From: Armatimonadota bacterium
GTDB lineage: Bacteria > Bacteroidota > Ignavibacteria > OLB7
Assembly: GCA_020850315.1 (NCBI GenBank)
Contig: JADZEY010000128.1
Coordinates: forward strand, 1 to 51,398
DNA: 51,398 nt
Reading direction: 5' to 3'
Shown: in pieces, positions 1 to 51,398 of the stretch
How the letters are laid out: each line of letters opens with the position of its first letter
Position numbering within the stretch: position 1 is the stretch's first letter
Notes under the pieces: generated by a model
The model's input: only the letters and a program-made list of their open reading frames with translations
What the model was told of the DNA's origin: nothing
Databases searched by the model: none
Translations under genes and position numbers: made by a program

Positions 1-606
1 CCGCCAAGCGATTACCAGACTGTGGTCACGATTGATAATCGCCAAGTCTTCGATCAATCCGGAACCAACTTTAAGCCAGCCGAGCTTCCCAACGATTTGA
101 TTATTGGCGATGCCGTTCGCGAAATCAAAACAATCGTCTATTGGAAACCGGGCGGAACTGCCGACCGCAGCAAATGGATCCCATTGCTCAGCACCGACCC
201 CGCAGTTGATGCGCCAGTGAAGCTCGGCTCCATCACCAAAGAATACCCAGCCCCAGAACAAGAAGGGATTGGCGACTTCACCTTTGTGCTGACACAAACC
301 CGATTCAATGAGACGTTCTCGCCGCTGATCTTCAAGCAGAAGACAGGGTCTGGCGCAGCCGATTTCAGCGACATTGACGAAGCCGAACTTTCCTGCACCG
401 AGTGCGAAGCCTTTGGCGTTAGCGGGCGGCTTTCCAAAGTTGATGGCGTGAACTGGAGCCTGATTGTTGATGTTGACAAGAAGAAGGTGCGGCCAACAAT
501 TAACGGCCACAAATTCGAGTTTGCCGTTACCCTGAAAGGACGGAAAAAACCAAGTGCCGACGGTGCCGGGGTTGCCTTTGTGACCTTCACCATCGGGAAG
601 CGTTAG
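1..606 (+). CDS. Unknown protein, 5' end outside window
   Basis: The reading frame is open from base 1, so the first available start (GTG at 22) is probably not the real one and the gene begins upstream of the window; 201 residues are visible. I do not recognise the family. The visible part is mixed beta-like sequence with many charged residues, a close cysteine pair (SCTEC, about residue 135) and a basic C-terminus ending TFTIGKR. No signal peptide can be judged because the N-terminus is missing. It lies 41 bases upstream of a probable outer-membrane protein on the same strand, so an envelope role and shared transcription are plausible but only inferred. Confidence 0.6.
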   Translation, partial: PPSDYQTVVTIDNRQVFDQSGTNFKPAELPNDLIIGDAVREIKTIVYWKPGGTADRSKWIPLLSTDPAVDAPVKLGSITKEYPAPEQEGIGDFTFVLTQTRFNETFSPLIFKQKTGSGAADFSDIDEAELSCTECEAFGVSGRLSKVDGVNWSLIVDVDKKKVRPTINGHKFEFAVTLKGRKKPSADGAGVAFVTFTIGKR

Positions 607-647
607 CCTAATCGTCATCGCGAAAAACTTAACACAAGCATTAATAG

Positions 648-2549
648 ATGAAGCTTATGTCAACCCAAGTCGCTTGGTGGAAAAAACTTGCTGCGTTTGC
701 GGCGGTTGCAATCGCCGCCCAGGCAATGATGCAGCCAGCACAAGCACAGGATAAAGATGAGAAAGAGCGGATACGCCTTGATCGCGCAATCGCGAACCTG
801 ATACCTTCGCTTGATGATATCGTTTGGGCCAACGTGCGTATCTGGCAAGTGCGCGATGAACTTCTGACCCGTATCAAAAAAGGCTTGGAATCGGAAGATG
901 CCGCCGACAGAAAACGGCTCGACGATATCGGGCAGCTGATTGCCCCCGAACCGCTTCCTGATTTTGCAACCAACGCCCTAACCACTGCCCAGCGGCCAGC
1001 GGTGCGGACTGTTGACCAGTTCAGAAATGAGATAGCAAAACGCTATTCGATTGATAAAGAAGACGTGGACGAAACCGAAGCAGGAAACGCTTTCGGTATC
1101 GCCAAAGGCATTCTTTCCGCTCGCGATTCCCGCCCCGACGAATACTACATCGTCACATCGCGGGTGGAAGAAGGGATTCAGCCCCGGATTATCTCCTTGA
1201 TTGGAATGAAGCGGAACATCGCCGAGTCTTCCCTGAATATCAAGTTCGTCAAAGGTGGAAGCGAAGTCTATAGCTGGCTTACTGCCAACCGTTCCGACAC
1301 CACCATCTACGGCGAAATGAAGCAAGCCGTGGCCGAGCCGGGATCGGTGCTTGTGAAAAACATGACGAACGAAATGCGGGACTTATCCAAACTGAACTTC
1401 ACTGCTGTCACCAAGGCCCGCGCCAGCTACCTTAACGAAGGGAAATACCCCTACATCCTGACCAGCATCACCGAAGGCCGTCCGCTTCGTGCCGAACCAA
1501 AAGAAGCAACCCCAGATGACTCTTCCGGCGGTGAAGAAGATGCTGGTGGGTTGTTCGGTGATGCAGGCGGTGACGCAGGTGGATTGTTCGGCGAAGCCAC
1601 AACCAGTAGCGAAAATAAAGTTGACGGCGCAAAAGTCGCCATTGCTGGTGAGTACCCCTACGAAGTCGGTGTTGGGAACGACGTGGTAGTCAGCTTCCGC
1701 AAGTTCAAACTGAATGAGGCAAAGAAAGTAATCCCAGAAACCGATTGGGGGGTGGAGCTTCGCAACAACCTTGATGAACTGAACTACCCATCAATCTGGG
1801 GTGGCCGCATGACGCTGAACGCCATGCTGGAGAACGTGAAGCTTGGCGTGGTGCTTCCCACACTCCGCTTTGGCGAGACCGGCGACACCAACTACGCCAC
1901 CAGCGGCTTTGGCAACAATAATCAGAAAATCCTTGGCGGGATTGGCGCGGCCTTCAGTGGCGATTTTGCCTTCCCAATCATGGATAACTCAGGCTTGTTC
2001 AACGTCTTCGCCACCTACACCTTCAGCGAGCAGGATCTGGATGACATCCGCCCGCGCAAACTGATTCGCCAAGGGGGAAGTTTTGTGGAGGATCCGAACA
2101 ACCGTGGCGAACGTGCTTGGCTTGTGCGCTATGCCGCCCAAACCTACTACAGCTTCGGGTTCTTCCTTGATGACAATGCACAGTTCCTGTTCCGGTTGAA
2201 GTTGGGTGCCACCATGTATGGCATGGATGAGTTCGCCCGGCAAAACGACACAACCGCGCTGATTGGTGAGAAAGAGACGATGGTGTTTGCCAAAACCGAC
2301 GACGAAACCAAAGCAAGCGTCTCCGGAAAATTGGAGTTTATGCGGAGCGGAACACGTATCCCGTTTGGAGCCGGGATCCAATATCTCGACCAATCAATTT
2401 TGGGGAATATCTGGCTTCAGTTCTTCCCGTCGCAGCGGTGGGATTTGAAGGTGGAAGGGAAGCTTGCCGCCGCCATCCTACGCGATCCTTATCCGTGGGA
2501 GAACAAGACCATTTTTGTGCCATCGGTTACGGTGAAATATCACTTCTAA
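648..2549 (+). CDS. Probable outer-membrane beta-barrel protein, unknown function
   Basis: This is a 633-residue exported protein. The N-terminus is basic, then hydrophobic (LAAFAAVAIAAQA), with a likely signal-peptidase site near AQAQD around residue 34. Residues about 35-280 look soluble and charged. A low-complexity linker around residues 290-325 contains repeated GDAGGLFG-like units. The C-terminal half (about 380-633) has alternating polar and aromatic strands and ends in phenylalanine (VTVKYHF), the usual signature of an outer-membrane barrel. Specific function is unknown. The next gene has a comparable plan and a related end (PYPWENK here, APWEQRH there), so the two may be distant paralogues or partners. 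The start was taken at ATG 648; an ATG three codons later is also possible. Confidence 0.75.
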   Translation: MKLMSTQVAWWKKLAAFAAVAIAAQAMMQPAQAQDKDEKERIRLDRAIANLIPSLDDIVWANVRIWQVRDELLTRIKKGLESEDAADRKRLDDIGQLIAPEPLPDFATNALTTAQRPAVRTVDQFRNEIAKRYSIDKEDVDETEAGNAFGIAKGILSARDSRPDEYYIVTSRVEEGIQPRIISLIGMKRNIAESSLNIKFVKGGSEVYSWLTANRSDTTIYGEMKQAVAEPGSVLVKNMTNEMRDLSKLNFTAVTKARASYLNEGKYPYILTSITEGRPLRAEPKEATPDDSSGGEEDAGGLFGDAGGDAGGLFGEATTSSENKVDGAKVAIAGEYPYEVGVGNDVVVSFRKFKLNEAKKVIPETDWGVELRNNLDELNYPSIWGGRMTLNAMLENVKLGVVLPTLRFGETGDTNYATSGFGNNNQKILGGIGAAFSGDFAFPIMDNSGLFNVFATYTFSEQDLDDIRPRKLIRQGGSFVEDPNNRGERAWLVRYAAQTYYSFGFFLDDNAQFLFRLKLGATMYGMDEFARQNDTTALIGEKETMVFAKTDDETKASVSGKLEFMRSGTRIPFGAGIQYLDQSILGNIWLQFFPSQRWDLKVEGKLAAAILRDPYPWENKTIFVPSVTVKYHF

Positions 2550-2603
2550 CCAACGGCTATCCGAACCTTCAATAACGCACACGTTCCATTTATCAGCCAT
2601 AGA

Positions 2604-4082
2604 ATGCGAAAGCTGTTGAGCCTTGCGGCTCCCGTCGGAGCCGCTCTGATCGTCGCGGGATTGCTGCTTCCGCCTACCAGTGCGGTTGCGCAACCGCCAA
2701 CAACAAACGACCTTCGGGAAAACATTGATGATATGACGCGGTTGGATCCCGACCTTGAAAAGTACATGCCGCGGTGGAAAATTTTGGAAGCTAATCTGAA
2801 GATTAAGCTGGCAACAATTTTCCGGGGCTACGGATACTCCGTCAGCGAAGGGGATTCCATGGTTGTGGTGGCCAGTTTTGTGCAGCCGGGTCGGCCCCAG
2901 GAATTGCTGACAATTCGCGTTGGCGACACATCAAAAAATGCTGTTATCAACGGTAGCCGTAAGCTGCAAAACGATTTGGGCGATGGCCTGTACCGCGAAA
3001 TCCTTCTGCGCAACTACGCCCATGCGGTGATTGAGCCCGCCCGCCCCGTGACCTCCAAGGATCCCGAGCGTGTTGCCGACGTACTCAATCCAGTGAACTC
3101 GCGCCAGTTCATTGCCGTCTCGGCATTCAAACAAACTGTGCAGATTGGGACTACCGGGGCCCGTATCGAACACGTGCTGGGGAACGACGAAATCGGCTAC
3201 CACTTCTGGTCTTCCGGCCAGGGCAAGGCTTCGTTGAAGTACCCGATTATTGAGCTGGATAACGGCGAGCTTCGCTCCAAAGGTGTTCCCGACATTCTTA
3301 CGGTGATGCTGGGTGCTGGCTACCGTTTGAAGTTCGGTGGACCAGAAGATTCCTTCCTAAGCGGCACAATTCCTGCGCGTTTACTGAATGGGTCGTTAGG
3401 GGGGAAAGCCATTGCTCGCGTGGATTATCGCCCGCCGGTATTCTGGCTCTCCACAAACTCCATTTTCGGTATGTCGCTCAATACCGAGGTTCCGTTCGGC
3501 AAGCTAGAACAGCGCGGGTTCGATGCCGATCAATCGGTGGTCTGGTTCCCCGAGGCAATCACCAAGCGTGGCTCGCTTCCCGACACCGGAAAAGCTGCCT
3601 ACTTCCTGCGGAACGTTGTGCAGGGAACGGTCTTCTGGGAAACATGGCTGAACGACTACGAACACTTCTTCCGCTTTAGCGTCGGCATGAGCTACCAAGA
3701 TTACGCACGCGGATTCTTGGGCTACATTGATGGTGCTGGGAAATTCGTGGCGCACACCAAAAAGAAGCCCGCAGAGTTTGAATCCGAAGCAACCGTTGTC
3801 AACTACGAAAACGGCGGCATCATCCACCCAACCACCGCCGAAGATTGGGTGATGTTCAAGGTTGATTACTTGAATCAGTCAGGATTCCCGTTTGGCCTAA
3901 GCGCACAGCTTGCTAACCAGAATCTGATGATCTCCGGGTTTATCCCACTGTTCCCCAACTGGCTGTTTATCGAAGCAAAGTACAGCACGCCACTACTGCG
4001 CGAGCAACCAGCACCGTGGGAACAACGGCACTTCTTTATGATCTCGCCGATCCTCCGTTTCAAAATTGACATGGGGAACTAA
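2604..4082 (+). CDS. Probable outer-membrane protein, unknown function
   Basis: This is a 492-residue exported protein. The signal peptide is clear: MRKLLSLAAPVGAALIVAG followed by a cleavage region near AVAQPP (about residue 30). The N-terminal third contains an amphipathic segment and a small mixed alpha/beta region. The remainder is rich in alternating aromatic residues, as expected of a membrane barrel, and the last strand region reads FFMISPILRFKIDMGN. It does not end in the canonical phenylalanine. It follows the preceding barrel-like gene by 54 bases on the same strand and shares its overall plan and C-terminal motif, so they probably form one transcription unit. I cannot assign a biochemical role. 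Confidence 0.72.
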   Translation: MRKLLSLAAPVGAALIVAGLLLPPTSAVAQPPTTNDLRENIDDMTRLDPDLEKYMPRWKILEANLKIKLATIFRGYGYSVSEGDSMVVVASFVQPGRPQELLTIRVGDTSKNAVINGSRKLQNDLGDGLYREILLRNYAHAVIEPARPVTSKDPERVADVLNPVNSRQFIAVSAFKQTVQIGTTGARIEHVLGNDEIGYHFWSSGQGKASLKYPIIELDNGELRSKGVPDILTVMLGAGYRLKFGGPEDSFLSGTIPARLLNGSLGGKAIARVDYRPPVFWLSTNSIFGMSLNTEVPFGKLEQRGFDADQSVVWFPEAITKRGSLPDTGKAAYFLRNVVQGTVFWETWLNDYEHFFRFSVGMSYQDYARGFLGYIDGAGKFVAHTKKKPAEFESEATVVNYENGGIIHPTTAEDWVMFKVDYLNQSGFPFGLSAQLANQNLMISGFIPLFPNWLFIEAKYSTPLLREQPAPWEQRHFFMISPILRFKIDMGN

Positions 4083-4155
4083 CCCATCCCCAACGGTTGC
4101 GCGCCGTTGCTCCATCACGTTCTCCCTGCGGTGCGTTACCCACAAAGGGCTTATG

Positions 4156-4205
4156 GTGTCTCTGCCAGTAGCTAATCCAACGTTGGATGCTGATGGCAGA
4201 GACAC
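4156..4205. repeat. Long inverted repeat, possible terminator or operator
   Basis: Perfect 12-base arms (GTGTCTCTGCCA at 4156-4167 and TGGCAGAGACAC at 4194-4205) flank a 26-base loop that contains a second palindrome, TCCAACGTTGGA (4176-4187). It lies in the 287-base gap between an outer-membrane gene and the VWA-OmpA gene; I see nothing else in that gap. A short TTTT follows at about 4211, so a weak terminator for the upstream unit is possible, but the T-run is short and a regulatory cruciform is equally open. Confidence 0.6.
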
Positions 4206-4369
4206 AATAGTTTTGTGAGCATCTTGCAGCATCATCGGAAGCACCCAACCTTACCCCGCTGAATGCAGAGCTTGCCGAGAAGCACCGAAGCAATGATGAT
4301 GAATAGCCACCGCGTAGTGCGGCGGCATCTGCACCCCACGCGCGATCTACTGAACCAGTGAACGATACT

Positions 4370-5722
4370 ATGAATACAACCCCCACCGTTCCATCAATAG
4401 CACCACGCCCGCTCCGCCCGTTGTGGGTGGTGATTGCTATGCTATTGCTGGCCGCAACCCACGGAGTTGCGCAGGGAAAAAAGCAGGATAATAGTGGGAC
4501 AGACATCCTTGAATCCACCACAGTTATTACCCTTGACAGCAATTTGCGGGTGGCAATTCGGAACATTGATATCACCAAATTCCCCTTTGTCAGCATTGTC
4601 TTCGATGTCTTCGACCGCCAGTATCGGTTTGTGGATAGCCTGCGAAAATCGGACATCGTCATCACAGAAAACAGCGTCCCCCAAGAAGTCACCTCGCTCT
4701 CGCTTATCACCAGCCAAAACCGTGTTCCCGTTGATTTCGTCTTCCTGATTGACCACACCGGCAGCATGGGGGATAAAATTGATGCGGTGAAGCAGAATAT
4801 TGATGAATTCACCACACGCCTTGCTGCAAAAGGGATTGATTACCGCTTGGGACTGGTGGTTTTTGACGACAACGTCAACGACCGCTATTGGCTGACGGAT
4901 AACATCAGCGAGTTCAAAAGCTGGGTCAGCAAACTGAAGGCGGAAGGGGGGGGGGATGAGCCGGAGAACGCGCTGGAGGCGTTGCGTGCAGCAACAGGAA
5001 TGAACTTCCGCTCCAGCGCAAACCGCTGCGCAATTTTGATCACCGATGCCTCCTACCACACCTACGGAAGCGGTAGAACAATGTACACCCCACGCACCAT
5101 CAGCACCATCCTGAACCGCTTCGAGATTCGCGCATTCTGCATCACCTCCCCAGCGGTGGAAGGGTATTCGGAGATTGCCGAACGGACTGGCGGGCAGGTG
5201 TTCGATATTCGCCAACCATTCAGCGAAGTGCTGAACCGGTTTGTCAACACCATGACCTCACTCTACACCGCCACCTATCGTTCCCGTGCCGACTTCATCC
5301 CCGATTCCATCCGTGTGGAAATCCGCCTGCCAAACCAGAAAGTGACGGTGAAGAAAAGTTTTTCGGTGCTGGAAGTTGGGCGCAAATTGATCTTGGAAAA
5401 TATCCGATTTGCCACCAACCGCTACACCATCGAAGCGGCCTCGATGCCGGAATTGGATTACTTAGTTGAGCTGATGCGAGCCCGCCCGACGCTTCGGCTA
5501 AAAATTGAAGGGCACACCGACGATGCCGGCGACCATTTCTACAACATGAAGTTGAGCAACCTTCGCGCCGAATCGGTGCGCGGCTACATGACCCGCAAAG
5601 GGGTTGACCCCAAGCGGCTGTTCACCGTTGGCTACGGCGAAACCCGCCCAACCGCCAGCAACAATACCGAAGAAGGCCGCCAATTAAATCGCCGGACAGA
5701 GTTCGTTATTTTGCAGAAGTAG
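4370..5722 (+). CDS. VWA domain protein with C-terminal OmpA peptidoglycan-binding domain
   Basis: The product is 450 residues from the ATG at 4370; a GTG at 4358 in the same frame is the alternative. The N-terminus has a basic stretch then a hydrophobic core ending ATHGVAQG, a good signal peptide. A von Willebrand A domain spans about residues 120-310, with a metal-site motif DHTGS starting at Asp128 (the DxTxS form). The last 110 residues are an OmpA-like domain (NIRFATNRYTIE, then EGHTDDAGD, then LFTVGYGETRP and NRRTEFVI), which in known proteins binds peptidoglycan. A periplasmic or outer-membrane scaffold is inferred. A run of ten G (4946-4955) lies inside the VWA coding region and is currently in frame. 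The gene converges on the methyltransferase to its right. Confidence 0.88.
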   Translation: MNTTPTVPSIAPRPLRPLWVVIAMLLLAATHGVAQGKKQDNSGTDILESTTVITLDSNLRVAIRNIDITKFPFVSIVFDVFDRQYRFVDSLRKSDIVITENSVPQEVTSLSLITSQNRVPVDFVFLIDHTGSMGDKIDAVKQNIDEFTTRLAAKGIDYRLGLVVFDDNVNDRYWLTDNISEFKSWVSKLKAEGGGDEPENALEALRAATGMNFRSSANRCAILITDASYHTYGSGRTMYTPRTISTILNRFEIRAFCITSPAVEGYSEIAERTGGQVFDIRQPFSEVLNRFVNTMTSLYTATYRSRADFIPDSIRVEIRLPNQKVTVKKSFSVLEVGRKLILENIRFATNRYTIEAASMPELDYLVELMRARPTLRLKIEGHTDDAGDHFYNMKLSNLRAESVRGYMTRKGVDPKRLFTVGYGETRPTASNNTEEGRQLNRRTEFVILQK

Positions 5723-5816
5723 GGGGGGGATAGATGCTGGAGTAAGTAGAAGGCTCCCGAATACCAGAAACTCCATCTCCGAACAACTCTAATCGAATTA
5801 TCACCAAAAATAATCC

Positions 5817-7238
5817 TCACCGCAACGTCAACCGCGCTACCGTCTCGATGTGGTAGGTTTGCGGGAACATATCTACTGGCTGCACAACATCAACGGAATA
5901 ACGTTCGGCCAGGATTGCGCAGTCGCGGGCTTGGGTGGTGGGGTTGCAGCTAACGTAGCTGATCCGGCGTGGGCCAAGCTCCATCAGCCGCCGCACAACA
6001 TCCTCGTGCATCCCCGCACGCGGTGGGTCGGTAATCACCACATCGGGAACGCCGCTTACTTGCCCCACCACATCTTTCAAATCCCCGGCGATAAACTGAG
6101 CATTATCAACACCGTTCAGCTTGGCGTTTTCGCGTGCATCGGCAACGGCTCCTTCGTTTAGCTCAATCCCCACCGCGCTTCCGGACTGCCGCGCCGCAGC
6201 AAGGGTGATGGTTCCGGCACCGCAATACAGATCCCACACGTTATCGCTGGCTGTGATTTCCGCAGCGTTCAATGCTTCTTGGTACAGCCGGTTTGCCTGC
6301 AAGCTGTTGGTCTGGAAAAAGGAGAAAGGGGAGATGCTGAAGCGATTCCCCGCAACGGTTTCGGTGATTGTCCCGCTTCCATGAAGCACCCGCACTTCGT
6401 CGCTGAACGCAATCTGCGCCTTCTTCCGGTTGATCCCCTGCACAATGGTTGTCACCTGCGGCAACTCCACCCGAAGGAACCGTGTGTATTTCTGCACCGC
6501 TTCATCCGCCTCTTCGTTTGTCACCAAAATCACCATTGTTTCCCCCGTTGCCCGCGATGTTCGGATCACCAAATTGCGCAGCAACCCAGTGTGGGTGCGG
6601 AAGTTGTACGGGGCCAAACTGTTCTCCAAAGCAAAGGCGCGGGTGGCGTTCAGTATCTGGTTGCTGAGTTCGGATTGCAGGAAGCAGCCCTCGATATCCA
6701 ACACCTTGTCATATCGCCCGGGAACGTGCAAACCCAACGCAAAATCCCGCACAAACTCCTTCCCGCTGGCAATCTCGGCATCGGTTAGCCAACGCTGGTC
6801 GGCAAAGGAGAACTCCATTTTGTTCCGGTAGAAGAGTGGTTCGGGGCAGCCGATTGTTGGCCGAATTTCCACATCCTGCAATCCCCCAATTCGTTGGAAG
6901 GCGTCCAACACGTGCTGACGTTTCCAGCGAAGCTGCTCACTATACTCAAGGTTTTGCCACTTGCACCCCCCGCACGTTCCGAAGTATTGGCATTCGGGGG
7001 AAACCCGGTGCGGGCTTGGCTGAAGCAGTTGCACAGTGCGCCCTTCGGCATAGCGTTGTTTGGTGCGGGTAATCTGTGCCAGCACCGTATCGCCAGGAAC
7101 GCAGCCCGACAGGAAAACCGCCATGCCGTCGTAGCGGGCAACGCAGCCCCCTTCAAACGCGGCGGATTCGGCGGTCAGTTCGTATTGGTTCCCTTTGCGA
7201 AGCCGGGGCGCTTGGGTCTCCGATTCTTGATTGGTCAT
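5817..7238 (-). CDS. rlmD: 23S rRNA (uracil-5-)-methyltransferase, RlmD/TrmA family
   Basis: This is a 473-residue SAM-dependent RNA m5U methyltransferase. An N-terminal TRAM-like RNA-binding domain covers about residues 15-75. Iron-sulfur cluster cysteines follow: Cys83, Cys89 and Cys92 in CQYFGTCGGC, with a likely fourth at Cys185 in IEGCFLQ. The methyltransferase core has FSFFQTN, the SAM loop DLYCGAGT (about 336-343), the DPPRAG motif, and the catalytic cysteine in SCNP (Cys431). The start was set at ATG 7238 because a longer frame to 7316 would overlap the divergent neighbour and adds no conserved sequence. Which uracil is modified (U747, U1939, or both as in RlmCD-type enzymes) cannot be told from the sequence. 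Confidence 0.9.
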   Translation of the reverse strand: MTNQESETQAPRLRKGNQYELTAESAAFEGGCVARYDGMAVFLSGCVPGDTVLAQITRTKQRYAEGRTVQLLQPSPHRVSPECQYFGTCGGCKWQNLEYSEQLRWKRQHVLDAFQRIGGLQDVEIRPTIGCPEPLFYRNKMEFSFADQRWLTDAEIASGKEFVRDFALGLHVPGRYDKVLDIEGCFLQSELSNQILNATRAFALENSLAPYNFRTHTGLLRNLVIRTSRATGETMVILVTNEEADEAVQKYTRFLRVELPQVTTIVQGINRKKAQIAFSDEVRVLHGSGTITETVAGNRFSISPFSFFQTNSLQANRLYQEALNAAEITASDNVWDLYCGAGTITLAAARQSGSAVGIELNEGAVADARENAKLNGVDNAQFIAGDLKDVVGQVSGVPDVVITDPPRAGMHEDVVRRLMELGPRRISYVSCNPTTQARDCAILAERYSVDVVQPVDMFPQTYHIETVARLTLR

Positions 7239-7314
7239 TGGTTGGTAGTTCAAGTGCGTGGATTGCATCTGGGCGCAATGTCGTAAAGTTCCCTCTCTCG
7301 TGCTAATTTCGGCC

Positions 7315-8910
7315 ATGAGCCTCTATCAATTCCTCCGCCGCGCAGCAACGCTCTTCCCCAATTCGGTTGCTGCGGTTGACGGCCAACGCAGCCTTACCTA
7401 CCACGAAATAGATCAGCGTGTACGGCATCTTGCAAGCAACCTTCAGTTGTGTGGGGTTGCCGTTGGCGACCGGATTGCTATGCTGGATGTCAACTCGATT
7501 GAATACCTCGAAAGCTACTTTGCCGCTGCCGCGATTGGTGCAATTCTCTGCCCGCTCAACTTCCGGCTTAACCCCGCCGAGCTTGCCGCAATCCTTGCTG
7601 ATTGCCAAGCTCACGTGCTGATTGCTAACGCCCAGTTTGCGCCGATTGTTGAGGCCGCTGTTGATGCTGGACTGCAATCCGGAAGCAAGGTCTCCAACAT
7701 TATTTGGATTGGCGATCCGCCAGCGGAGCATGGCTGGAACGGGGAATCGCAACGGTATCAGCAAGCGGTTGAGCAAACGGGTGAGGTGAGTTTGCCCGGG
7801 TCAATCACCCCCGACACCGTTGCCCAACTTTACTACACCAGCGGAACCACTGGCCGCCCCAAAGGGGTGATGCTCACCCACGGGAACGTCGCGCTTCATG
7901 CCATCGGTGCGGTTGCCGAGCTTGGCCTCTGCGAATCGGATCGCTGGGGGCATATCGCGCCAATGTTCCATCTTGCCGATGCTTGGGCGACGTTTGCAAT
8001 CACAATGGTGGGCGGATGCCATGTCATCGTCCCGAAATTCCAAGCCGAGCAGACGCTTGCGGCGATTCAGCAGCAGCGGATCACCATCACCAACCTTATC
8101 CCAACCATGCTGAACCTGATGGTGAAGCATCCGCAAGTAGCTGAACACTCCTATTCTTCGCTGCGCTGCATCCTAAGCGGCGGCGCGTCGATTGCCCCGG
8201 AAGTTGTTCGCCAAATTATCGTCACCTTTGGCTGCGATTATGTGCAAACCTACGGCATGACGGAGACCAGCCCATATTTAACGTTAAGCCTGCTGAAAAA
8301 TCATCTAAAAACATTGCCGACGGAAGATCAACTTCGATTTAAATCAAAAACTGGCAGAGCATTTATCACTGTTGAATTAAAAGTTGTGCGCAACGACGGC
8401 AGCCAAGTAAGCAACAACGAGCAAGAAGTTGGCGAAATTCTTGTGCGTGGCGGAACAATAACCCCTGGATATTGGAATCGCTCGGAAGAAACCAAAGCGG
8501 CATTCCAAGATGGGTGGCTGAAAACAGGTGACCTTGCGGTGATTGATGAAGAGGGATATGTGACGATAGTGGATCGGAAAAAAGATATAATTATCACTGG
8601 CGGGGAAAATGTTTATTCGACTGAGGTGGAAAATATATTGTACCAGCATCCGGCAATTTTAGAGGCAGCCGCATTCGGCATTCCCGATGATGTTTTTGGC
8701 GAAGCAGTGGCCGCAGCAGTAGTATTGCGCGAGTTGCAGAAAACCTCTGCAGAAGAAATCATTGCTTTTTGCCGTAATTACTTGTCTGGCTATAAAATCC
8801 CACGCCATATTTTCTTTTTACCCGCGCTTCCCCGCACCGGAACGGGGAAAATATCCAAACGAACAATTCGGGAACAGCTTGCTGCAACCAAACTAACAAC
8901 TGCTGATTAA
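7315..8910 (+). CDS. AMP-forming acyl-CoA synthetase (fatty acid-CoA ligase family)
   Basis: This is a 531-residue ANL-superfamily enzyme. It activates a carboxylic acid with ATP and transfers it to coenzyme A. Visible motifs in order: phosphate-binding YTSGTTGRPKG (about residue 174), TYGMTETSP, the hinge/aspartate motif GWLKTGDLAVIDEEG, DRKKDIIITGGENVYSTEVE, and the C-terminal catalytic lysine in PRTGTGKISKR. There is no signal peptide, so it is cytosolic. Length and motifs fit medium- or long-chain acyl-CoA ligases, but the substrate is not readable. The start is ATG 7315, preferred to an in-frame 7258 that lies inside the divergent methyltransferase region. A secreted deacetylase gene follows after only four bases, suggesting one transcript. 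Confidence 0.9.
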   Translation: MSLYQFLRRAATLFPNSVAAVDGQRSLTYHEIDQRVRHLASNLQLCGVAVGDRIAMLDVNSIEYLESYFAAAAIGAILCPLNFRLNPAELAAILADCQAHVLIANAQFAPIVEAAVDAGLQSGSKVSNIIWIGDPPAEHGWNGESQRYQQAVEQTGEVSLPGSITPDTVAQLYYTSGTTGRPKGVMLTHGNVALHAIGAVAELGLCESDRWGHIAPMFHLADAWATFAITMVGGCHVIVPKFQAEQTLAAIQQQRITITNLIPTMLNLMVKHPQVAEHSYSSLRCILSGGASIAPEVVRQIIVTFGCDYVQTYGMTETSPYLTLSLLKNHLKTLPTEDQLRFKSKTGRAFITVELKVVRNDGSQVSNNEQEVGEILVRGGTITPGYWNRSEETKAAFQDGWLKTGDLAVIDEEGYVTIVDRKKDIIITGGENVYSTEVENILYQHPAILEAAAFGIPDDVFGEAVAAAVVLRELQKTSAEEIIAFCRNYLSGYKIPRHIFFLPALPRTGTGKISKRTIREQLAATKLTTAD

Positions 8911-8914
8911 AAAA

Positions 8915-9841
8915 ATGAACTATCGAAAATACCTCCTCCTGCCTTGCCTGATGCTGGCATTGGTAAGCATTGCCCCGGCTGCATTGCTTGCCCAGACCGA
9001 CACAACAATAAAAGTGCTGATCGTCAACGCCCATCCTGATGATGAATCGGGATGCGCGGCCACCGTTTATAAAATTACCCACGACCTGAAAGGGAAGGTT
9101 GATCTTGCAGTGATAACCAACGGTGAAGCTGGCTACAAATACTCAACGCTGGCCGAATCAATTTATGGAGTTGAACTGACCGAAGAAGCCGTTGGCCGAG
9201 AATTGTTGCCGACAATCCGGAAACAAGAATTGATGAATGGAGGGAAGTGGATTGGCATTCGCAATTATTATTTCATGGAGCAGAAGGATACCCGATATTC
9301 AACCGACCCAGCAGAAGTGATGAACACTGGCGTTTGGAACCTTGCACAGGTGAAGCAACGGCTTGCGGAAATTATTCTTCGCGAAGGCTATGATTATATT
9401 TTTTGCCTTTTGCCAACCGATGGAACTCACGGTCATCATAAATCGGCAACAATTTTGGCACTTCAGACAGTGAAAGAATTACCAGCAGATAAACGCCCGG
9501 TTGTGCTTGGCGTTTCCGACTCGACAAAAGGTGACACCGCTGCAACGCGCTTCTCCATGCTTGCCAATTATCCCGAAACAAAAGTCAGCAACGGAAAGCC
9601 AAGTTTCTTTTTTGATCGAACAGTGAAATTCGGATTTAAGAACGCGCTGGATTACAAAATTGTGGTGAATTGGCTGATTGCTGAACATAAATCACAAGGC
9701 ACAATGCAAACCGGAATGAGCCGGGGGGATATTGAACAATTCTGGTTTTTCGACATCAACGATCCCGCAAAAATTCCAGAAACAGAACAGCTTTTTGAGC
9801 GGCTGAAACCAGTGAGTTTTAAGAAAAAAGAGTACAAATAG
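8915..9841 (+). CDS. Secreted PIG-L/LmbE-family deacetylase
   Basis: This is a 308-residue zinc-dependent deacetylase of the LmbE/PIG-L fold. The metal-binding motif AHPDDE lies at residues 39-44, and the second histidine motif HGHH at 172-175. Known members remove acetyl groups from N-acetylglucosamine conjugates, including those of bacillithiol and mycothiol synthesis. This copy carries a signal peptide (LLLPCLMLALVSIAPAALLAQ, residues about 6-26), so it should act outside the cytoplasm on an envelope or extracellular sugar rather than as BshB. The internal Cys within the hydrophobic core is not a convincing lipobox. It is probably cotranscribed with the acyl-CoA synthetase upstream; a functional link is not evident. 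Base composition is somewhat more A+T-rich than its neighbours. Confidence 0.87.
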   Translation: MNYRKYLLLPCLMLALVSIAPAALLAQTDTTIKVLIVNAHPDDESGCAATVYKITHDLKGKVDLAVITNGEAGYKYSTLAESIYGVELTEEAVGRELLPTIRKQELMNGGKWIGIRNYYFMEQKDTRYSTDPAEVMNTGVWNLAQVKQRLAEIILREGYDYIFCLLPTDGTHGHHKSATILALQTVKELPADKRPVVLGVSDSTKGDTAATRFSMLANYPETKVSNGKPSFFFDRTVKFGFKNALDYKIVVNWLIAEHKSQGTMQTGMSRGDIEQFWFFDINDPAKIPETEQLFERLKPVSFKKKEYK

Positions 9842-9889
9842 CTGGCTGGAATTTGGTGATTGCAGTGTCCCTGTATTCCACCAGAACAC

Positions 9890-10069
9890 ACCCTCCGCAT
9901 TCGTGTGCTCGCCGCCAGCCCTCACCCCCCGCCCTCTCCCAAACGGGTGATACTACTGGTTCCACTCCATTGGTCGGGTGGGAGAGGGAGCCAAAACCGA
10001 AGAAGAAAGGAGAATTGAAGAAAACCACTGAACGGGGAAGTGTTCACTATCTCACATTCTGTGTACGAT
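9890..10069 (+). mobile_element. MITE-like repeat, copy 1
   Basis: This 180-base non-coding element fills most of the 227-base gap between two convergent genes. It aligns end to end with the reverse complement of copy 2 (40028-40230). The shared core includes GCCAGCCCTCACCCC, CGCCCTCTCCCAAA, GGGTGAT, a CACTCCATTGGTCGGGTGGG block and GAGAGGGAGCC. The ends are degenerate versions of the copy 2 terminal repeats: ACCCTCCGCA on the left and TGTGTACGAT on the right. The right end abuts the stop codon of the minus-strand chelatase-like gene. It encodes no transposase, so any mobility would need a helper elsewhere. Confidence 0.7.
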
Positions 10070-12003
10070 CAGGGGGTGAGTTTTGGAAGGAAAAAATACT
10101 CACCTCCAAGTTGCTCGGCTAACCGGACGGCATCGGATTGCTGGCTGAACTGCTGGCGGGTATCAATCACCACCGCTCGCAAACCAGCGCGGCGGTATGC
10201 CTCGCCAATTTTCTGCATCTCTTCCTGCACAACTTTCCGGCGTACCTCGCGGATCATTGCTGCGGTTCCTGCTTCCAGCGGAACGTTTGCGCGCCCATCG
10301 GTCAGGATCACCACCAGCGTTTGCTCGTTTCCCCGAACCCGTTCCCGCTCGGCCACTGCAAGTGCCATCACCAACGATGACCCCAACGGCGTTCCCCCAC
10401 CAGTTGGCATTCGGTCAAGCGAACGCTTGGCGCGCTCGATGGAGCTTGTGGGGGGAAGCAGTAACTCCGCTTGGCTTCCCCGGAACCCAATCATCGCCAC
10501 GCGGTCGCGGCTGATGTAGGCGGTTTGCAAAATTCTTCCCGCCGCCCCTTTTGCCTCGCGAATCCGATTGGTTGCCATGGATCCGCTGCTATCAACACAG
10601 AAAATGAAGAGCGTCCCGGCTCGCTCGGAAAATTCTTTCACCCGCAGATCCGCCTTGCGGACAATCACCCCAGACTTCCCCTTGTTTTTTCTGGCACGCT
10701 GGTGTGGGGCCGCTGCGCGAATCGTTGCCAGAATATCAATCCGTCTTCCCCCCAGATCCGCTTCGGTTGTGCCGATGTGCCGCCCGCGAGTTAGCTGCTT
10801 GCGGCTTCCCCGCTTTCCCGATTCCAGGCCAAGCGCTTGCTCGAAAAACTGCTGCAACGGCGGGATCGGTTGATGAAAATCTAACGGGTCGAACAACTGC
10901 TCGGCCCCGGTTTGCGATTCCCCGATGATGGTTGCGCGTTCGGTGGGTTGCTCATCTTGCCGGCCTTCGGCTTGGCTCCCTTCCGCTTCGGTCTCTGCGT
11001 GGTTGCTGTTCGGTTGGTTCCCAGGCTGGACCCCATCTTCCTGGGGTGAAGGCTCCTCTGGCTCCGGTTGCTGGGGGCTTGGCGCGGTTGGGTTGGGAAT
11101 GTTCTGGGTTCGGGGGGCAAGGATTGTGGCAATCGCAAAGCTCAGGTCAAGCTCCTCAATCATCAATGCCCCCCGCAAGGCTGCGTGTGCACGCGCAGCC
11201 TTTGCCGCAAAAATCAGCCCACGCTCCCCCTTGACCTGCAATGCCGAGGCAGCCTCTATCAGTTCCTGGAGTGCAAGGTCGCTAACCCGAATCTGTGACC
11301 AGCAAGCGCGGGCATTCAGCACACGCTCGGCCATCCGTTGTTGGTGGCTGGAATACTGCTGAACGATTGCTTGCGGCGATGCCGAAAACGCTTCCCGAAG
11401 CCGAAGCAGCCCCGCCAAATGTTCCGGCGGAAGCCGCCGTTCTTGGGGGATCAAGAAAGGGATTTTATCGGCAATGGATTGGGGGATTGGACGCTCGCTG
11501 GGGATTGCCGTGGCAAGCAACGTGAAGCGTGCTGCGAACTGCTGGCCCAAACCTTCACGCTGGCAATGCACCGTTCCGGAATCCAAGGATTGGCCAATGG
11601 TTGTTGCGGTTGTGGAATCCACCAGCGGCAGATTGTCAACCACAAGGATACCTCCATCGGCTGCCGAAAGCACCCCGGGTTGCAGCACTGGCTTCCCTTG
11701 CGTGATGGTTGCTTCAAGGTCAATTCCGCCAACCAGACGATCCTGTGTGATCCCCAGCGGAAGATGAACAACGGGTGTGTGCGGGTCAATATGTTCCCGA
11801 ACAAAGTGGCCAAAACTGGATAGCACTGCCGACTTCCCAACGCCGACCGCACCCGACAGCACCACACCGCACAGCGTGGGATCCACCAGTGTGCAAAGCA
11901 ACGCCCGCCGCGCCATGCCGTAGCCGATAATAGCGCTGAACGGAAGATGCCCTGATTGATATTCCCCCCCAATTTGGGGATTGGATTGGCTGCGAAAATT
12001 CAC
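10069..12003 (-). CDS. Chelatase-like AAA+/VWA protein (BchD/CobT type)
   Basis: The product is about 644 residues with the fused architecture of magnesium/cobalt chelatase subunits. Counted from GTG 12003, there is an AAA+ domain with Walker A GAVGVGKS (about 51-58), then a proline/acidic linker (about 300-360), then a VWA domain with an intact metal site DSSGS (about 471-475) and GGGTPLG. The Walker B region reads GGILVVDNLPLVD: the usual catalytic Glu is Asn, as in BchD-type subunits with weak or no ATPase. No porphyrin or cobalamin gene is nearby, so metal insertion is not established; MoxR-like chaperoning is an alternative. There is no ATG between residue 1 of the longest frame (12246) and the Walker region, so the GTG is a best guess. 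Confidence 0.78.
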   Translation of the reverse strand: MNFRSQSNPQIGGEYQSGHLPFSAIIGYGMARRALLCTLVDPTLCGVVLSGAVGVGKSAVLSSFGHFVREHIDPHTPVVHLPLGITQDRLVGGIDLEATITQGKPVLQPGVLSAADGGILVVDNLPLVDSTTATTIGQSLDSGTVHCQREGLGQQFAARFTLLATAIPSERPIPQSIADKIPFLIPQERRLPPEHLAGLLRLREAFSASPQAIVQQYSSHQQRMAERVLNARACWSQIRVSDLALQELIEAASALQVKGERGLIFAAKAARAHAALRGALMIEELDLSFAIATILAPRTQNIPNPTAPSPQQPEPEEPSPQEDGVQPGNQPNSNHAETEAEGSQAEGRQDEQPTERATIIGESQTGAEQLFDPLDFHQPIPPLQQFFEQALGLESGKRGSRKQLTRGRHIGTTEADLGGRRIDILATIRAAAPHQRARKNKGKSGVIVRKADLRVKEFSERAGTLFIFCVDSSGSMATNRIREAKGAAGRILQTAYISRDRVAMIGFRGSQAELLLPPTSSIERAKRSLDRMPTGGGTPLGSSLVMALAVAERERVRGNEQTLVVILTDGRANVPLEAGTAAMIREVRRKVVQEEMQKIGEAYRRAGLRAVVIDTRQQFSQQSDAVRLAEQLGGEYFFLPKLTP

Positions 12004-12093
12004 TTGCTTTGCGTTTGTTGGTCTGCTTCCCCCAACGTAACCAGAAACCGACGGCTGTTGCACAACTCTTCCTCCCAAATCGTATCTTTTTTG

Positions 12094-15000
12094 ATGAATT
12101 TTTGCCAAGCACGCGCCCAATCCCTTGCCATTGCATGGTTGCTTCTTGTTCCGGCTATCCTTCTGGGGCAGCGGAAGCCGCCGCTGCCCGAACCTCACTC
12201 GCTGGTTCTGCGCTTCCGCGAAGGGATCACGCAAAAGGAATTGCACGAAGTGATTGTTGAGTGTGCCAATCGCGTTGGTGCAACGGCGCAGATGCGGAGT
12301 TTCCTGAACGGGCGCGCCGCAACCTCACTTCTTGCCGCAAACCGTCTGGACCGATACGTGGTGGTGAGCCTTGATTCCGCCGCTGCCGTGGCTCCATTGC
12401 TTGCCCAGCTGGCTTCCCGCTCAGAAATTGAGCTTGCCTTCCCGAACCGAACCTACCGTGTGGATGGCTTCGGGAACGATTCGCTGTACGGGCGGCAGTG
12501 GGGGTTGCGGAAGTTGGAGGTGGAAGCGGCGTGGGAACTGACGCAAGGGGATAGCAGTGTGTTGGTGGGGGTGATTGATACAGGGATTGATTTTCTTCAC
12601 CCCGATTTGCTCCCCTCACTCTGGATTAACCCCGCCGAGGATCGCAACGGAAACCGCCGATTTGACCCCTGGCCAGCCAGCGAAACCCGGCAAGGCGTGG
12701 CGGGTGATCTTGATGGAGTTGACCAAGATGGAAATGGAGTTCCGGATGACGTTATCGGCTTCGATTTTGTTGACCAAACGGCACTGAACGTTGGCGATTG
12801 GAGCGGGCGCGACCCCATCCCGTTCGACCCGCTGCCGGGTGAGTTCAACGCCCATGGAACCAACGTTGCGGGGATTATTGCAGCTGGGGCCGATAACCAG
12901 ATTGGCGTTGCGGGCGTTGCCCCGGGTGTCCGTCTGCTTGCGCTGCGGGCGTTCGATTCGCGGGGGAATGGGGAGGATGACGACATCTCCGCCGCGATTA
13001 TCTACGCCGCCGACCGTGGCGCGAAAGTGATAAACATGAGCTTCGGCGACAGCTACTACTCGCCGCTGATGCACGATGCCGTTCGCTACGCCTACCAGCG
13101 CGGGTGTGTGTTGGTTGGATCCAGCGGAAACGATGGCGGCGTGTTCAACCACTATCCTTCCAACTACCCCGAAGTTGTCTCCGTTTCCGCCACCGACTCG
13201 AACGATGTTCGCACAAGTTTCAGCACTTCGGGATCGCACGTTTCGTTGGCCGCGCCGGGCGCAGCCATTGCCACCACAAGCACGTTTGGCCGATACTCCA
13301 CCAGCTTCGGCGGAACAAGCGCAGCCGCGCCGTTTGTTGCGGGGGTGGCGGGATTGCTCGGTTCGCTGCATCCAACATGGACCCCGGACGAGATCAGAAC
13401 CGTGATGGAGCTGACCGCCGACGACCGCCGCAACGATGGCTGGGATATTGACTACGGAGCCGGGCGCGTGAACGCACGCCGTGCCGTGAGCTTCCCCGGC
13501 CCGGCGGAAGTTGCCGTAACAAACCCGCCAGCCGAAACCGGATTCCGCCGCGACACGGTGGTGACTGTGGTTGGTTCGGTGATGGCCCCGCTGTTGGATT
13601 GGTGGGAGCTTTCCTACGGGCTGGGGGAAACGCCGAAGGAGTGGAAGCCAATCGGGAAGCGGGGGCGCAAGGGGGTGGTGCGCGACACACTGGGAAGCCT
13701 GAACACCGCCGGAATATCCGACACAGCCATGACGCTCCGCCTTCTGTTGCAGCTTACCGATGGCCGCCGAACCGAGCGGCGCATCCGGCTGTTTATTGAC
13801 CGAACCACGCCGAAGTTCGCGGCCCCCGTGCAGATCGCGAACATCTGGCGATTTGACCGCCGCGCCGTTGCCCTGCTGTTCCGCACCGACGACCTGACGC
13901 GCGCCGGGGTCTATCTTCGGCCAACCAACGCCGCCAACGCCCCGTGGCGGCTGCTTGATCTGGAGCCGGAAAAATCGCTGTTCACCCGGACTCACTACCT
14001 CTATCTCACCGACCAAGAATTGGAGCGCGGGGCCAGCTACGATGCCTATGTGGTTGCCACCAACAGCACCGGCGACACCGCGCTGCACGGCGAGCCCAAC
14101 GCACCGCTGCAACTGATGTTGGAGCCGATTGCAATGCCAACCAACACCCTTGTGGAAGCGGCTCCGGTGCTTCCCTACGGCTATCCGCTGGATCAAACCG
14201 CATACATGTATGCCGACGGAACAAACTGCTTCTTGCTCAATCGTTTCGATGCTGGCCAATTCGATAAACTGATCACCTACGCCTTCGATGGAACCAGCTT
14301 CACCCCCCGCGATTCCACCGGAAATTGGGCACCCCGCGGCATGGGAGATTCCGACGGGAATAGATTGTTGGAGGTGTTGGGGCAGTCGGGGGGGAAGGGG
14401 GTGTTGTTCGAGCAAGCGGTTGTGGGGGGATCGCCCTTTGCCACCATTAAATTTGCCGACACCACCAGCGGCGGCTTCTATCCCAGCGGAACGTTCGATT
14501 TTGAAAAAGATGGAAGAATGGAGCTGATTGTCCGCAGCCGCGAACCCGACACCGCCGGAAGCTACTTCTACATTTTGCGGTGGGGCGGCACCGGGTTCCA
14601 GCAGATTGCCCGATTGGATAACCCAACGCCACCAGCCGTTGCCGGCGGAAAAAACAGCTTCAGCAACAGCGAGTCGGTGGTGGCCGATTTTGACGGCGAC
14701 GGGCTGATGGAGGTCCTTCTGGCCGACGACGACAACGACTTCATGGCCTACGAGCGGGGAAGCGACGGGGTGTTCCGGTTGGTCTGGACCAAGCTGAACG
14801 ACGGCAGCGGAAACGCTCCACTGATTGGCGCGGTTGACCTTGTTGGAACAGGCCGCTCGTTGATTCTTACCGCCGTTGCTTCCTCCCCTTTTATGAACAA
14901 TGATCGTGAGTACGAAGCCCCCTACTGGCAGGTGAACGCCTACCTCCGGTTCGATAATGGAAGCGATTCACTGGTCTGGAGCCAGCGTTTCGCGTACCGG

Positions 15001-16482
15001 CAAACCAGCAGTGGTTTCCGCAACGTGATTGGCGGGGTGAACCTTTCATCCGGGAGGGCGCAGCATCTGGCTCTATCACTCTTCCCAAATGTCTATCTGT
15101 TTGGCAGCGATGGGTTGGGGGGAGCAATCAATCCGGTTTGGTGGACGTATGGCCCAATCAACTACCGCCTGTTCACCGTTCCGTTGGGGGATGGCAGCCA
15201 GCGCGCGCTGGGAATTGGCGATGGCGACTCCATCCGTTTCTACCGGATGGACTCCAGTTTCGCCAATGGCGCGGCCCCAGCAGTGGCCCTTTCGGGGTGG
15301 GCGTTAAGCGATTCGGCGATCACCCTTTCCTGGCTACATCCCAAGTCAAACAAATACTCCTTTGCCTTGCTGCGGGGCGTGGTGCTTCCCGGAAGCGCAA
15401 GCATTTCGCTGCAAGAAATCCAACGGACGAACAACCTGTCGGCGATTGACAGCGGCGGGGGGATGCCACAGGGCAAATTGAAATCAGGCGAAAGCTACGC
15501 CTACATCGTGCGGGCAATCAATAGTGCAACGGGGGAGGTTGCGGCCAGCAGCAATCTGTTAGTGGTGACGGCTCACCGGCCAGCGCGACTGGTGTCGGCC
15601 CAAGCCGCTTCGTCGGAATCGCTGCTTCTTCACTTCAGCTACCCGATGCGGCAGAGTGTTGAACGTGCCGGAGCCGTGCGGGTACGCGACGCGCAGAGTG
15701 GCGAAGAGCTTCCCGTTTTATCGCTGATTGCCGCAAGCGACTCAACACTGCTGGTGCGGTTGTTCGCGCCGCAGCCGAACCGTGCGGTGCAGGTTCAGCC
15801 AACCGCGTTGCTTCGCGACCGCGACGGCTCGCCAGCCGATACGGCAAGCAGCGTCACGGTGACGCTCCCATCACCCACCGACGGCGCGCCATTGATTGCA
15901 GCGCGTGCATCCAAAACGGGGGAGCATCAGATTTCTGTGGAGTTCAACCGCCAGCCCGATCCGGCAACGGCAACCAATCGGGCCAACTACCAGCTGGATC
16001 CGCCCGGGGCAATCCTTTCGGCAGCGATTGACCCGGTGGATCCCCAGCGGGTGCTGCTAACCCTTCCCGATTCCTACCAGCTTGCCCCGCTGGGCCGCCC
16101 GTATCTGATTACCGTGACAGGGGTGAGGGACCCGCAAGGGGGGGAGATCAACGATGGTGCGGGGAGCGTGGTGGGGTTCACGTTAGAGGGGAGCGATCTT
16201 TCGGGGGTGTTCGCCTACCCGCAGCCGTTTTCCCTGCTGAAGGATGAGCGTGTTGCTTTTGGCGGGCTAACCCGCGCCGCAACGGTGACGGTGTTCACGC
16301 AGGGGGGGGCCACAATCGCCACCATCCAAAGCCTGCCCGGCGACCAGTTGGTAAGCTGGGATGGCCGCGCCAGCAACGGCGAAGCTGTGCCAACGGGGGT
16401 CTATCTCTATCGGGTTCAGGGGACAAACCAAGCAGGGGAAACGGTGGAGAGCGAGGTGAAGAAACTTGTGGTGATGCCGTGA
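12094..16482 (+). CDS. Secreted subtilisin-family (S8) serine protease with C-terminal FlgD-like domain
   Basis: This is a 1462-residue extracellular protease. The signal peptide is residues about 8-25 (SLAIAWLLLVPAILLGQ). A propeptide-like region is followed by the S8 domain with catalytic Asp162 (VGVIDTGID), His254 (NAHGTNVAGI) and Ser409 (GGTSAAAPFVAG). The long C-terminal part includes an FG-GAP/VCBS-like stretch (ADFDGDGLMEVLLADDD), fibronectin-like segments and a terminal FlgD-like Ig domain (YPQPF, then SWDGRASNGEAVPTGVYLYR). Such C-termini in Bacteroidota relatives act as secretion/anchoring signals; that is inference here. The start was set at ATG 12094 because it places the signal peptide first; an in-frame 11956 would overlap the divergent gene. 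Confidence 0.9.
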   Translation: MNFCQARAQSLAIAWLLLVPAILLGQRKPPLPEPHSLVLRFREGITQKELHEVIVECANRVGATAQMRSFLNGRAATSLLAANRLDRYVVVSLDSAAAVAPLLAQLASRSEIELAFPNRTYRVDGFGNDSLYGRQWGLRKLEVEAAWELTQGDSSVLVGVIDTGIDFLHPDLLPSLWINPAEDRNGNRRFDPWPASETRQGVAGDLDGVDQDGNGVPDDVIGFDFVDQTALNVGDWSGRDPIPFDPLPGEFNAHGTNVAGIIAAGADNQIGVAGVAPGVRLLALRAFDSRGNGEDDDISAAIIYAADRGAKVINMSFGDSYYSPLMHDAVRYAYQRGCVLVGSSGNDGGVFNHYPSNYPEVVSVSATDSNDVRTSFSTSGSHVSLAAPGAAIATTSTFGRYSTSFGGTSAAAPFVAGVAGLLGSLHPTWTPDEIRTVMELTADDRRNDGWDIDYGAGRVNARRAVSFPGPAEVAVTNPPAETGFRRDTVVTVVGSVMAPLLDWWELSYGLGETPKEWKPIGKRGRKGVVRDTLGSLNTAGISDTAMTLRLLLQLTDGRRTERRIRLFIDRTTPKFAAPVQIANIWRFDRRAVALLFRTDDLTRAGVYLRPTNAANAPWRLLDLEPEKSLFTRTHYLYLTDQELERGASYDAYVVATNSTGDTALHGEPNAPLQLMLEPIAMPTNTLVEAAPVLPYGYPLDQTAYMYADGTNCFLLNRFDAGQFDKLITYAFDGTSFTPRDSTGNWAPRGMGDSDGNRLLEVLGQSGGKGVLFEQAVVGGSPFATIKFADTTSGGFYPSGTFDFEKDGRMELIVRSREPDTAGSYFYILRWGGTGFQQIARLDNPTPPAVAGGKNSFSNSESVVADFDGDGLMEVLLADDDNDFMAYERGSDGVFRLVWTKLNDGSGNAPLIGAVDLVGTGRSLILTAVASSPFMNNDREYEAPYWQVNAYLRFDNGSDSLVWSQRFAYRQTSSGFRNVIGGVNLSSGRAQHLALSLFPNVYLFGSDGLGGAINPVWWTYGPINYRLFTVPLGDGSQRALGIGDGDSIRFYRMDSSFANGAAPAVALSGWALSDSAITLSWLHPKSNKYSFALLRGVVLPGSASISLQEIQRTNNLSAIDSGGGMPQGKLKSGESYAYIVRAINSATGEVAASSNLLVVTAHRPARLVSAQAASSESLLLHFSYPMRQSVERAGAVRVRDAQSGEELPVLSLIAASDSTLLVRLFAPQPNRAVQVQPTALLRDRDGSPADTASSVTVTLPSPTDGAPLIAARASKTGEHQISVEFNRQPDPATATNRANYQLDPPGAILSAAIDPVDPQRVLLTLPDSYQLAPLGRPYLITVTGVRDPQGGEINDGAGSVVGFTLEGSDLSGVFAYPQPFSLLKDERVAFGGLTRAATVTVFTQGGATIATIQSLPGDQLVSWDGRASNGEAVPTGVYLYRVQGTNQAGETVESEVKKLVVMP

Positions 16483-16500
16483 GGGGAATGGGGGAATGGT

Positions 16501-16535
16501 GAGTGTCGAATGTCGAATGTCGAGTGTTGAGTGTG
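16501..16535. repeat. Period-7 tandem repeat, five units
   Basis: Five consecutive heptamers (GAGTGTC, GAATGTC, GAATGTC, GAGTGTT, GAGTGTG) start 18 bases after the protease stop codon. They belong with other period-7 intergenic repeats in this window (20129, 39969, 39993, 44976). The 201-base gap to the next gene otherwise shows only a possible promoter-like TTGGCA/TATAAT pair near 16592-16618, with a short 15-base spacer. Confidence 0.7.
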
Positions 16536-16683
16536 AAGTTCTCATCGAATTTGGCCTTCCGGGATTCTGTCGGGGCGGGGTGCATGGCGTTTGGCAGCAG
16601 ATCGCTCTGTCTATAATTTCGCAGCCTCAATCCTTGCAAAGATTCAACAACTTCCCAGCTACCGTTACACCAAGATTACGATC

Positions 16684-16881
16684 ATGAAAACCTTAGAAGT
16701 CCAGCTATCCGAAGCGACGGTTTCCAAGCTCCAAGAAGCGGCTGAACGCCTCCAAATTTCTCCTCAAGAGTTGATGATTCTTAGCCTTGAGGAGAAGCTG
16801 TCCCAGCTTGATGGAGAGTTTCAGCAGGCGAAGCATTATGTGCTCAATAAAAACATGGAATTATACAAACGGCTTGCCTGA
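16684..16881 (+). CDS. Antitoxin of a Doc-type toxin-antitoxin pair
   Basis: This is a 65-residue acidic/helical protein. It has an N-terminal strand-helix suitable for DNA binding (MKTLEVQLSEATVSKLQEAA) and a C-terminal tail KNMELYKRLA. That tail (KNxELYxRLA) is, from my knowledge of the family, typical of antitoxins encoded just upstream of Doc/Fic toxins, where it occupies the toxin active site. The start was taken at ATG 16684; upstream in-frame codons add non-conserved sequence. Its stop overlaps the next start by one base (TGATG), the classic coupled TA arrangement. The partner toxin is reduced to 48 residues, so this antitoxin may now be an orphan regulator. Confidence 0.75.
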   Translation: MKTLEVQLSEATVSKLQEAAERLQISPQELMILSLEEKLSQLDGEFQQAKHYVLNKNMELYKRLA

Positions 16882-17027
16882 TGCGTTACCTGATGCTCAA
16901 TGGCTATGAGATTGAGGCATCTATTGACGAACAAGAACAAGTGATACTCTCAGTGGCAAGTGGGCAGATGAGCAGGGAAAATCTTAGCACGTGGCTGAAT
17001 CAGCACATAACCGAAAGGAGCGAATAG
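16881..17027 (+). pseudogene. Doc-family toxin with internal deletion (48 codons left, frame intact)
   Basis: The short frame begins MRYL and continues directly into MLNGYEIEASIDEQEQ and ends in STWLNQHITERSE. In full-length Doc toxins (about 125 residues) MRYL-like sequence is the extreme N-terminus, whereas LNGYE...WL..H is the extreme C-terminus. The whole Fic catalytic core (HPFxDGNKR) lies between them and is absent here. The simplest reading is an in-frame deletion of roughly 80 codons that kept the start codon and stop. The start overlaps the antitoxin stop (TGATG), and the stop overlaps the next start (TAGTG). It could be a decaying remnant or a retained micro-protein that still binds the antitoxin. 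Toxicity by the Fic mechanism is excluded. Confidence 0.7.
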
Positions 17028-17950
17028 TGGATGCTTGTTGGTGGTTTGGAATTAATAACGTCCGCATGAGTCAAGCAAGTGGACACATCAAGTATCAAGC
17101 AATCCAGCCATTCCTGAAAGGTGAAGTGGATTTTTTTACGTGGCCAATGGATGGTTCCTCGGCTGGAGCCAACAAAGTTTATGCCCGTATGTCAGCCGGG
17201 GATCAAGTGGCTTTTTGGATGGGTGATGGTGAAGCCCATAAGGAGTGGGGCATTATCGGGTTTGGGCGCATCTGCCAAGTAGATTACACCGCAAGGCACT
17301 GTATCCTTGAAAGGGGATTGGAAGCAACGCGCCCAATCACTCCCTATCCAAGCAAGCAGCCTGTGCTAACAGAAGATGGCCAATTCCTCCTTGATCTGTT
17401 CGGTATCTCCTATCGTCCGCTACGAAAATTAGCTGCCCGGCTTGGACACAAGGAGGTGAAGTCTTACATCATAACAGTTGATGAGATCAGCCCTGTACAA
17501 TACCAATCACTACTGCGCCGCACTCTATCGGCTGTTACCTCCAATGAAGATGCCATTGATGACTTGCCGGAAGATGTGGTATTAACAGAGGGTCGGGTTG
17601 CTCGCATAACGGGAAACACTTACGCCCGCAATGCAGAGGCTCGCCGGCGGTGCATTGCCGAGCATGGGGTAAACTGCTGTATCTGCGGATTTAATTTTGG
17701 AGCGGAGTATGGATACGAAGCCGAAGGTTATATCCATGTCCACCACCTGCGACCGCTGGCTCAAGCCGGTGGTGAAAATACTGTTGACCCAGTGAAGGAT
17801 TTACGCCCAGTATGCCCCAACTGCCACGCTGTGATTCACTTGGGTGGGGGATGCCGCACAATTGATGAAATACGGCAGCTTCGGGCGCAACAGGGGGGCG
17901 TTAAAAATTCTTATCAGGGCGTTGGTTGTCGCGAAGGCAAGGAACATTAA
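17027..17950 (+). CDS. HNH endonuclease with N-terminal EVE/PUA-like domain (possible modification-dependent nuclease)
   Basis: The product is 307 residues from GTG 17027, whose first base is the last base of the preceding stop codon. Residues about 1-90 (YQAIQPFL, TWPMDG, MSAGDQVAFWMGDG, WGIIGFGRI) resemble an EVE/ASCH fold of the PUA superfamily, a reader of modified bases in several restriction systems. The C-terminus is a McrA-like HNH nuclease: Cys217/218 and Cys220 (CCICGF), His239-His240 (IHVHHLRPL), then DLRPVCPNCHAVIH with Cys263, Cys266 and His267. This combination suggests restriction of modified DNA (type IV-like); that function is inferred. Close coupling to the toxin remnant and the following methyltransferase marks an accessory island. 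An alternative start is ATG 17066. Confidence 0.8.
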   Translation: MDACWWFGINNVRMSQASGHIKYQAIQPFLKGEVDFFTWPMDGSSAGANKVYARMSAGDQVAFWMGDGEAHKEWGIIGFGRICQVDYTARHCILERGLEATRPITPYPSKQPVLTEDGQFLLDLFGISYRPLRKLAARLGHKEVKSYIITVDEISPVQYQSLLRRTLSAVTSNEDAIDDLPEDVVLTEGRVARITGNTYARNAEARRRCIAEHGVNCCICGFNFGAEYGYEAEGYIHVHHLRPLAQAGGENTVDPVKDLRPVCPNCHAVIHLGGGCRTIDEIRQLRAQQGGVKNSYQGVGCREGKEH

Positions 17951-17974
17951 CCATAGCACATAGCATATCGCCGC

Positions 17975-18592
17975 ATGAATCGCCAAGAACATTGGGATCA
18001 GGTATATCGGACCAAAGGGACGCAAGAGGTGAGTTGGTATCAACGCCGCCCGGACTTGTCGCTGGCGTTGATTGCAGCCGCTGGCGTAGATAACGATGCT
18101 GGCATTATTGATGTCGGTGGCGGCGCATCCATGCTTGTGGATTGTTTGCTTGATGATGGCTGCACACGAATTGCGGTGCTGGATATATCAGAAGCGGCAT
18201 TGGATCATAGCCGTGCCCGATTGGGGGCGCGTGCCCAGTCCGTCCAGTGGTTCGCGGACGATGTCACCCGATTCCAACCCCCGCATCGTTTTGGGCTGTG
18301 GCACGACCGCGCCGTCTTCCATTTCCTGACAGATGCGGACGACCGCCGCAACTACATTGACACGCTGCGGCGGACCTTGCAGCCCGGTGGCAGCGTGGTG
18401 ATTGCCACCTTTGCAAGCGATGGCCCCCAAAAGTGCAGCGGCCTTGATATTGTTCGCTACGACGAACAGGCGATGATGCAGGAATTGGGTGCGGAATTTC
18501 AGCTTCAGGAGGTTCGCCGCGAAACGCACATCACGCCGTGGCAATCCGATCAACACTTCATTTATTTCCGGTTGCAGTGGAAAGGGGGGTGA
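17975..18592 (+). CDS. Class I SAM-dependent methyltransferase
   Basis: This is a 205-residue methyltransferase of the small-molecule type. The N-terminal HWDQVYRTKGTQEVSWYQ is typical of thiopurine/tellurite-type or UbiE-like cytosolic methyltransferases. The SAM-binding loop reads IIDVGGGASML (about residues 44-54), followed by the acidic residue in AVLDISEAAL and DDVTRF. Further on are HDRAVFHFL, and LRRTLQPGGSVVIATF at the post-core strand. There is no DNA methyltransferase motif such as DPPY or NPPY, so it is unlikely to be the protecting partner of the HNH nuclease 24 bases upstream. The substrate is unknown. It may be cotranscribed with the nuclease by proximity only. Confidence 0.85.
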   Translation: MNRQEHWDQVYRTKGTQEVSWYQRRPDLSLALIAAAGVDNDAGIIDVGGGASMLVDCLLDDGCTRIAVLDISEAALDHSRARLGARAQSVQWFADDVTRFQPPHRFGLWHDRAVFHFLTDADDRRNYIDTLRRTLQPGGSVVIATFASDGPQKCSGLDIVRYDEQAMMQELGAEFQLQEVRRETHITPWQSDQHFIYFRLQWKGG

Positions 18593-18779
18593 TTTGCCAC
18601 AGCCACAGCGCAACGGGCTTCGCGTGTTCATCAAGTAACTTCCAAGCTACTTGTAAGCGTTAGCCTTGAGGAAAAGAGGAGCAGTTTCGTATCCATTCGC
18701 AACGGTAGGTTGTCAACGCGGATTGCGCCCCTATTTTTGCCGAGTTTTTCCGCTCATTGAAAACGCCGAGGAAGAAGTT

Positions 18780-19328
18780 ATGAAGCATCACAAGAGGGGG
18801 GAGGCGCAGATGGAGCTCTTCATCACGGCTTTGGCCGATGGTGATCATTCGTTTGCGTTTACGGCCCCAGCTGCTGCCATTGGGCTTGATGAATTTCTGG
18901 GGGAGGTGACGGCCAACGGAACCGTGCGCCGCCTTGCCCATGAGATTATCGTTGCTGCCCAGCTTGCCGGGGGCATTGCCCGCGAGTGCGACCGCTGTCT
19001 TGCTGAAACGGAAATCCCAGTGGAGGCCGATCTAAGCCTGTACTATCACATCACCGTTCCCGGCGAACGGACTTCGCAGGTGGATGATCAAGAAATCCGC
19101 GAACTGCCGGGAAACCACGATAGCATCATCCTTGATGAAGAAGCCCGGCAAGCACTGCTGCTTGCTATCCCGCTAAAAACGCTTTGCCGCGATGACTGCA
19201 AAGGCATTTGCCCCGGCTGCGGAGCGGACCTGAACAACGAACAGTGCAGCTGCTCCACGACAGAGATTGACCCACGGTGGCAAGGGCTGGCGGGGTTGTT
19301 CCAGAAAGGGGAAGAAGAGGGAAATTGA
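18780..19328 (+). CDS. YceD/DUF177 family protein
   Basis: This is a 182-residue protein of the YceD (DUF177) family, which in many bacteria is encoded immediately before ribosomal protein L32 and is linked to rRNA/ribosome biogenesis. Recognisable features are the central CDRCLAETEIPVEADLSL motif and the C-terminal zinc-ribbon-like LCRDDCKGICPGCGADLN. The start is uncertain: ATG 18780 has GAGGAAG upstream, while ATG 18810 (MELFITALADGD) has a GGGGGAGG just upstream and begins where family similarity begins. rpmF follows after 60 bases, the conserved order. The 187 bases upstream of 18780 show no gene. Confidence 0.88.
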   Translation: MKHHKRGEAQMELFITALADGDHSFAFTAPAAAIGLDEFLGEVTANGTVRRLAHEIIVAAQLAGGIARECDRCLAETEIPVEADLSLYYHITVPGERTSQVDDQEIRELPGNHDSIILDEEARQALLLAIPLKTLCRDDCKGICPGCGADLNNEQCSCSTTEIDPRWQGLAGLFQKGEEEGN

Positions 19329-19388
19329 AGCCCCAAACATACAGACTGAGTAACTGAACAATATCATCATAGAAACAGGAGACTAACC

Positions 19389-19568
19389 ATGCCAAATCCA
19401 AAACGGAAACACTCGAAGTCGCGCCGCGACAAGCGCCGCACCCATTACAAAGCAACCGCCCCAGCATTCGGCAAATGCCCGAACTGCGGCGAGACGAAGT
19501 TGCACCACACTGCCTGCAACGCCTGCGGCTACTACAACGGGCGGGTGATACTGAACTCAACGTTGTAA
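19389..19568 (+). CDS. rpmF: 50S ribosomal protein L32
   Basis: This is a 59-residue basic protein starting MPNPKRKHSKSRRDKRR, the invariant L32 N-terminus. A zinc-binding pair of motifs follows: CPNCGE and CNACGYYNG. The ribosome-binding site GGAG lies about eight bases before the ATG. It is preceded by the yceD-like gene, the near-universal order. The fatty-acid genes plsX/fabH that often follow in other bacteria are absent, and a strong terminator comes 47 bases downstream. This is a structural component of the large ribosomal subunit. Confidence 0.97.
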   Translation: MPNPKRKHSKSRRDKRRTHYKATAPAFGKCPNCGETKLHHTACNACGYYNGRVILNSTL

Positions 19569-19614
19569 CCCAGCGTTCAGCCAGCTTCCCCGAAGGTTGT
19601 CAGTAAAAACTCCG

Positions 19615-19666
19615 AAGGCACATCGTTCACCCAGAATTCTGGGAAATGATGTGCCTTCTTTTTTTT
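19615..19666 (+). terminator. Rho-independent terminator after rpmF
   Basis: The 10-base stem AAGGCACATC (19615-19624) pairs with GATGTGCCTT (19648-19657). It encloses a second hairpin, CCCAGAATTCTGGG (19630-19643), and is followed by an eight-base T run (19659-19666). It closes the yceD-rpmF unit just before cutA. Confidence 0.9.
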
Positions 19667-19691
19667 GCCCGTACCACGTACCAAACAGAGT

Positions 19692-20075
19692 ATGTCCGAA
19701 CCAAAAACTTCTGCAACAACCTCAGTTCTGGTGGTGCTTTCCACCACGCCAACCCAGCAGGCCGCTCGCCAACTTGCCCAGACGCTTGTTCAGGAACGTC
19801 ATGCTGCTTGCTGTACAATCCTTCCGGCTGTGGGCTCGGTGTATCGCTGGCAGGGGAAGATGGAGGAATCGGAAGAAGTGCTGGTGCTGATAAAAACCAC
19901 ACAGGAGCAATACCCACAACTTCAGCAACGCATACAGGAATTGCACCCGTACCAACTTCCGGAACTTATCGCCGTTCCGGTGGTTGCTGGCTTGGCCGAG
20001 TATCTTGGCTGGGTTGCGGATTCTGTTGGAGGGCAGGAAACGGGGATCGAAAAATTAAAGCAAGATGATTGGTAA
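19692..20075 (+). CDS. cutA: CutA divalent-cation tolerance family protein
   Basis: This is a 127-residue CutA1-fold protein: a small trimeric cytosolic protein associated with copper/divalent ion tolerance, whose exact role remains unsettled even in model organisms. Family motifs seen: VLVVLSTTPTQQAARQLA, ERHAACCTILPAVGSVYRWQGK, then ESEEVLVLIKT and the C-terminal HPYQLPELIAVPV. The length matches the family. The start is ATG 19692; an upstream in-frame TTG lies inside the terminator T-run and was rejected. It converges on the minus-strand transporter gene, with a heptamer-repeat stretch between them. Confidence 0.92.
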   Translation: MSEPKTSATTSVLVVLSTTPTQQAARQLAQTLVQERHAACCTILPAVGSVYRWQGKMEESEEVLVLIKTTQEQYPQLQQRIQELHPYQLPELIAVPVVAGLAEYLGWVADSVGGQETGIEKLKQDDW

Positions 20076-20128
20076 GAAGCAACACAAAGTACTTGGTTCT
20101 GACTACTGACTCCTGCCCCTTCTTTGCA

Positions 20129-20149
20129 ACTGACCACTGACCACTGACC
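20129..20149. repeat. Period-7 tandem repeat, three ACTGACC units
   Basis: There are three exact ACTGACC heptamers between convergent cutA and the AI-2E transporter gene. A looser pair (CTGACTA CTGACTC) lies about 25 bases upstream. The same heptamer occurs as two copies at 44976-44989, and in reverse orientation at 39969-39982. Confidence 0.7.
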
Positions 20150-20161
20150 ACCACTCCATTC

Positions 20162-21301
20162 TTACTTCCCTTTTGTTGGATTCACCAGCAGCCGTTGTTG
20201 TTTCCGGATCGGGCTGTCGGAATCCACCCCGCCGATCAGCACCGCAATCAAGTGAAGCTGTGGTATCTGCTCGCAGACGATGCGGATGATGGCGGTCAGC
20301 GGTGCAGCAAGGATCATCCCGGGAATCCCCCACAACCATCCCCAAAACACCAACGACATCAGCACCACTAACGGGCTAAGGTTCAGCCCCGATGCCATGA
20401 TCCGTGGCTCCAACACGTTCCCAATCAAATTTTGCTGCACAATTAGCAGCACCAGCACCAGTGCTGCGGTCCCGGGCGCGCCGAATTGCAGCAGCGTGAT
20501 CAGTGCCGGCAAGATGTTGGCCACCACCGAGCCAATGTTCGGAATGAAATTGAGCAGGAAAGCAAAGAACCCCCACAGCAACGCAAAATCAACACCGAAC
20601 AGAGCGAGCGTTCCGGCTGATACCAACCCCATCAGCAAGTTGAGTAACGTTTTGGTGAGAAGATATTTGCGCACCTTCTCGTCAATTCGGCGGATCACCT
20701 CCCCAATTTGTTCGGCACGCTGGGCGTTGAACGCCCGTTTGATCTTCACCGCCACGGTTCCGGTTCCCGCAAGAATGAAGAGGGTGAACAGAAGGATCAG
20801 GAAAAAATTGCTCATCAACGACAGAAGTGAGTTCAGGCCATTGGTGAGTACGGAGTTGATGGTGGAAAAGTCGAAGCCATTTTGCAGAGCGGCATCAAGG
20901 TCAACGCCGTATTCGGTGGCGATAACTTTCAGGTCGGCCACCAGCGTGTTGAAGCGTTGTTCGTACTTCGGCGCGGCGGCAACAAACGATGCGCCGCTTG
21001 CTTTGATGATGGAGTACAGCCCGTAAATTCCGCCGGCCACAATCCCCAGCACCACAACAATGGATACCGCACGGGGTACTTTCAGTTTATCCAGATAGAT
21101 CACCAGTGGCTTGAAGACATAGCTGACGAACACCGCAATCACCACGGGAAGCAGGATGCTTCCCAATTGGTACAGCACCGCACCAGCCATCACAACAACA
21201 ATGATCCCCAGAAAAATGGAGATCATTTGATAGTTGTTGGATTGGCGTTCCGGCGTTGGTTGGTTGGCCGTGGGCGGGTCACCGGCAGATAATTGCGACA
21301 T
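20162..21301 (-). CDS. AI-2E family transporter (UPF0118/PerM-like)
   Basis: This is a 379-residue integral membrane protein with about eight hydrophobic segments. Two N-terminal helices (around IFLGIIVVVMAGAVLYQLG and PVVIAVFVSYVFKPL) and a soluble middle region come first. The conserved family core follows: LLWGFFAFLLNFIPNIGSV, then LVLLIVQQNLIGNVLEPRIM, ending in WGWLWGIPGMILAAPL. Members export autoinducer-2 or act as Na+/H+ antiporters; the substrate here is unknown. The start at 21301 has a good ribosome-binding site (GGAGGAAG directly upstream) and overlaps the end of the previous gene by 23 bases, so the two are probably translationally coupled. Confidence 0.88.
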   Translation of the reverse strand: MSQLSAGDPPTANQPTPERQSNNYQMISIFLGIIVVVMAGAVLYQLGSILLPVVIAVFVSYVFKPLVIYLDKLKVPRAVSIVVVLGIVAGGIYGLYSIIKASGASFVAAAPKYEQRFNTLVADLKVIATEYGVDLDAALQNGFDFSTINSVLTNGLNSLLSLMSNFFLILLFTLFILAGTGTVAVKIKRAFNAQRAEQIGEVIRRIDEKVRKYLLTKTLLNLLMGLVSAGTLALFGVDFALLWGFFAFLLNFIPNIGSVVANILPALITLLQFGAPGTAALVLVLLIVQQNLIGNVLEPRIMASGLNLSPLVVLMSLVFWGWLWGIPGMILAAPLTAIIRIVCEQIPQLHLIAVLIGGVDSDSPIRKQQRLLVNPTKGK

Positions 21302-22343
21302 CTTCCTCCGGCATGACAATGTTGTACAGATACTGCTCGCGTGCCATTCCCAGAAGCTCCTTCCGGTGTTCCGGGGCCTGGATTGCCGACAGAGTGAAGT
21401 AGCGTGCGGCTTGGCCGTAGCATCCAACGTCGGCGTACAATGCGCCAAGCATCATCATGGTTGCGGGGTCTTCGGTTTGGCCAAGCTCTTTCAGCAAGGC
21501 TTGTTCCCCTGCATGAAGCTCGGCATCTTTCTGCGCACTGATTTGGAAGAAGGAGGAGGTAGAGCGGTTCAGAGGGTTATCCTCGTTCTGAAGAGTCCAA
21601 GTATATACCGCTTCCGGCTGAAGCGATGGCGTTGACCAAACGGCTTGGGTATCGCTGATTGAGGTTTTGAACAGTTCATCCCCCAAGTAGTTCCGTACCG
21701 TGACGGAGTAGCGCGTCACCCCGGGTGTGCGAAGCCAGCGGAAGGTGACTTGTCCGCTGCTGATTGCTGTGGAGCGTGGCTCCAGCACAATCAGTTTGTC
21801 GCCCCGAAGGTAGTCCATCAGCCCAGCGGCTTTGCCCAAGGGGTCATCAATGCCGATTTGCTTTCCAATTTCGCTGTTGGCCTCGTTTTTTACGGTCTCC
21901 ATTCCTTTGCGCTTGGCATTGGCCATCAACTGCGAGGAATCAACGGGGGCGGTTGCGCGGGTTGCGCCGGCTTCGCTGGTGCGGTTTTCACGTCCGGCTC
22001 CGCTTGCCGCAGCAAGTGTCCGCAGCGAGTTCGCCACGGCCTCGTTTTCCCCTCTTCCGGCGCGTTTGATTGCATCGGCAATTTTCAGTTGGGCCGGTTT
22101 GTTGTACTTCAGCACCTTTCCGTTCACCGAAAGCTGAAGTGTGGCGTTCCCCTTCAGGATAATCACATCTTCCTTCCCAACGGCTTGCCCAATTTTTGGT
22201 GCCGACATTTTGCCCGCTGATTTCACCGTGACATCCCCAGTGAAAAACAAAATCCGGACAACATCATCGGCAGCCGCAGGGGCCGTTGCAGCAAGAAGCA
22301 GAAGGAGGGTTGCGCCAAGCAGTAGCCGCAATTCCTTGGCCAT
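21279..22343 (-). CDS. Exported FecR-like domain protein
   Basis: This is a 354-residue exported protein. The signal peptide MAKELRLLLGATLLLLLAAT ends near APAAADD. The next 70 residues (VRILFFTGDVTVKSAGK, then GQAVGKEDVIILKGNATLQL) resemble a FecR-type domain, a beta fold often found in envelope-sensing or surface proteins. A polar, probably disordered segment follows. After it comes an Ig/fibronectin-like stretch (TFRWLRTPGVTRYSV and TPSLQPEAVYTWTL), then a short TPR-like C-terminus (MMMLGALYADVGCYGQAARYF). It is likely periplasmic or surface-exposed with scaffolding roles. The start was set at ATG 22343 so that the signal peptide is N-terminal; 22373 is an alternative. It precedes and overlaps the transporter gene. 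Confidence 0.72.
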   Translation of the reverse strand: MAKELRLLLGATLLLLLAATAPAAADDVVRILFFTGDVTVKSAGKMSAPKIGQAVGKEDVIILKGNATLQLSVNGKVLKYNKPAQLKIADAIKRAGRGENEAVANSLRTLAAASGAGRENRTSEAGATRATAPVDSSQLMANAKRKGMETVKNEANSEIGKQIGIDDPLGKAAGLMDYLRGDKLIVLEPRSTAISSGQVTFRWLRTPGVTRYSVTVRNYLGDELFKTSISDTQAVWSTPSLQPEAVYTWTLQNEDNPLNRSTSSFFQISAQKDAELHAGEQALLKELGQTEDPATMMMLGALYADVGCYGQAARYFTLSAIQAPEHRKELLGMAREQYLYNIVMPEEDVAIICR

Positions 22344-22530
22344 AGCGTTCTTGGTTAAGTATCCTTGATTCATCTGTTTGTTGGTCGTACAGAAGGCTGT
22401 GCATTATACCAAAATTCTTCCTGCGTCGAACTCGGCTCTTGGCACATTGATAGAAATTCGTGAACTTCGTTCCAGTTCTGCTTCAGACGCTTCTCCGCTG
22501 GTGGTATAACCAACTTCAACACACACCTTC

Positions 22531-23190
22531 GTGACCAACCCAAGCATCGGGCATTCCACCGATAGCTTCCTGTCGCTTCTTGCACACGTCGAGGAATTGA
22601 TTGATGCCGGAAGAATACGGGACGCACGGCGGTTCCTTGCGCAGTTTATCGAGCGCAAGCAGCCGGAGCCGCGTATGCTTCCTGCGTTGGCTTCGCTCTA
22701 TCTGCGCGTTGGAAAATCGGAGCAAGCACTGGCCACCATGCGTTCGGCGATTACGGAACTGGGGGGCGAGGCCTCACTGTTCAACGCGCTTGGGCTGATG
22801 CTGGCTTCCATTGGGAAGGAGGAGGAGAGCCGCGAGCAGTTTGAGGAAGCACTGAAGATAGATCCGACCAACAACGAAGCTCTGCGGAATCTTGCTTTCA
22901 CCCTGCATCGCTCCGGCCAGCGGCGGCGTTCCTATGGGTTGCTGATCGAGTGTGCCAACGCCTCGCCGCTGTCGGTTGAGCTTCGGCTGATCTGTGGGAC
23001 ATTGCTAGAGCTGGATGGGCGGTTGCATGATGCCGCCGTTTGCTACCGTGAGGTTGTGGAGCTTAGCACCGTTGCCCAACAAATCCGCCTGGCCTCGCAA
23101 CGCCTTCTTTTTCTAAATGCTTCCGAGTCCACAGAATCATTTGAAGACGTGATAGCAAGGTTGATGGAGGAAGGGGAGAAGGAGGAGTAA
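22531..23190 (+). CDS. Tetratricopeptide-repeat protein
   Basis: This is a 219-residue protein composed mostly of TPR-type helix pairs. Clear units include LPALASLYLRVGKSEQALAT, SLFNALGLMLASIGKEEES followed by REQFEEALKIDPTN, and ALRNLAFTLHRSGQRRRSYG. There is no signal peptide, so it is probably a cytosolic adaptor; the partner is unknown. The start is GTG 22531, the only plausible start before the first repeat. It is divergent from the FecR-like gene, with a 187-base intergenic region. After it, 255 bases to lpdA hold no gene, but contain CCTTACGCAAGG (23322-23333), a motif matching the MITE-like terminal repeat. Confidence 0.78.
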   Translation: MTNPSIGHSTDSFLSLLAHVEELIDAGRIRDARRFLAQFIERKQPEPRMLPALASLYLRVGKSEQALATMRSAITELGGEASLFNALGLMLASIGKEEESREQFEEALKIDPTNNEALRNLAFTLHRSGQRRRSYGLLIECANASPLSVELRLICGTLLELDGRLHDAAVCYREVVELSTVAQQIRLASQRLLFLNASESTESFEDVIARLMEEGEKEE

Positions 23191-23445
23191 TTGGTTGATA
23201 ATCATGAGGCCTTAGCAGGGGATACTTGTTTCCTGCAATCACCTTCTTTTCCCCGGTTCCCGATCTGTAACACTTCACGAGGATTCTTTCACCGCCACAG
23301 GGGTGGTGCTAACTTGCGGCCCTTACGCAAGGGGGGTGAACGCAGCTTGGTGTTGATGCTGTCCGGCCTGTTCTGGCCTCATCAATCGTGGTTGCTCACC
23401 ATCTGTAAATCCAGCCAAATCTGACAACGATTTTCCCACATTCAC

Positions 23446-24849
23446 ATGGCCGACACTCAGTTTGATGTTATCGTCATCGGCAGCGGGCCGGGGGGGTACA
23501 TTGCCGCAATTCGTGCTTCCCAGCTTGGCTTAAAAGCCGCCATTGTTGAACGCGACCGGCTTGGCGGCGTTTGCTTGAACTGGGGATGTATCCCCACCAA
23601 AGCATTGCTGAAAAATGCCGAATACATGCACTTCCTGAACCACGCTTCCGATTTCGGATTCAGCTTCGATAACCTTAGCGTGGACTTCCAACGGGTGATT
23701 CAACGAAGCCGCGAGGTTGCCGATGCCAACAGCAACGGCGTTAGCTTCCTGATGAAAAAAAATAACGTCACCGTTGTCAACGGATGGGGTGTCGTGAAAG
23801 GGAAAGGACAAGTGGAGGTCCGCGATGCTGACGGCAACCCAACTGCACAGCTTTCCTGCCGCGCCATAATCCTTGCCACCGGCGCGCGCCCGCGTGTGTT
23901 CCCCGGAATCGAGGTGGATTTCAAACGGGTCATCACCTCCACCGAAGCCATGCTTCAGGAGAAACTCCCTGCCTCCATGGTCATCATGGGCGCAGGGGCT
24001 ATCGGCGTGGAGTTCGCCTATTTCTACAATGCTTTCGGGACCAAAGTCACGATCGTCGAGATGCAGCCGAACATCATGCCGATTGAGGATGAGGACGCAT
24101 CGAAGGAAGTTGCCCGCGCATTCAAGAAACGGAAGGTTGAACTGCTTACCGAGCACCGAGTGATCTCGGCAACAACCGTTGGCGAAGGGGTTGAGGTGGT
24201 GGTTGAGGACAAAAACGGCAAGCAAAAAACCTTGAACGCCGACCTTGCGCTCAATGCCGTTGGCGTAACCGGAAACATCGAAGGAATCGGGCTGGAGGAA
24301 TTGGGAATTGAAGTGGTGCGCGGCCACATCAAGGTTGATAAATTCATGCAAACCAACGTGGAAGGTATCTACGCCATTGGCGACGTTGTGGGCGCGCCTT
24401 GGCTTGCTCACGTTGCCAGCGCCGAAGGGGTGGTTGCTGCCGAGCATATCGCCGGCCACCACACCCCCGGAATGGACTACTCCAACATCCCCGGCTGCAC
24501 CTACTGCCAGCCGCAAGTGGCCTCGGTTGGAATGACCGAAAAAGCCGCACGCGCTGCGGGATATGAGTTGAAGATCGGCAAGTTCCCTTTCAAAGCCAGC
24601 GGAAAAGCCCGTGCAATCGGCGAAACCGACGGCTTTGTGAAGCTGGTGATTGATGCCAAGTATGGCGAGATTTTGGGGGCGCATATCGTGGGAAGCGAAG
24701 CCACCGAAATGATTGCCGAGCTTGGGCTGGCGCGCTCGCTGGAAGCCACTGGCGAATCGGTTTTCCGCACCATCCATGCCCACCCAACCCTTTCCGAAGC
24801 GGTGATGGAAGCCGCCGCCGATGCCTACGGCGAAGCACTGAATATGTGA
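23446..24849 (+). CDS. lpdA: Dihydrolipoamide dehydrogenase (E3)
   Basis: This is a 467-residue flavoprotein disulfide reductase that reoxidises dihydrolipoyl groups of 2-oxoacid dehydrogenase complexes and the glycine cleavage system, passing electrons to NAD+. It has the FAD-binding GSGPGG (residues 12-17), the redox-active disulfide Cys43/Cys48 in GGVCLNWGCIPTKA, and the NAD-binding GAGAIGVEFAYF. The second FAD motif follows (YAIGDVVGAPWLAH), then the C-terminal His-Glu dyad in HAHPTLSEAVMEA. Full length, no anomalies. lipB follows after a terminator-like hairpin, consistent with a lipoate-related neighbourhood. Confidence 0.96.
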   Translation: MADTQFDVIVIGSGPGGYIAAIRASQLGLKAAIVERDRLGGVCLNWGCIPTKALLKNAEYMHFLNHASDFGFSFDNLSVDFQRVIQRSREVADANSNGVSFLMKKNNVTVVNGWGVVKGKGQVEVRDADGNPTAQLSCRAIILATGARPRVFPGIEVDFKRVITSTEAMLQEKLPASMVIMGAGAIGVEFAYFYNAFGTKVTIVEMQPNIMPIEDEDASKEVARAFKKRKVELLTEHRVISATTVGEGVEVVVEDKNGKQKTLNADLALNAVGVTGNIEGIGLEELGIEVVRGHIKVDKFMQTNVEGIYAIGDVVGAPWLAHVASAEGVVAAEHIAGHHTPGMDYSNIPGCTYCQPQVASVGMTEKAARAAGYELKIGKFPFKASGKARAIGETDGFVKLVIDAKYGEILGAHIVGSEATEMIAELGLARSLEATGESVFRTIHAHPTLSEAVMEAAADAYGEALNM

Positions 24850-24864
24850 GATGCCAAACCTGCG

Positions 24865-24903
24865 CTGCCGAAGGGTGATCAATCCCTTCGGCAGCCCTCT
24901 TTT
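24865..24903 (+). terminator. Rho-independent terminator after lpdA
   Basis: The stem CTGCCGAAGGG (24865-24875) pairs perfectly with CCCTTCGGCAG (24884-24894), with an 8-base loop, followed by a pyrimidine/T run ending TTTT at 24903. It sits 12 bases before lipB, so lipB may be read partly by read-through or from its own promoter. Confidence 0.85.
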
Positions 24904-24914
24904 CCCAAAAACTG

Positions 24915-25589
24915 ATGATGCCAGCAACCGAAACTACTCAGCTTACCCAGCCACGCACCGCTGTGGCCCAGTGGCTGGGGCGTGTTCGGTATGAAGACGC
25001 TTGGCAACTTCAGCGCGAACTGTTTGACGCTGTGCTGCGGGGGGAACGCCCGAACACAATCCTTTTCTGCGAGCATCCCGACGTTCTGACCATTGGCAAA
25101 AACGCCCGCGACGACCGCAACCTGCGTGCCCCGCGCGAAGAGCTTCGCCAGCGGGGATATGAGGTGTTCGATGTTGACCGTGGGGGGGATGTCACCTATC
25201 ACGGCCCTGGCCAACTGGTTGGCTACCCGATTGTTCGGTTGGGGGATTTTCGGGAGGATTTGGGATGGTACATGAGGTCGCTGGAGGAGGTCATCATCAA
25301 CGCCATTGGCGATTTTGGAATACTTGGCAGCCGGATCGAAAAGCTAACCGGGGTCTGGTGCGACGACCGAAAAATCTGCGCCATTGGTGTGCGCGCAAGC
25401 CGCTGGACAACCATGCACGGATTTGCCCTGAACGTCACAACCAACCTTGAACGATTTGGAGCAATCATCCCCTGCGGCATTGCCGACCACGCGGTGACCT
25501 CGATGCTTGCCGAAACAGGGCACACACACACACTGCTTCAGCTTGCCGACCGCTTTGCTGCACACTGGGATGAAGTTCTAACAACCTAA
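24915..25589 (+). CDS. lipB: Lipoyl(octanoyl) transferase
   Basis: This is a 224-residue LipB, which transfers the octanoyl group from acyl carrier protein to apo-lipoyl domains, the first step of endogenous lipoate synthesis. It has RGGDVTYHGPGQLVGYPI, the catalytic Lys153 in DRKICAIGVRASRW, and the acyl-accepting Cys187 in IIPCGIADHAVTSM. The 34-residue Lys-Cys spacing equals that of E. coli LipB. Two adjacent ATG codons (24915, 24918) are both possible starts. It lies next to lpdA, whose partner proteins need lipoate; lipA is not in the window. Confidence 0.96.
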   Translation: MMPATETTQLTQPRTAVAQWLGRVRYEDAWQLQRELFDAVLRGERPNTILFCEHPDVLTIGKNARDDRNLRAPREELRQRGYEVFDVDRGGDVTYHGPGQLVGYPIVRLGDFREDLGWYMRSLEEVIINAIGDFGILGSRIEKLTGVWCDDRKICAIGVRASRWTTMHGFALNVTTNLERFGAIIPCGIADHAVTSMLAETGHTHTLLQLADRFAAHWDEVLTT

Positions 25590-25711
25590 CGTTTGCACGC
25601 TTCTGCGCCGCCAAGTTGCTCCAAAGGCTTGGCCAATTTTCCCGGCTGCTTATATTCGCGCACCTCTCTCGGAGAACAACGACCGCACAAGGAACCCTTA
25701 ATCGAATGAAT

Positions 25712-26608
25712 ATGTGCCGTTTCGTGGCCTATATCGGCAAGCCAGTCCTTGCATACGACCTGCTGTACAAACCTCAGCACTCGCTGATTGAACGCCAGTC
25801 AATCGGTGCACAGGAGATGTCCATCCCGATCAACGGCGATGGCGTTGGGATCAGTTGGTATGATTTCAATCTTGACGACGACCCATGCCAGTTCCGTTCG
25901 GTACGCCCCGCTTGGAGCGATATCAACTTGCGGTATCTGGCCAAAAAAGTGAAGACCACCATGCTGTTTGCTCACGTCCGCGCTGCAACACCGGGGTCGC
26001 TGGTGGAAGAAGTGAACTGCCACCCGTTTGTTCACGGCAAGCTGACGTGGATGCACAACGGGATGGTGCAAGGCTTCGGCAAAATTCGCCGCGCATTGCT
26101 TCGCGAACTGAACACCGAGGCCTACGATGCTGTCCATGGCTCCACCGATTCCGAGCACCTGTTCGGAATGTTCCTGAACAAGTTAGACAACCCGTTGGGC
26201 GATGTCACAACCCAGCAGATGGTGGATGCAATGTTCGGGATGTTCGATGACCTGAATGCACTGCTGTACGAACACGACATCCGTGAGCATTCCTACTTGA
26301 ACCTTTGCGTCTCCAACGGCAAAGCAATCGTTGCCACCCGCTACACCACCAACCCACGGGTGCAGCCGGCATCGCTCTACTACATGTTCGGCAGGGAATA
26401 CGTGGCAACCAACGACCGCTGCTACATGATCCCCGACGACGGACAGAGCGAGACGATTATCCTTGCCAGCGAGCCGTTCACAACCCATAAATCTGACTTC
26501 GTGAAGGTTGGCCGCAACAGCATGATTATCGTGGATGAAGACCTCTCCATCCGCTTCGAAGACATCGAGCTTCCGTTCGAGAAAGCTGCGTTCGTGTATA
26601 ACGAGTAG
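25712..26608 (+). CDS. Class II glutamine amidotransferase (YafJ/EgtC-like)
   Basis: This is a 298-residue Ntn-type amidohydrolase. The start was placed at ATG 25712 because it puts the catalytic cysteine at position 2 (MCRFVAYIGKP), which this fold requires after Met removal. The in-frame ATG at 25706 would bury it. Core motifs: LFAHVRAATPGS, NCHPFVHGKLTWMHNGMVQG and STDSEHLFG. EgtC removes glutamate from a gamma-glutamyl ergothioneine precursor, whereas YafJ relatives are uncharacterised. No egtB/egtD genes are visible here, so the substrate is open. The gap upstream (122 bases) shows nothing distinctive. Confidence 0.88.
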   Translation: MCRFVAYIGKPVLAYDLLYKPQHSLIERQSIGAQEMSIPINGDGVGISWYDFNLDDDPCQFRSVRPAWSDINLRYLAKKVKTTMLFAHVRAATPGSLVEEVNCHPFVHGKLTWMHNGMVQGFGKIRRALLRELNTEAYDAVHGSTDSEHLFGMFLNKLDNPLGDVTTQQMVDAMFGMFDDLNALLYEHDIREHSYLNLCVSNGKAIVATRYTTNPRVQPASLYYMFGREYVATNDRCYMIPDDGQSETIILASEPFTTHKSDFVKVGRNSMIIVDEDLSIRFEDIELPFEKAAFVYNE

Positions 26609-26639
26609 CCTTCGCCGAAGCTGCAATCAAGTCTGAACA

Positions 26640-27245
26640 ATGGACGCACTCCCGCGCAAACATCTAACCCAAGAAGAATACTTAGCCATTGAGCGCGCAG
26701 CCCAGTGGAAGAGTGAGTATTACCAGGGTGAGATGTTCGCCATGGCCGGGACAAGCCGCAACCATGCCAGAATCTCCTTCAACATGGTGGCCAGCGCAGG
26801 GGGACAGCTGCTTGCCAAAGGGTGCGAAGGATACGTCAGCGATATGCGGGTGCTGGTTCAGCAATCGGGATTGTACACCTACCCAGACATCGCGATTGTG
26901 TGCGGGAAACCGGAGTTTCAGGACGCGCAGTTGGATACGCTACTGAACCCTGTGGCCATCATTGAAATTTTATCTCCATCCACCGAGGCGTATGATCGTG
27001 GGGAGAAGTTCCGGCTGTATCGGCAGTTGGCAAGCCTGAAAGAGTACGTGTTGGTCTCGCAGGAGAAGGCGTTTGTGGATCAGTACATCCGCGACGAGGA
27101 AGGGCGTTGGTTTGTGCTGATGACGCAAGGAATAGAGTCGGTGCTGACGTTGCAGAGTTGTGGGGTGAGTATTCCGATGCGGGCGTTGTACGATCGTGTG
27201 GAGTTTAGCGAAGGGATGGGCAAAACACTGCAAGCGGAGGGATAG
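26640..27245 (+). CDS. Uma2 family protein (PD-(D/E)XK fold), tandem copy 1
   Basis: This is a 201-residue Uma2/DUF820 protein with a restriction-endonuclease-like fold. N-terminal LTQEEYLAIERAAQWKSEYY is followed by GEMFAMAG, the active-site strand YTYPDIAIVCGK (PD element) and VAIIEILSPSTEAYDRGEKF (the E-x-L element with a downstream Lys). The cellular function of these proteins is unproven; many occur in multicopy families in cyanobacteria and related genomes and are annotated as putative nucleases. It is the first of three head-to-tail paralogues. A stretch of over 30 bases encoding SEYYQGEMFAMAG is nearly identical in all three, pointing to recent duplication or gene conversion. Confidence 0.88.
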   Translation: MDALPRKHLTQEEYLAIERAAQWKSEYYQGEMFAMAGTSRNHARISFNMVASAGGQLLAKGCEGYVSDMRVLVQQSGLYTYPDIAIVCGKPEFQDAQLDTLLNPVAIIEILSPSTEAYDRGEKFRLYRQLASLKEYVLVSQEKAFVDQYIRDEEGRWFVLMTQGIESVLTLQSCGVSIPMRALYDRVEFSEGMGKTLQAEG

Positions 27246-27247
27246 CA

Positions 27248-27886
27248 ATGGAAGCCGCACAACAACGCCGTCGGGGGCTAACGGCGGAAGAGTATTTGGC
27301 AATCGAGCGCGGGGCTCAGTGGAAGAGTGAGTATTACCAGGGGGAGATGTTCGCCATGGCCGGTGGGTCCGAAGCGCATAATCGGTTGATAGTAAATTTC
27401 ACTGGGGAGTTGTTCGGTCGCCTGAAAGGAAGCAGCTGTTTCGTGAACTCCAGCGACTTGCGTGTGCAGGTGAGCAAGTCGGGGCTTTATACCTACCCCG
27501 ATCTCACGATTGTGTGTGGTGAGTCGCAATTTGCTGACAGCTTCAAGGATACTTTGACCAATCCTGTTGTGATTATCGAGGTGTTGTCTCCATCCACCGA
27601 GGCGTACGACCGAGGGGAGAAGTTCCGGCTGTACCGTGAGTTGCCAAGTCTGCGGGAGTACGTGTTGGTCTCGCAGGATAGGCCGGTTGTGGATCAGTTC
27701 ATTCGTGATGAAACGGGAGGGTGGTTTGTGCTGCTGACGCAGGGATTGGAATCGGTGCTGACGTTGCAGAATTGCGGGGTGAGTATTCCGATGCAGGCGT
27801 TGTACGAGAATGTGGAGTTTCCGTCGGAATCAATTCAGAACACAGAAGGAGGAGGGATAGATGGAAGCAGCAGCCGAACAACGTAA
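27248..27886 (+). CDS. Uma2 family protein, tandem copy 2
   Basis: This is a 212-residue second paralogue. It starts two bases after the previous stop. It has the same layout: LTAEEYLAIERGAQWKSEYY, GEMFAMAGGSEAHN, LYTYPDLTIVCGE, NPVVIIEVLSPSTEAYDRGE. Its C-terminus is longer than copy 1 and runs 26 bases into the start of copy 3, in a different frame, so the tail (about SIQNTEGGGIDGSSSRTT) appears to be read through the copy 3 leader and probably arose when the duplication junction formed. The catalytic residues are preserved. Confidence 0.88.
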   Translation: MEAAQQRRRGLTAEEYLAIERGAQWKSEYYQGEMFAMAGGSEAHNRLIVNFTGELFGRLKGSSCFVNSSDLRVQVSKSGLYTYPDLTIVCGESQFADSFKDTLTNPVVIIEVLSPSTEAYDRGEKFRLYRELPSLREYVLVSQDRPVVDQFIRDETGGWFVLLTQGLESVLTLQNCGVSIPMQALYENVEFPSESIQNTEGGGIDGSSSRTT

Positions 27887-28460
27887 GCGATTAACACCGG
27901 AAGAATACTTAGCGATAGAGCGGGAGGCCGAGTGGAAGAGTGAGTATTACCAGGGTGAGATGTTCGCCATGGCCGGTGGGTCCGAAGCGCACTCTTTAAT
28001 TGCCGTGAATTTTGGGGGCGAGCTACGAGGGGCACTCCGATCGAAGCCTTGCCGGGTTTATAACAGTGACTTGCGGGTTCAAGTGAACGAGGCAGGTCTT
28101 TATACCTACCCCGATCTCTCCATTGTCTGTGGTGAGTCGGTATTTGCCGAGGAATCCAAGGACAACCTGCTGAATCCGGTGGTGATTATCGAGATTCTTT
28201 CCCCTTCAACCGAGGCGTATGATCGGGGGAAAAAATTCGATCTCTACCAGCAGCTTGCTTCGCTGAAGCAGTACATCGTGGTTGCCCAAGAGCGTGTGTC
28301 GGTGGCAAGCTACCTGCGCAACGGCGACGACGAAACATGGACGATGCGCTCCTACTGGCAACTACAGGACGCGGTAACGATAGCTTCCTGCAACGTTGCT
28401 ATTCCGCTTGAAGAAATCTACAGGGATGTTCCCAATTTGGAGTTCCTACCGCTTCACTAA
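27861..28460 (+). CDS. Uma2 family protein, tandem copy 3
   Basis: This is a 199-residue third paralogue: LTPEEYLAIEREAEWKSEYY, GEMFAMAGGSEAHS, LYTYPDLSIVCGES, NPVVIIEILSPSTEAYDRGK. It overlaps copy 2 by 26 bases. Its C-terminal third (from about QYIVVAQERVSVASYLRNG) differs more from copies 1 and 2 than they do from each other, so the order of duplication is probably copy 3 versus (1+2). All three keep the PD and ExL elements, which argues against decay. nuoL starts 80 bases downstream. Confidence 0.88.
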   Translation: MEAAAEQRKRLTPEEYLAIEREAEWKSEYYQGEMFAMAGGSEAHSLIAVNFGGELRGALRSKPCRVYNSDLRVQVNEAGLYTYPDLSIVCGESVFAEESKDNLLNPVVIIEILSPSTEAYDRGKKFDLYQQLASLKQYIVVAQERVSVASYLRNGDDETWTMRSYWQLQDAVTIASCNVAIPLEEIYRDVPNLEFLPLH

Positions 28461-28539
28461 CCCGTGAGGCACGGAAATTATTCTTTCAGAGGGTAGGTCT
28501 TTGGGGCCGCCTTCCATCAAACGGCCGTTCTCAATCAGC

Positions 28540-30492
28540 ATGGTTTCAACATTTCTACCGTTCATCTTGCTGCTTCCGCTTGCGGGGTTTGTCATCAATG
28601 GCATCTTCGGCAAGAAACTCAACTCCGAACGCCTTAGCGGGTTGATAGGGGCCAGTGCCGTTGGCATCGGCTTCATCCTTTCGGTGGCCATTTTCATTGA
28701 ACTTCTGGGGCTTTCCCCCGATGCTCGCAGCGTGGGGGTGAACCTTGCCGATTGGATCACCGCAGGGCAATTCTCGGTGGGCTTCAGCTATCTGGTGGAT
28801 CCACTTTCGGTGGTCTTCCTCCTGGTTATCACAGGGGTCGGGACACTGATCCACATCTACTCGATGGGGTACATGCACGGCGACCCTGGCTTCAGCCGGT
28901 TCTTCGCCTACCTGAACCTCTTCATCTTTATGATGCTGAATCTGGTGCTTGCCGATAACCTTCTTTTGACCTTCCTCGGCTGGGAAGGGGTGGGGCTTTG
29001 CTCCTTCTTGCTGATCGGCTTTTGGTACGATCGCAAGTTCGCAGGGGTGGGGATTCTCTGGACTGGGGATGCCGCCAAAAAAGCCTTTGTGGTGAACCGA
29101 ATTGGCGACTTGGGGATGCTGATTGGGATGTTCATCCTCTTCAGCCAGTTCGGCACGCTGAACTACGGCCAGCTTACGCAGGTGCTCTCTTCCGGGGCGT
29201 TCTTTCCGGGGGGAAGCGATCTTCTGACCGCTGCGGCACTCTGCTTGTTTGTTGGGGCGTGCGGTAAGTCAGCCCAGATTCCGTTGGGGGTGTGGTTGCC
29301 CGATGCAATGGCCGGCCCAACGCCAGTTTCGGCACTGATCCACGCCGCAACAATGGTCACTGCTGGCATTTTCTTGGTGAGCCGGAACGCCACGCTGTTC
29401 ACCCTTTCGCCAACGGCGATGACGGTTGTCACTTGCGTTGCCGCCACCACTGCGCTGGTTGCTGCCACGGTCGGCATTGTCCAGAATGACATCAAAAAAG
29501 TGCTGGCCTACTCCACCGTCAGCCAGCTTGGGTTCATGTTCGTGGCGTTGGGTGTTGGTGCGTTCACCGCTGCGGTGTTCCACGTTGTCACCCACGCGTT
29601 CTTCAAAGCCTTGCTCTTCCTTGGCTCCGGTTCGGTGATTCACGGAATGCACGAGGAGCAGGATATGCAGAAGATGGGGGGGCTGAAGAAGTACATGCCG
29701 CAGACCTACAAGACGTATCTGATCGGTGCGATTGCCATTGCCGGCATCTTCCCACTAAGCGGTTTCTTCTCTAAGGATGAAATTTTGTACCACGCCTTCA
29801 ACGACAGCGGCCCTGTGCTGTGGGTTGTTGGTGCGCTGGCCGCGTTCTGCACTGCGTTCTACATGTTCCGCTCGGTCTATCTCACGTTTGATGGGAAGGA
29901 GCGGTTCGATCATCACCACGTTCACCCGCACGAGTCGCCAGCCAGCATGACTATCCCGCTGTGGATTTTGGCTGTGCTCTCCGTTGTTGGTGGGTTCCTT
30001 GGGCTTCCGGCAATTTTTGGGGAACACGTCCATTTGCTGCATAGCTGGTTGGAGCCGGTGTTTGCCCCTGCCTACAAGTTCTACTCGCAACATCACGCAT
30101 CGCACACCACCGAGCTTGTTCTGATGGTGGTTTCGCTCTGCATCGGCATTGCCGGAATCTTGACAGCGCGCCGGGTGTATATCCAGAAGCCTGGGACTGC
30201 CGACAAGGTGGCCGCACGATTCCCCGCGATTCATAAACTACTGTGGCATAAATGGTACATGGATGAGGTGTACGAAGTTGGTGTGGTGAAATTTATCTGG
30301 ATGACAAGCCAGTCGTTCCTGTATCGCATCTTCGATAAAAAAATTATTGATGGAATGTTGCATGGGATTGCCAACGCAACTGGGGCCGCAGGACGCGGAC
30401 TTCGCCAGCTTCAGACCGGGGTTGTCACCAACTACGTGACGCTGTTTGTGCTTGGCATCCTTCTCATCGTTGGCTATCTGATACTGGGTTAA
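28540..30492 (+). CDS. nuoL: NADH-quinone oxidoreductase subunit L
   Basis: This is a 650-residue polytopic subunit, one of the three antiporter-like proton pumps of respiratory complex I. Family motifs: WEGVGLCSFLLIGFWY, PTPVSALIHAATMVTAGIFL, KKVLAYSTVSQLGFMFVALG, HVVTHAFFKALLFLGSGSVI. A His-rich loop (DHHHVHPHES) follows the central domain, and the long C-terminal region fits the lateral helix of NuoL. The start was taken at ATG 28540 (MVSTFLPFILLLPLAG); an upstream ATG-like codon at 28501 adds non-membrane sequence. nuoA-K are not upstream: Uma2 genes are. The L-M-N part of the complex is therefore detached from the rest. Confidence 0.95.
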   Translation: MVSTFLPFILLLPLAGFVINGIFGKKLNSERLSGLIGASAVGIGFILSVAIFIELLGLSPDARSVGVNLADWITAGQFSVGFSYLVDPLSVVFLLVITGVGTLIHIYSMGYMHGDPGFSRFFAYLNLFIFMMLNLVLADNLLLTFLGWEGVGLCSFLLIGFWYDRKFAGVGILWTGDAAKKAFVVNRIGDLGMLIGMFILFSQFGTLNYGQLTQVLSSGAFFPGGSDLLTAAALCLFVGACGKSAQIPLGVWLPDAMAGPTPVSALIHAATMVTAGIFLVSRNATLFTLSPTAMTVVTCVAATTALVAATVGIVQNDIKKVLAYSTVSQLGFMFVALGVGAFTAAVFHVVTHAFFKALLFLGSGSVIHGMHEEQDMQKMGGLKKYMPQTYKTYLIGAIAIAGIFPLSGFFSKDEILYHAFNDSGPVLWVVGALAAFCTAFYMFRSVYLTFDGKERFDHHHVHPHESPASMTIPLWILAVLSVVGGFLGLPAIFGEHVHLLHSWLEPVFAPAYKFYSQHHASHTTELVLMVVSLCIGIAGILTARRVYIQKPGTADKVAARFPAIHKLLWHKWYMDEVYEVGVVKFIWMTSQSFLYRIFDKKIIDGMLHGIANATGAAGRGLRQLQTGVVTNYVTLFVLGILLIVGYLILG

Positions 30493-30534
30493 ATCAACCG
30501 CACACACACACACTGAACAGACGTTTTTCACACC

Positions 30535-32259
30535 ATGCTTCTTCTTCTGACGCTTCTGGTTCCGCTGGTTTTTGCGCTGCTGCTGTGCGCGGTTCCTTCC
30601 GGCAATAAGTCGCTGCACAAAACGATTGCAACCGCCGGTTCGGTGGTTGCTTTTGCGGTGTCGCTGGCGCTGTGGTTCAGCTTCGATAAAACCAACCCCG
30701 GCTTCCAGTTCACCACCAACTGGATGTGGATCCCATCGCTTGACATCGGCTTCCGGCTTGGTGTTGATGGAATGTCGCTGCTGATGGTGGTGCTTACCAC
30801 CTTCATCTTCCCAATCTCCATCATCGCCAGCTACGACAGCATCCACGACCGCCAGAAGATGTACTACATCATGCTGCTGCTGCTCCAGTTCGGGTTGCTT
30901 GGCGTGTTCGTCTCGTTGGATACGTTCCTCTTCTACATTTTCTGGGAGGTGGTGCTGATCCCGATGTACTTCCTGATCGGTATCTGGGGGGGGAAGGATC
31001 GGATTTATGCAGCCATGAAGTTCTTCATCTACACGATGGCTGGCTCGCTGCTGATGTTGGTGGCAATCATCTACTTGGGGCAGTATGGCCAGAACGGTGG
31101 TTTCACCGGCGATATGCAGAAACTGATGACCATTGCCCCAACAATCCCGTTGGATGCGCAACAGTGGTTGTTCCTAGCGTTCGCGCTTAGTTTCTGCATC
31201 AAAGTCCCCCTGTTCCCGCTCCATACGTGGCTTCCGGATGCTCATACGCAAGCCCCCACCGCAGGCTCGGTAATCCTTGCCGGGGTGATGCTGAAAATGG
31301 GAACCTACGGGCTGATTCGCTTCAACCTCCAACTCTTCCCGCAAGCCTCGCTCCACTATGCCGATCTGATCGCCATCCTGTCGGTGGTCGGCATTATCTA
31401 CGGCGCGCTGGTGGCAATGGTCCAGACCGACATCAAGAAATTGGTGGCCTACTCATCGGTGGCCCACATGGGCTTCGTGACGCTTGGCATCTTCTCGATG
31501 ACCGCCGAAGGGGTCCAGGGCGCGGTGCTGCAGATGGTCAACCACGGCCTTTCCACCGGGATGCTCTTCCTTCTGATCGGCGTGATCTACGAACGCCGCC
31601 ACACCCGCGAAATGTCGGAGTTCGGCGGGCTGGCAAAGTCTATGCCGGTCTATGCCACGTTCTTCTTTATCGCCGTGCTGGCCTCGGTCGGTTTGCCCGG
31701 ATTGAACGGCTTCGTGGGTGAGTATCTGACGCTGATCGGCGCGTATCTCTCGGATCATCTTGGCTCCAAACTCTACGCGGTTGTCGCCAGCTCGGGGGTG
31801 ATCCTTGCAGCGGTCTATCTGCTGATCCTGTTCCAAAAAATGTTCTTCGGTCCGCTCACAAAATCGGAGAACGCATCACTGAAAGATTTAAGCGGGCGCG
31901 AGATTGGAATGTTCGTTCCCATCGTGATCCTCTGCATCTGGATCGGGTTCCAGCCCAACACATTCCTGAGCGTTACCGAAACCAGCAGCCGCGCAGTGGT
32001 TGGGGTGATTGAAGGATTGAAAGGGGAAAGCCGCTACGCCGACGTTGCCGCAGCACGGCTGAACCCCAACGCCCCCCCAGCACTGGTTCCAGTGAAGGGA
32101 ATGGAGAATGTGAAAATTGCTCCGCCGGGAACTCCCCCGGGAACTCCATCATCGGTCTCCCCAGTGCCCATGCCAATGCCGAATTCAAAGAAGGAGCCGA
32201 TTCGGGTGAAAGTTCCGGCAGATGGTGGGCCGGTGCAACTTCCACCGCCAAAGCGATAA
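30535..32259 (+). CDS. nuoM: NADH-quinone oxidoreductase subunit M with proline-rich C-terminal extension
   Basis: This is a 574-residue antiporter-like membrane subunit of complex I. Motifs: FRLGVDGMSLLMVVLTTF, FYIFWEVVLIPMYFLIG, KVPLFPLHTWLPDAHTQAPT, DIKKLVAYSSVAHMGFV and NHGLSTGMLFLLIGV. Bacterial NuoM is usually near 500 residues. The extra here is a tail of about 60 residues after the last helix, rich in proline and lysine (PPGTPPGTPSSVSPVPMPMP), probably unstructured and outside the membrane. It starts 42 bases after nuoL; the ion-transporter gene follows after 16 bases. Confidence 0.94.
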   Translation: MLLLLTLLVPLVFALLLCAVPSGNKSLHKTIATAGSVVAFAVSLALWFSFDKTNPGFQFTTNWMWIPSLDIGFRLGVDGMSLLMVVLTTFIFPISIIASYDSIHDRQKMYYIMLLLLQFGLLGVFVSLDTFLFYIFWEVVLIPMYFLIGIWGGKDRIYAAMKFFIYTMAGSLLMLVAIIYLGQYGQNGGFTGDMQKLMTIAPTIPLDAQQWLFLAFALSFCIKVPLFPLHTWLPDAHTQAPTAGSVILAGVMLKMGTYGLIRFNLQLFPQASLHYADLIAILSVVGIIYGALVAMVQTDIKKLVAYSSVAHMGFVTLGIFSMTAEGVQGAVLQMVNHGLSTGMLFLLIGVIYERRHTREMSEFGGLAKSMPVYATFFFIAVLASVGLPGLNGFVGEYLTLIGAYLSDHLGSKLYAVVASSGVILAAVYLLILFQKMFFGPLTKSENASLKDLSGREIGMFVPIVILCIWIGFQPNTFLSVTETSSRAVVGVIEGLKGESRYADVAAARLNPNAPPALVPVKGMENVKIAPPGTPPGTPSSVSPVPMPMPNSKKEPIRVKVPADGGPVQLPPPKR

Positions 32260-32275
32260 AGGCCGAAGGTAGCTG

Positions 32276-33553
32276 ATGGATCATCCCATACTTTCCGTTA
32301 GTCCGTGGCTGCTGCTGCCGTTTGTGCTGCTGCTGGCCGCCATTGCAACCATGCCGTTTATCGCCGGCGACTGGTGGCACAAACACTACAAATGGGTGGC
32401 GATTGGGCTGGGATCAGGGGTTGCGGGGTGGTATTTGGTTGGGTTGCAAGCGCCGCACCGGGTGTGGGAAACCGTGCATGAGTATATCGGCTTCTTTGCA
32501 ATTATGGCGGCGCTGTACACGGTTGCGGGGGGGATTCATATCACGATTAAGGGGCGTTCCACCCCGAACGAAAATCTGGCGTTCCTTGCCGCCGGCGCGG
32601 TGATTGCCAATCTGGTGGGGACCACCGGAGCCTCAATGCTTCTGATCCGCCCGTACTTGCGGAACAACCGATACCGCGTTTCGGCCTATCACGTGGTGTT
32701 CTTTATCCTGATCGTCTCGAACGTTGGTGGCGCGCTAACCCCGATTGGCGACCCTCCGCTGTTTTTGGGCTACTTGCGTGGCATCCCGTTTTTCTGGATT
32801 ACCGAGCATTCGGTGCTGCCGTGGCTGGTAGCGGTCACGCTTCTTCTGGGAATTTTTTACTGGATTGACCGCCGCAATTTCCACCGGATGCCGGAGCGAT
32901 TGCAGCACCAGGTGATTGCCGAAGGGGAGAAGACGATCATCACGGGCGGGCATAATGTGGTGTGGCTTGCGGTGGTGATTGGCGCGGTGTTTATCCAGAA
33001 CCCGCCGTTCCTTCGCGAAGGGGTGATGCTGGGGGCCGCTGCGGCTTGCTACTTCACAACCAAGCGTGAGATTTACGCCAGCAACAAGTTTACCTTCGAG
33101 CCGGTTCAGGAAGTTGGGTATCTGTTTATCGGCATTTTTTTAACGATGATGCCGGCCTTGGATTGGCTTGCGGCCAACGCCCGAAGCATCGGCGCAGATT
33201 CCCCCAGCACTTTGTACTGGGCAACGGGGACACTGAGCGCGGTGCTGGATAACGCGCCAACCTACTTGACATTTTTAGCTGCTTCCATGGGGTCGGCAGG
33301 AATGGGAATCGGCAACCGCGCCGATGTACTCACTTTCCTGGGGACCCATGAAGCGCAAGTCGTGGCGATTTCCGTCGCGGCGGTGTTCTTTGGGGCAATG
33401 ACCTACATCGGCAACGGGCCGAACTTCATGGTGAAATCCATTGCCCAACACTCTGGCGTTCATATGCCAGGGTTTTTTGGATACGTCGGCAAATTCACGT
33501 TGCCGATACTGGTTCCGATACTTCTCATCGTCTGGATACTCTTTTTCCTATGA
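32276..33553 (+). CDS. Sodium/proton antiporter or CitMHS-like ion transporter
   Basis: This is a 425-residue membrane protein with about 11 hydrophobic segments. It has ion-transporter superfamily signatures: LAAGAVIANLVGTTGASMLL (the N/T/S-rich helix break), VSNVGGALTPIGDPPLFLGY, and the pseudo-repeat SAVLDNAPTYLTFLAAS, then MTYIGNGPNFMVKSIA. These are shared by NhaD-type Na+/H+ antiporters, ArsB and citrate-type transporters; I favour an NhaD/CitMHS_2-like assignment but cannot fix the substrate. It sits between nuoM and nuoN and overlaps nuoN by four bases (ATGA), so it is translated with complex I subunits. A coupling of sodium transport to respiration is a hypothesis. Confidence 0.83.
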   Translation: MDHPILSVSPWLLLPFVLLLAAIATMPFIAGDWWHKHYKWVAIGLGSGVAGWYLVGLQAPHRVWETVHEYIGFFAIMAALYTVAGGIHITIKGRSTPNENLAFLAAGAVIANLVGTTGASMLLIRPYLRNNRYRVSAYHVVFFILIVSNVGGALTPIGDPPLFLGYLRGIPFFWITEHSVLPWLVAVTLLLGIFYWIDRRNFHRMPERLQHQVIAEGEKTIITGGHNVVWLAVVIGAVFIQNPPFLREGVMLGAAAACYFTTKREIYASNKFTFEPVQEVGYLFIGIFLTMMPALDWLAANARSIGADSPSTLYWATGTLSAVLDNAPTYLTFLAASMGSAGMGIGNRADVLTFLGTHEAQVVAISVAAVFFGAMTYIGNGPNFMVKSIAQHSGVHMPGFFGYVGKFTLPILVPILLIVWILFFL

Positions 33554-34980
33554 CGCAAACAGACCTTCTTGCAGGATTGGCGATTGAGATCGTCAGCATC
33601 TTCGCGCTGATTATCATGCTGACCGATGCCCTTGTGGAACGGAGCACGCGGCTGTGCGAAACACTCTCCATTGTGGGATTGCTTGGCGGCTTGGCTGCCA
33701 GTGCCTACGCCCACCTTACCATGCCGGGCCAAACGGCATTTAACGGGATGATCGTTGTTGGTGGGATGTCCACCCTGTACGATGCCATTTTCTGCGGCGC
33801 GGGGATTATGACCGTGCTGCTTGCGCGGGAATATCTGACGCGGGTCGGCGGGATGTTCGATGAGTTCTACACCCTGCTGATGATGTCCATTGCCGGGATG
33901 ATGCTGATGGGCCACTCCGCCGACTCCATGCCGATGTTCGTTGGCCTTGAGGTGATGTCCATCTGCTTCTACGTGATGGCCGGGCTGATGCGGAACAAAC
34001 TATCAAGCAACGAAGCCGCACTGAAGTACTTCCTGCTTGGCGCGTTTGCCAGCGGGTTCCTGCTGTACGGCATCGCCCTGGTCTATGGCTCGGTTGGCAG
34101 CACCGCTTACTCTGCCATTGCCGCAAAAGCTCTCTCCACCCAATTCCCAACGCTCTTCTGGGTTGGGATCGGGATGATGATTATCGGGCTTGGGTTCAAG
34201 GTTGCTGCCTTCCCGTTCCACCAGTGGGCTCCGGATGTCTATCACGGTGCGCCAACGGTGGTTACTGGGTTTATGAGCACCGCCGGAAAAGCCGCCGCCT
34301 TCAGCGGGTTTGTTGGCTTTATTGCCCCAACCATGGCAAGCGGGGTGCCGGGGCTGGAAAAAGCAAAAGTGATACTGGCATTGCTGGCCGTTGGCTCCAT
34401 GCTGGTTGGGAACATCACCGCGCTGGCGCAAACCAATGTGAAACGGATGCTTGCCTACTCCTCGGTTGCCCATGCCGGCTACCTGATGATTGGCCTTGCC
34501 GCCGGAAACGCCGCCGGATGGACCGGCATCACCTACTACCTTGTGGCCTATCTGTTCATGCAGATTGGCGCGTTTGCGGTGGTGGGAATTCTGGAACGCG
34601 AAAACGGCGGCAACCTTACCGTGGACGATTACCGTGGCCTTGCACGCCGCCGCCCGGGGCTGGCGTTGGTAATGTCGCTGTTCATGTTCTCGCTGACCGG
34701 AATCCCTCCATTTGCTGGGTTCTTCGGCAAGTACTATCTGTTCAATGCAGCAATCCAAGCGGACCTGACGTGGCTTGCGATTGTTGGCGTGGTCTCCTCG
34801 GTGATCTCCGTCTGGTTCTACTTGGGGCTTGTTGTCATCATGTACTTCCGCGAACCGTTGGGTGAGATGGAAGGGGGGGAAGCCAGCATCTCATCACGCA
34901 CTGCGCTTGCGCTCTCCATCATTGGAACGTTGCTGATTGGATTGATTCCCCAAGCAATCATCAACATCGCCGCACGCTGA
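33550..34980 (+). CDS. nuoN: NADH-quinone oxidoreductase subunit N
   Basis: This is the 476-residue third antiporter-like subunit of complex I. Motifs: GLEVMSICFYVMAGLMR, LKYFLLGAFASGFLLYGIAL, KVAAFPFHQWAPDVYHGAPT (the canonical NuoN motif), NVKRMLAYSSVAHAGYLMIG and LTGIPPFAGFFGKYYLF. Full length with about 13-14 helices. The start ATG overlaps the upstream transporter stop (ATGA), implying coupled translation. The 189 bases to hrcA contain an AGCAC/GTGCT inverted pair but no gene. Confidence 0.95.
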   Translation: MTQTDLLAGLAIEIVSIFALIIMLTDALVERSTRLCETLSIVGLLGGLAASAYAHLTMPGQTAFNGMIVVGGMSTLYDAIFCGAGIMTVLLAREYLTRVGGMFDEFYTLLMMSIAGMMLMGHSADSMPMFVGLEVMSICFYVMAGLMRNKLSSNEAALKYFLLGAFASGFLLYGIALVYGSVGSTAYSAIAAKALSTQFPTLFWVGIGMMIIGLGFKVAAFPFHQWAPDVYHGAPTVVTGFMSTAGKAAAFSGFVGFIAPTMASGVPGLEKAKVILALLAVGSMLVGNITALAQTNVKRMLAYSSVAHAGYLMIGLAAGNAAGWTGITYYLVAYLFMQIGAFAVVGILERENGGNLTVDDYRGLARRRPGLALVMSLFMFSLTGIPPFAGFFGKYYLFNAAIQADLTWLAIVGVVSSVISVWFYLGLVVIMYFREPLGEMEGGEASISSRTALALSIIGTLLIGLIPQAIINIAAR

Positions 34981-35169
34981 TGCCCGATTGATTCAGTTCG
35001 GCTGATCCAGCAAGGGGAGAGGCAAAATTTCAGGGAGCCAGAAATCAGCACCCGGCCAAATCGCTGTGCTGCCTTCTGGTTCCTTTTTCATGGGAAGTCT
35101 GTTCCCCGCGCCAACCTCTATTTTTGGCAATCGTCAGCGGAGGCTTTTCGTCTTTACGCCATATCCAGA

Positions 35170-36243
35170 ATGGGAACAATGACCACACGCAGCGAATATC
35201 TTTGCACCAGTGCTTTGTCCGAACGGGAAGCGTTGGTGCTTCGCTACATTGTGCAGCATTACATCCTGACGGCAAACCCGGTGGGGTCGCGCTATCTTTC
35301 CAAACGGCTGGAAGAAGAATCTATCAGCGCGGCCACCATCCGCAATGTGATGGCTGATTTGGAGGAGAAAGGCTACATCACCCACCCGCACACCTCGGCA
35401 GGAAGGGTCCCGACCGACTTGGGGTATCGGCTGTATGTTGATGGATTCGCCAAAGCCGAACCGCTAACCCCAGCCGAACGTGCCGCCATCCACCGCCAGC
35501 TTGATATTGCCGCCCCAACCACTGTGATGATGCGTGATCTTAGCCGAATCATCGGCGACATCACCCAGCAGCTGGGAATCGTCACTGCACCGGAAATTTT
35601 GGGAAGCCGTTTGGAACGGATTGAGCTTGTTCAGCTTTCCAGCAGCCGATTGCTGGTGGTGCTGTCGCTCGATTCCGGATTAGTCCGAACCATCACCCTG
35701 GAAATCCACCAAGAGATGGGCCGCGAACGGCTGCTTCCGGTGGTGGAGGTGCTGAACCAACGGCTTACCGGGCTGACCTTGCTGGAAATCCGCGCAAGCT
35801 GCCACGATCGCCTTCGTGATGTTGCCCTGGACGACTCCACCCAGATTGTCCAAGCCGTGATAGCCAGCAACCAGCGAATTTTTTCGCCGGGGGCCGACGT
35901 TGACCGCCTGGCAATTTCGCCGGCCCAGAACATCCTTCGCCACCCGGAGTTCGCCTCCCCCGAACAGCTTCGCGGGGTGGTGGAGTTGATCGAAAATCAG
36001 GAGATGATTATCCACCTGTTGGAGGAACACCCCGGGGAAGAAAACCGGGTTGAGGTGACAATAGGGTCCGAGCACAGCGACGAACGATTGAAAGAATACA
36101 GCCTGATAACCACACGATACCAGAATGGAAATTCGTCAGGAACAATCGGGTTGATTGGTCCACGCCGGATGAACTACTCACGCATGATCACTGTGGTGGA
36201 ATACGTTGCCCGGATTATCTCCGATCCGGCACAAGACCGCTGA
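35170..36243 (+). CDS. hrcA: Heat-inducible transcription repressor HrcA
   Basis: This is a 357-residue repressor of the class I heat-shock regulon, binding CIRCE elements. The N-terminal winged helix is clear (LSEREALVLRYIVQHYILT, then PVGSRYLSKRL and SAATIRNVMADLEEKGYI, followed by HPHTSAGRVPTDLGYRLYVD). The C-terminal sensing domain ends with GTIGLIGPRRMNYSRMITVV. ATG 35170 and ATG 35179 are both possible starts. It is followed by grpE after 79 bases and then dnaJ, the order common in Bacteroidota-type genomes; dnaK is not in the window. Autoregulation is expected from the family but a good CIRCE box is not visible. Confidence 0.95.
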   Translation: MGTMTTRSEYLCTSALSEREALVLRYIVQHYILTANPVGSRYLSKRLEEESISAATIRNVMADLEEKGYITHPHTSAGRVPTDLGYRLYVDGFAKAEPLTPAERAAIHRQLDIAAPTTVMMRDLSRIIGDITQQLGIVTAPEILGSRLERIELVQLSSSRLLVVLSLDSGLVRTITLEIHQEMGRERLLPVVEVLNQRLTGLTLLEIRASCHDRLRDVALDDSTQIVQAVIASNQRIFSPGADVDRLAISPAQNILRHPEFASPEQLRGVVELIENQEMIIHLLEEHPGEENRVEVTIGSEHSDERLKEYSLITTRYQNGNSSGTIGLIGPRRMNYSRMITVVEYVARIISDPAQDR

Positions 36244-36258
36244 GTGATTGAGATTGAC

Positions 36259-36276
36259 AGAGAGAGAGAGAGAGAG
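36259..36276. repeat. (AG)9 dinucleotide microsatellite in grpE leader
   Basis: Nine AG units lie between the hrcA stop and the grpE start, immediately followed by GGGAGAA. Dinucleotide tracts change length by slippage, so the distance or structure of the grpE leader may vary between cells. It would shift the frame only of N-terminal extensions starting upstream (for example ATG 36248), not the ATG at 36323. Confidence 0.75.
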
Positions 36277-36322
36277 GGAGAACTGCCCAGTGAAAAACCC
36301 ATTTCGACGCCGAACAACAACT

Positions 36323-36853
36323 ATGCAGAACGAAGAATCACCAATGAACGAACAGGACTACGAAGGAACAATGGAGGGGGGGGAAACCACCACGGAATTA
36401 TCCGAGCAGATTGCACAGCTACAGCAGGAAAACCAAGCCCTTCGGGAGAAAGCCTTGCGTGCGATTGCCGAGCTTGAAAATTTCCGCCGCCGCAGCCAAC
36501 AGGAAGTCCAGAGCACCATTCAATACGCCAACGAACGCCTGCTTCGCGAGCTGCTGCCGGTGGTGGACGACATCAACCGCTCGGTGGAAGCCGGAAACCA
36601 AAGCAAAGATTTTGATTCCTTCTTCCAAGGCGTGGCAATGGTTCGCGATAAGGTGATGCGCCTGCTGGAATCGCAAGGGGTGAAACCGATACAAGCCGTT
36701 GGCGCGCCGTTCGACATCGCCCAGCATGATGCCCTGCTTCGCCAGCCAAGCGAAGCCCCCGAGGACACCGTCGTCGGCGAAATTGAAACTGGCTACACCT
36801 ACGGCGACCGCGTCCTTCGCCACGCAAAAGTGATCGTCTCCGCAGGAAGCTAA
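36323..36853 (+). CDS. grpE: Nucleotide exchange factor GrpE
   Basis: This is a 176-residue co-chaperone that releases ADP from DnaK. An acidic, disordered N-terminus is followed by a long coiled-coil ([20 protein letters not shown]) and the canonical head domain ([42 protein letters not shown], then [17 protein letters not shown]). The start is ambiguous: ATG 36323 was chosen; GTG 36290 and ATG 36344 are in frame too. A G8 run occurs inside the disordered N-terminal coding part (about 36375). It is followed by dnaJ after 64 bases. Confidence 0.93.
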
Positions 36854-36917
36854 ACAGAAAGCTAATCGAACAATTCCGGCAGGCGCGGATTCCTGCGCTT
36901 GCCAACATTTCAACAGC

Positions 36918-38075
36918 ATGAGTAAACGAGATTATTACGAAGTCCTTGGGGTTGCAAAATCTGCTTCCGAGTCGGACATCAAGTCCTCCTACCGGAAGCT
37001 GGCGATGCAATATCACCCAGACCGCAATCCTGATAACCAAGAAGCCGAGGAGCGATTTAAGGAAGCCGCCGAAGCCTACGAAGTGCTTTCCAACGCCGAG
37101 AAGCGCGCCCGCTACGATCGCTTCGGTCACTCCGGAATGAAAGCTGGGCAAGACTTCCACGGCTTCCGCGATGCCAGCGACATTTTCTCTGCGTTCGGTA
37201 GCTCCATTTTTGGCGACCTGTTCGGCGACATGATGGGCCGCCAACGCCAGCAACGCCGCCCGGGCGCGGGCCAGCCAGGAAGCGACCTGAAAATCCGATT
37301 GCCACTGACGTTGGAGGAAATCGCAACCGGGGTGGAAAAGAAAATTGCCGTGAAAAAAATGGTGCCTTGCCACGATTGCTCCGGCAAAGGAACCACCTCC
37401 AGTGCCGGTTTTATTGACTGCACCCAGTGCGGCGGAAGCGGCGAAATCCGCCAGGTGAGCCGCTCCATGTTCGGCCAGTTCATCAATGTCCAGGTCTGTG
37501 CCAACTGCGAAGGGGAGGGGAAAGTGGTGCGCGACCCCTGCAAAATCTGCAAAGGGGATGGCCGGATCCAGGGGGAAGCAACCGAAGTTTTGGATATCCC
37601 CGCCGGGGTCAGCGACGGCAACTACATCCCGCTTCGCGGAAGCGGAAACGCCGGACGGCGCGGCGGCCCAGCCGGAGATTTGATTGTGCTGATCGAGGAG
37701 AAACCTCACAAAAAATTCACCCGCAACGGCAACGATGTGCTGTTCGACCTCACTATCAGCTACCCGCAAGCCGCGTTGGGGGCCGAGGTGGAAGTCCCAA
37801 CATTAACCACCGCTGCGTACGTCACGATTGACCCGGGGACACAGCCCGGAACAATGCTTCGGATGCGTGAGAAAGGGATACCCGACCTTGAGAACAACCG
37901 CCCCGGCGACCAAATTGTTCGGGTGAACGTTCACGTCCCAACGCGCCTTTCCGAAGAAGAGCGGGCGATGCTGAAGAAGCTGGCCAACGAGCCAAACGTG
38001 ATGCCGCCAGCCGACAAAAAAGGGAAGAAAGAGAAGGGGGGATTTTTCGATAAAGTGAAAGAGGTTTTCACCTAA
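36918..38075 (+). CDS. dnaJ: Chaperone protein DnaJ
   Basis: This is a 385-residue type I Hsp40. The J domain carries the HPD tripeptide at residues 33-35 ([10 protein letters not shown]) that stimulates DnaK. A short Phe/Gly-rich linker follows. The zinc-binding domain has four CxxCxGxG-type motifs ([32 protein letters not shown]), and the two client-binding beta-domains are complete. The C-terminus is Lys-rich. It lies downstream of grpE, with no dnaK between them. Confidence 0.97.
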
Positions 38076-38088
38076 ACCAAGCGACTCG

Positions 38089-38137
38089 GGGCGCAGGTTC
38101 AACGGAATGTTGGATTCTGCGCCCTGTTGATTTTTTT
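38089..38137 (+). terminator. Rho-independent terminator after dnaJ
   Basis: The stem GGGCGCAG (38089-38096) pairs with CTGCGCCC (38117-38124), with an inner partial pairing GTTCAAC/GTTGGA and a run of seven T (38131-38137). It ends the hrcA-grpE-dnaJ unit 12 bases before the ABC transporter start. Confidence 0.75.
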
Positions 38138-38148
38138 CCGGGACCACC

Positions 38149-39954
38149 ATGCACCATCTACAACGCCTGCTCCCCTACATCGGCAAGTACCGTGGGCGGC
38201 TGATTGCCGGGTTGATCTTCATCACCATCAGCAACGTCTTCTCGGTTGCCATTCCACGCTTCATTGGCCAAACCATTGACAAATTAGGGAAGGGCCTTAC
38301 CTCGGGGGAATTGGCTGAACAAGCCTTCATCATTGTTGGGCTTTCCATCGGCAGCGGCATCTTCCTGTACCTTACCCGCCAGACGATTATCGTGCTGTCG
38401 CGGTTGGTGGAGTACGACCTTCGGAACGACTTCCTGAAGCACGTCCAGATGCTTCCGATGGATCACTTCAACAATACCCCAACCGGCGACACCATGGCAC
38501 TTGCCACCAACGACATCTCCGCCGTGCGTGAGTTCGTTGGCCCCGCGCTGATGTATGCCAGCAACACCATCACCACACTGCTGTTTGCCCTTACGATGAT
38601 GCTCACCTTGTCGGTGAAAATTACCCTGCTGGCGTTGCTTCCGCTTCCGTTGGTTAGCTACACCGTCTATCGGTTGGGGAAGCGGATTCATGGGCTTTCC
38701 ATTGCTGTGCAATCCCAGTATGCGGACCTTACTTCCAACGCCCAGGAGAATCTTTCCGGGGTGCGTGTGGTGCGGGCATACGTGCGCGAAAAATACGCCA
38801 TTGGGGTGTTCAGTGCCATGAGCGAAGGGTACCGCCGCAAGAACCTGGAGCGGGTCCGTGCCGAGCAGCTGATGATGCCCGCAATGATGGTGCTGATTGG
38901 CCTTTCGCAGCTGATTGTGCTTGGCGTTGGCGGGTGGGAAGTGATCTACAGCGACACCACCATTGGCGACATCGTCCAGTTCTTCTCCTACATCTCCCAG
39001 CTGATTTGGCCGGTGATTGCCGTGGGGTGGATCACCAACCTTGTGCAACGCGCCGCTGCCTCGATGGGGCGGCTGAACCGCATTTTTGAACTGGAGCCGG
39101 AAGTTGCCCAAACGCCCCGCGCTACCGTTACCACAGCCGTAGATGCTGGGGTAGCCGGCAGCAATGGTTTGGCAGAAGGGAAGGGGAGTGATGGAAAAGT
39201 GATCGCCGGAAAAATTGAGTTCCGCAATGTCTGGTTCCAGTACCGCCCGGGGCTGCCGTTTGTGCTGAAGAACCTCAGCTTCACGGTACAGCCTGGCCAG
39301 ACGTTGGCGATTATCGGCTCCACTGGCTCCGGCAAAACCACTATCGTCAATCTGCTTGCACGGTTGTACGAGGCCACACAAGGGGAGATATTGATTGACG
39401 ACCGCCCCATCAGCCAGTTCGGTGCCGACGAACTGCGGACGCAGATCGGTGTGGTGGCGCAGGAGACGTTCCTGTTCAGCGACACGATTGCCGGGAACAT
39501 CCGTTTTGGCCGCCGCGACGCAACCGACCAGCAGATGGTGCGCGCTGCCGACATCGCCCAACTTTCGGAGAACATCAACCGATTCCCTGAAGGCTACCAG
39601 ACGATGGTTGGAGAGCGGGGCATCACCTTATCGGGGGGGCAGAAGCAGCGCACAAGCATTGCCCGCGCCCTGCTTCGCCAGCCACAAATTTTGATGCTGG
39701 ACGATGCCCTCTCGGCAGTGGATACCGAAACCGAAGAGCAAATTTTGCGCGGACTTCGGGAGGTGATGCGCTTGCGGACCTCCATCCTGATTGCCCACCG
39801 AATTAGCACCGTCAAGGAAGCCGATCAGATACTGGTGATGGACGAAGGGGAGATAATCGAGCAAGGAACCCACGACGAACTTCTTGCAATCCATGGCGAA
39901 TATTACAGCCTCTACCAACGGCAACTGCTGGAGCAGGCGTTGGAGTCATTGTAA
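38149..39954 (+). CDS. ABC exporter half-transporter with atypical Walker B
   Basis: This is a 601-residue fused membrane-ATPase exporter half of the MsbA/LmrA/BmrC type. Six N-terminal helices form the transmembrane domain. The nucleotide-binding domain has Walker A GSTGSGKT from residue 390, the signature LSGGQKQRTSIARALL, and Walker B ILMLDDALSAVD. The position normally occupied by the catalytic Glu is Asp519, a substitution typical of one half of heterodimeric exporters (BmrC/TM287 class). The expected partner is not adjacent in this window. A low-complexity Ala/Gly-rich insert (around VDAGVAGSNGLAEGKG) joins the two domains. The substrate (lipid, drug or peptide) is unknown. Confidence 0.9.
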   Translation: MHHLQRLLPYIGKYRGRLIAGLIFITISNVFSVAIPRFIGQTIDKLGKGLTSGELAEQAFIIVGLSIGSGIFLYLTRQTIIVLSRLVEYDLRNDFLKHVQMLPMDHFNNTPTGDTMALATNDISAVREFVGPALMYASNTITTLLFALTMMLTLSVKITLLALLPLPLVSYTVYRLGKRIHGLSIAVQSQYADLTSNAQENLSGVRVVRAYVREKYAIGVFSAMSEGYRRKNLERVRAEQLMMPAMMVLIGLSQLIVLGVGGWEVIYSDTTIGDIVQFFSYISQLIWPVIAVGWITNLVQRAAASMGRLNRIFELEPEVAQTPRATVTTAVDAGVAGSNGLAEGKGSDGKVIAGKIEFRNVWFQYRPGLPFVLKNLSFTVQPGQTLAIIGSTGSGKTTIVNLLARLYEATQGEILIDDRPISQFGADELRTQIGVVAQETFLFSDTIAGNIRFGRRDATDQQMVRAADIAQLSENINRFPEGYQTMVGERGITLSGGQKQRTSIARALLRQPQILMLDDALSAVDTETEEQILRGLREVMRLRTSILIAHRISTVKEADQILVMDEGEIIEQGTHDELLAIHGEYYSLYQRQLLEQALESL

Positions 39955-39968
39955 CTCACCTTACGCAA

Positions 39969-40023
39969 GGTCAGTGGTCAGTTGAAAAGAGGGTCATTAG
40001 TCATTGGTCATTGGTCATTAGTC
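39969..40023. repeat. Two period-7 tandem repeats
   Basis: Two GGTCAGT heptamers (39969-39982) are the reverse complement of the ACTGACC unit seen at 20129. They are followed by four units GTCATTA, GTCATTG, GTCATTG, GTCATTA (39993-40020). The block lies directly against the left end of MITE-like copy 2. Just before it, 39955-39974 reads CTCACCTTACGCAAGGTCAG, which looks like the two ends of that element joined. Confidence 0.7.
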
Positions 40024-40027
40024 CCTC

Positions 40028-40230
40028 ACCTTACGCAGAGTTTGGATGGTGAGGACTTGCTGGCTCGGTGGCTTGCTTCGATGCTCTTCTTCTCTTCGGC
40101 GTTGGCTCCCTCTCCCACCCGACCAATGGAGTGAAGCAGTAGCATCACCCATTTGGGAGAGGGCGTGCCGATAGGATCGGCATCTTCGAGGGGTGAGGGC
40201 TGGCAGCGAACGAGAGCAGGTGCGTAAGGT
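40028..40230 (-). mobile_element. MITE-like repeat, copy 2 (best preserved)
   Basis: This is a 203-base non-coding element bounded by perfect 10-base terminal inverted repeats: ACCTTACGCA (40028-40037) and TGCGTAAGGT (40221-40230). It is in opposite orientation to copies 1 and 3. Its left 75 bases match the reverse complement of copy 3 at over 85 percent by eye; its middle and right part match copy 1. It contains no coding frame. It occupies most of the 496-base gap between the ABC exporter and the first VIT/VWA gene. I could not identify a target-site duplication. Confidence 0.75.
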
Positions 40231-40326
40231 CAGATTGTAAGCGAGCAGAGTGCGCGGTAAGCTGCACGGTGAAGAACATACTTGGTCAAACAAGCCGCCC
40301 ACAGCAGATACGTTGTGGGCGATTTA

Positions 40327-40344
40327 TTTTTTTTGGGGGGGGGG
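40327..40344. promoter_or_regulatory. T8-G10 homopolymer tract upstream of VIT/VWA gene
   Basis: Eight T (40327-40334) are followed at once by ten G (40335-40344), about 107 bases before the start of the first VIT/VWA gene and therefore in its leader or promoter region. Tracts of this length slip during replication and can vary expression of surface genes in other bacteria; that role is inferred here. Confidence 0.55.
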
Positions 40345-40450
40345 TGAGAATTTTTGGCATCATCGTTGTCTTTCAGGTGCAACGCGCGTTGCTGAAACTT
40401 CACACACACTTCACACGGTTCGCCGTGACCATTGCACCTTGGAGGATGCT

Positions 40451-42544
40451 ATGAAGGTTTCTGCTACTCTTACCATTTGCCTTGCCCTACTTCTTGCCTC
40501 GGTTGTCAAGCTGCACGCCATTGGCGCATTGTACATCCGTCCGCTGAACAGCCAACAGAGCTACTCGCTGATGTCCATCAAAACCTTTGATGCCACGGTC
40601 AGCATCCAGGATCAGATCGCCGTCACCCACATTGACCAGAAGTTCTTCAACAAAAGCACTTCCCGTGTGGAGTCCACGTTCATTTTCCCGCTGCCGGAAG
40701 GGGCGGTGATTACCGAACTGTTCTACTGGTTCAACGGCAAACGCTACGTTGCTTCGCTGCGCGAAAAGCAGGAGGCGCAGAAGGCGTACAATGATAAAAT
40801 CCGGCAGCTGATTGATCCTGCGCTGCTGCAATCCATCGGCGACAACGTCTTCAAGCTGAACATTGCGCCGATTGAGCCCAGCAGTGAGGTTCGCTTTGAA
40901 ATCACCTACGCCGAATTGCTTCCGTACGAGTTCGGTGCGGTGGATTACCGCTTCCTTCTGAACACCACCGGCCTTTCGCCGGATCCGTTAGATCGGGTTT
41001 CCGTTACGGTGGATGCTACCACTTCCAAAACCTTCAAATCGTTCACCTGCCCAAGCCATGGCGGAACCCCGGCGCTTGGCATCAGCCCCGAATCCCCTTC
41101 CCATTACCGCATCACCTTTGGCGATGAGCAATTTATCCCAGACCGCGACCTTCGGCTGACCTACGAAACACGCCGCTCGGGCGTTGACATGATCGTGCAA
41201 ACCTACGTCCCAACCCCGGCGGATTCCTTCGGTGTGGAAAGCTTCTACGCACTCTGGATTACCCCGCCCGACTCGGCAACGGAAACCGATCTTCCCCCGC
41301 GAAATATCGTCTTCACGGCCGATGTCTCATCCAGCATGGAGGGGAAGCGAGTTGCCCAACTGAAGGAGGCGCTTGGCTACTTCCTGAACGACCTTACCGA
41401 GCGCGACCGCTTCAATATCGTGCTGTTCAGCACCGATGCTGTGGTGTTCCAGCCCAACCTTGTTGATGCCACCCCGCAGGCCGTGGCCGATGCGCGTGCG
41501 TTTGTCAACAGCATCGGTGCGGTGGGGCTAACCAACATTGACGGGGCCTTAAATCGCTCGCTGGCAATGGATTTCGACACCATCCGTTCCAACATCCTGA
41601 TCTTTATGACCGATGGCTACCCAACGTGGGGCCAGATGAAAATCTCGGAGATTCTGGACAGCGCAACGGCGCGCAACGCAGGGCGTGCCCGCATCTTCCC
41701 GTTTGGCATTGGGGAGGATATCAGCACTGCGTTGCTGAATGATTTGGGGGCGCGCAACGGCGGCTACACCACCTTCATCCGCTCCGACGACAGCATTGCG
41801 GCGGTGATCGCAAACTACTTCCGCCGCGTCAGCCTTCCGGCACTTTCCGGACTGAAATTAGATTATGGCGGGTTGAGTTCATCCGAGCAGTATTACCGCC
41901 AGCTGAGCGACCTGTTCTGGGGCGGGCAAATTTTGCAGTTCGGACGCTACGTTGGCGGAGGGGAGCACACCTTGACGCTGACCGGAACCCGCGCCGCTAC
42001 GCCGTTTGCGTTAAGCACCACCGCCCAGTTCGGAACCGAGCTGGGGGGAAACCGTGCGGTGGCGCGGCTGTGGGCCAAACGGAAAATTGATGTGTTGCTG
42101 GCGCAGATTAAAACCGTGGGAGAACAGAAGGAACTGGTGAATGCAGTGATTGACCTTAGCATCCGGTTCGGAATATTGACCCCCTACACCGCATTCTATG
42201 TGGACCCCACCGACCCGGATACCCCAACCACTACCGATGCCCCCGACGACCTGTTGGCTCCGCTGAAGCTGACATTGTTTGCTAACTATCCCAACCCGTT
42301 TGTTGGGGCCACCACCATCCGCTTTGCGTTGCCGGCAACACAGGCAACGGCGCGGCTTGCGGTGTATGACGTTGCTGGCCGATTGGTGAAGGTGCTGGCC
42401 CAGGGGACGCTCTCTGCCGGGCTGCATGAAATCCGTTGGGACGGGACCGATGACGCAGGCAACCCCGCACCCGCCGGAACCTATCTCTGCCGTCTGGAGC
42501 AAGGGGATCAGCAGGTTACGCAAACCATCATCATGCAGCGGTAA
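40451..42544 (+). CDS. Surface VIT + VWA domain protein with T9SS-like C-terminal domain
   Basis: This is a 697-residue exported protein. The start is ATG 40451 with GGAGG ten bases upstream, giving a signal peptide (LTICLALLLASVVKLHAIG). A VIT domain covers about residues 30-160 (SIQDQIAVTHIDQKFFNKST and VESTFIFPLPEGAVIT), as in inter-alpha-trypsin inhibitor-like proteins. The VWA domain follows with metal site DVSSS at Asp291 and FMTDGYPTWG. The last 85 residues are a T9SS type A/FlgD-like domain (NYPNPFVGATTIRFALP, AVYDVAGRLVKVL, GTYLCRLEQG). Secretion and surface anchoring through that domain is inferred. It is followed by a paralogue with the same plan. Confidence 0.9.
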   Translation: MKVSATLTICLALLLASVVKLHAIGALYIRPLNSQQSYSLMSIKTFDATVSIQDQIAVTHIDQKFFNKSTSRVESTFIFPLPEGAVITELFYWFNGKRYVASLREKQEAQKAYNDKIRQLIDPALLQSIGDNVFKLNIAPIEPSSEVRFEITYAELLPYEFGAVDYRFLLNTTGLSPDPLDRVSVTVDATTSKTFKSFTCPSHGGTPALGISPESPSHYRITFGDEQFIPDRDLRLTYETRRSGVDMIVQTYVPTPADSFGVESFYALWITPPDSATETDLPPRNIVFTADVSSSMEGKRVAQLKEALGYFLNDLTERDRFNIVLFSTDAVVFQPNLVDATPQAVADARAFVNSIGAVGLTNIDGALNRSLAMDFDTIRSNILIFMTDGYPTWGQMKISEILDSATARNAGRARIFPFGIGEDISTALLNDLGARNGGYTTFIRSDDSIAAVIANYFRRVSLPALSGLKLDYGGLSSSEQYYRQLSDLFWGGQILQFGRYVGGGEHTLTLTGTRAATPFALSTTAQFGTELGGNRAVARLWAKRKIDVLLAQIKTVGEQKELVNAVIDLSIRFGILTPYTAFYVDPTDPDTPTTTDAPDDLLAPLKLTLFANYPNPFVGATTIRFALPATQATARLAVYDVAGRLVKVLAQGTLSAGLHEIRWDGTDDAGNPAPAGTYLCRLEQGDQQVTQTIIMQR

Positions 42545-42643
42545 CGTTTGCGGCTGGCGATTGGCCCGGCTGGGGGCTTCGCTCCCCCATGCTGGGCTTG
42601 CCAAGCCATCCATCCAACATTTTTTTTTTAGGGGGGCAACGCA

Positions 42644-44770
42644 ATGAACCATTCTACAAGGTTGATCTATCTGCTGCTTGGTTTTCTGGTAATCGCCTGG
42701 CAAAGCAGCACTGCTGGGGGAGTTATCAAGGTTGCGGGGAAGAACATTGTGATGACACCGATTTCGGTAGAAATCCGCACCGATGTGCGCGACCAAATCG
42801 CCACCACAGTTCTGCGTGCAACGTTCATCAATCGAACCAAGGCTTCGGCCAACATCACCTACCTGTTCCCGATGGGGCTGAACGCCTCGGTGACGCAATT
42901 CCGCTGGCTGCAAAACAGAGTTTGGACCGGGGCCGCATTGGTGGGAAAACCGCAGGACACCGCCGCCGCAAGCAGTGGCGGCACCGTTGCCGCCGACACC
43001 ACCATGCGAAACTATCTGGGGGGAAGCCCTCTCATCTTCCCATTCAGCGACCCGCTGCCAAACGACTCCACCATCACCGTGGAGCTAACCTACATGGAGT
43101 TGCTGAAGTATTCATCCCGGCAAATTCTCTATCCATTGCCGTTGAATTGGGGAAGTTATGGCAAGGGGAAATCGGTGTACGTCAGCTTCCTGATGAACAT
43201 CACAACCGCAAAAAAACTGGTGGCGATTGGAAGCACTACTCACCCCGGCCTGAAAACCGAATTGTCCGATCACGCCGCTTCTGCGGCTTTCGACACCGCA
43301 TTGCAAGCCGATGCCAGCAACCTGCTGCTGACCTACGAAGTCGCGCAGGATAACATTGACTTGACCCTGCTCAGTTCCAAGCCCGACAGCACCGATGGAT
43401 ATTTCATCATGCTTGCCGAACCGAACCCACGAACGGCGAACAATGAAATCATCAGCAAGGCATTCACCTTTGTGATTGATATTTCTGGCAGCATGGGGGG
43501 GACAAAAGTAGTGCAAGCAAAGCAGGCGGCGCGCTACTGCATCGAACATCTGAACTCGCAAGATCAGTTCAACATCATCCCCTTTAACGAGTGGCCAACA
43601 ACCTTCCGCAGCAACCCAATCCCCGCCACGCCGGAGAATGTTATCGAGGGGATCAAATTTATCGAAGGGCTGTGGCCCCGTGGCGGAACGAACATCCAAG
43701 ACGCGCTGCTGTTGGCGTTGGGCCAGCAGATGTCGCCAAACACCGCAAAGGTCATCATCTTCCTAACCGATGGCATAGCCCCAGTGGACCAGCAGGCGAT
43801 TAAAAAGGCGAACAACCAAGGGGTGCGGATCCATGTGTTCGGCATTGGAAGGGATGTTGATAAAACAATGCTTGCCCAGCTTGCTGCCGGCAACGATGGG
43901 ATTGCAGGCTTCCTTGATAATGATTCGGTGAGCAACCGAATCGGGGCCTTCTACCAGCAGATTAAAGACCCCGTGCTGCGAAATATCTCCGTGAATTTCA
44001 CCCACGGAGATGTGTACGACCTCTATCCAATTGCCCTTCCCGATCTGTACGCCGGCGAGCAGTTAGTGGTGGTTGGGCGGTATCGGGACCAGGGGGAATC
44101 GGTCGCGCATCTGCATGGGCGCTCGGTGTTGCAGCAGGAGGATCTGGCCTACGATGTCACATTTGTGGGGGATGGAAATGGTGAGCAGTTCGTCCCGAAA
44201 ATCTGGGCAAAACACCGGATGGACGCGCTTCTGGTGTTGATGGCCGGGGTCAAAGAAAACTCGAACGAATGGAAAGAATACCGGAGCGAAATAATCCGGC
44301 TGAGCCTGAAGTATGGCATTCTTTCCCCATACTCCAGCTTTGCCCAAGCCGAGAAACCGCCCACCGACACAACTGGCACGGGCGGAAACAATGGCGGTGG
44401 AAATAACGGTGGCGGAAATAATGGTGGCGGAAACAACGGCGGCGGGACATCATCGGCCTTGCCGGATGACGCGCAACGCAGCAGTGCAGGGCTTCAGATA
44501 TCCATCACCCCGCATCCAATCATCACATCGGCACGGATTAGCTTCACATTGCCACCGCTTCCGCCGGGGGCATCCGTTCGGGTTGAGCTGCTTGATTTGG
44601 CTGGGCAAGTGGTTGCAACGCTGCCATGTGATGAACCGCCGTTTGCCGGCCTTCACACCATTTTCTGGGATGCAACCGCCAACGGAACCTACCTGCCAAG
44701 CGGAGCCTATCTGCTCCGCCTTACAATCGGGGAGGAAACCCAAACAAGGGTGATAATCGTGCAGCGGTGA
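42644..44770 (+). CDS. Surface VIT + VWA domain protein with Gly/Asn repeat linker
   Basis: This is the 708-residue second VIT/VWA protein. The signal peptide is residues about 5-24 (TRLIYLLLGFLVIAWQSSTA). The VIT-like domain has VRDQIATTVLRATFINRTKA. The VWA domain has DISGS starting at Asp279, then IIFLTDGIAPVDQQ. A linker of four 15-base repeats encodes GGNNG-type units (44381-44440). It ends in a C-terminal FlgD-like domain (VELLDLAGQVVATLP, then GAYLLRLTIGEE). A T10-A-G6 tract (42620-42636) lies immediately upstream, and the AGGGGGG serves as the ribosome-binding site seven bases before ATG. Homology to the previous gene indicates an old duplication; the role (adhesion or envelope scaffold) is inferred. 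Confidence 0.88.
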   Translation: MNHSTRLIYLLLGFLVIAWQSSTAGGVIKVAGKNIVMTPISVEIRTDVRDQIATTVLRATFINRTKASANITYLFPMGLNASVTQFRWLQNRVWTGAALVGKPQDTAAASSGGTVAADTTMRNYLGGSPLIFPFSDPLPNDSTITVELTYMELLKYSSRQILYPLPLNWGSYGKGKSVYVSFLMNITTAKKLVAIGSTTHPGLKTELSDHAASAAFDTALQADASNLLLTYEVAQDNIDLTLLSSKPDSTDGYFIMLAEPNPRTANNEIISKAFTFVIDISGSMGGTKVVQAKQAARYCIEHLNSQDQFNIIPFNEWPTTFRSNPIPATPENVIEGIKFIEGLWPRGGTNIQDALLLALGQQMSPNTAKVIIFLTDGIAPVDQQAIKKANNQGVRIHVFGIGRDVDKTMLAQLAAGNDGIAGFLDNDSVSNRIGAFYQQIKDPVLRNISVNFTHGDVYDLYPIALPDLYAGEQLVVVGRYRDQGESVAHLHGRSVLQQEDLAYDVTFVGDGNGEQFVPKIWAKHRMDALLVLMAGVKENSNEWKEYRSEIIRLSLKYGILSPYSSFAQAEKPPTDTTGTGGNNGGGNNGGGNNGGGNNGGGTSSALPDDAQRSSAGLQISITPHPIITSARISFTLPPLPPGASVRVELLDLAGQVVATLPCDEPPFAGLHTIFWDATANGTYLPSGAYLLRLTIGEETQTRVIIVQR
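44381..44446 (+). repeat. 15-base in-frame tandem repeat in VIT/VWA linker
   Basis: There are four units of 15 bases (type GGCGGAAACAATGGC, with third-base variation) plus a partial unit, encoding Gly-Gly-Asn-Asn-Gly. Copy-number change would lengthen or shorten the flexible linker between the VWA and C-terminal domains without a frameshift. Confidence 0.85.
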
Positions 44771-44836
44771 TGAAGACAATGGAGGCGATTGCAAGCTGGA
44801 GGGCAGCCGTCACCAGAATCAACAGATAGAAGGACC

Positions 44837-44876
44837 AGAACGGGGAGCCACAGCTGGCTCCCCGTTCTGTTTGTTT
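44837..44876 (+). terminator. Rho-independent terminator after VIT/VWA genes
   Basis: The 14-base perfect stem AGAACGGGGAGCCA (44837-44850) and TGGCTCCCCGTTCT (44855-44868) has a four-base loop and is followed by GTTTGTTTG. It closes the VIT/VWA unit before uvrB. Confidence 0.88.
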
Positions 44877-44944
44877 GCGCAATCTTGCGTCATCATCAGT
44901 AAAACCATGTTGGGTATCTCCTATTTTTTTTCATCTTCGCACTC

Positions 44945-44973
44945 CCGTTGCAAGCAAGCGTTTGCTGCAACGG
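44945..44973. promoter_or_regulatory. Hairpin 31 bases upstream of uvrB
   Basis: CCGTTGCA (44945-44952) pairs with TGCAACGG (44966-44973), extended inside by GCAA/TTGC after one bulged A, with a four-base loop. There is no T-run, so it is not a terminator. Its position fits an operator or leader structure of uvrB; whether it is a damage-response site is unknown. Two CACTGAC heptamers follow at 44976-44989. Confidence 0.45.
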
Positions 44974-45003
44974 ATCACTGACCACTGACACCAGCAAACT
45001 CCC

Positions 45004-47049
45004 ATGAATTTCTCCCTTGTCTCCGATTATCAACCCACCGGCGACCAGCCGGAAGCCATCCGCCAACTTGTGGAAGGGATCAACCGTGGGGACCGATTCC
45101 AAACACTGCTGGGGGTGACGGGGTCCGGCAAAACCTTTGCCGTCTCGAACGTCGTCCAGCAACTGCAACGCCCAACGTTAGTGCTCTCGCACAACAAAAC
45201 CCTTGCGGCGCAGTTGTACGGTGAGTTCAAAAGTTTTTTCCCGAACAACGCTGTCGAGTTTTTCATCAGCTACTACGACTACTACCAACCAGAAGCCTAC
45301 ATCCCCAGCACCGACACGTTCATCGAAAAAGACTTCAACATCAACGATGAGATTGACCGGCTTCGGCTGAAAGCCACCAGCGCGCTGCTGGACGGACGGC
45401 GCGATGTCATCATCATCAGCTCGGTTTCCTGCATCTACGGCATCGGATCGAAGGAGGCGTATGGTGGGCAGCTGCTTCGGCTGAACAAGGGCCAGCAGAT
45501 TGAGCGGAACAAGCTGCTGTACAAACTTGCCGACATCCACTACAGCCGCAACGATGTTGATTTCTACCGTGGCAACTTCCGTGTTCGGGGCGATGTTGTG
45601 GAGGTGATCCCCGCCTACCAGGACGACACCGGAATCCGCATTGAATTGTTCGGCGATGAGGTGGAACGCCTAAGCGAGTTCGACCGCTTGACCGGGAAGA
45701 TGATTGCCCCACTGGAGACCATTACCATCTATCCCGCAAAGCATTTCGTCACCACCCGCACCGAGCTTGACCGCTCCATCGGCGAAATCCGCGACGAACT
45801 CTATCTGCGGCTGAAGGAACTGCGCGAATCGGAGAAACTGCTGGAAGCGCAACGGCTGGAGCAACGGACGCTGTTCGATATTGAGATGATGCGCGAGCTT
45901 GGATACTGCTCCGGCATCGAGAACTACTCCCGAATCCTTGCCGGGCGCGAACCCGGCGAAGCCCCGTCAACCCTGATTGATTACTTCCCCGAAGACTTCC
46001 TTTGTGTGGTGGACGAAAGCCACGTCACCCTTCCGCAGATTCGCGGGATGTACAACGGCGACCGCGCCCGCAAGCTCACCCTTGTCGAGCACGGATTCCG
46101 GCTCCCGTCGGCACTGGACAACCGCCCGCTGAAGTACGAGGAGTTCATGCAGCGGATCGGACAGACGATGTTTGTTTCGGCAACGCCGGGCAACGTGGAA
46201 TTGGAGTTAAGCCAGGGGGTGGTGGTGGAGCAGATCATCCGCCCAACGGGATTGCTGGACCCGGTGATCGAGGTGCGCCCGGTGAAGAACCAGATTGATG
46301 ACCTAATCGCCGAAATCCGCGAGCGGGTGACCAAAGATGAGAAGGAGCGGGTGCTGGTGACAACGCTCACCAAACGCATGGCCGAGGACCTTGCCGACTA
46401 CCTGACGGAAATCGGCGTGAAGGTGCAGTACATCCACTCTGAAATTGATGCGCTGGAGCGGGTGGAGATTTTGCGGGATCTTCGGCTGGGGAAATTCGAT
46501 GTGTTGATTGGGGTGAACCTGCTGCGCGAGGGATTGGACTTGCCGGAGGTCTCGCTGGTGGCAATTTTGGATGCCGACAAAGAAGGGTTCCTGCGGAGCG
46601 AGCGTTCGCTGATGCAGACCGCTGGGCGCACCGCCCGCCACCAGGAAGGGAAGGTGATTATGTACGCCGATAAGATGACCGACTCGATGACAGCCGTGAT
46701 TGGGGAAAGCCGCCGCCGCCGTGAACTTCAGATGGAGTACAACACCGAGCATGGGATCACCCCGCGGACGGTGCGGAAATCGCGCGAGGCGATTATGGAG
46801 TCCACGGCGATTGCCGATGTGAAAGCGCAGCGGGATCAAAAGCGAAAGGAGGCGGAGAAGAAATCAACGCCATCGCTGGTGGAGGAACCGGTGTTCAAGT
46901 ACATGACCGATGCGCAGAAGCGGGACCTGATTGACCACCTCCGCGAGGAGATGAAGCAGGCGGCAAAAGGGTTGGAATTTGAGCGGGCCGCCGAGCTTCG
47001 CGACGAGATTGGGCGGCTGGAGGCGGCGGTTGGTGGGGGAAAGGAGTAG
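45004..47049 (+). CDS. uvrB: UvrABC system protein B
   Basis: This is a 681-residue DNA-damage-verification helicase of nucleotide excision repair. Walker A GVTGSGKT is at residues 37-44. The beta-hairpin region follows ([20 protein letters not shown]), then the helicase motifs [47 protein letters not shown] and [10 protein letters not shown]. The C-terminal UVR motif that contacts UvrC is present ([20 protein letters not shown]). Complete with no anomaly. uvrA and uvrC are not in the window. Confidence 0.97.
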
Positions 47050-47385
47050 CTTCGGAAGCAGTTCGCACACAAGACACACATTGAGCGTATCGTCACACCC
47101 GCCGATTCTTTCCCAAATCCGGCGGAAATCATGGGAATGTTATCGTTTGGTGAAATACTTCTTGCGAACCACTTCCCGAATGTTGTATGTTAATGCAGCG
47201 GTTAGGCAAACACCAACCGCAAAAAACGAAACCTTGACAATTCAGACAATCGAATCATTTGGCTTCGCTTAAAAGCGAAGGAGATTCAGAAATCCTCTCT
47301 CTGATGGTGGTGTGCACGTATGGAGACTGTATGCCTGCCGTCAAACTCTCTCTCTCAAATTCTCCTTTCGTTGTGGTGGTGAAAC

Positions 47386-47445
47386 AAATGAGATAGGGGA
47401 ATGCCTCTTTCACGTGTGGTGACGATGAAAGGGGCATCTCATTTT
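47386..47445 (+). terminator. Imperfect long hairpin followed by T-run
   Basis: ATGCCTCTTTCA (47401-47412) pairs with TGAAAGGGGCAT (47426-47437) with one mismatch; outer flanks AAATGAGAT and ATCTCATTT also pair, followed by TTTTT. It could end a transcript crossing the gene-free stretch 47050-48008. A second short palindrome, CTTCGCTTAAAAGCGAAG, lies at 47263-47280. No gene is seen in the rest of 47050-47640. Confidence 0.45.
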
Positions 47446-47686
47446 TCAGCCCTTTCGGTTGCGTCTGATCGTTATTTCCTGCTCCTTCTGCTCTCTCTCT
47501 GCTCTCTAATTCTTCCCACCGCTCCCGCTTCAATCCCAATCCATGCAACCGCTCCAACCGCCCCAACCGGTGTACACTCGGGTGCATTGCGATTGCGAGA
47601 TGCCCCATTGAGTGATCCCTGATAGATGCGTTTGGCCTCGGCAGAATCGGAGCGGGGGCGGCAACGGCAACACCATCACTCTTCAC

Positions 47687-47911
47687 GCCCCAACGGGGCA
47701 CACTACCATAGCCCAGGGCAACGCCCTGGGTTGCCGAGCAAACCAGCTCCAAGCCCTGAAAGGGCGGCACAAAAATGTCACCACCACCACCATGTGCTGA
47801 ACGTGGGCTACAACGGCGTGTTGAACTGCCCCTTCAGGGCGTTGATGTCGGGGGGGGGACTGTCTTCCCAGGGCGTTGCCCTGGGCTGGCGTATGTTGCC
47901 CCTTCAGGGCG
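47687..47911. repeat. Composite palindromic REP-like repeat, two inverted units
   Basis: Six short hairpins are arranged as two units facing each other. Unit A has GCCCCAACGGGGC (47687), CCCAGGGCAACGCCCTGGG (47712) and GCCCTGAAAGGGC (47753). Unit B has GCCCCTTCAGGGC (47828), CCCAGGGCGTTGCCCTGGG (47868) and GCCCCTTCAGGGC (47898). The reverse complement of A reads like B. It lies in a 960-base stretch without a gene, between uvrB and endonuclease III. It is not a CRISPR: there are no equal spacers and no cas genes. Confidence 0.8.
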
Positions 47912-48008
47912 GAAGATGGATGTTCCAATCTCATTTCACCCGAGTGTAACTCACGACAATTTGTCCGTGCCAACTGGTGCGGTGTGGCTGCTTCGTTATG
48001 TTTGCACC

Positions 48009-48776
48009 ATGCCGAAACCACCGCCGCCGAACAATGCCACCAAGCAGCGCACCGCCGCAATCGTCCGCCGATTGAAAGCCTTCATCGGCAAGCCATATTT
48101 GCACACGCCGGCTTCGGTGATCGAGACGCTGGTGGCCACCATCCTTTCGCAGAACACTTCGGATCGGAACAGCGCGCGCGCCTACCAGCAGCTTCGCGCA
48201 ACGTGGGGTTCTTGGGATCAGCTTGCCCAGGCCGATCAATCCGAGATTGCCGCGGCGATTCGCATCGGCGGGCTGGCCAAGCAGAAATCAGCCACAATCC
48301 TGAACGCCCTGCAAGCCTTGCGCCAGCACCACGGAAACCTTGACGCTATCACCCTTGAAGGACTTGATGACGACGCGGTGCTTGCCGAACTCACCGCGAT
48401 TCCCGGCGTTGGCTTGAAGACCGCAAGCTGCGTGCTGATGTTCGCCCTGGGGCGCGATCTCTGCGCTGTGGATACCCACGTCCACCGCGTGGTGAACCGG
48501 CTGGGGATCGTCCGGGCTTCCACCCCCGATGCCACGTTCCACGCACTACGCCCGCTGCTGCCAACCAACGCTGCTGTGCAGTTCCATGTTGATCTGATTC
48601 GGTTCGGGCGGCAGATCTGCAAGGCGCAGCGTCCGCATTGCTTCCAGTGTCCGGTGTACGGCGTGTGCCAGTGGGATCAGCGCCAAGCGTTTGCGGCGGC
48701 AGCCCAACCCGGTCCCAACCCCGTCAGCGGGGATCTTCTGCTGTCGGATATTCTTCGGCCCAGTGCCAACAACTAA
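48009..48776 (+). CDS. nth: Endonuclease III-type DNA glycosylase
   Basis: This is a 255-residue base-excision repair glycosylase/AP lyase. The helix-hairpin-helix motif IPGVGLKTASCVLMFAL holds catalytic Lys137, and AVDTHVHRVVNRLG holds Asp155; the 18-residue spacing equals that of E. coli Nth. An iron-sulfur cluster motif is complete: CKAQRPHCFQCPVYGVC (C-x6-C-x2-C-x5-C). The C-terminal tail extends about 30 residues beyond the cluster. The start is ATG 48009; an open frame continuing upstream to 47775 runs through the REP-like repeat and was rejected. It is followed by bshC after 36 bases. Confidence 0.92.
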   Translation: MPKPPPPNNATKQRTAAIVRRLKAFIGKPYLHTPASVIETLVATILSQNTSDRNSARAYQQLRATWGSWDQLAQADQSEIAAAIRIGGLAKQKSATILNALQALRQHHGNLDAITLEGLDDDAVLAELTAIPGVGLKTASCVLMFALGRDLCAVDTHVHRVVNRLGIVRASTPDATFHALRPLLPTNAAVQFHVDLIRFGRQICKAQRPHCFQCPVYGVCQWDQRQAFAAAAQPGPNPVSGDLLLSDILRPSANN

Positions 48777-48812
48777 GCCACCCCAAACTTGTACCAACAT
48801 CAATCGAACGCC

Positions 48813-50387
48813 ATGCCAAGCTCCATTCCACTTTCCCAGCTTCCCCAGTTTTCAACGCTGAAAATGGATACCGCCACCGTGCCGATTCCGCTTCGTGGGA
48901 TTGCGCGCTTTGCCCCCGACCACCGCGCCCAACTTGCCGACGCGCTGCTTGCCGATCTGCGCCGTTGGGAAGCCCCCGAATCCGCGTGCGCCGCTGCCGA
49001 ATTGCTTCGCCAGCCGAACAGCTACGCGGTTGTCACCGGGCAGCAGGCTGGCATTCTCACTGGCCCGCTCTACTCCATCTACAAAGGAATTGGCGCGGTG
49101 ATACATTCACGATTGCTTCAGGAGCAGCATCCCGGATGTCAGTTCGTCCCGGTGTTTTGGATTGAGGGGGATGACCACGACATTGCCGAAGCCAGCGCAA
49201 TCGGTGTGTTGGATCGCGCCGGAACGCCAACCACGCTCGGCTACGACGACGGCGACCCGCGCCCGCTGCATGTTGGCGACCGGGTGGTTACTCACAGTGC
49301 AATTTCCGCGCTTGCCGAATCGCTGCGCCAGCATCTTCTTCCCACCGATTTTTCCGATGCAGCACTCCAGTTGCTCGCCGAAAGCTACCGCCCCGGCGAA
49401 ACCCTTGCCGATGGCTTCGCGCGCGCATTCTACCGGATGCTTGGCGATACCCCAATCGTCCTGCTGAACTCCCGCTCGGCATTGCTGAAGCGGCTTGCTG
49501 CCGATCTGTTTGCAACGGCAATCCAACAACGGGATCCGGCGTTCCAGCTGCTTTCCGAGTTCACCGAATCGCTGCGTGCTGCGGGGCTGCCAACGCCAAT
49601 CGAGCCAAAGCCCGGGATGATCTTCCTGACACACAATGGCCAGCGGCGCGGGCTGGAACAGGAGGGGGAAGGCTACCGGGTGAAAGCGACGGAGGAATGG
49701 ATGACCGAAACGGAGCTTGCGGAGATTGCCGCCAACGCGCCGGAGCGGCTTTCCCCCAACGTTGTGCTGCGGCCAATTATTCAAGATGGAATCTTGCCGA
49801 CGGCGGCCTACATCGGCGGGCCGGCTGAGCTTGCGTACCAGCGGCAGATCGCGCCGCTCTACCAGCTGTTCGGGATGGAGGCTCCGGCGCTGATTGCCCG
49901 CCCGTTTGTGACCCTGTTGGAACCCAAAGTGAGAAGAGTTACTGAGCAAGGGAAGTGGCAAATTGAGCAACTGCTGAACCCTGAGTTTGACCCAGCAACG
50001 GCCTTGATTGATAACCAGTTGAACGCCGAATTGCAATCGGCAGCCGAGCGTGCGATTGCGTTGGTGGGGAATGCCGAGCAAGAGTTTGCCGGGCTTACCG
50101 GGCAGATTGATGCTTCGCTGAAAGGGGCGTTGGGGGCGGCAGCGACCGGGGCGCGGAAGCAGTTCGAAGATTTCAGCAAGCGGCTGCGCTCGGCACTGAA
50201 GAAGCGCGAGCAAACCGAGATTGACCGCCTAAGGGCCGCGCAAACGCTGCTGCTTCCCGGCGGTGCGTTGCAGGAGCGTTTTCTGAACCCGATGTATCTC
50301 ATCAATAAATTCGGTGTAGATGGGTTGCGGAACATCATCGCCCAACTTGAAGCAGGGGAAGGTGTGATGCAGGTGATTGAGGTGTGA
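48813..50387 (+). CDS. bshC: Bacillithiol synthase (cysteine-adding enzyme)
   Basis: This is a 524-residue BshC, which joins cysteine to glucosaminyl-malate in the last step of bacillithiol synthesis. Recognisable blocks: YAVVTGQQAGILTGPLYSIY, FVPVFWIEGDDHDIAEAS, NVVLRPIIQDGILPTAAYIG and GPAELAYQRQIAPLYQLFGM. A long coiled-coil (about residues 390-480) follows, and it ends in MYLINKFGVDGLRNIIAQLE. The length fits the family. The start was set at ATG 48813; an in-frame TTG at 48789 is less likely. bshA and bshB are not in this window. It indicates that the organism uses bacillithiol as its main low-molecular-weight thiol. Confidence 0.9.
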   Translation: MPSSIPLSQLPQFSTLKMDTATVPIPLRGIARFAPDHRAQLADALLADLRRWEAPESACAAAELLRQPNSYAVVTGQQAGILTGPLYSIYKGIGAVIHSRLLQEQHPGCQFVPVFWIEGDDHDIAEASAIGVLDRAGTPTTLGYDDGDPRPLHVGDRVVTHSAISALAESLRQHLLPTDFSDAALQLLAESYRPGETLADGFARAFYRMLGDTPIVLLNSRSALLKRLAADLFATAIQQRDPAFQLLSEFTESLRAAGLPTPIEPKPGMIFLTHNGQRRGLEQEGEGYRVKATEEWMTETELAEIAANAPERLSPNVVLRPIIQDGILPTAAYIGGPAELAYQRQIAPLYQLFGMEAPALIARPFVTLLEPKVRRVTEQGKWQIEQLLNPEFDPATALIDNQLNAELQSAAERAIALVGNAEQEFAGLTGQIDASLKGALGAAATGARKQFEDFSKRLRSALKKREQTEIDRLRAAQTLLLPGGALQERFLNPMYLINKFGVDGLRNIIAQLEAGEGVMQVIEV

Positions 50388-50408
50388 GGTGAAGCTGTGA
50401 GGTGGTGA

Positions 50409-50578
50409 ACCTTACTGGATGTGGGGGGCAATGCTTCGGTGTTCCACCGGACATCGCCCTCCACTCATGCTGGGCCCCGTTGAAGTATCCCGCTCATACT
50501 GAAGCCAAAGAGAAGAAGAGCATCGAAGCAAGCCACCGACCGGCAAGTCTTCACTATCCAAACTCTGCGTAAGGTGAG
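50409..50578 (+). mobile_element. MITE-like repeat, copy 3 (diverged)
   Basis: This is a 170-base copy ending in TGCGTAAGGT (50566-50575). The right 75 bases (from GCCAAAGAGAAGAAGAGCAT onward) match the reverse complement of copy 2 closely; the left half is eroded and begins with a degenerate ACCTTAC end at 50409. It occupies the 204-base gap between bshC and the convergent small outer-membrane protein gene, which starts just 14 bases beyond it. Confidence 0.65.
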
Positions 50579-50591
50579 TGAGTAAGGCGAA

Positions 50592-51089
50592 TTAAAATGC
50601 GTACCCGAACTGAAAGCTGATGCCAACTAAAGAAAGCAATGTCACCAGAAATTGCGTTTGCCCTTTACCAGGGGGAACATAGGTGAATCGCAATCCTGTA
50701 CCCCATAACCACCCATTGGGCGGCTGATAGCGATACCCCGCAAGAATAAACAATGGATATTGTGAGCCTCCAACTATTACGCCGCCACCGAGTTCAAAAT
50801 ACTTTGAATGTTCGCCCAGCAACCAGCTTGCTCGGGTCATATATCCCGATTTATTAATATCAACGCTATCCTCAAGTACGAAACTGCCAAACCCTACTGC
50901 AAGGGATAAATAATCAAGAGGGCGATAATCATACGCTAAAAAACCTGTGGGAATAAAAAGTAGAGTTCCTTCAACGCGGACAGAGTGAGTAGAGTACTCT
51001 GAGGAGGTTTGAGCATAGCTGTTCATTGCGCCACAGAATACAACGAGCAGCAATGCTGCTATTTTTTGGTATATCTCAGCGTTTTTCAT
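50592..51089 (-). CDS. Small probable outer-membrane protein
   Basis: This is a 165-residue exported protein of unknown family. The start was taken at ATG 51089 (MKNAEIYQKIAALLLVVFCG), which gives a signal peptide cleaved near NSYAQT; an upstream in-frame start at 51137 adds a basic stretch. The mature part is a run of beta-like strands with alternating hydrophobics (YLSLAVGFGSF, YFELGGGVIVGG, FILAGYRYQPP) and ends in phenylalanine (FQFGYAF), the typical end of an eight-stranded outer-membrane barrel. Base composition is clearly more A+T-rich than the rest of the window, suggesting a separate origin. Confidence 0.72.
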   Translation of the reverse strand: MKNAEIYQKIAALLLVVFCGAMNSYAQTSSEYSTHSVRVEGTLLFIPTGFLAYDYRPLDYLSLAVGFGSFVLEDSVDINKSGYMTRASWLLGEHSKYFELGGGVIVGGSQYPLFILAGYRYQPPNGWLWGTGLRFTYVPPGKGQTQFLVTLLSLVGISFQFGYAF

Positions 51090-51153
51090 ACGGCAGTTGA
51101 TTTGTTTGCGCTTCAATGATGCTGGTGTTCTTTGCACCAGTCACCTAATTGGT

Positions 51154-51267
51154 CTATTTTCTTGAGTATCGGGTGACTACAACACCAGTTGCAAACCACT
51201 TGTGGTTACGATGATCTATTTCTATATCTACAACATTCCCTCCAGGAAGTGCGAAAACTGTATTCAT
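51154..51267 (-). pseudogene. Possible remnant of a two-component-regulator propeller protein
   Basis: The short minus-strand frame (37 codons from ATG 51267, open a little further upstream) contains VVDIEIDHRNHKWFATG followed by VTRY. This resembles one blade of a regulator-propeller repeat (I/L-x-I-D-x-x-N-x-x-W-x-G/A-T-x-x-G-x-x-R). A full protein would have many blades, so only the C-terminal end of a decayed gene would remain. No ribosome-binding site is apparent. The rest of 51090-51398 shows no convincing gene, and frames running off the right edge are interrupted by stops. Confidence 0.35.
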
Positions 51268-51398
51268 AGATGTATACTCGAGTGCTTTCAGATTGCGAAA
51301 ACAGGACAAAAGTAGGATATTGGGTTCGTGATAGAACTAGACACGAAAACGCGCACGGCACTGCGTGAACTCCAACGCAGAGAGAAAGTGATATTCCC

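Follow-up and report, generated by a model that had tools for sequence, protein, structure and literature searches.

Structure and borders of the element

The window (the whole 51,398-nucleotide stretch analysed here) carries an ABC transporter ORF of 601 aa (38149–39954) and, beginning right after its stop codon, a 279-bp MITE on the + strand (39955–40233), a composite (S+H) of a heptamer-array module and a hairpin module. The features of the element are the following:

39948–39954, no strand: left target-site duplication ATTGTAA; its last three bases (TAA, 39952–39954) serve as stop codon for the ABC transporter ORF that lies upstream
39955–40233, + strand: complete 279-bp MITE, with both 13-bp terminal inverted repeats, the heptamer-array module and the hairpin module
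39955–39967, + strand: outer left terminal inverted repeat CTCACCTTACGCA
39968–40024, − strand: S module, heptamer arrays (GGTCAGT / TCATTAG-TCATTGG) around AAAGAGGG
40025–40037, + strand: internal copy of the terminal repeat, CTCACCTTACGCA, the left end of the H unit and the left border proposed at first
40038–40220, − strand: H module, GC-rich imperfect palindrome CCCTCTCCC...GGGAGAGGG plus flanking arms
40221–40233, − strand: right terminal inverted repeat TGCGTAAGGTCAG
40234–40240, no strand: right target-site duplication ATTGTAA

The first-pass annotation of this DNA had described a MITE-like element at 40028–40230 with 10-base inverted ends. These ten bases are indeed exact at 40028–40037 and 40221–40230, but the repeat is really 13 bp long (CTSACCTTACGCA) and is found in this form at both ends of the element. 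The left border had been placed at the internal copy of the repeat; the true element extends from 39955 to 40233, because the ATTGTAA copies, which are identical at 7/7 positions, stand outside the second CTCACCTTACGCA at 39955–39967.

A terminator-like hairpin is found 3′ of the MITE, at 40296–40321, and is likely the terminator of the ABC transporter gene. Prior to the insertion this hairpin would have stood about 60 bases past the stop codon, and it now lies about 280 bases further away, so that 279 nt of folded sequence separate the stop codon from the likely terminator. The MITE, inserted at the 3′ end of the gene, likely has no present role. About 100 bases past it, at 40327–40344, a run of eight T is directly followed by ten G.

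Two other stretches of the window had been named as copies. All three do have sequence in common, as claimed, and these two are decayed members:

50403–50578, − strand: degraded T+H composite with a perfect end at 50566–50578 followed by TGAGTAA; the left end is decayed and its boundary (about 50403) approximate
9842–10071, + strand: old degraded T+H composite with no intact end and approximate borders; positions 10059–10071 (TGTGTACGATCAG) differ from the terminal repeat by 3 mismatches

A family with common ends and several interiors

We then consider the window's own genome (G000; 4.24 Mb, 138 contigs). A search with the 203-base copy, the check proposed at first pass, returned 64 matches at about 45 places, far more than three. 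Exact CTSACCTTACGC ends number 130, and the reversed-motif control gave 0; the fear that only three copies with inconsistent ends exist did not materialise. Pairing of opposite ends yields MITEs of 114–446 bp, short, non-coding and multicopy, with terminal inverted repeats and flanking duplications of a fixed 7 bp. Among 90 distinct end pairs, the flanks are identical at 7/7 positions in 23 (0.25 expected) and at 6/7 in 20 (1.9 expected), i.e., at least 6/7 in 43 pairs against about 2 expected, the expectations being taken from shifted registers. Half of the end pairs have no matching duplication; many of these are old copies or pairs internal to a composite. The duplicated sequence follows the palindromic motif T(T/G)A(C/G)T(A/C)A. 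A preference for insertion at stop codons was considered and rejected, as 13 of 43 duplications overlap stops compared with 26 of 100 unoccupied target motifs, with no enrichment. Orthologous empty sites were not located in the sister species (G001).

The family is modular: the unrelated interiors comprise a GC-rich hairpin, two palindromic repeats and heptamer arrays. Module mapping in this genome distinguishes no fewer than four types of sequence lying between these ends or next to them:

H: hairpin CCCTCTCCC...GGGAGAGGG; 176-bp units, 93–97% identical among themselves
D: contains GTCATTGC...GAAGCAATCTCGCGG
T: contains TTCGACAGGCTCAGGACAGG
S: heptamer arrays around CCTCTTTGCAAC, adjoining H, D or T units

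The initial idea of a single family is thus right for the ends, but the interiors are several and unrelated rather than one similar sequence. In the sister species, the H core occurs in about 23 copies, adjoining T- and D-like sequence and heptamers, and only three terminal-repeat sites are present. Since the H core is repeated there with so few ends, the interiors are for the most part host-genus repeats, lying between these ends in the lineage of the window's genome. We also observed, in this same genome, clusters in which H and T repeats alternate and terminal repeats are absent (L042–L045). Furthermore, a phage-like viral contig (IMGVR_UViG_3300037851_001505; L219:9808–9950) bears an element of 143 bp that shares these ends, has TGAGTAA as its duplication and contains a CCCTCTCCC...GGGAGAGGG hairpin.

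Insertion sequences with the same ends in related genomes

The 13-bp end is present, with a patchy distribution, in 42 of the 391 genomes of the class, reaching at most 61 copies outside the window's genome. Judging only by how the closest IS carriers are named, this class is probably Ignavibacteria. In these other genomes the ends bound short elements with 7-bp duplications of the motif TTANTAA, and the duplications are exact in 18 of 27 MITE pairs. The first-pass annotation had also suggested a search for an insertion sequence (IS) sharing the ends, and such elements were found in relatives, with the same ends and the same duplication length. In genome G172, an intact IS of 1.19 kb (L229:2156–3341) has the ends CTCACATTACGCA / TGCGTAAGGTGAG and a 361-aa ORF; eight contigs of this genome break off some 130 bases into this IS, whose start in them is CTCACCTTACGCA, as is usual for a repeated IS in short-read assemblies. 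The transposase belongs to NCBIfam NF049921 (transpos_IS701_2), scoring 325 bits against a cut-off of 250, and fails the classical IS701 family (NF033540; 81.8 bits, cut-off 150). Classical IS701 elements make a 4-bp target duplication; here the duplication is of 7 bp.

Relatives of this IS701_2 transposase occur in named genomes of Ignavibacteria, Hymenobacter, Sulfurimonas, Methylococcales, Pseudanabaena, Chloroflexi and nanoarchaea. Both ends match CTSAYSTTACG in 39 IS701_2 elements from many phyla, 15 of which have exact 7-bp duplications and none (0/39) exact duplications of 4–6 bp; in several phyla the IS701_2 ends are identical to the 13-bp end of the MITEs. Moreover, two MITEs of genome G285 retain right-end sequence of the IS, which ties the MITEs directly to it. 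Some IS701_2 copies lie in contigs attributed to MAGs of archaea (Nanohalarchaeota, Aenigmatarchaeota; L271, L273, L274, L335), three of them with CTCACCTTACGCA ends, reflecting either transfer or a binning error.

Overall, the IS701_2 group (NF049921, IS4/IS701 superfamily) and the window MITE share the 13-bp ends CTSACCTTACGCA (CTSATGTTACGCA in other members) and a 7-bp duplication at a palindromic, TTANTAA-like target. On the other hand, the IS701_2 elements are 1.05–1.3 kb long and encode a transposase of about 360 aa, whereas the window MITE is 279 bp, non-coding and of unrelated interior. The MITEs therefore form a new family of a known IS group; no published account of the end sequence or of IS701-derived MITEs was found in the literature searched.

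The autonomous elements that match these ends, present in G172 and other relatives, have no intact counterpart in the window's genome, where searches with PF01609 (DDE_Tnp_1), the G172 protein and NF049921 revealed no intact IS701_2 transposase. The DDE_Tnp_1 profile has zero matches, and the best IS701_2 match is the sole relic of an IS701_2-like transposase (38.9 bits; C9:2928–3224, L249). Viral contigs were also free of a helper transposase, and the MITE-rich genomes G147, G110, G357 and G039 likewise have no intact IS701_2 gene. As only a short relic is left, the MITEs seem to be orphans, although draft assemblies can lose a repeated IS; the helper would have been lost from this genome or be absent from its assembly. 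No IS-like interior beyond the 13-bp ends was found in this genome, and descent by internal deletion finds no support there.

Origin of the element

Taking together the ends, the duplications, the number of copies, the IS of relatives that matches them and the several interiors behind the same ends, the 279-bp element is very probably a MITE, a non-autonomous DNA transposon for which a DDE transposase of the NCBIfam IS701_2 group acted in trans, and the MITE reading of the first-pass annotation is supported by the high copy number, the consistent 13-bp inverted ends, the 7-bp duplications and the end-sharing IS. Movement by the IS701_2 enzyme is deduced from sequence. The enzyme would recognise the 13-bp CTSACCTTACGCA, cutting at the outer C, and would insert the element into a 7-bp target T(T/G)ANT(A/C)A, which would then be duplicated. 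Interiors may have been acquired where a host repeat ended up with one of these ends on either side. Composites such as S+H probably arose when one unit inserted into a heptamer array beside another end, the outermost ends of the composite probably being used together thereafter.

Alternatively, the ends could be those of a different DDE transposase family, one that went unseen and arrived by convergence at this end and this 7-bp duplication. The lack of an intact IS701_2 gene in the window's genome, as in the four MITE-rich genomes named above, would fit this proposal; we consider it very unlikely, given that IS701_2 elements of several phyla have an identical 13-bp end and that IS701_2 end sequence is found inside the G285 MITEs.

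It is highly improbable that we are dealing with palindromes of the REP/BIME type, spread by a Y1 (TnpA-REP) transposase, with the conserved 80-bp hairpin core as the mobile unit and incidental ends. Such a scheme agrees with the roughly 23 occurrences of the H core alone, without these ends, in the sister species and with the end-less clusters in the window's genome. However, wholly different sequences have the same ends and the same 7-bp duplications, and to our knowledge Y1 enzymes make no target duplication; the presence of 7-bp duplications sets the element apart from REP/BIME. The H hairpin may spread in a way of its own, which would leave the 279-bp element unexplained.

Finally, a conserved structured RNA, which the first-pass annotation had named as another source of the similarity, or a regulatory 3′-UTR element, either of them under selection, has almost no likelihood: the RNA does fold better than shuffled sequences (z −2.9) and copies lie near gene 3′ ends, but palindromic MITEs fold by construction, no Rfam covariance model matches in the window, stops overlap the duplication no more often (13/43) than they do unoccupied motifs (26/100), and the copies occur in both orientations with unrelated interiors.

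Heptamer arrays as probable insertion targets

The MITE family described here, most likely of the IS701_2 group, is found beside tandem heptamers. The two-unit TGACYAA pattern has 130 matches in the window's genome and about 135 in the sister species (L362, L370 and others). All the ends that adjoin a tandem heptamer (17/17) are in register with the array, as expected because the target motif fits only one phase of TGACYAA. In one case, a D-type MITE lies inside a heptamer array, while a related array that shares its right flank has no MITE. These observations are explained most simply if the arrays serve as targets. That they are mere footprints of MITEs was rejected, as the sister species is equally rich in arrays and has only 3 ends; genomes of Thiocystis, Pseudanabaena and Thiotrichales with IS701_2 relatives showed few arrays.

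Direct repeats of the heptamer TAACTGA form intergenic 7-bp arrays in Beggiatoaceae, cyanobacteria and Bacteroidetes, and transposon excision has been named as one possibility for them (PMC4679880). They resemble the arrays described here in being 7-bp and intergenic, and TAACTGA fits the target motif TNANTNA, although evidence joining them to these ends was not found. A more speculative and rather doubtful proposal is that one IS701_2-type transposase made several unrelated host repeat families, among them palindromes, hairpins and heptamer arrays, into mobile cargo, with the target-matching arrays serving as in-register landing pads, maybe built by repeated insertion and excision.

Significance

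A parallel among other bacterial MITEs is MITEAba12, a homogeneous family of about 113 bp mobilised by the coresident helper ISAba12 (PMC6382973). Like the family described here, it is short and non-coding, and its ends and duplication length match those of an IS; in contrast, many interiors share the ends in the present family and its helper was not found. Ends, duplication length and target are now defined for a transposon group spread across many phyla, and the patchy MITE families of one bacterial class are linked to the IS701_2 group. Since the same short ends carry very different host repeats, a similarity search with a single copy misses most of the family. In-register insertion (17/17) offers a testable lead on the unexplained heptamer repeats: if true, the reading of the arrays as landing pads shaped by insertion and excision would account for the intergenic 7-bp repeats in the literature whose origin is unknown.
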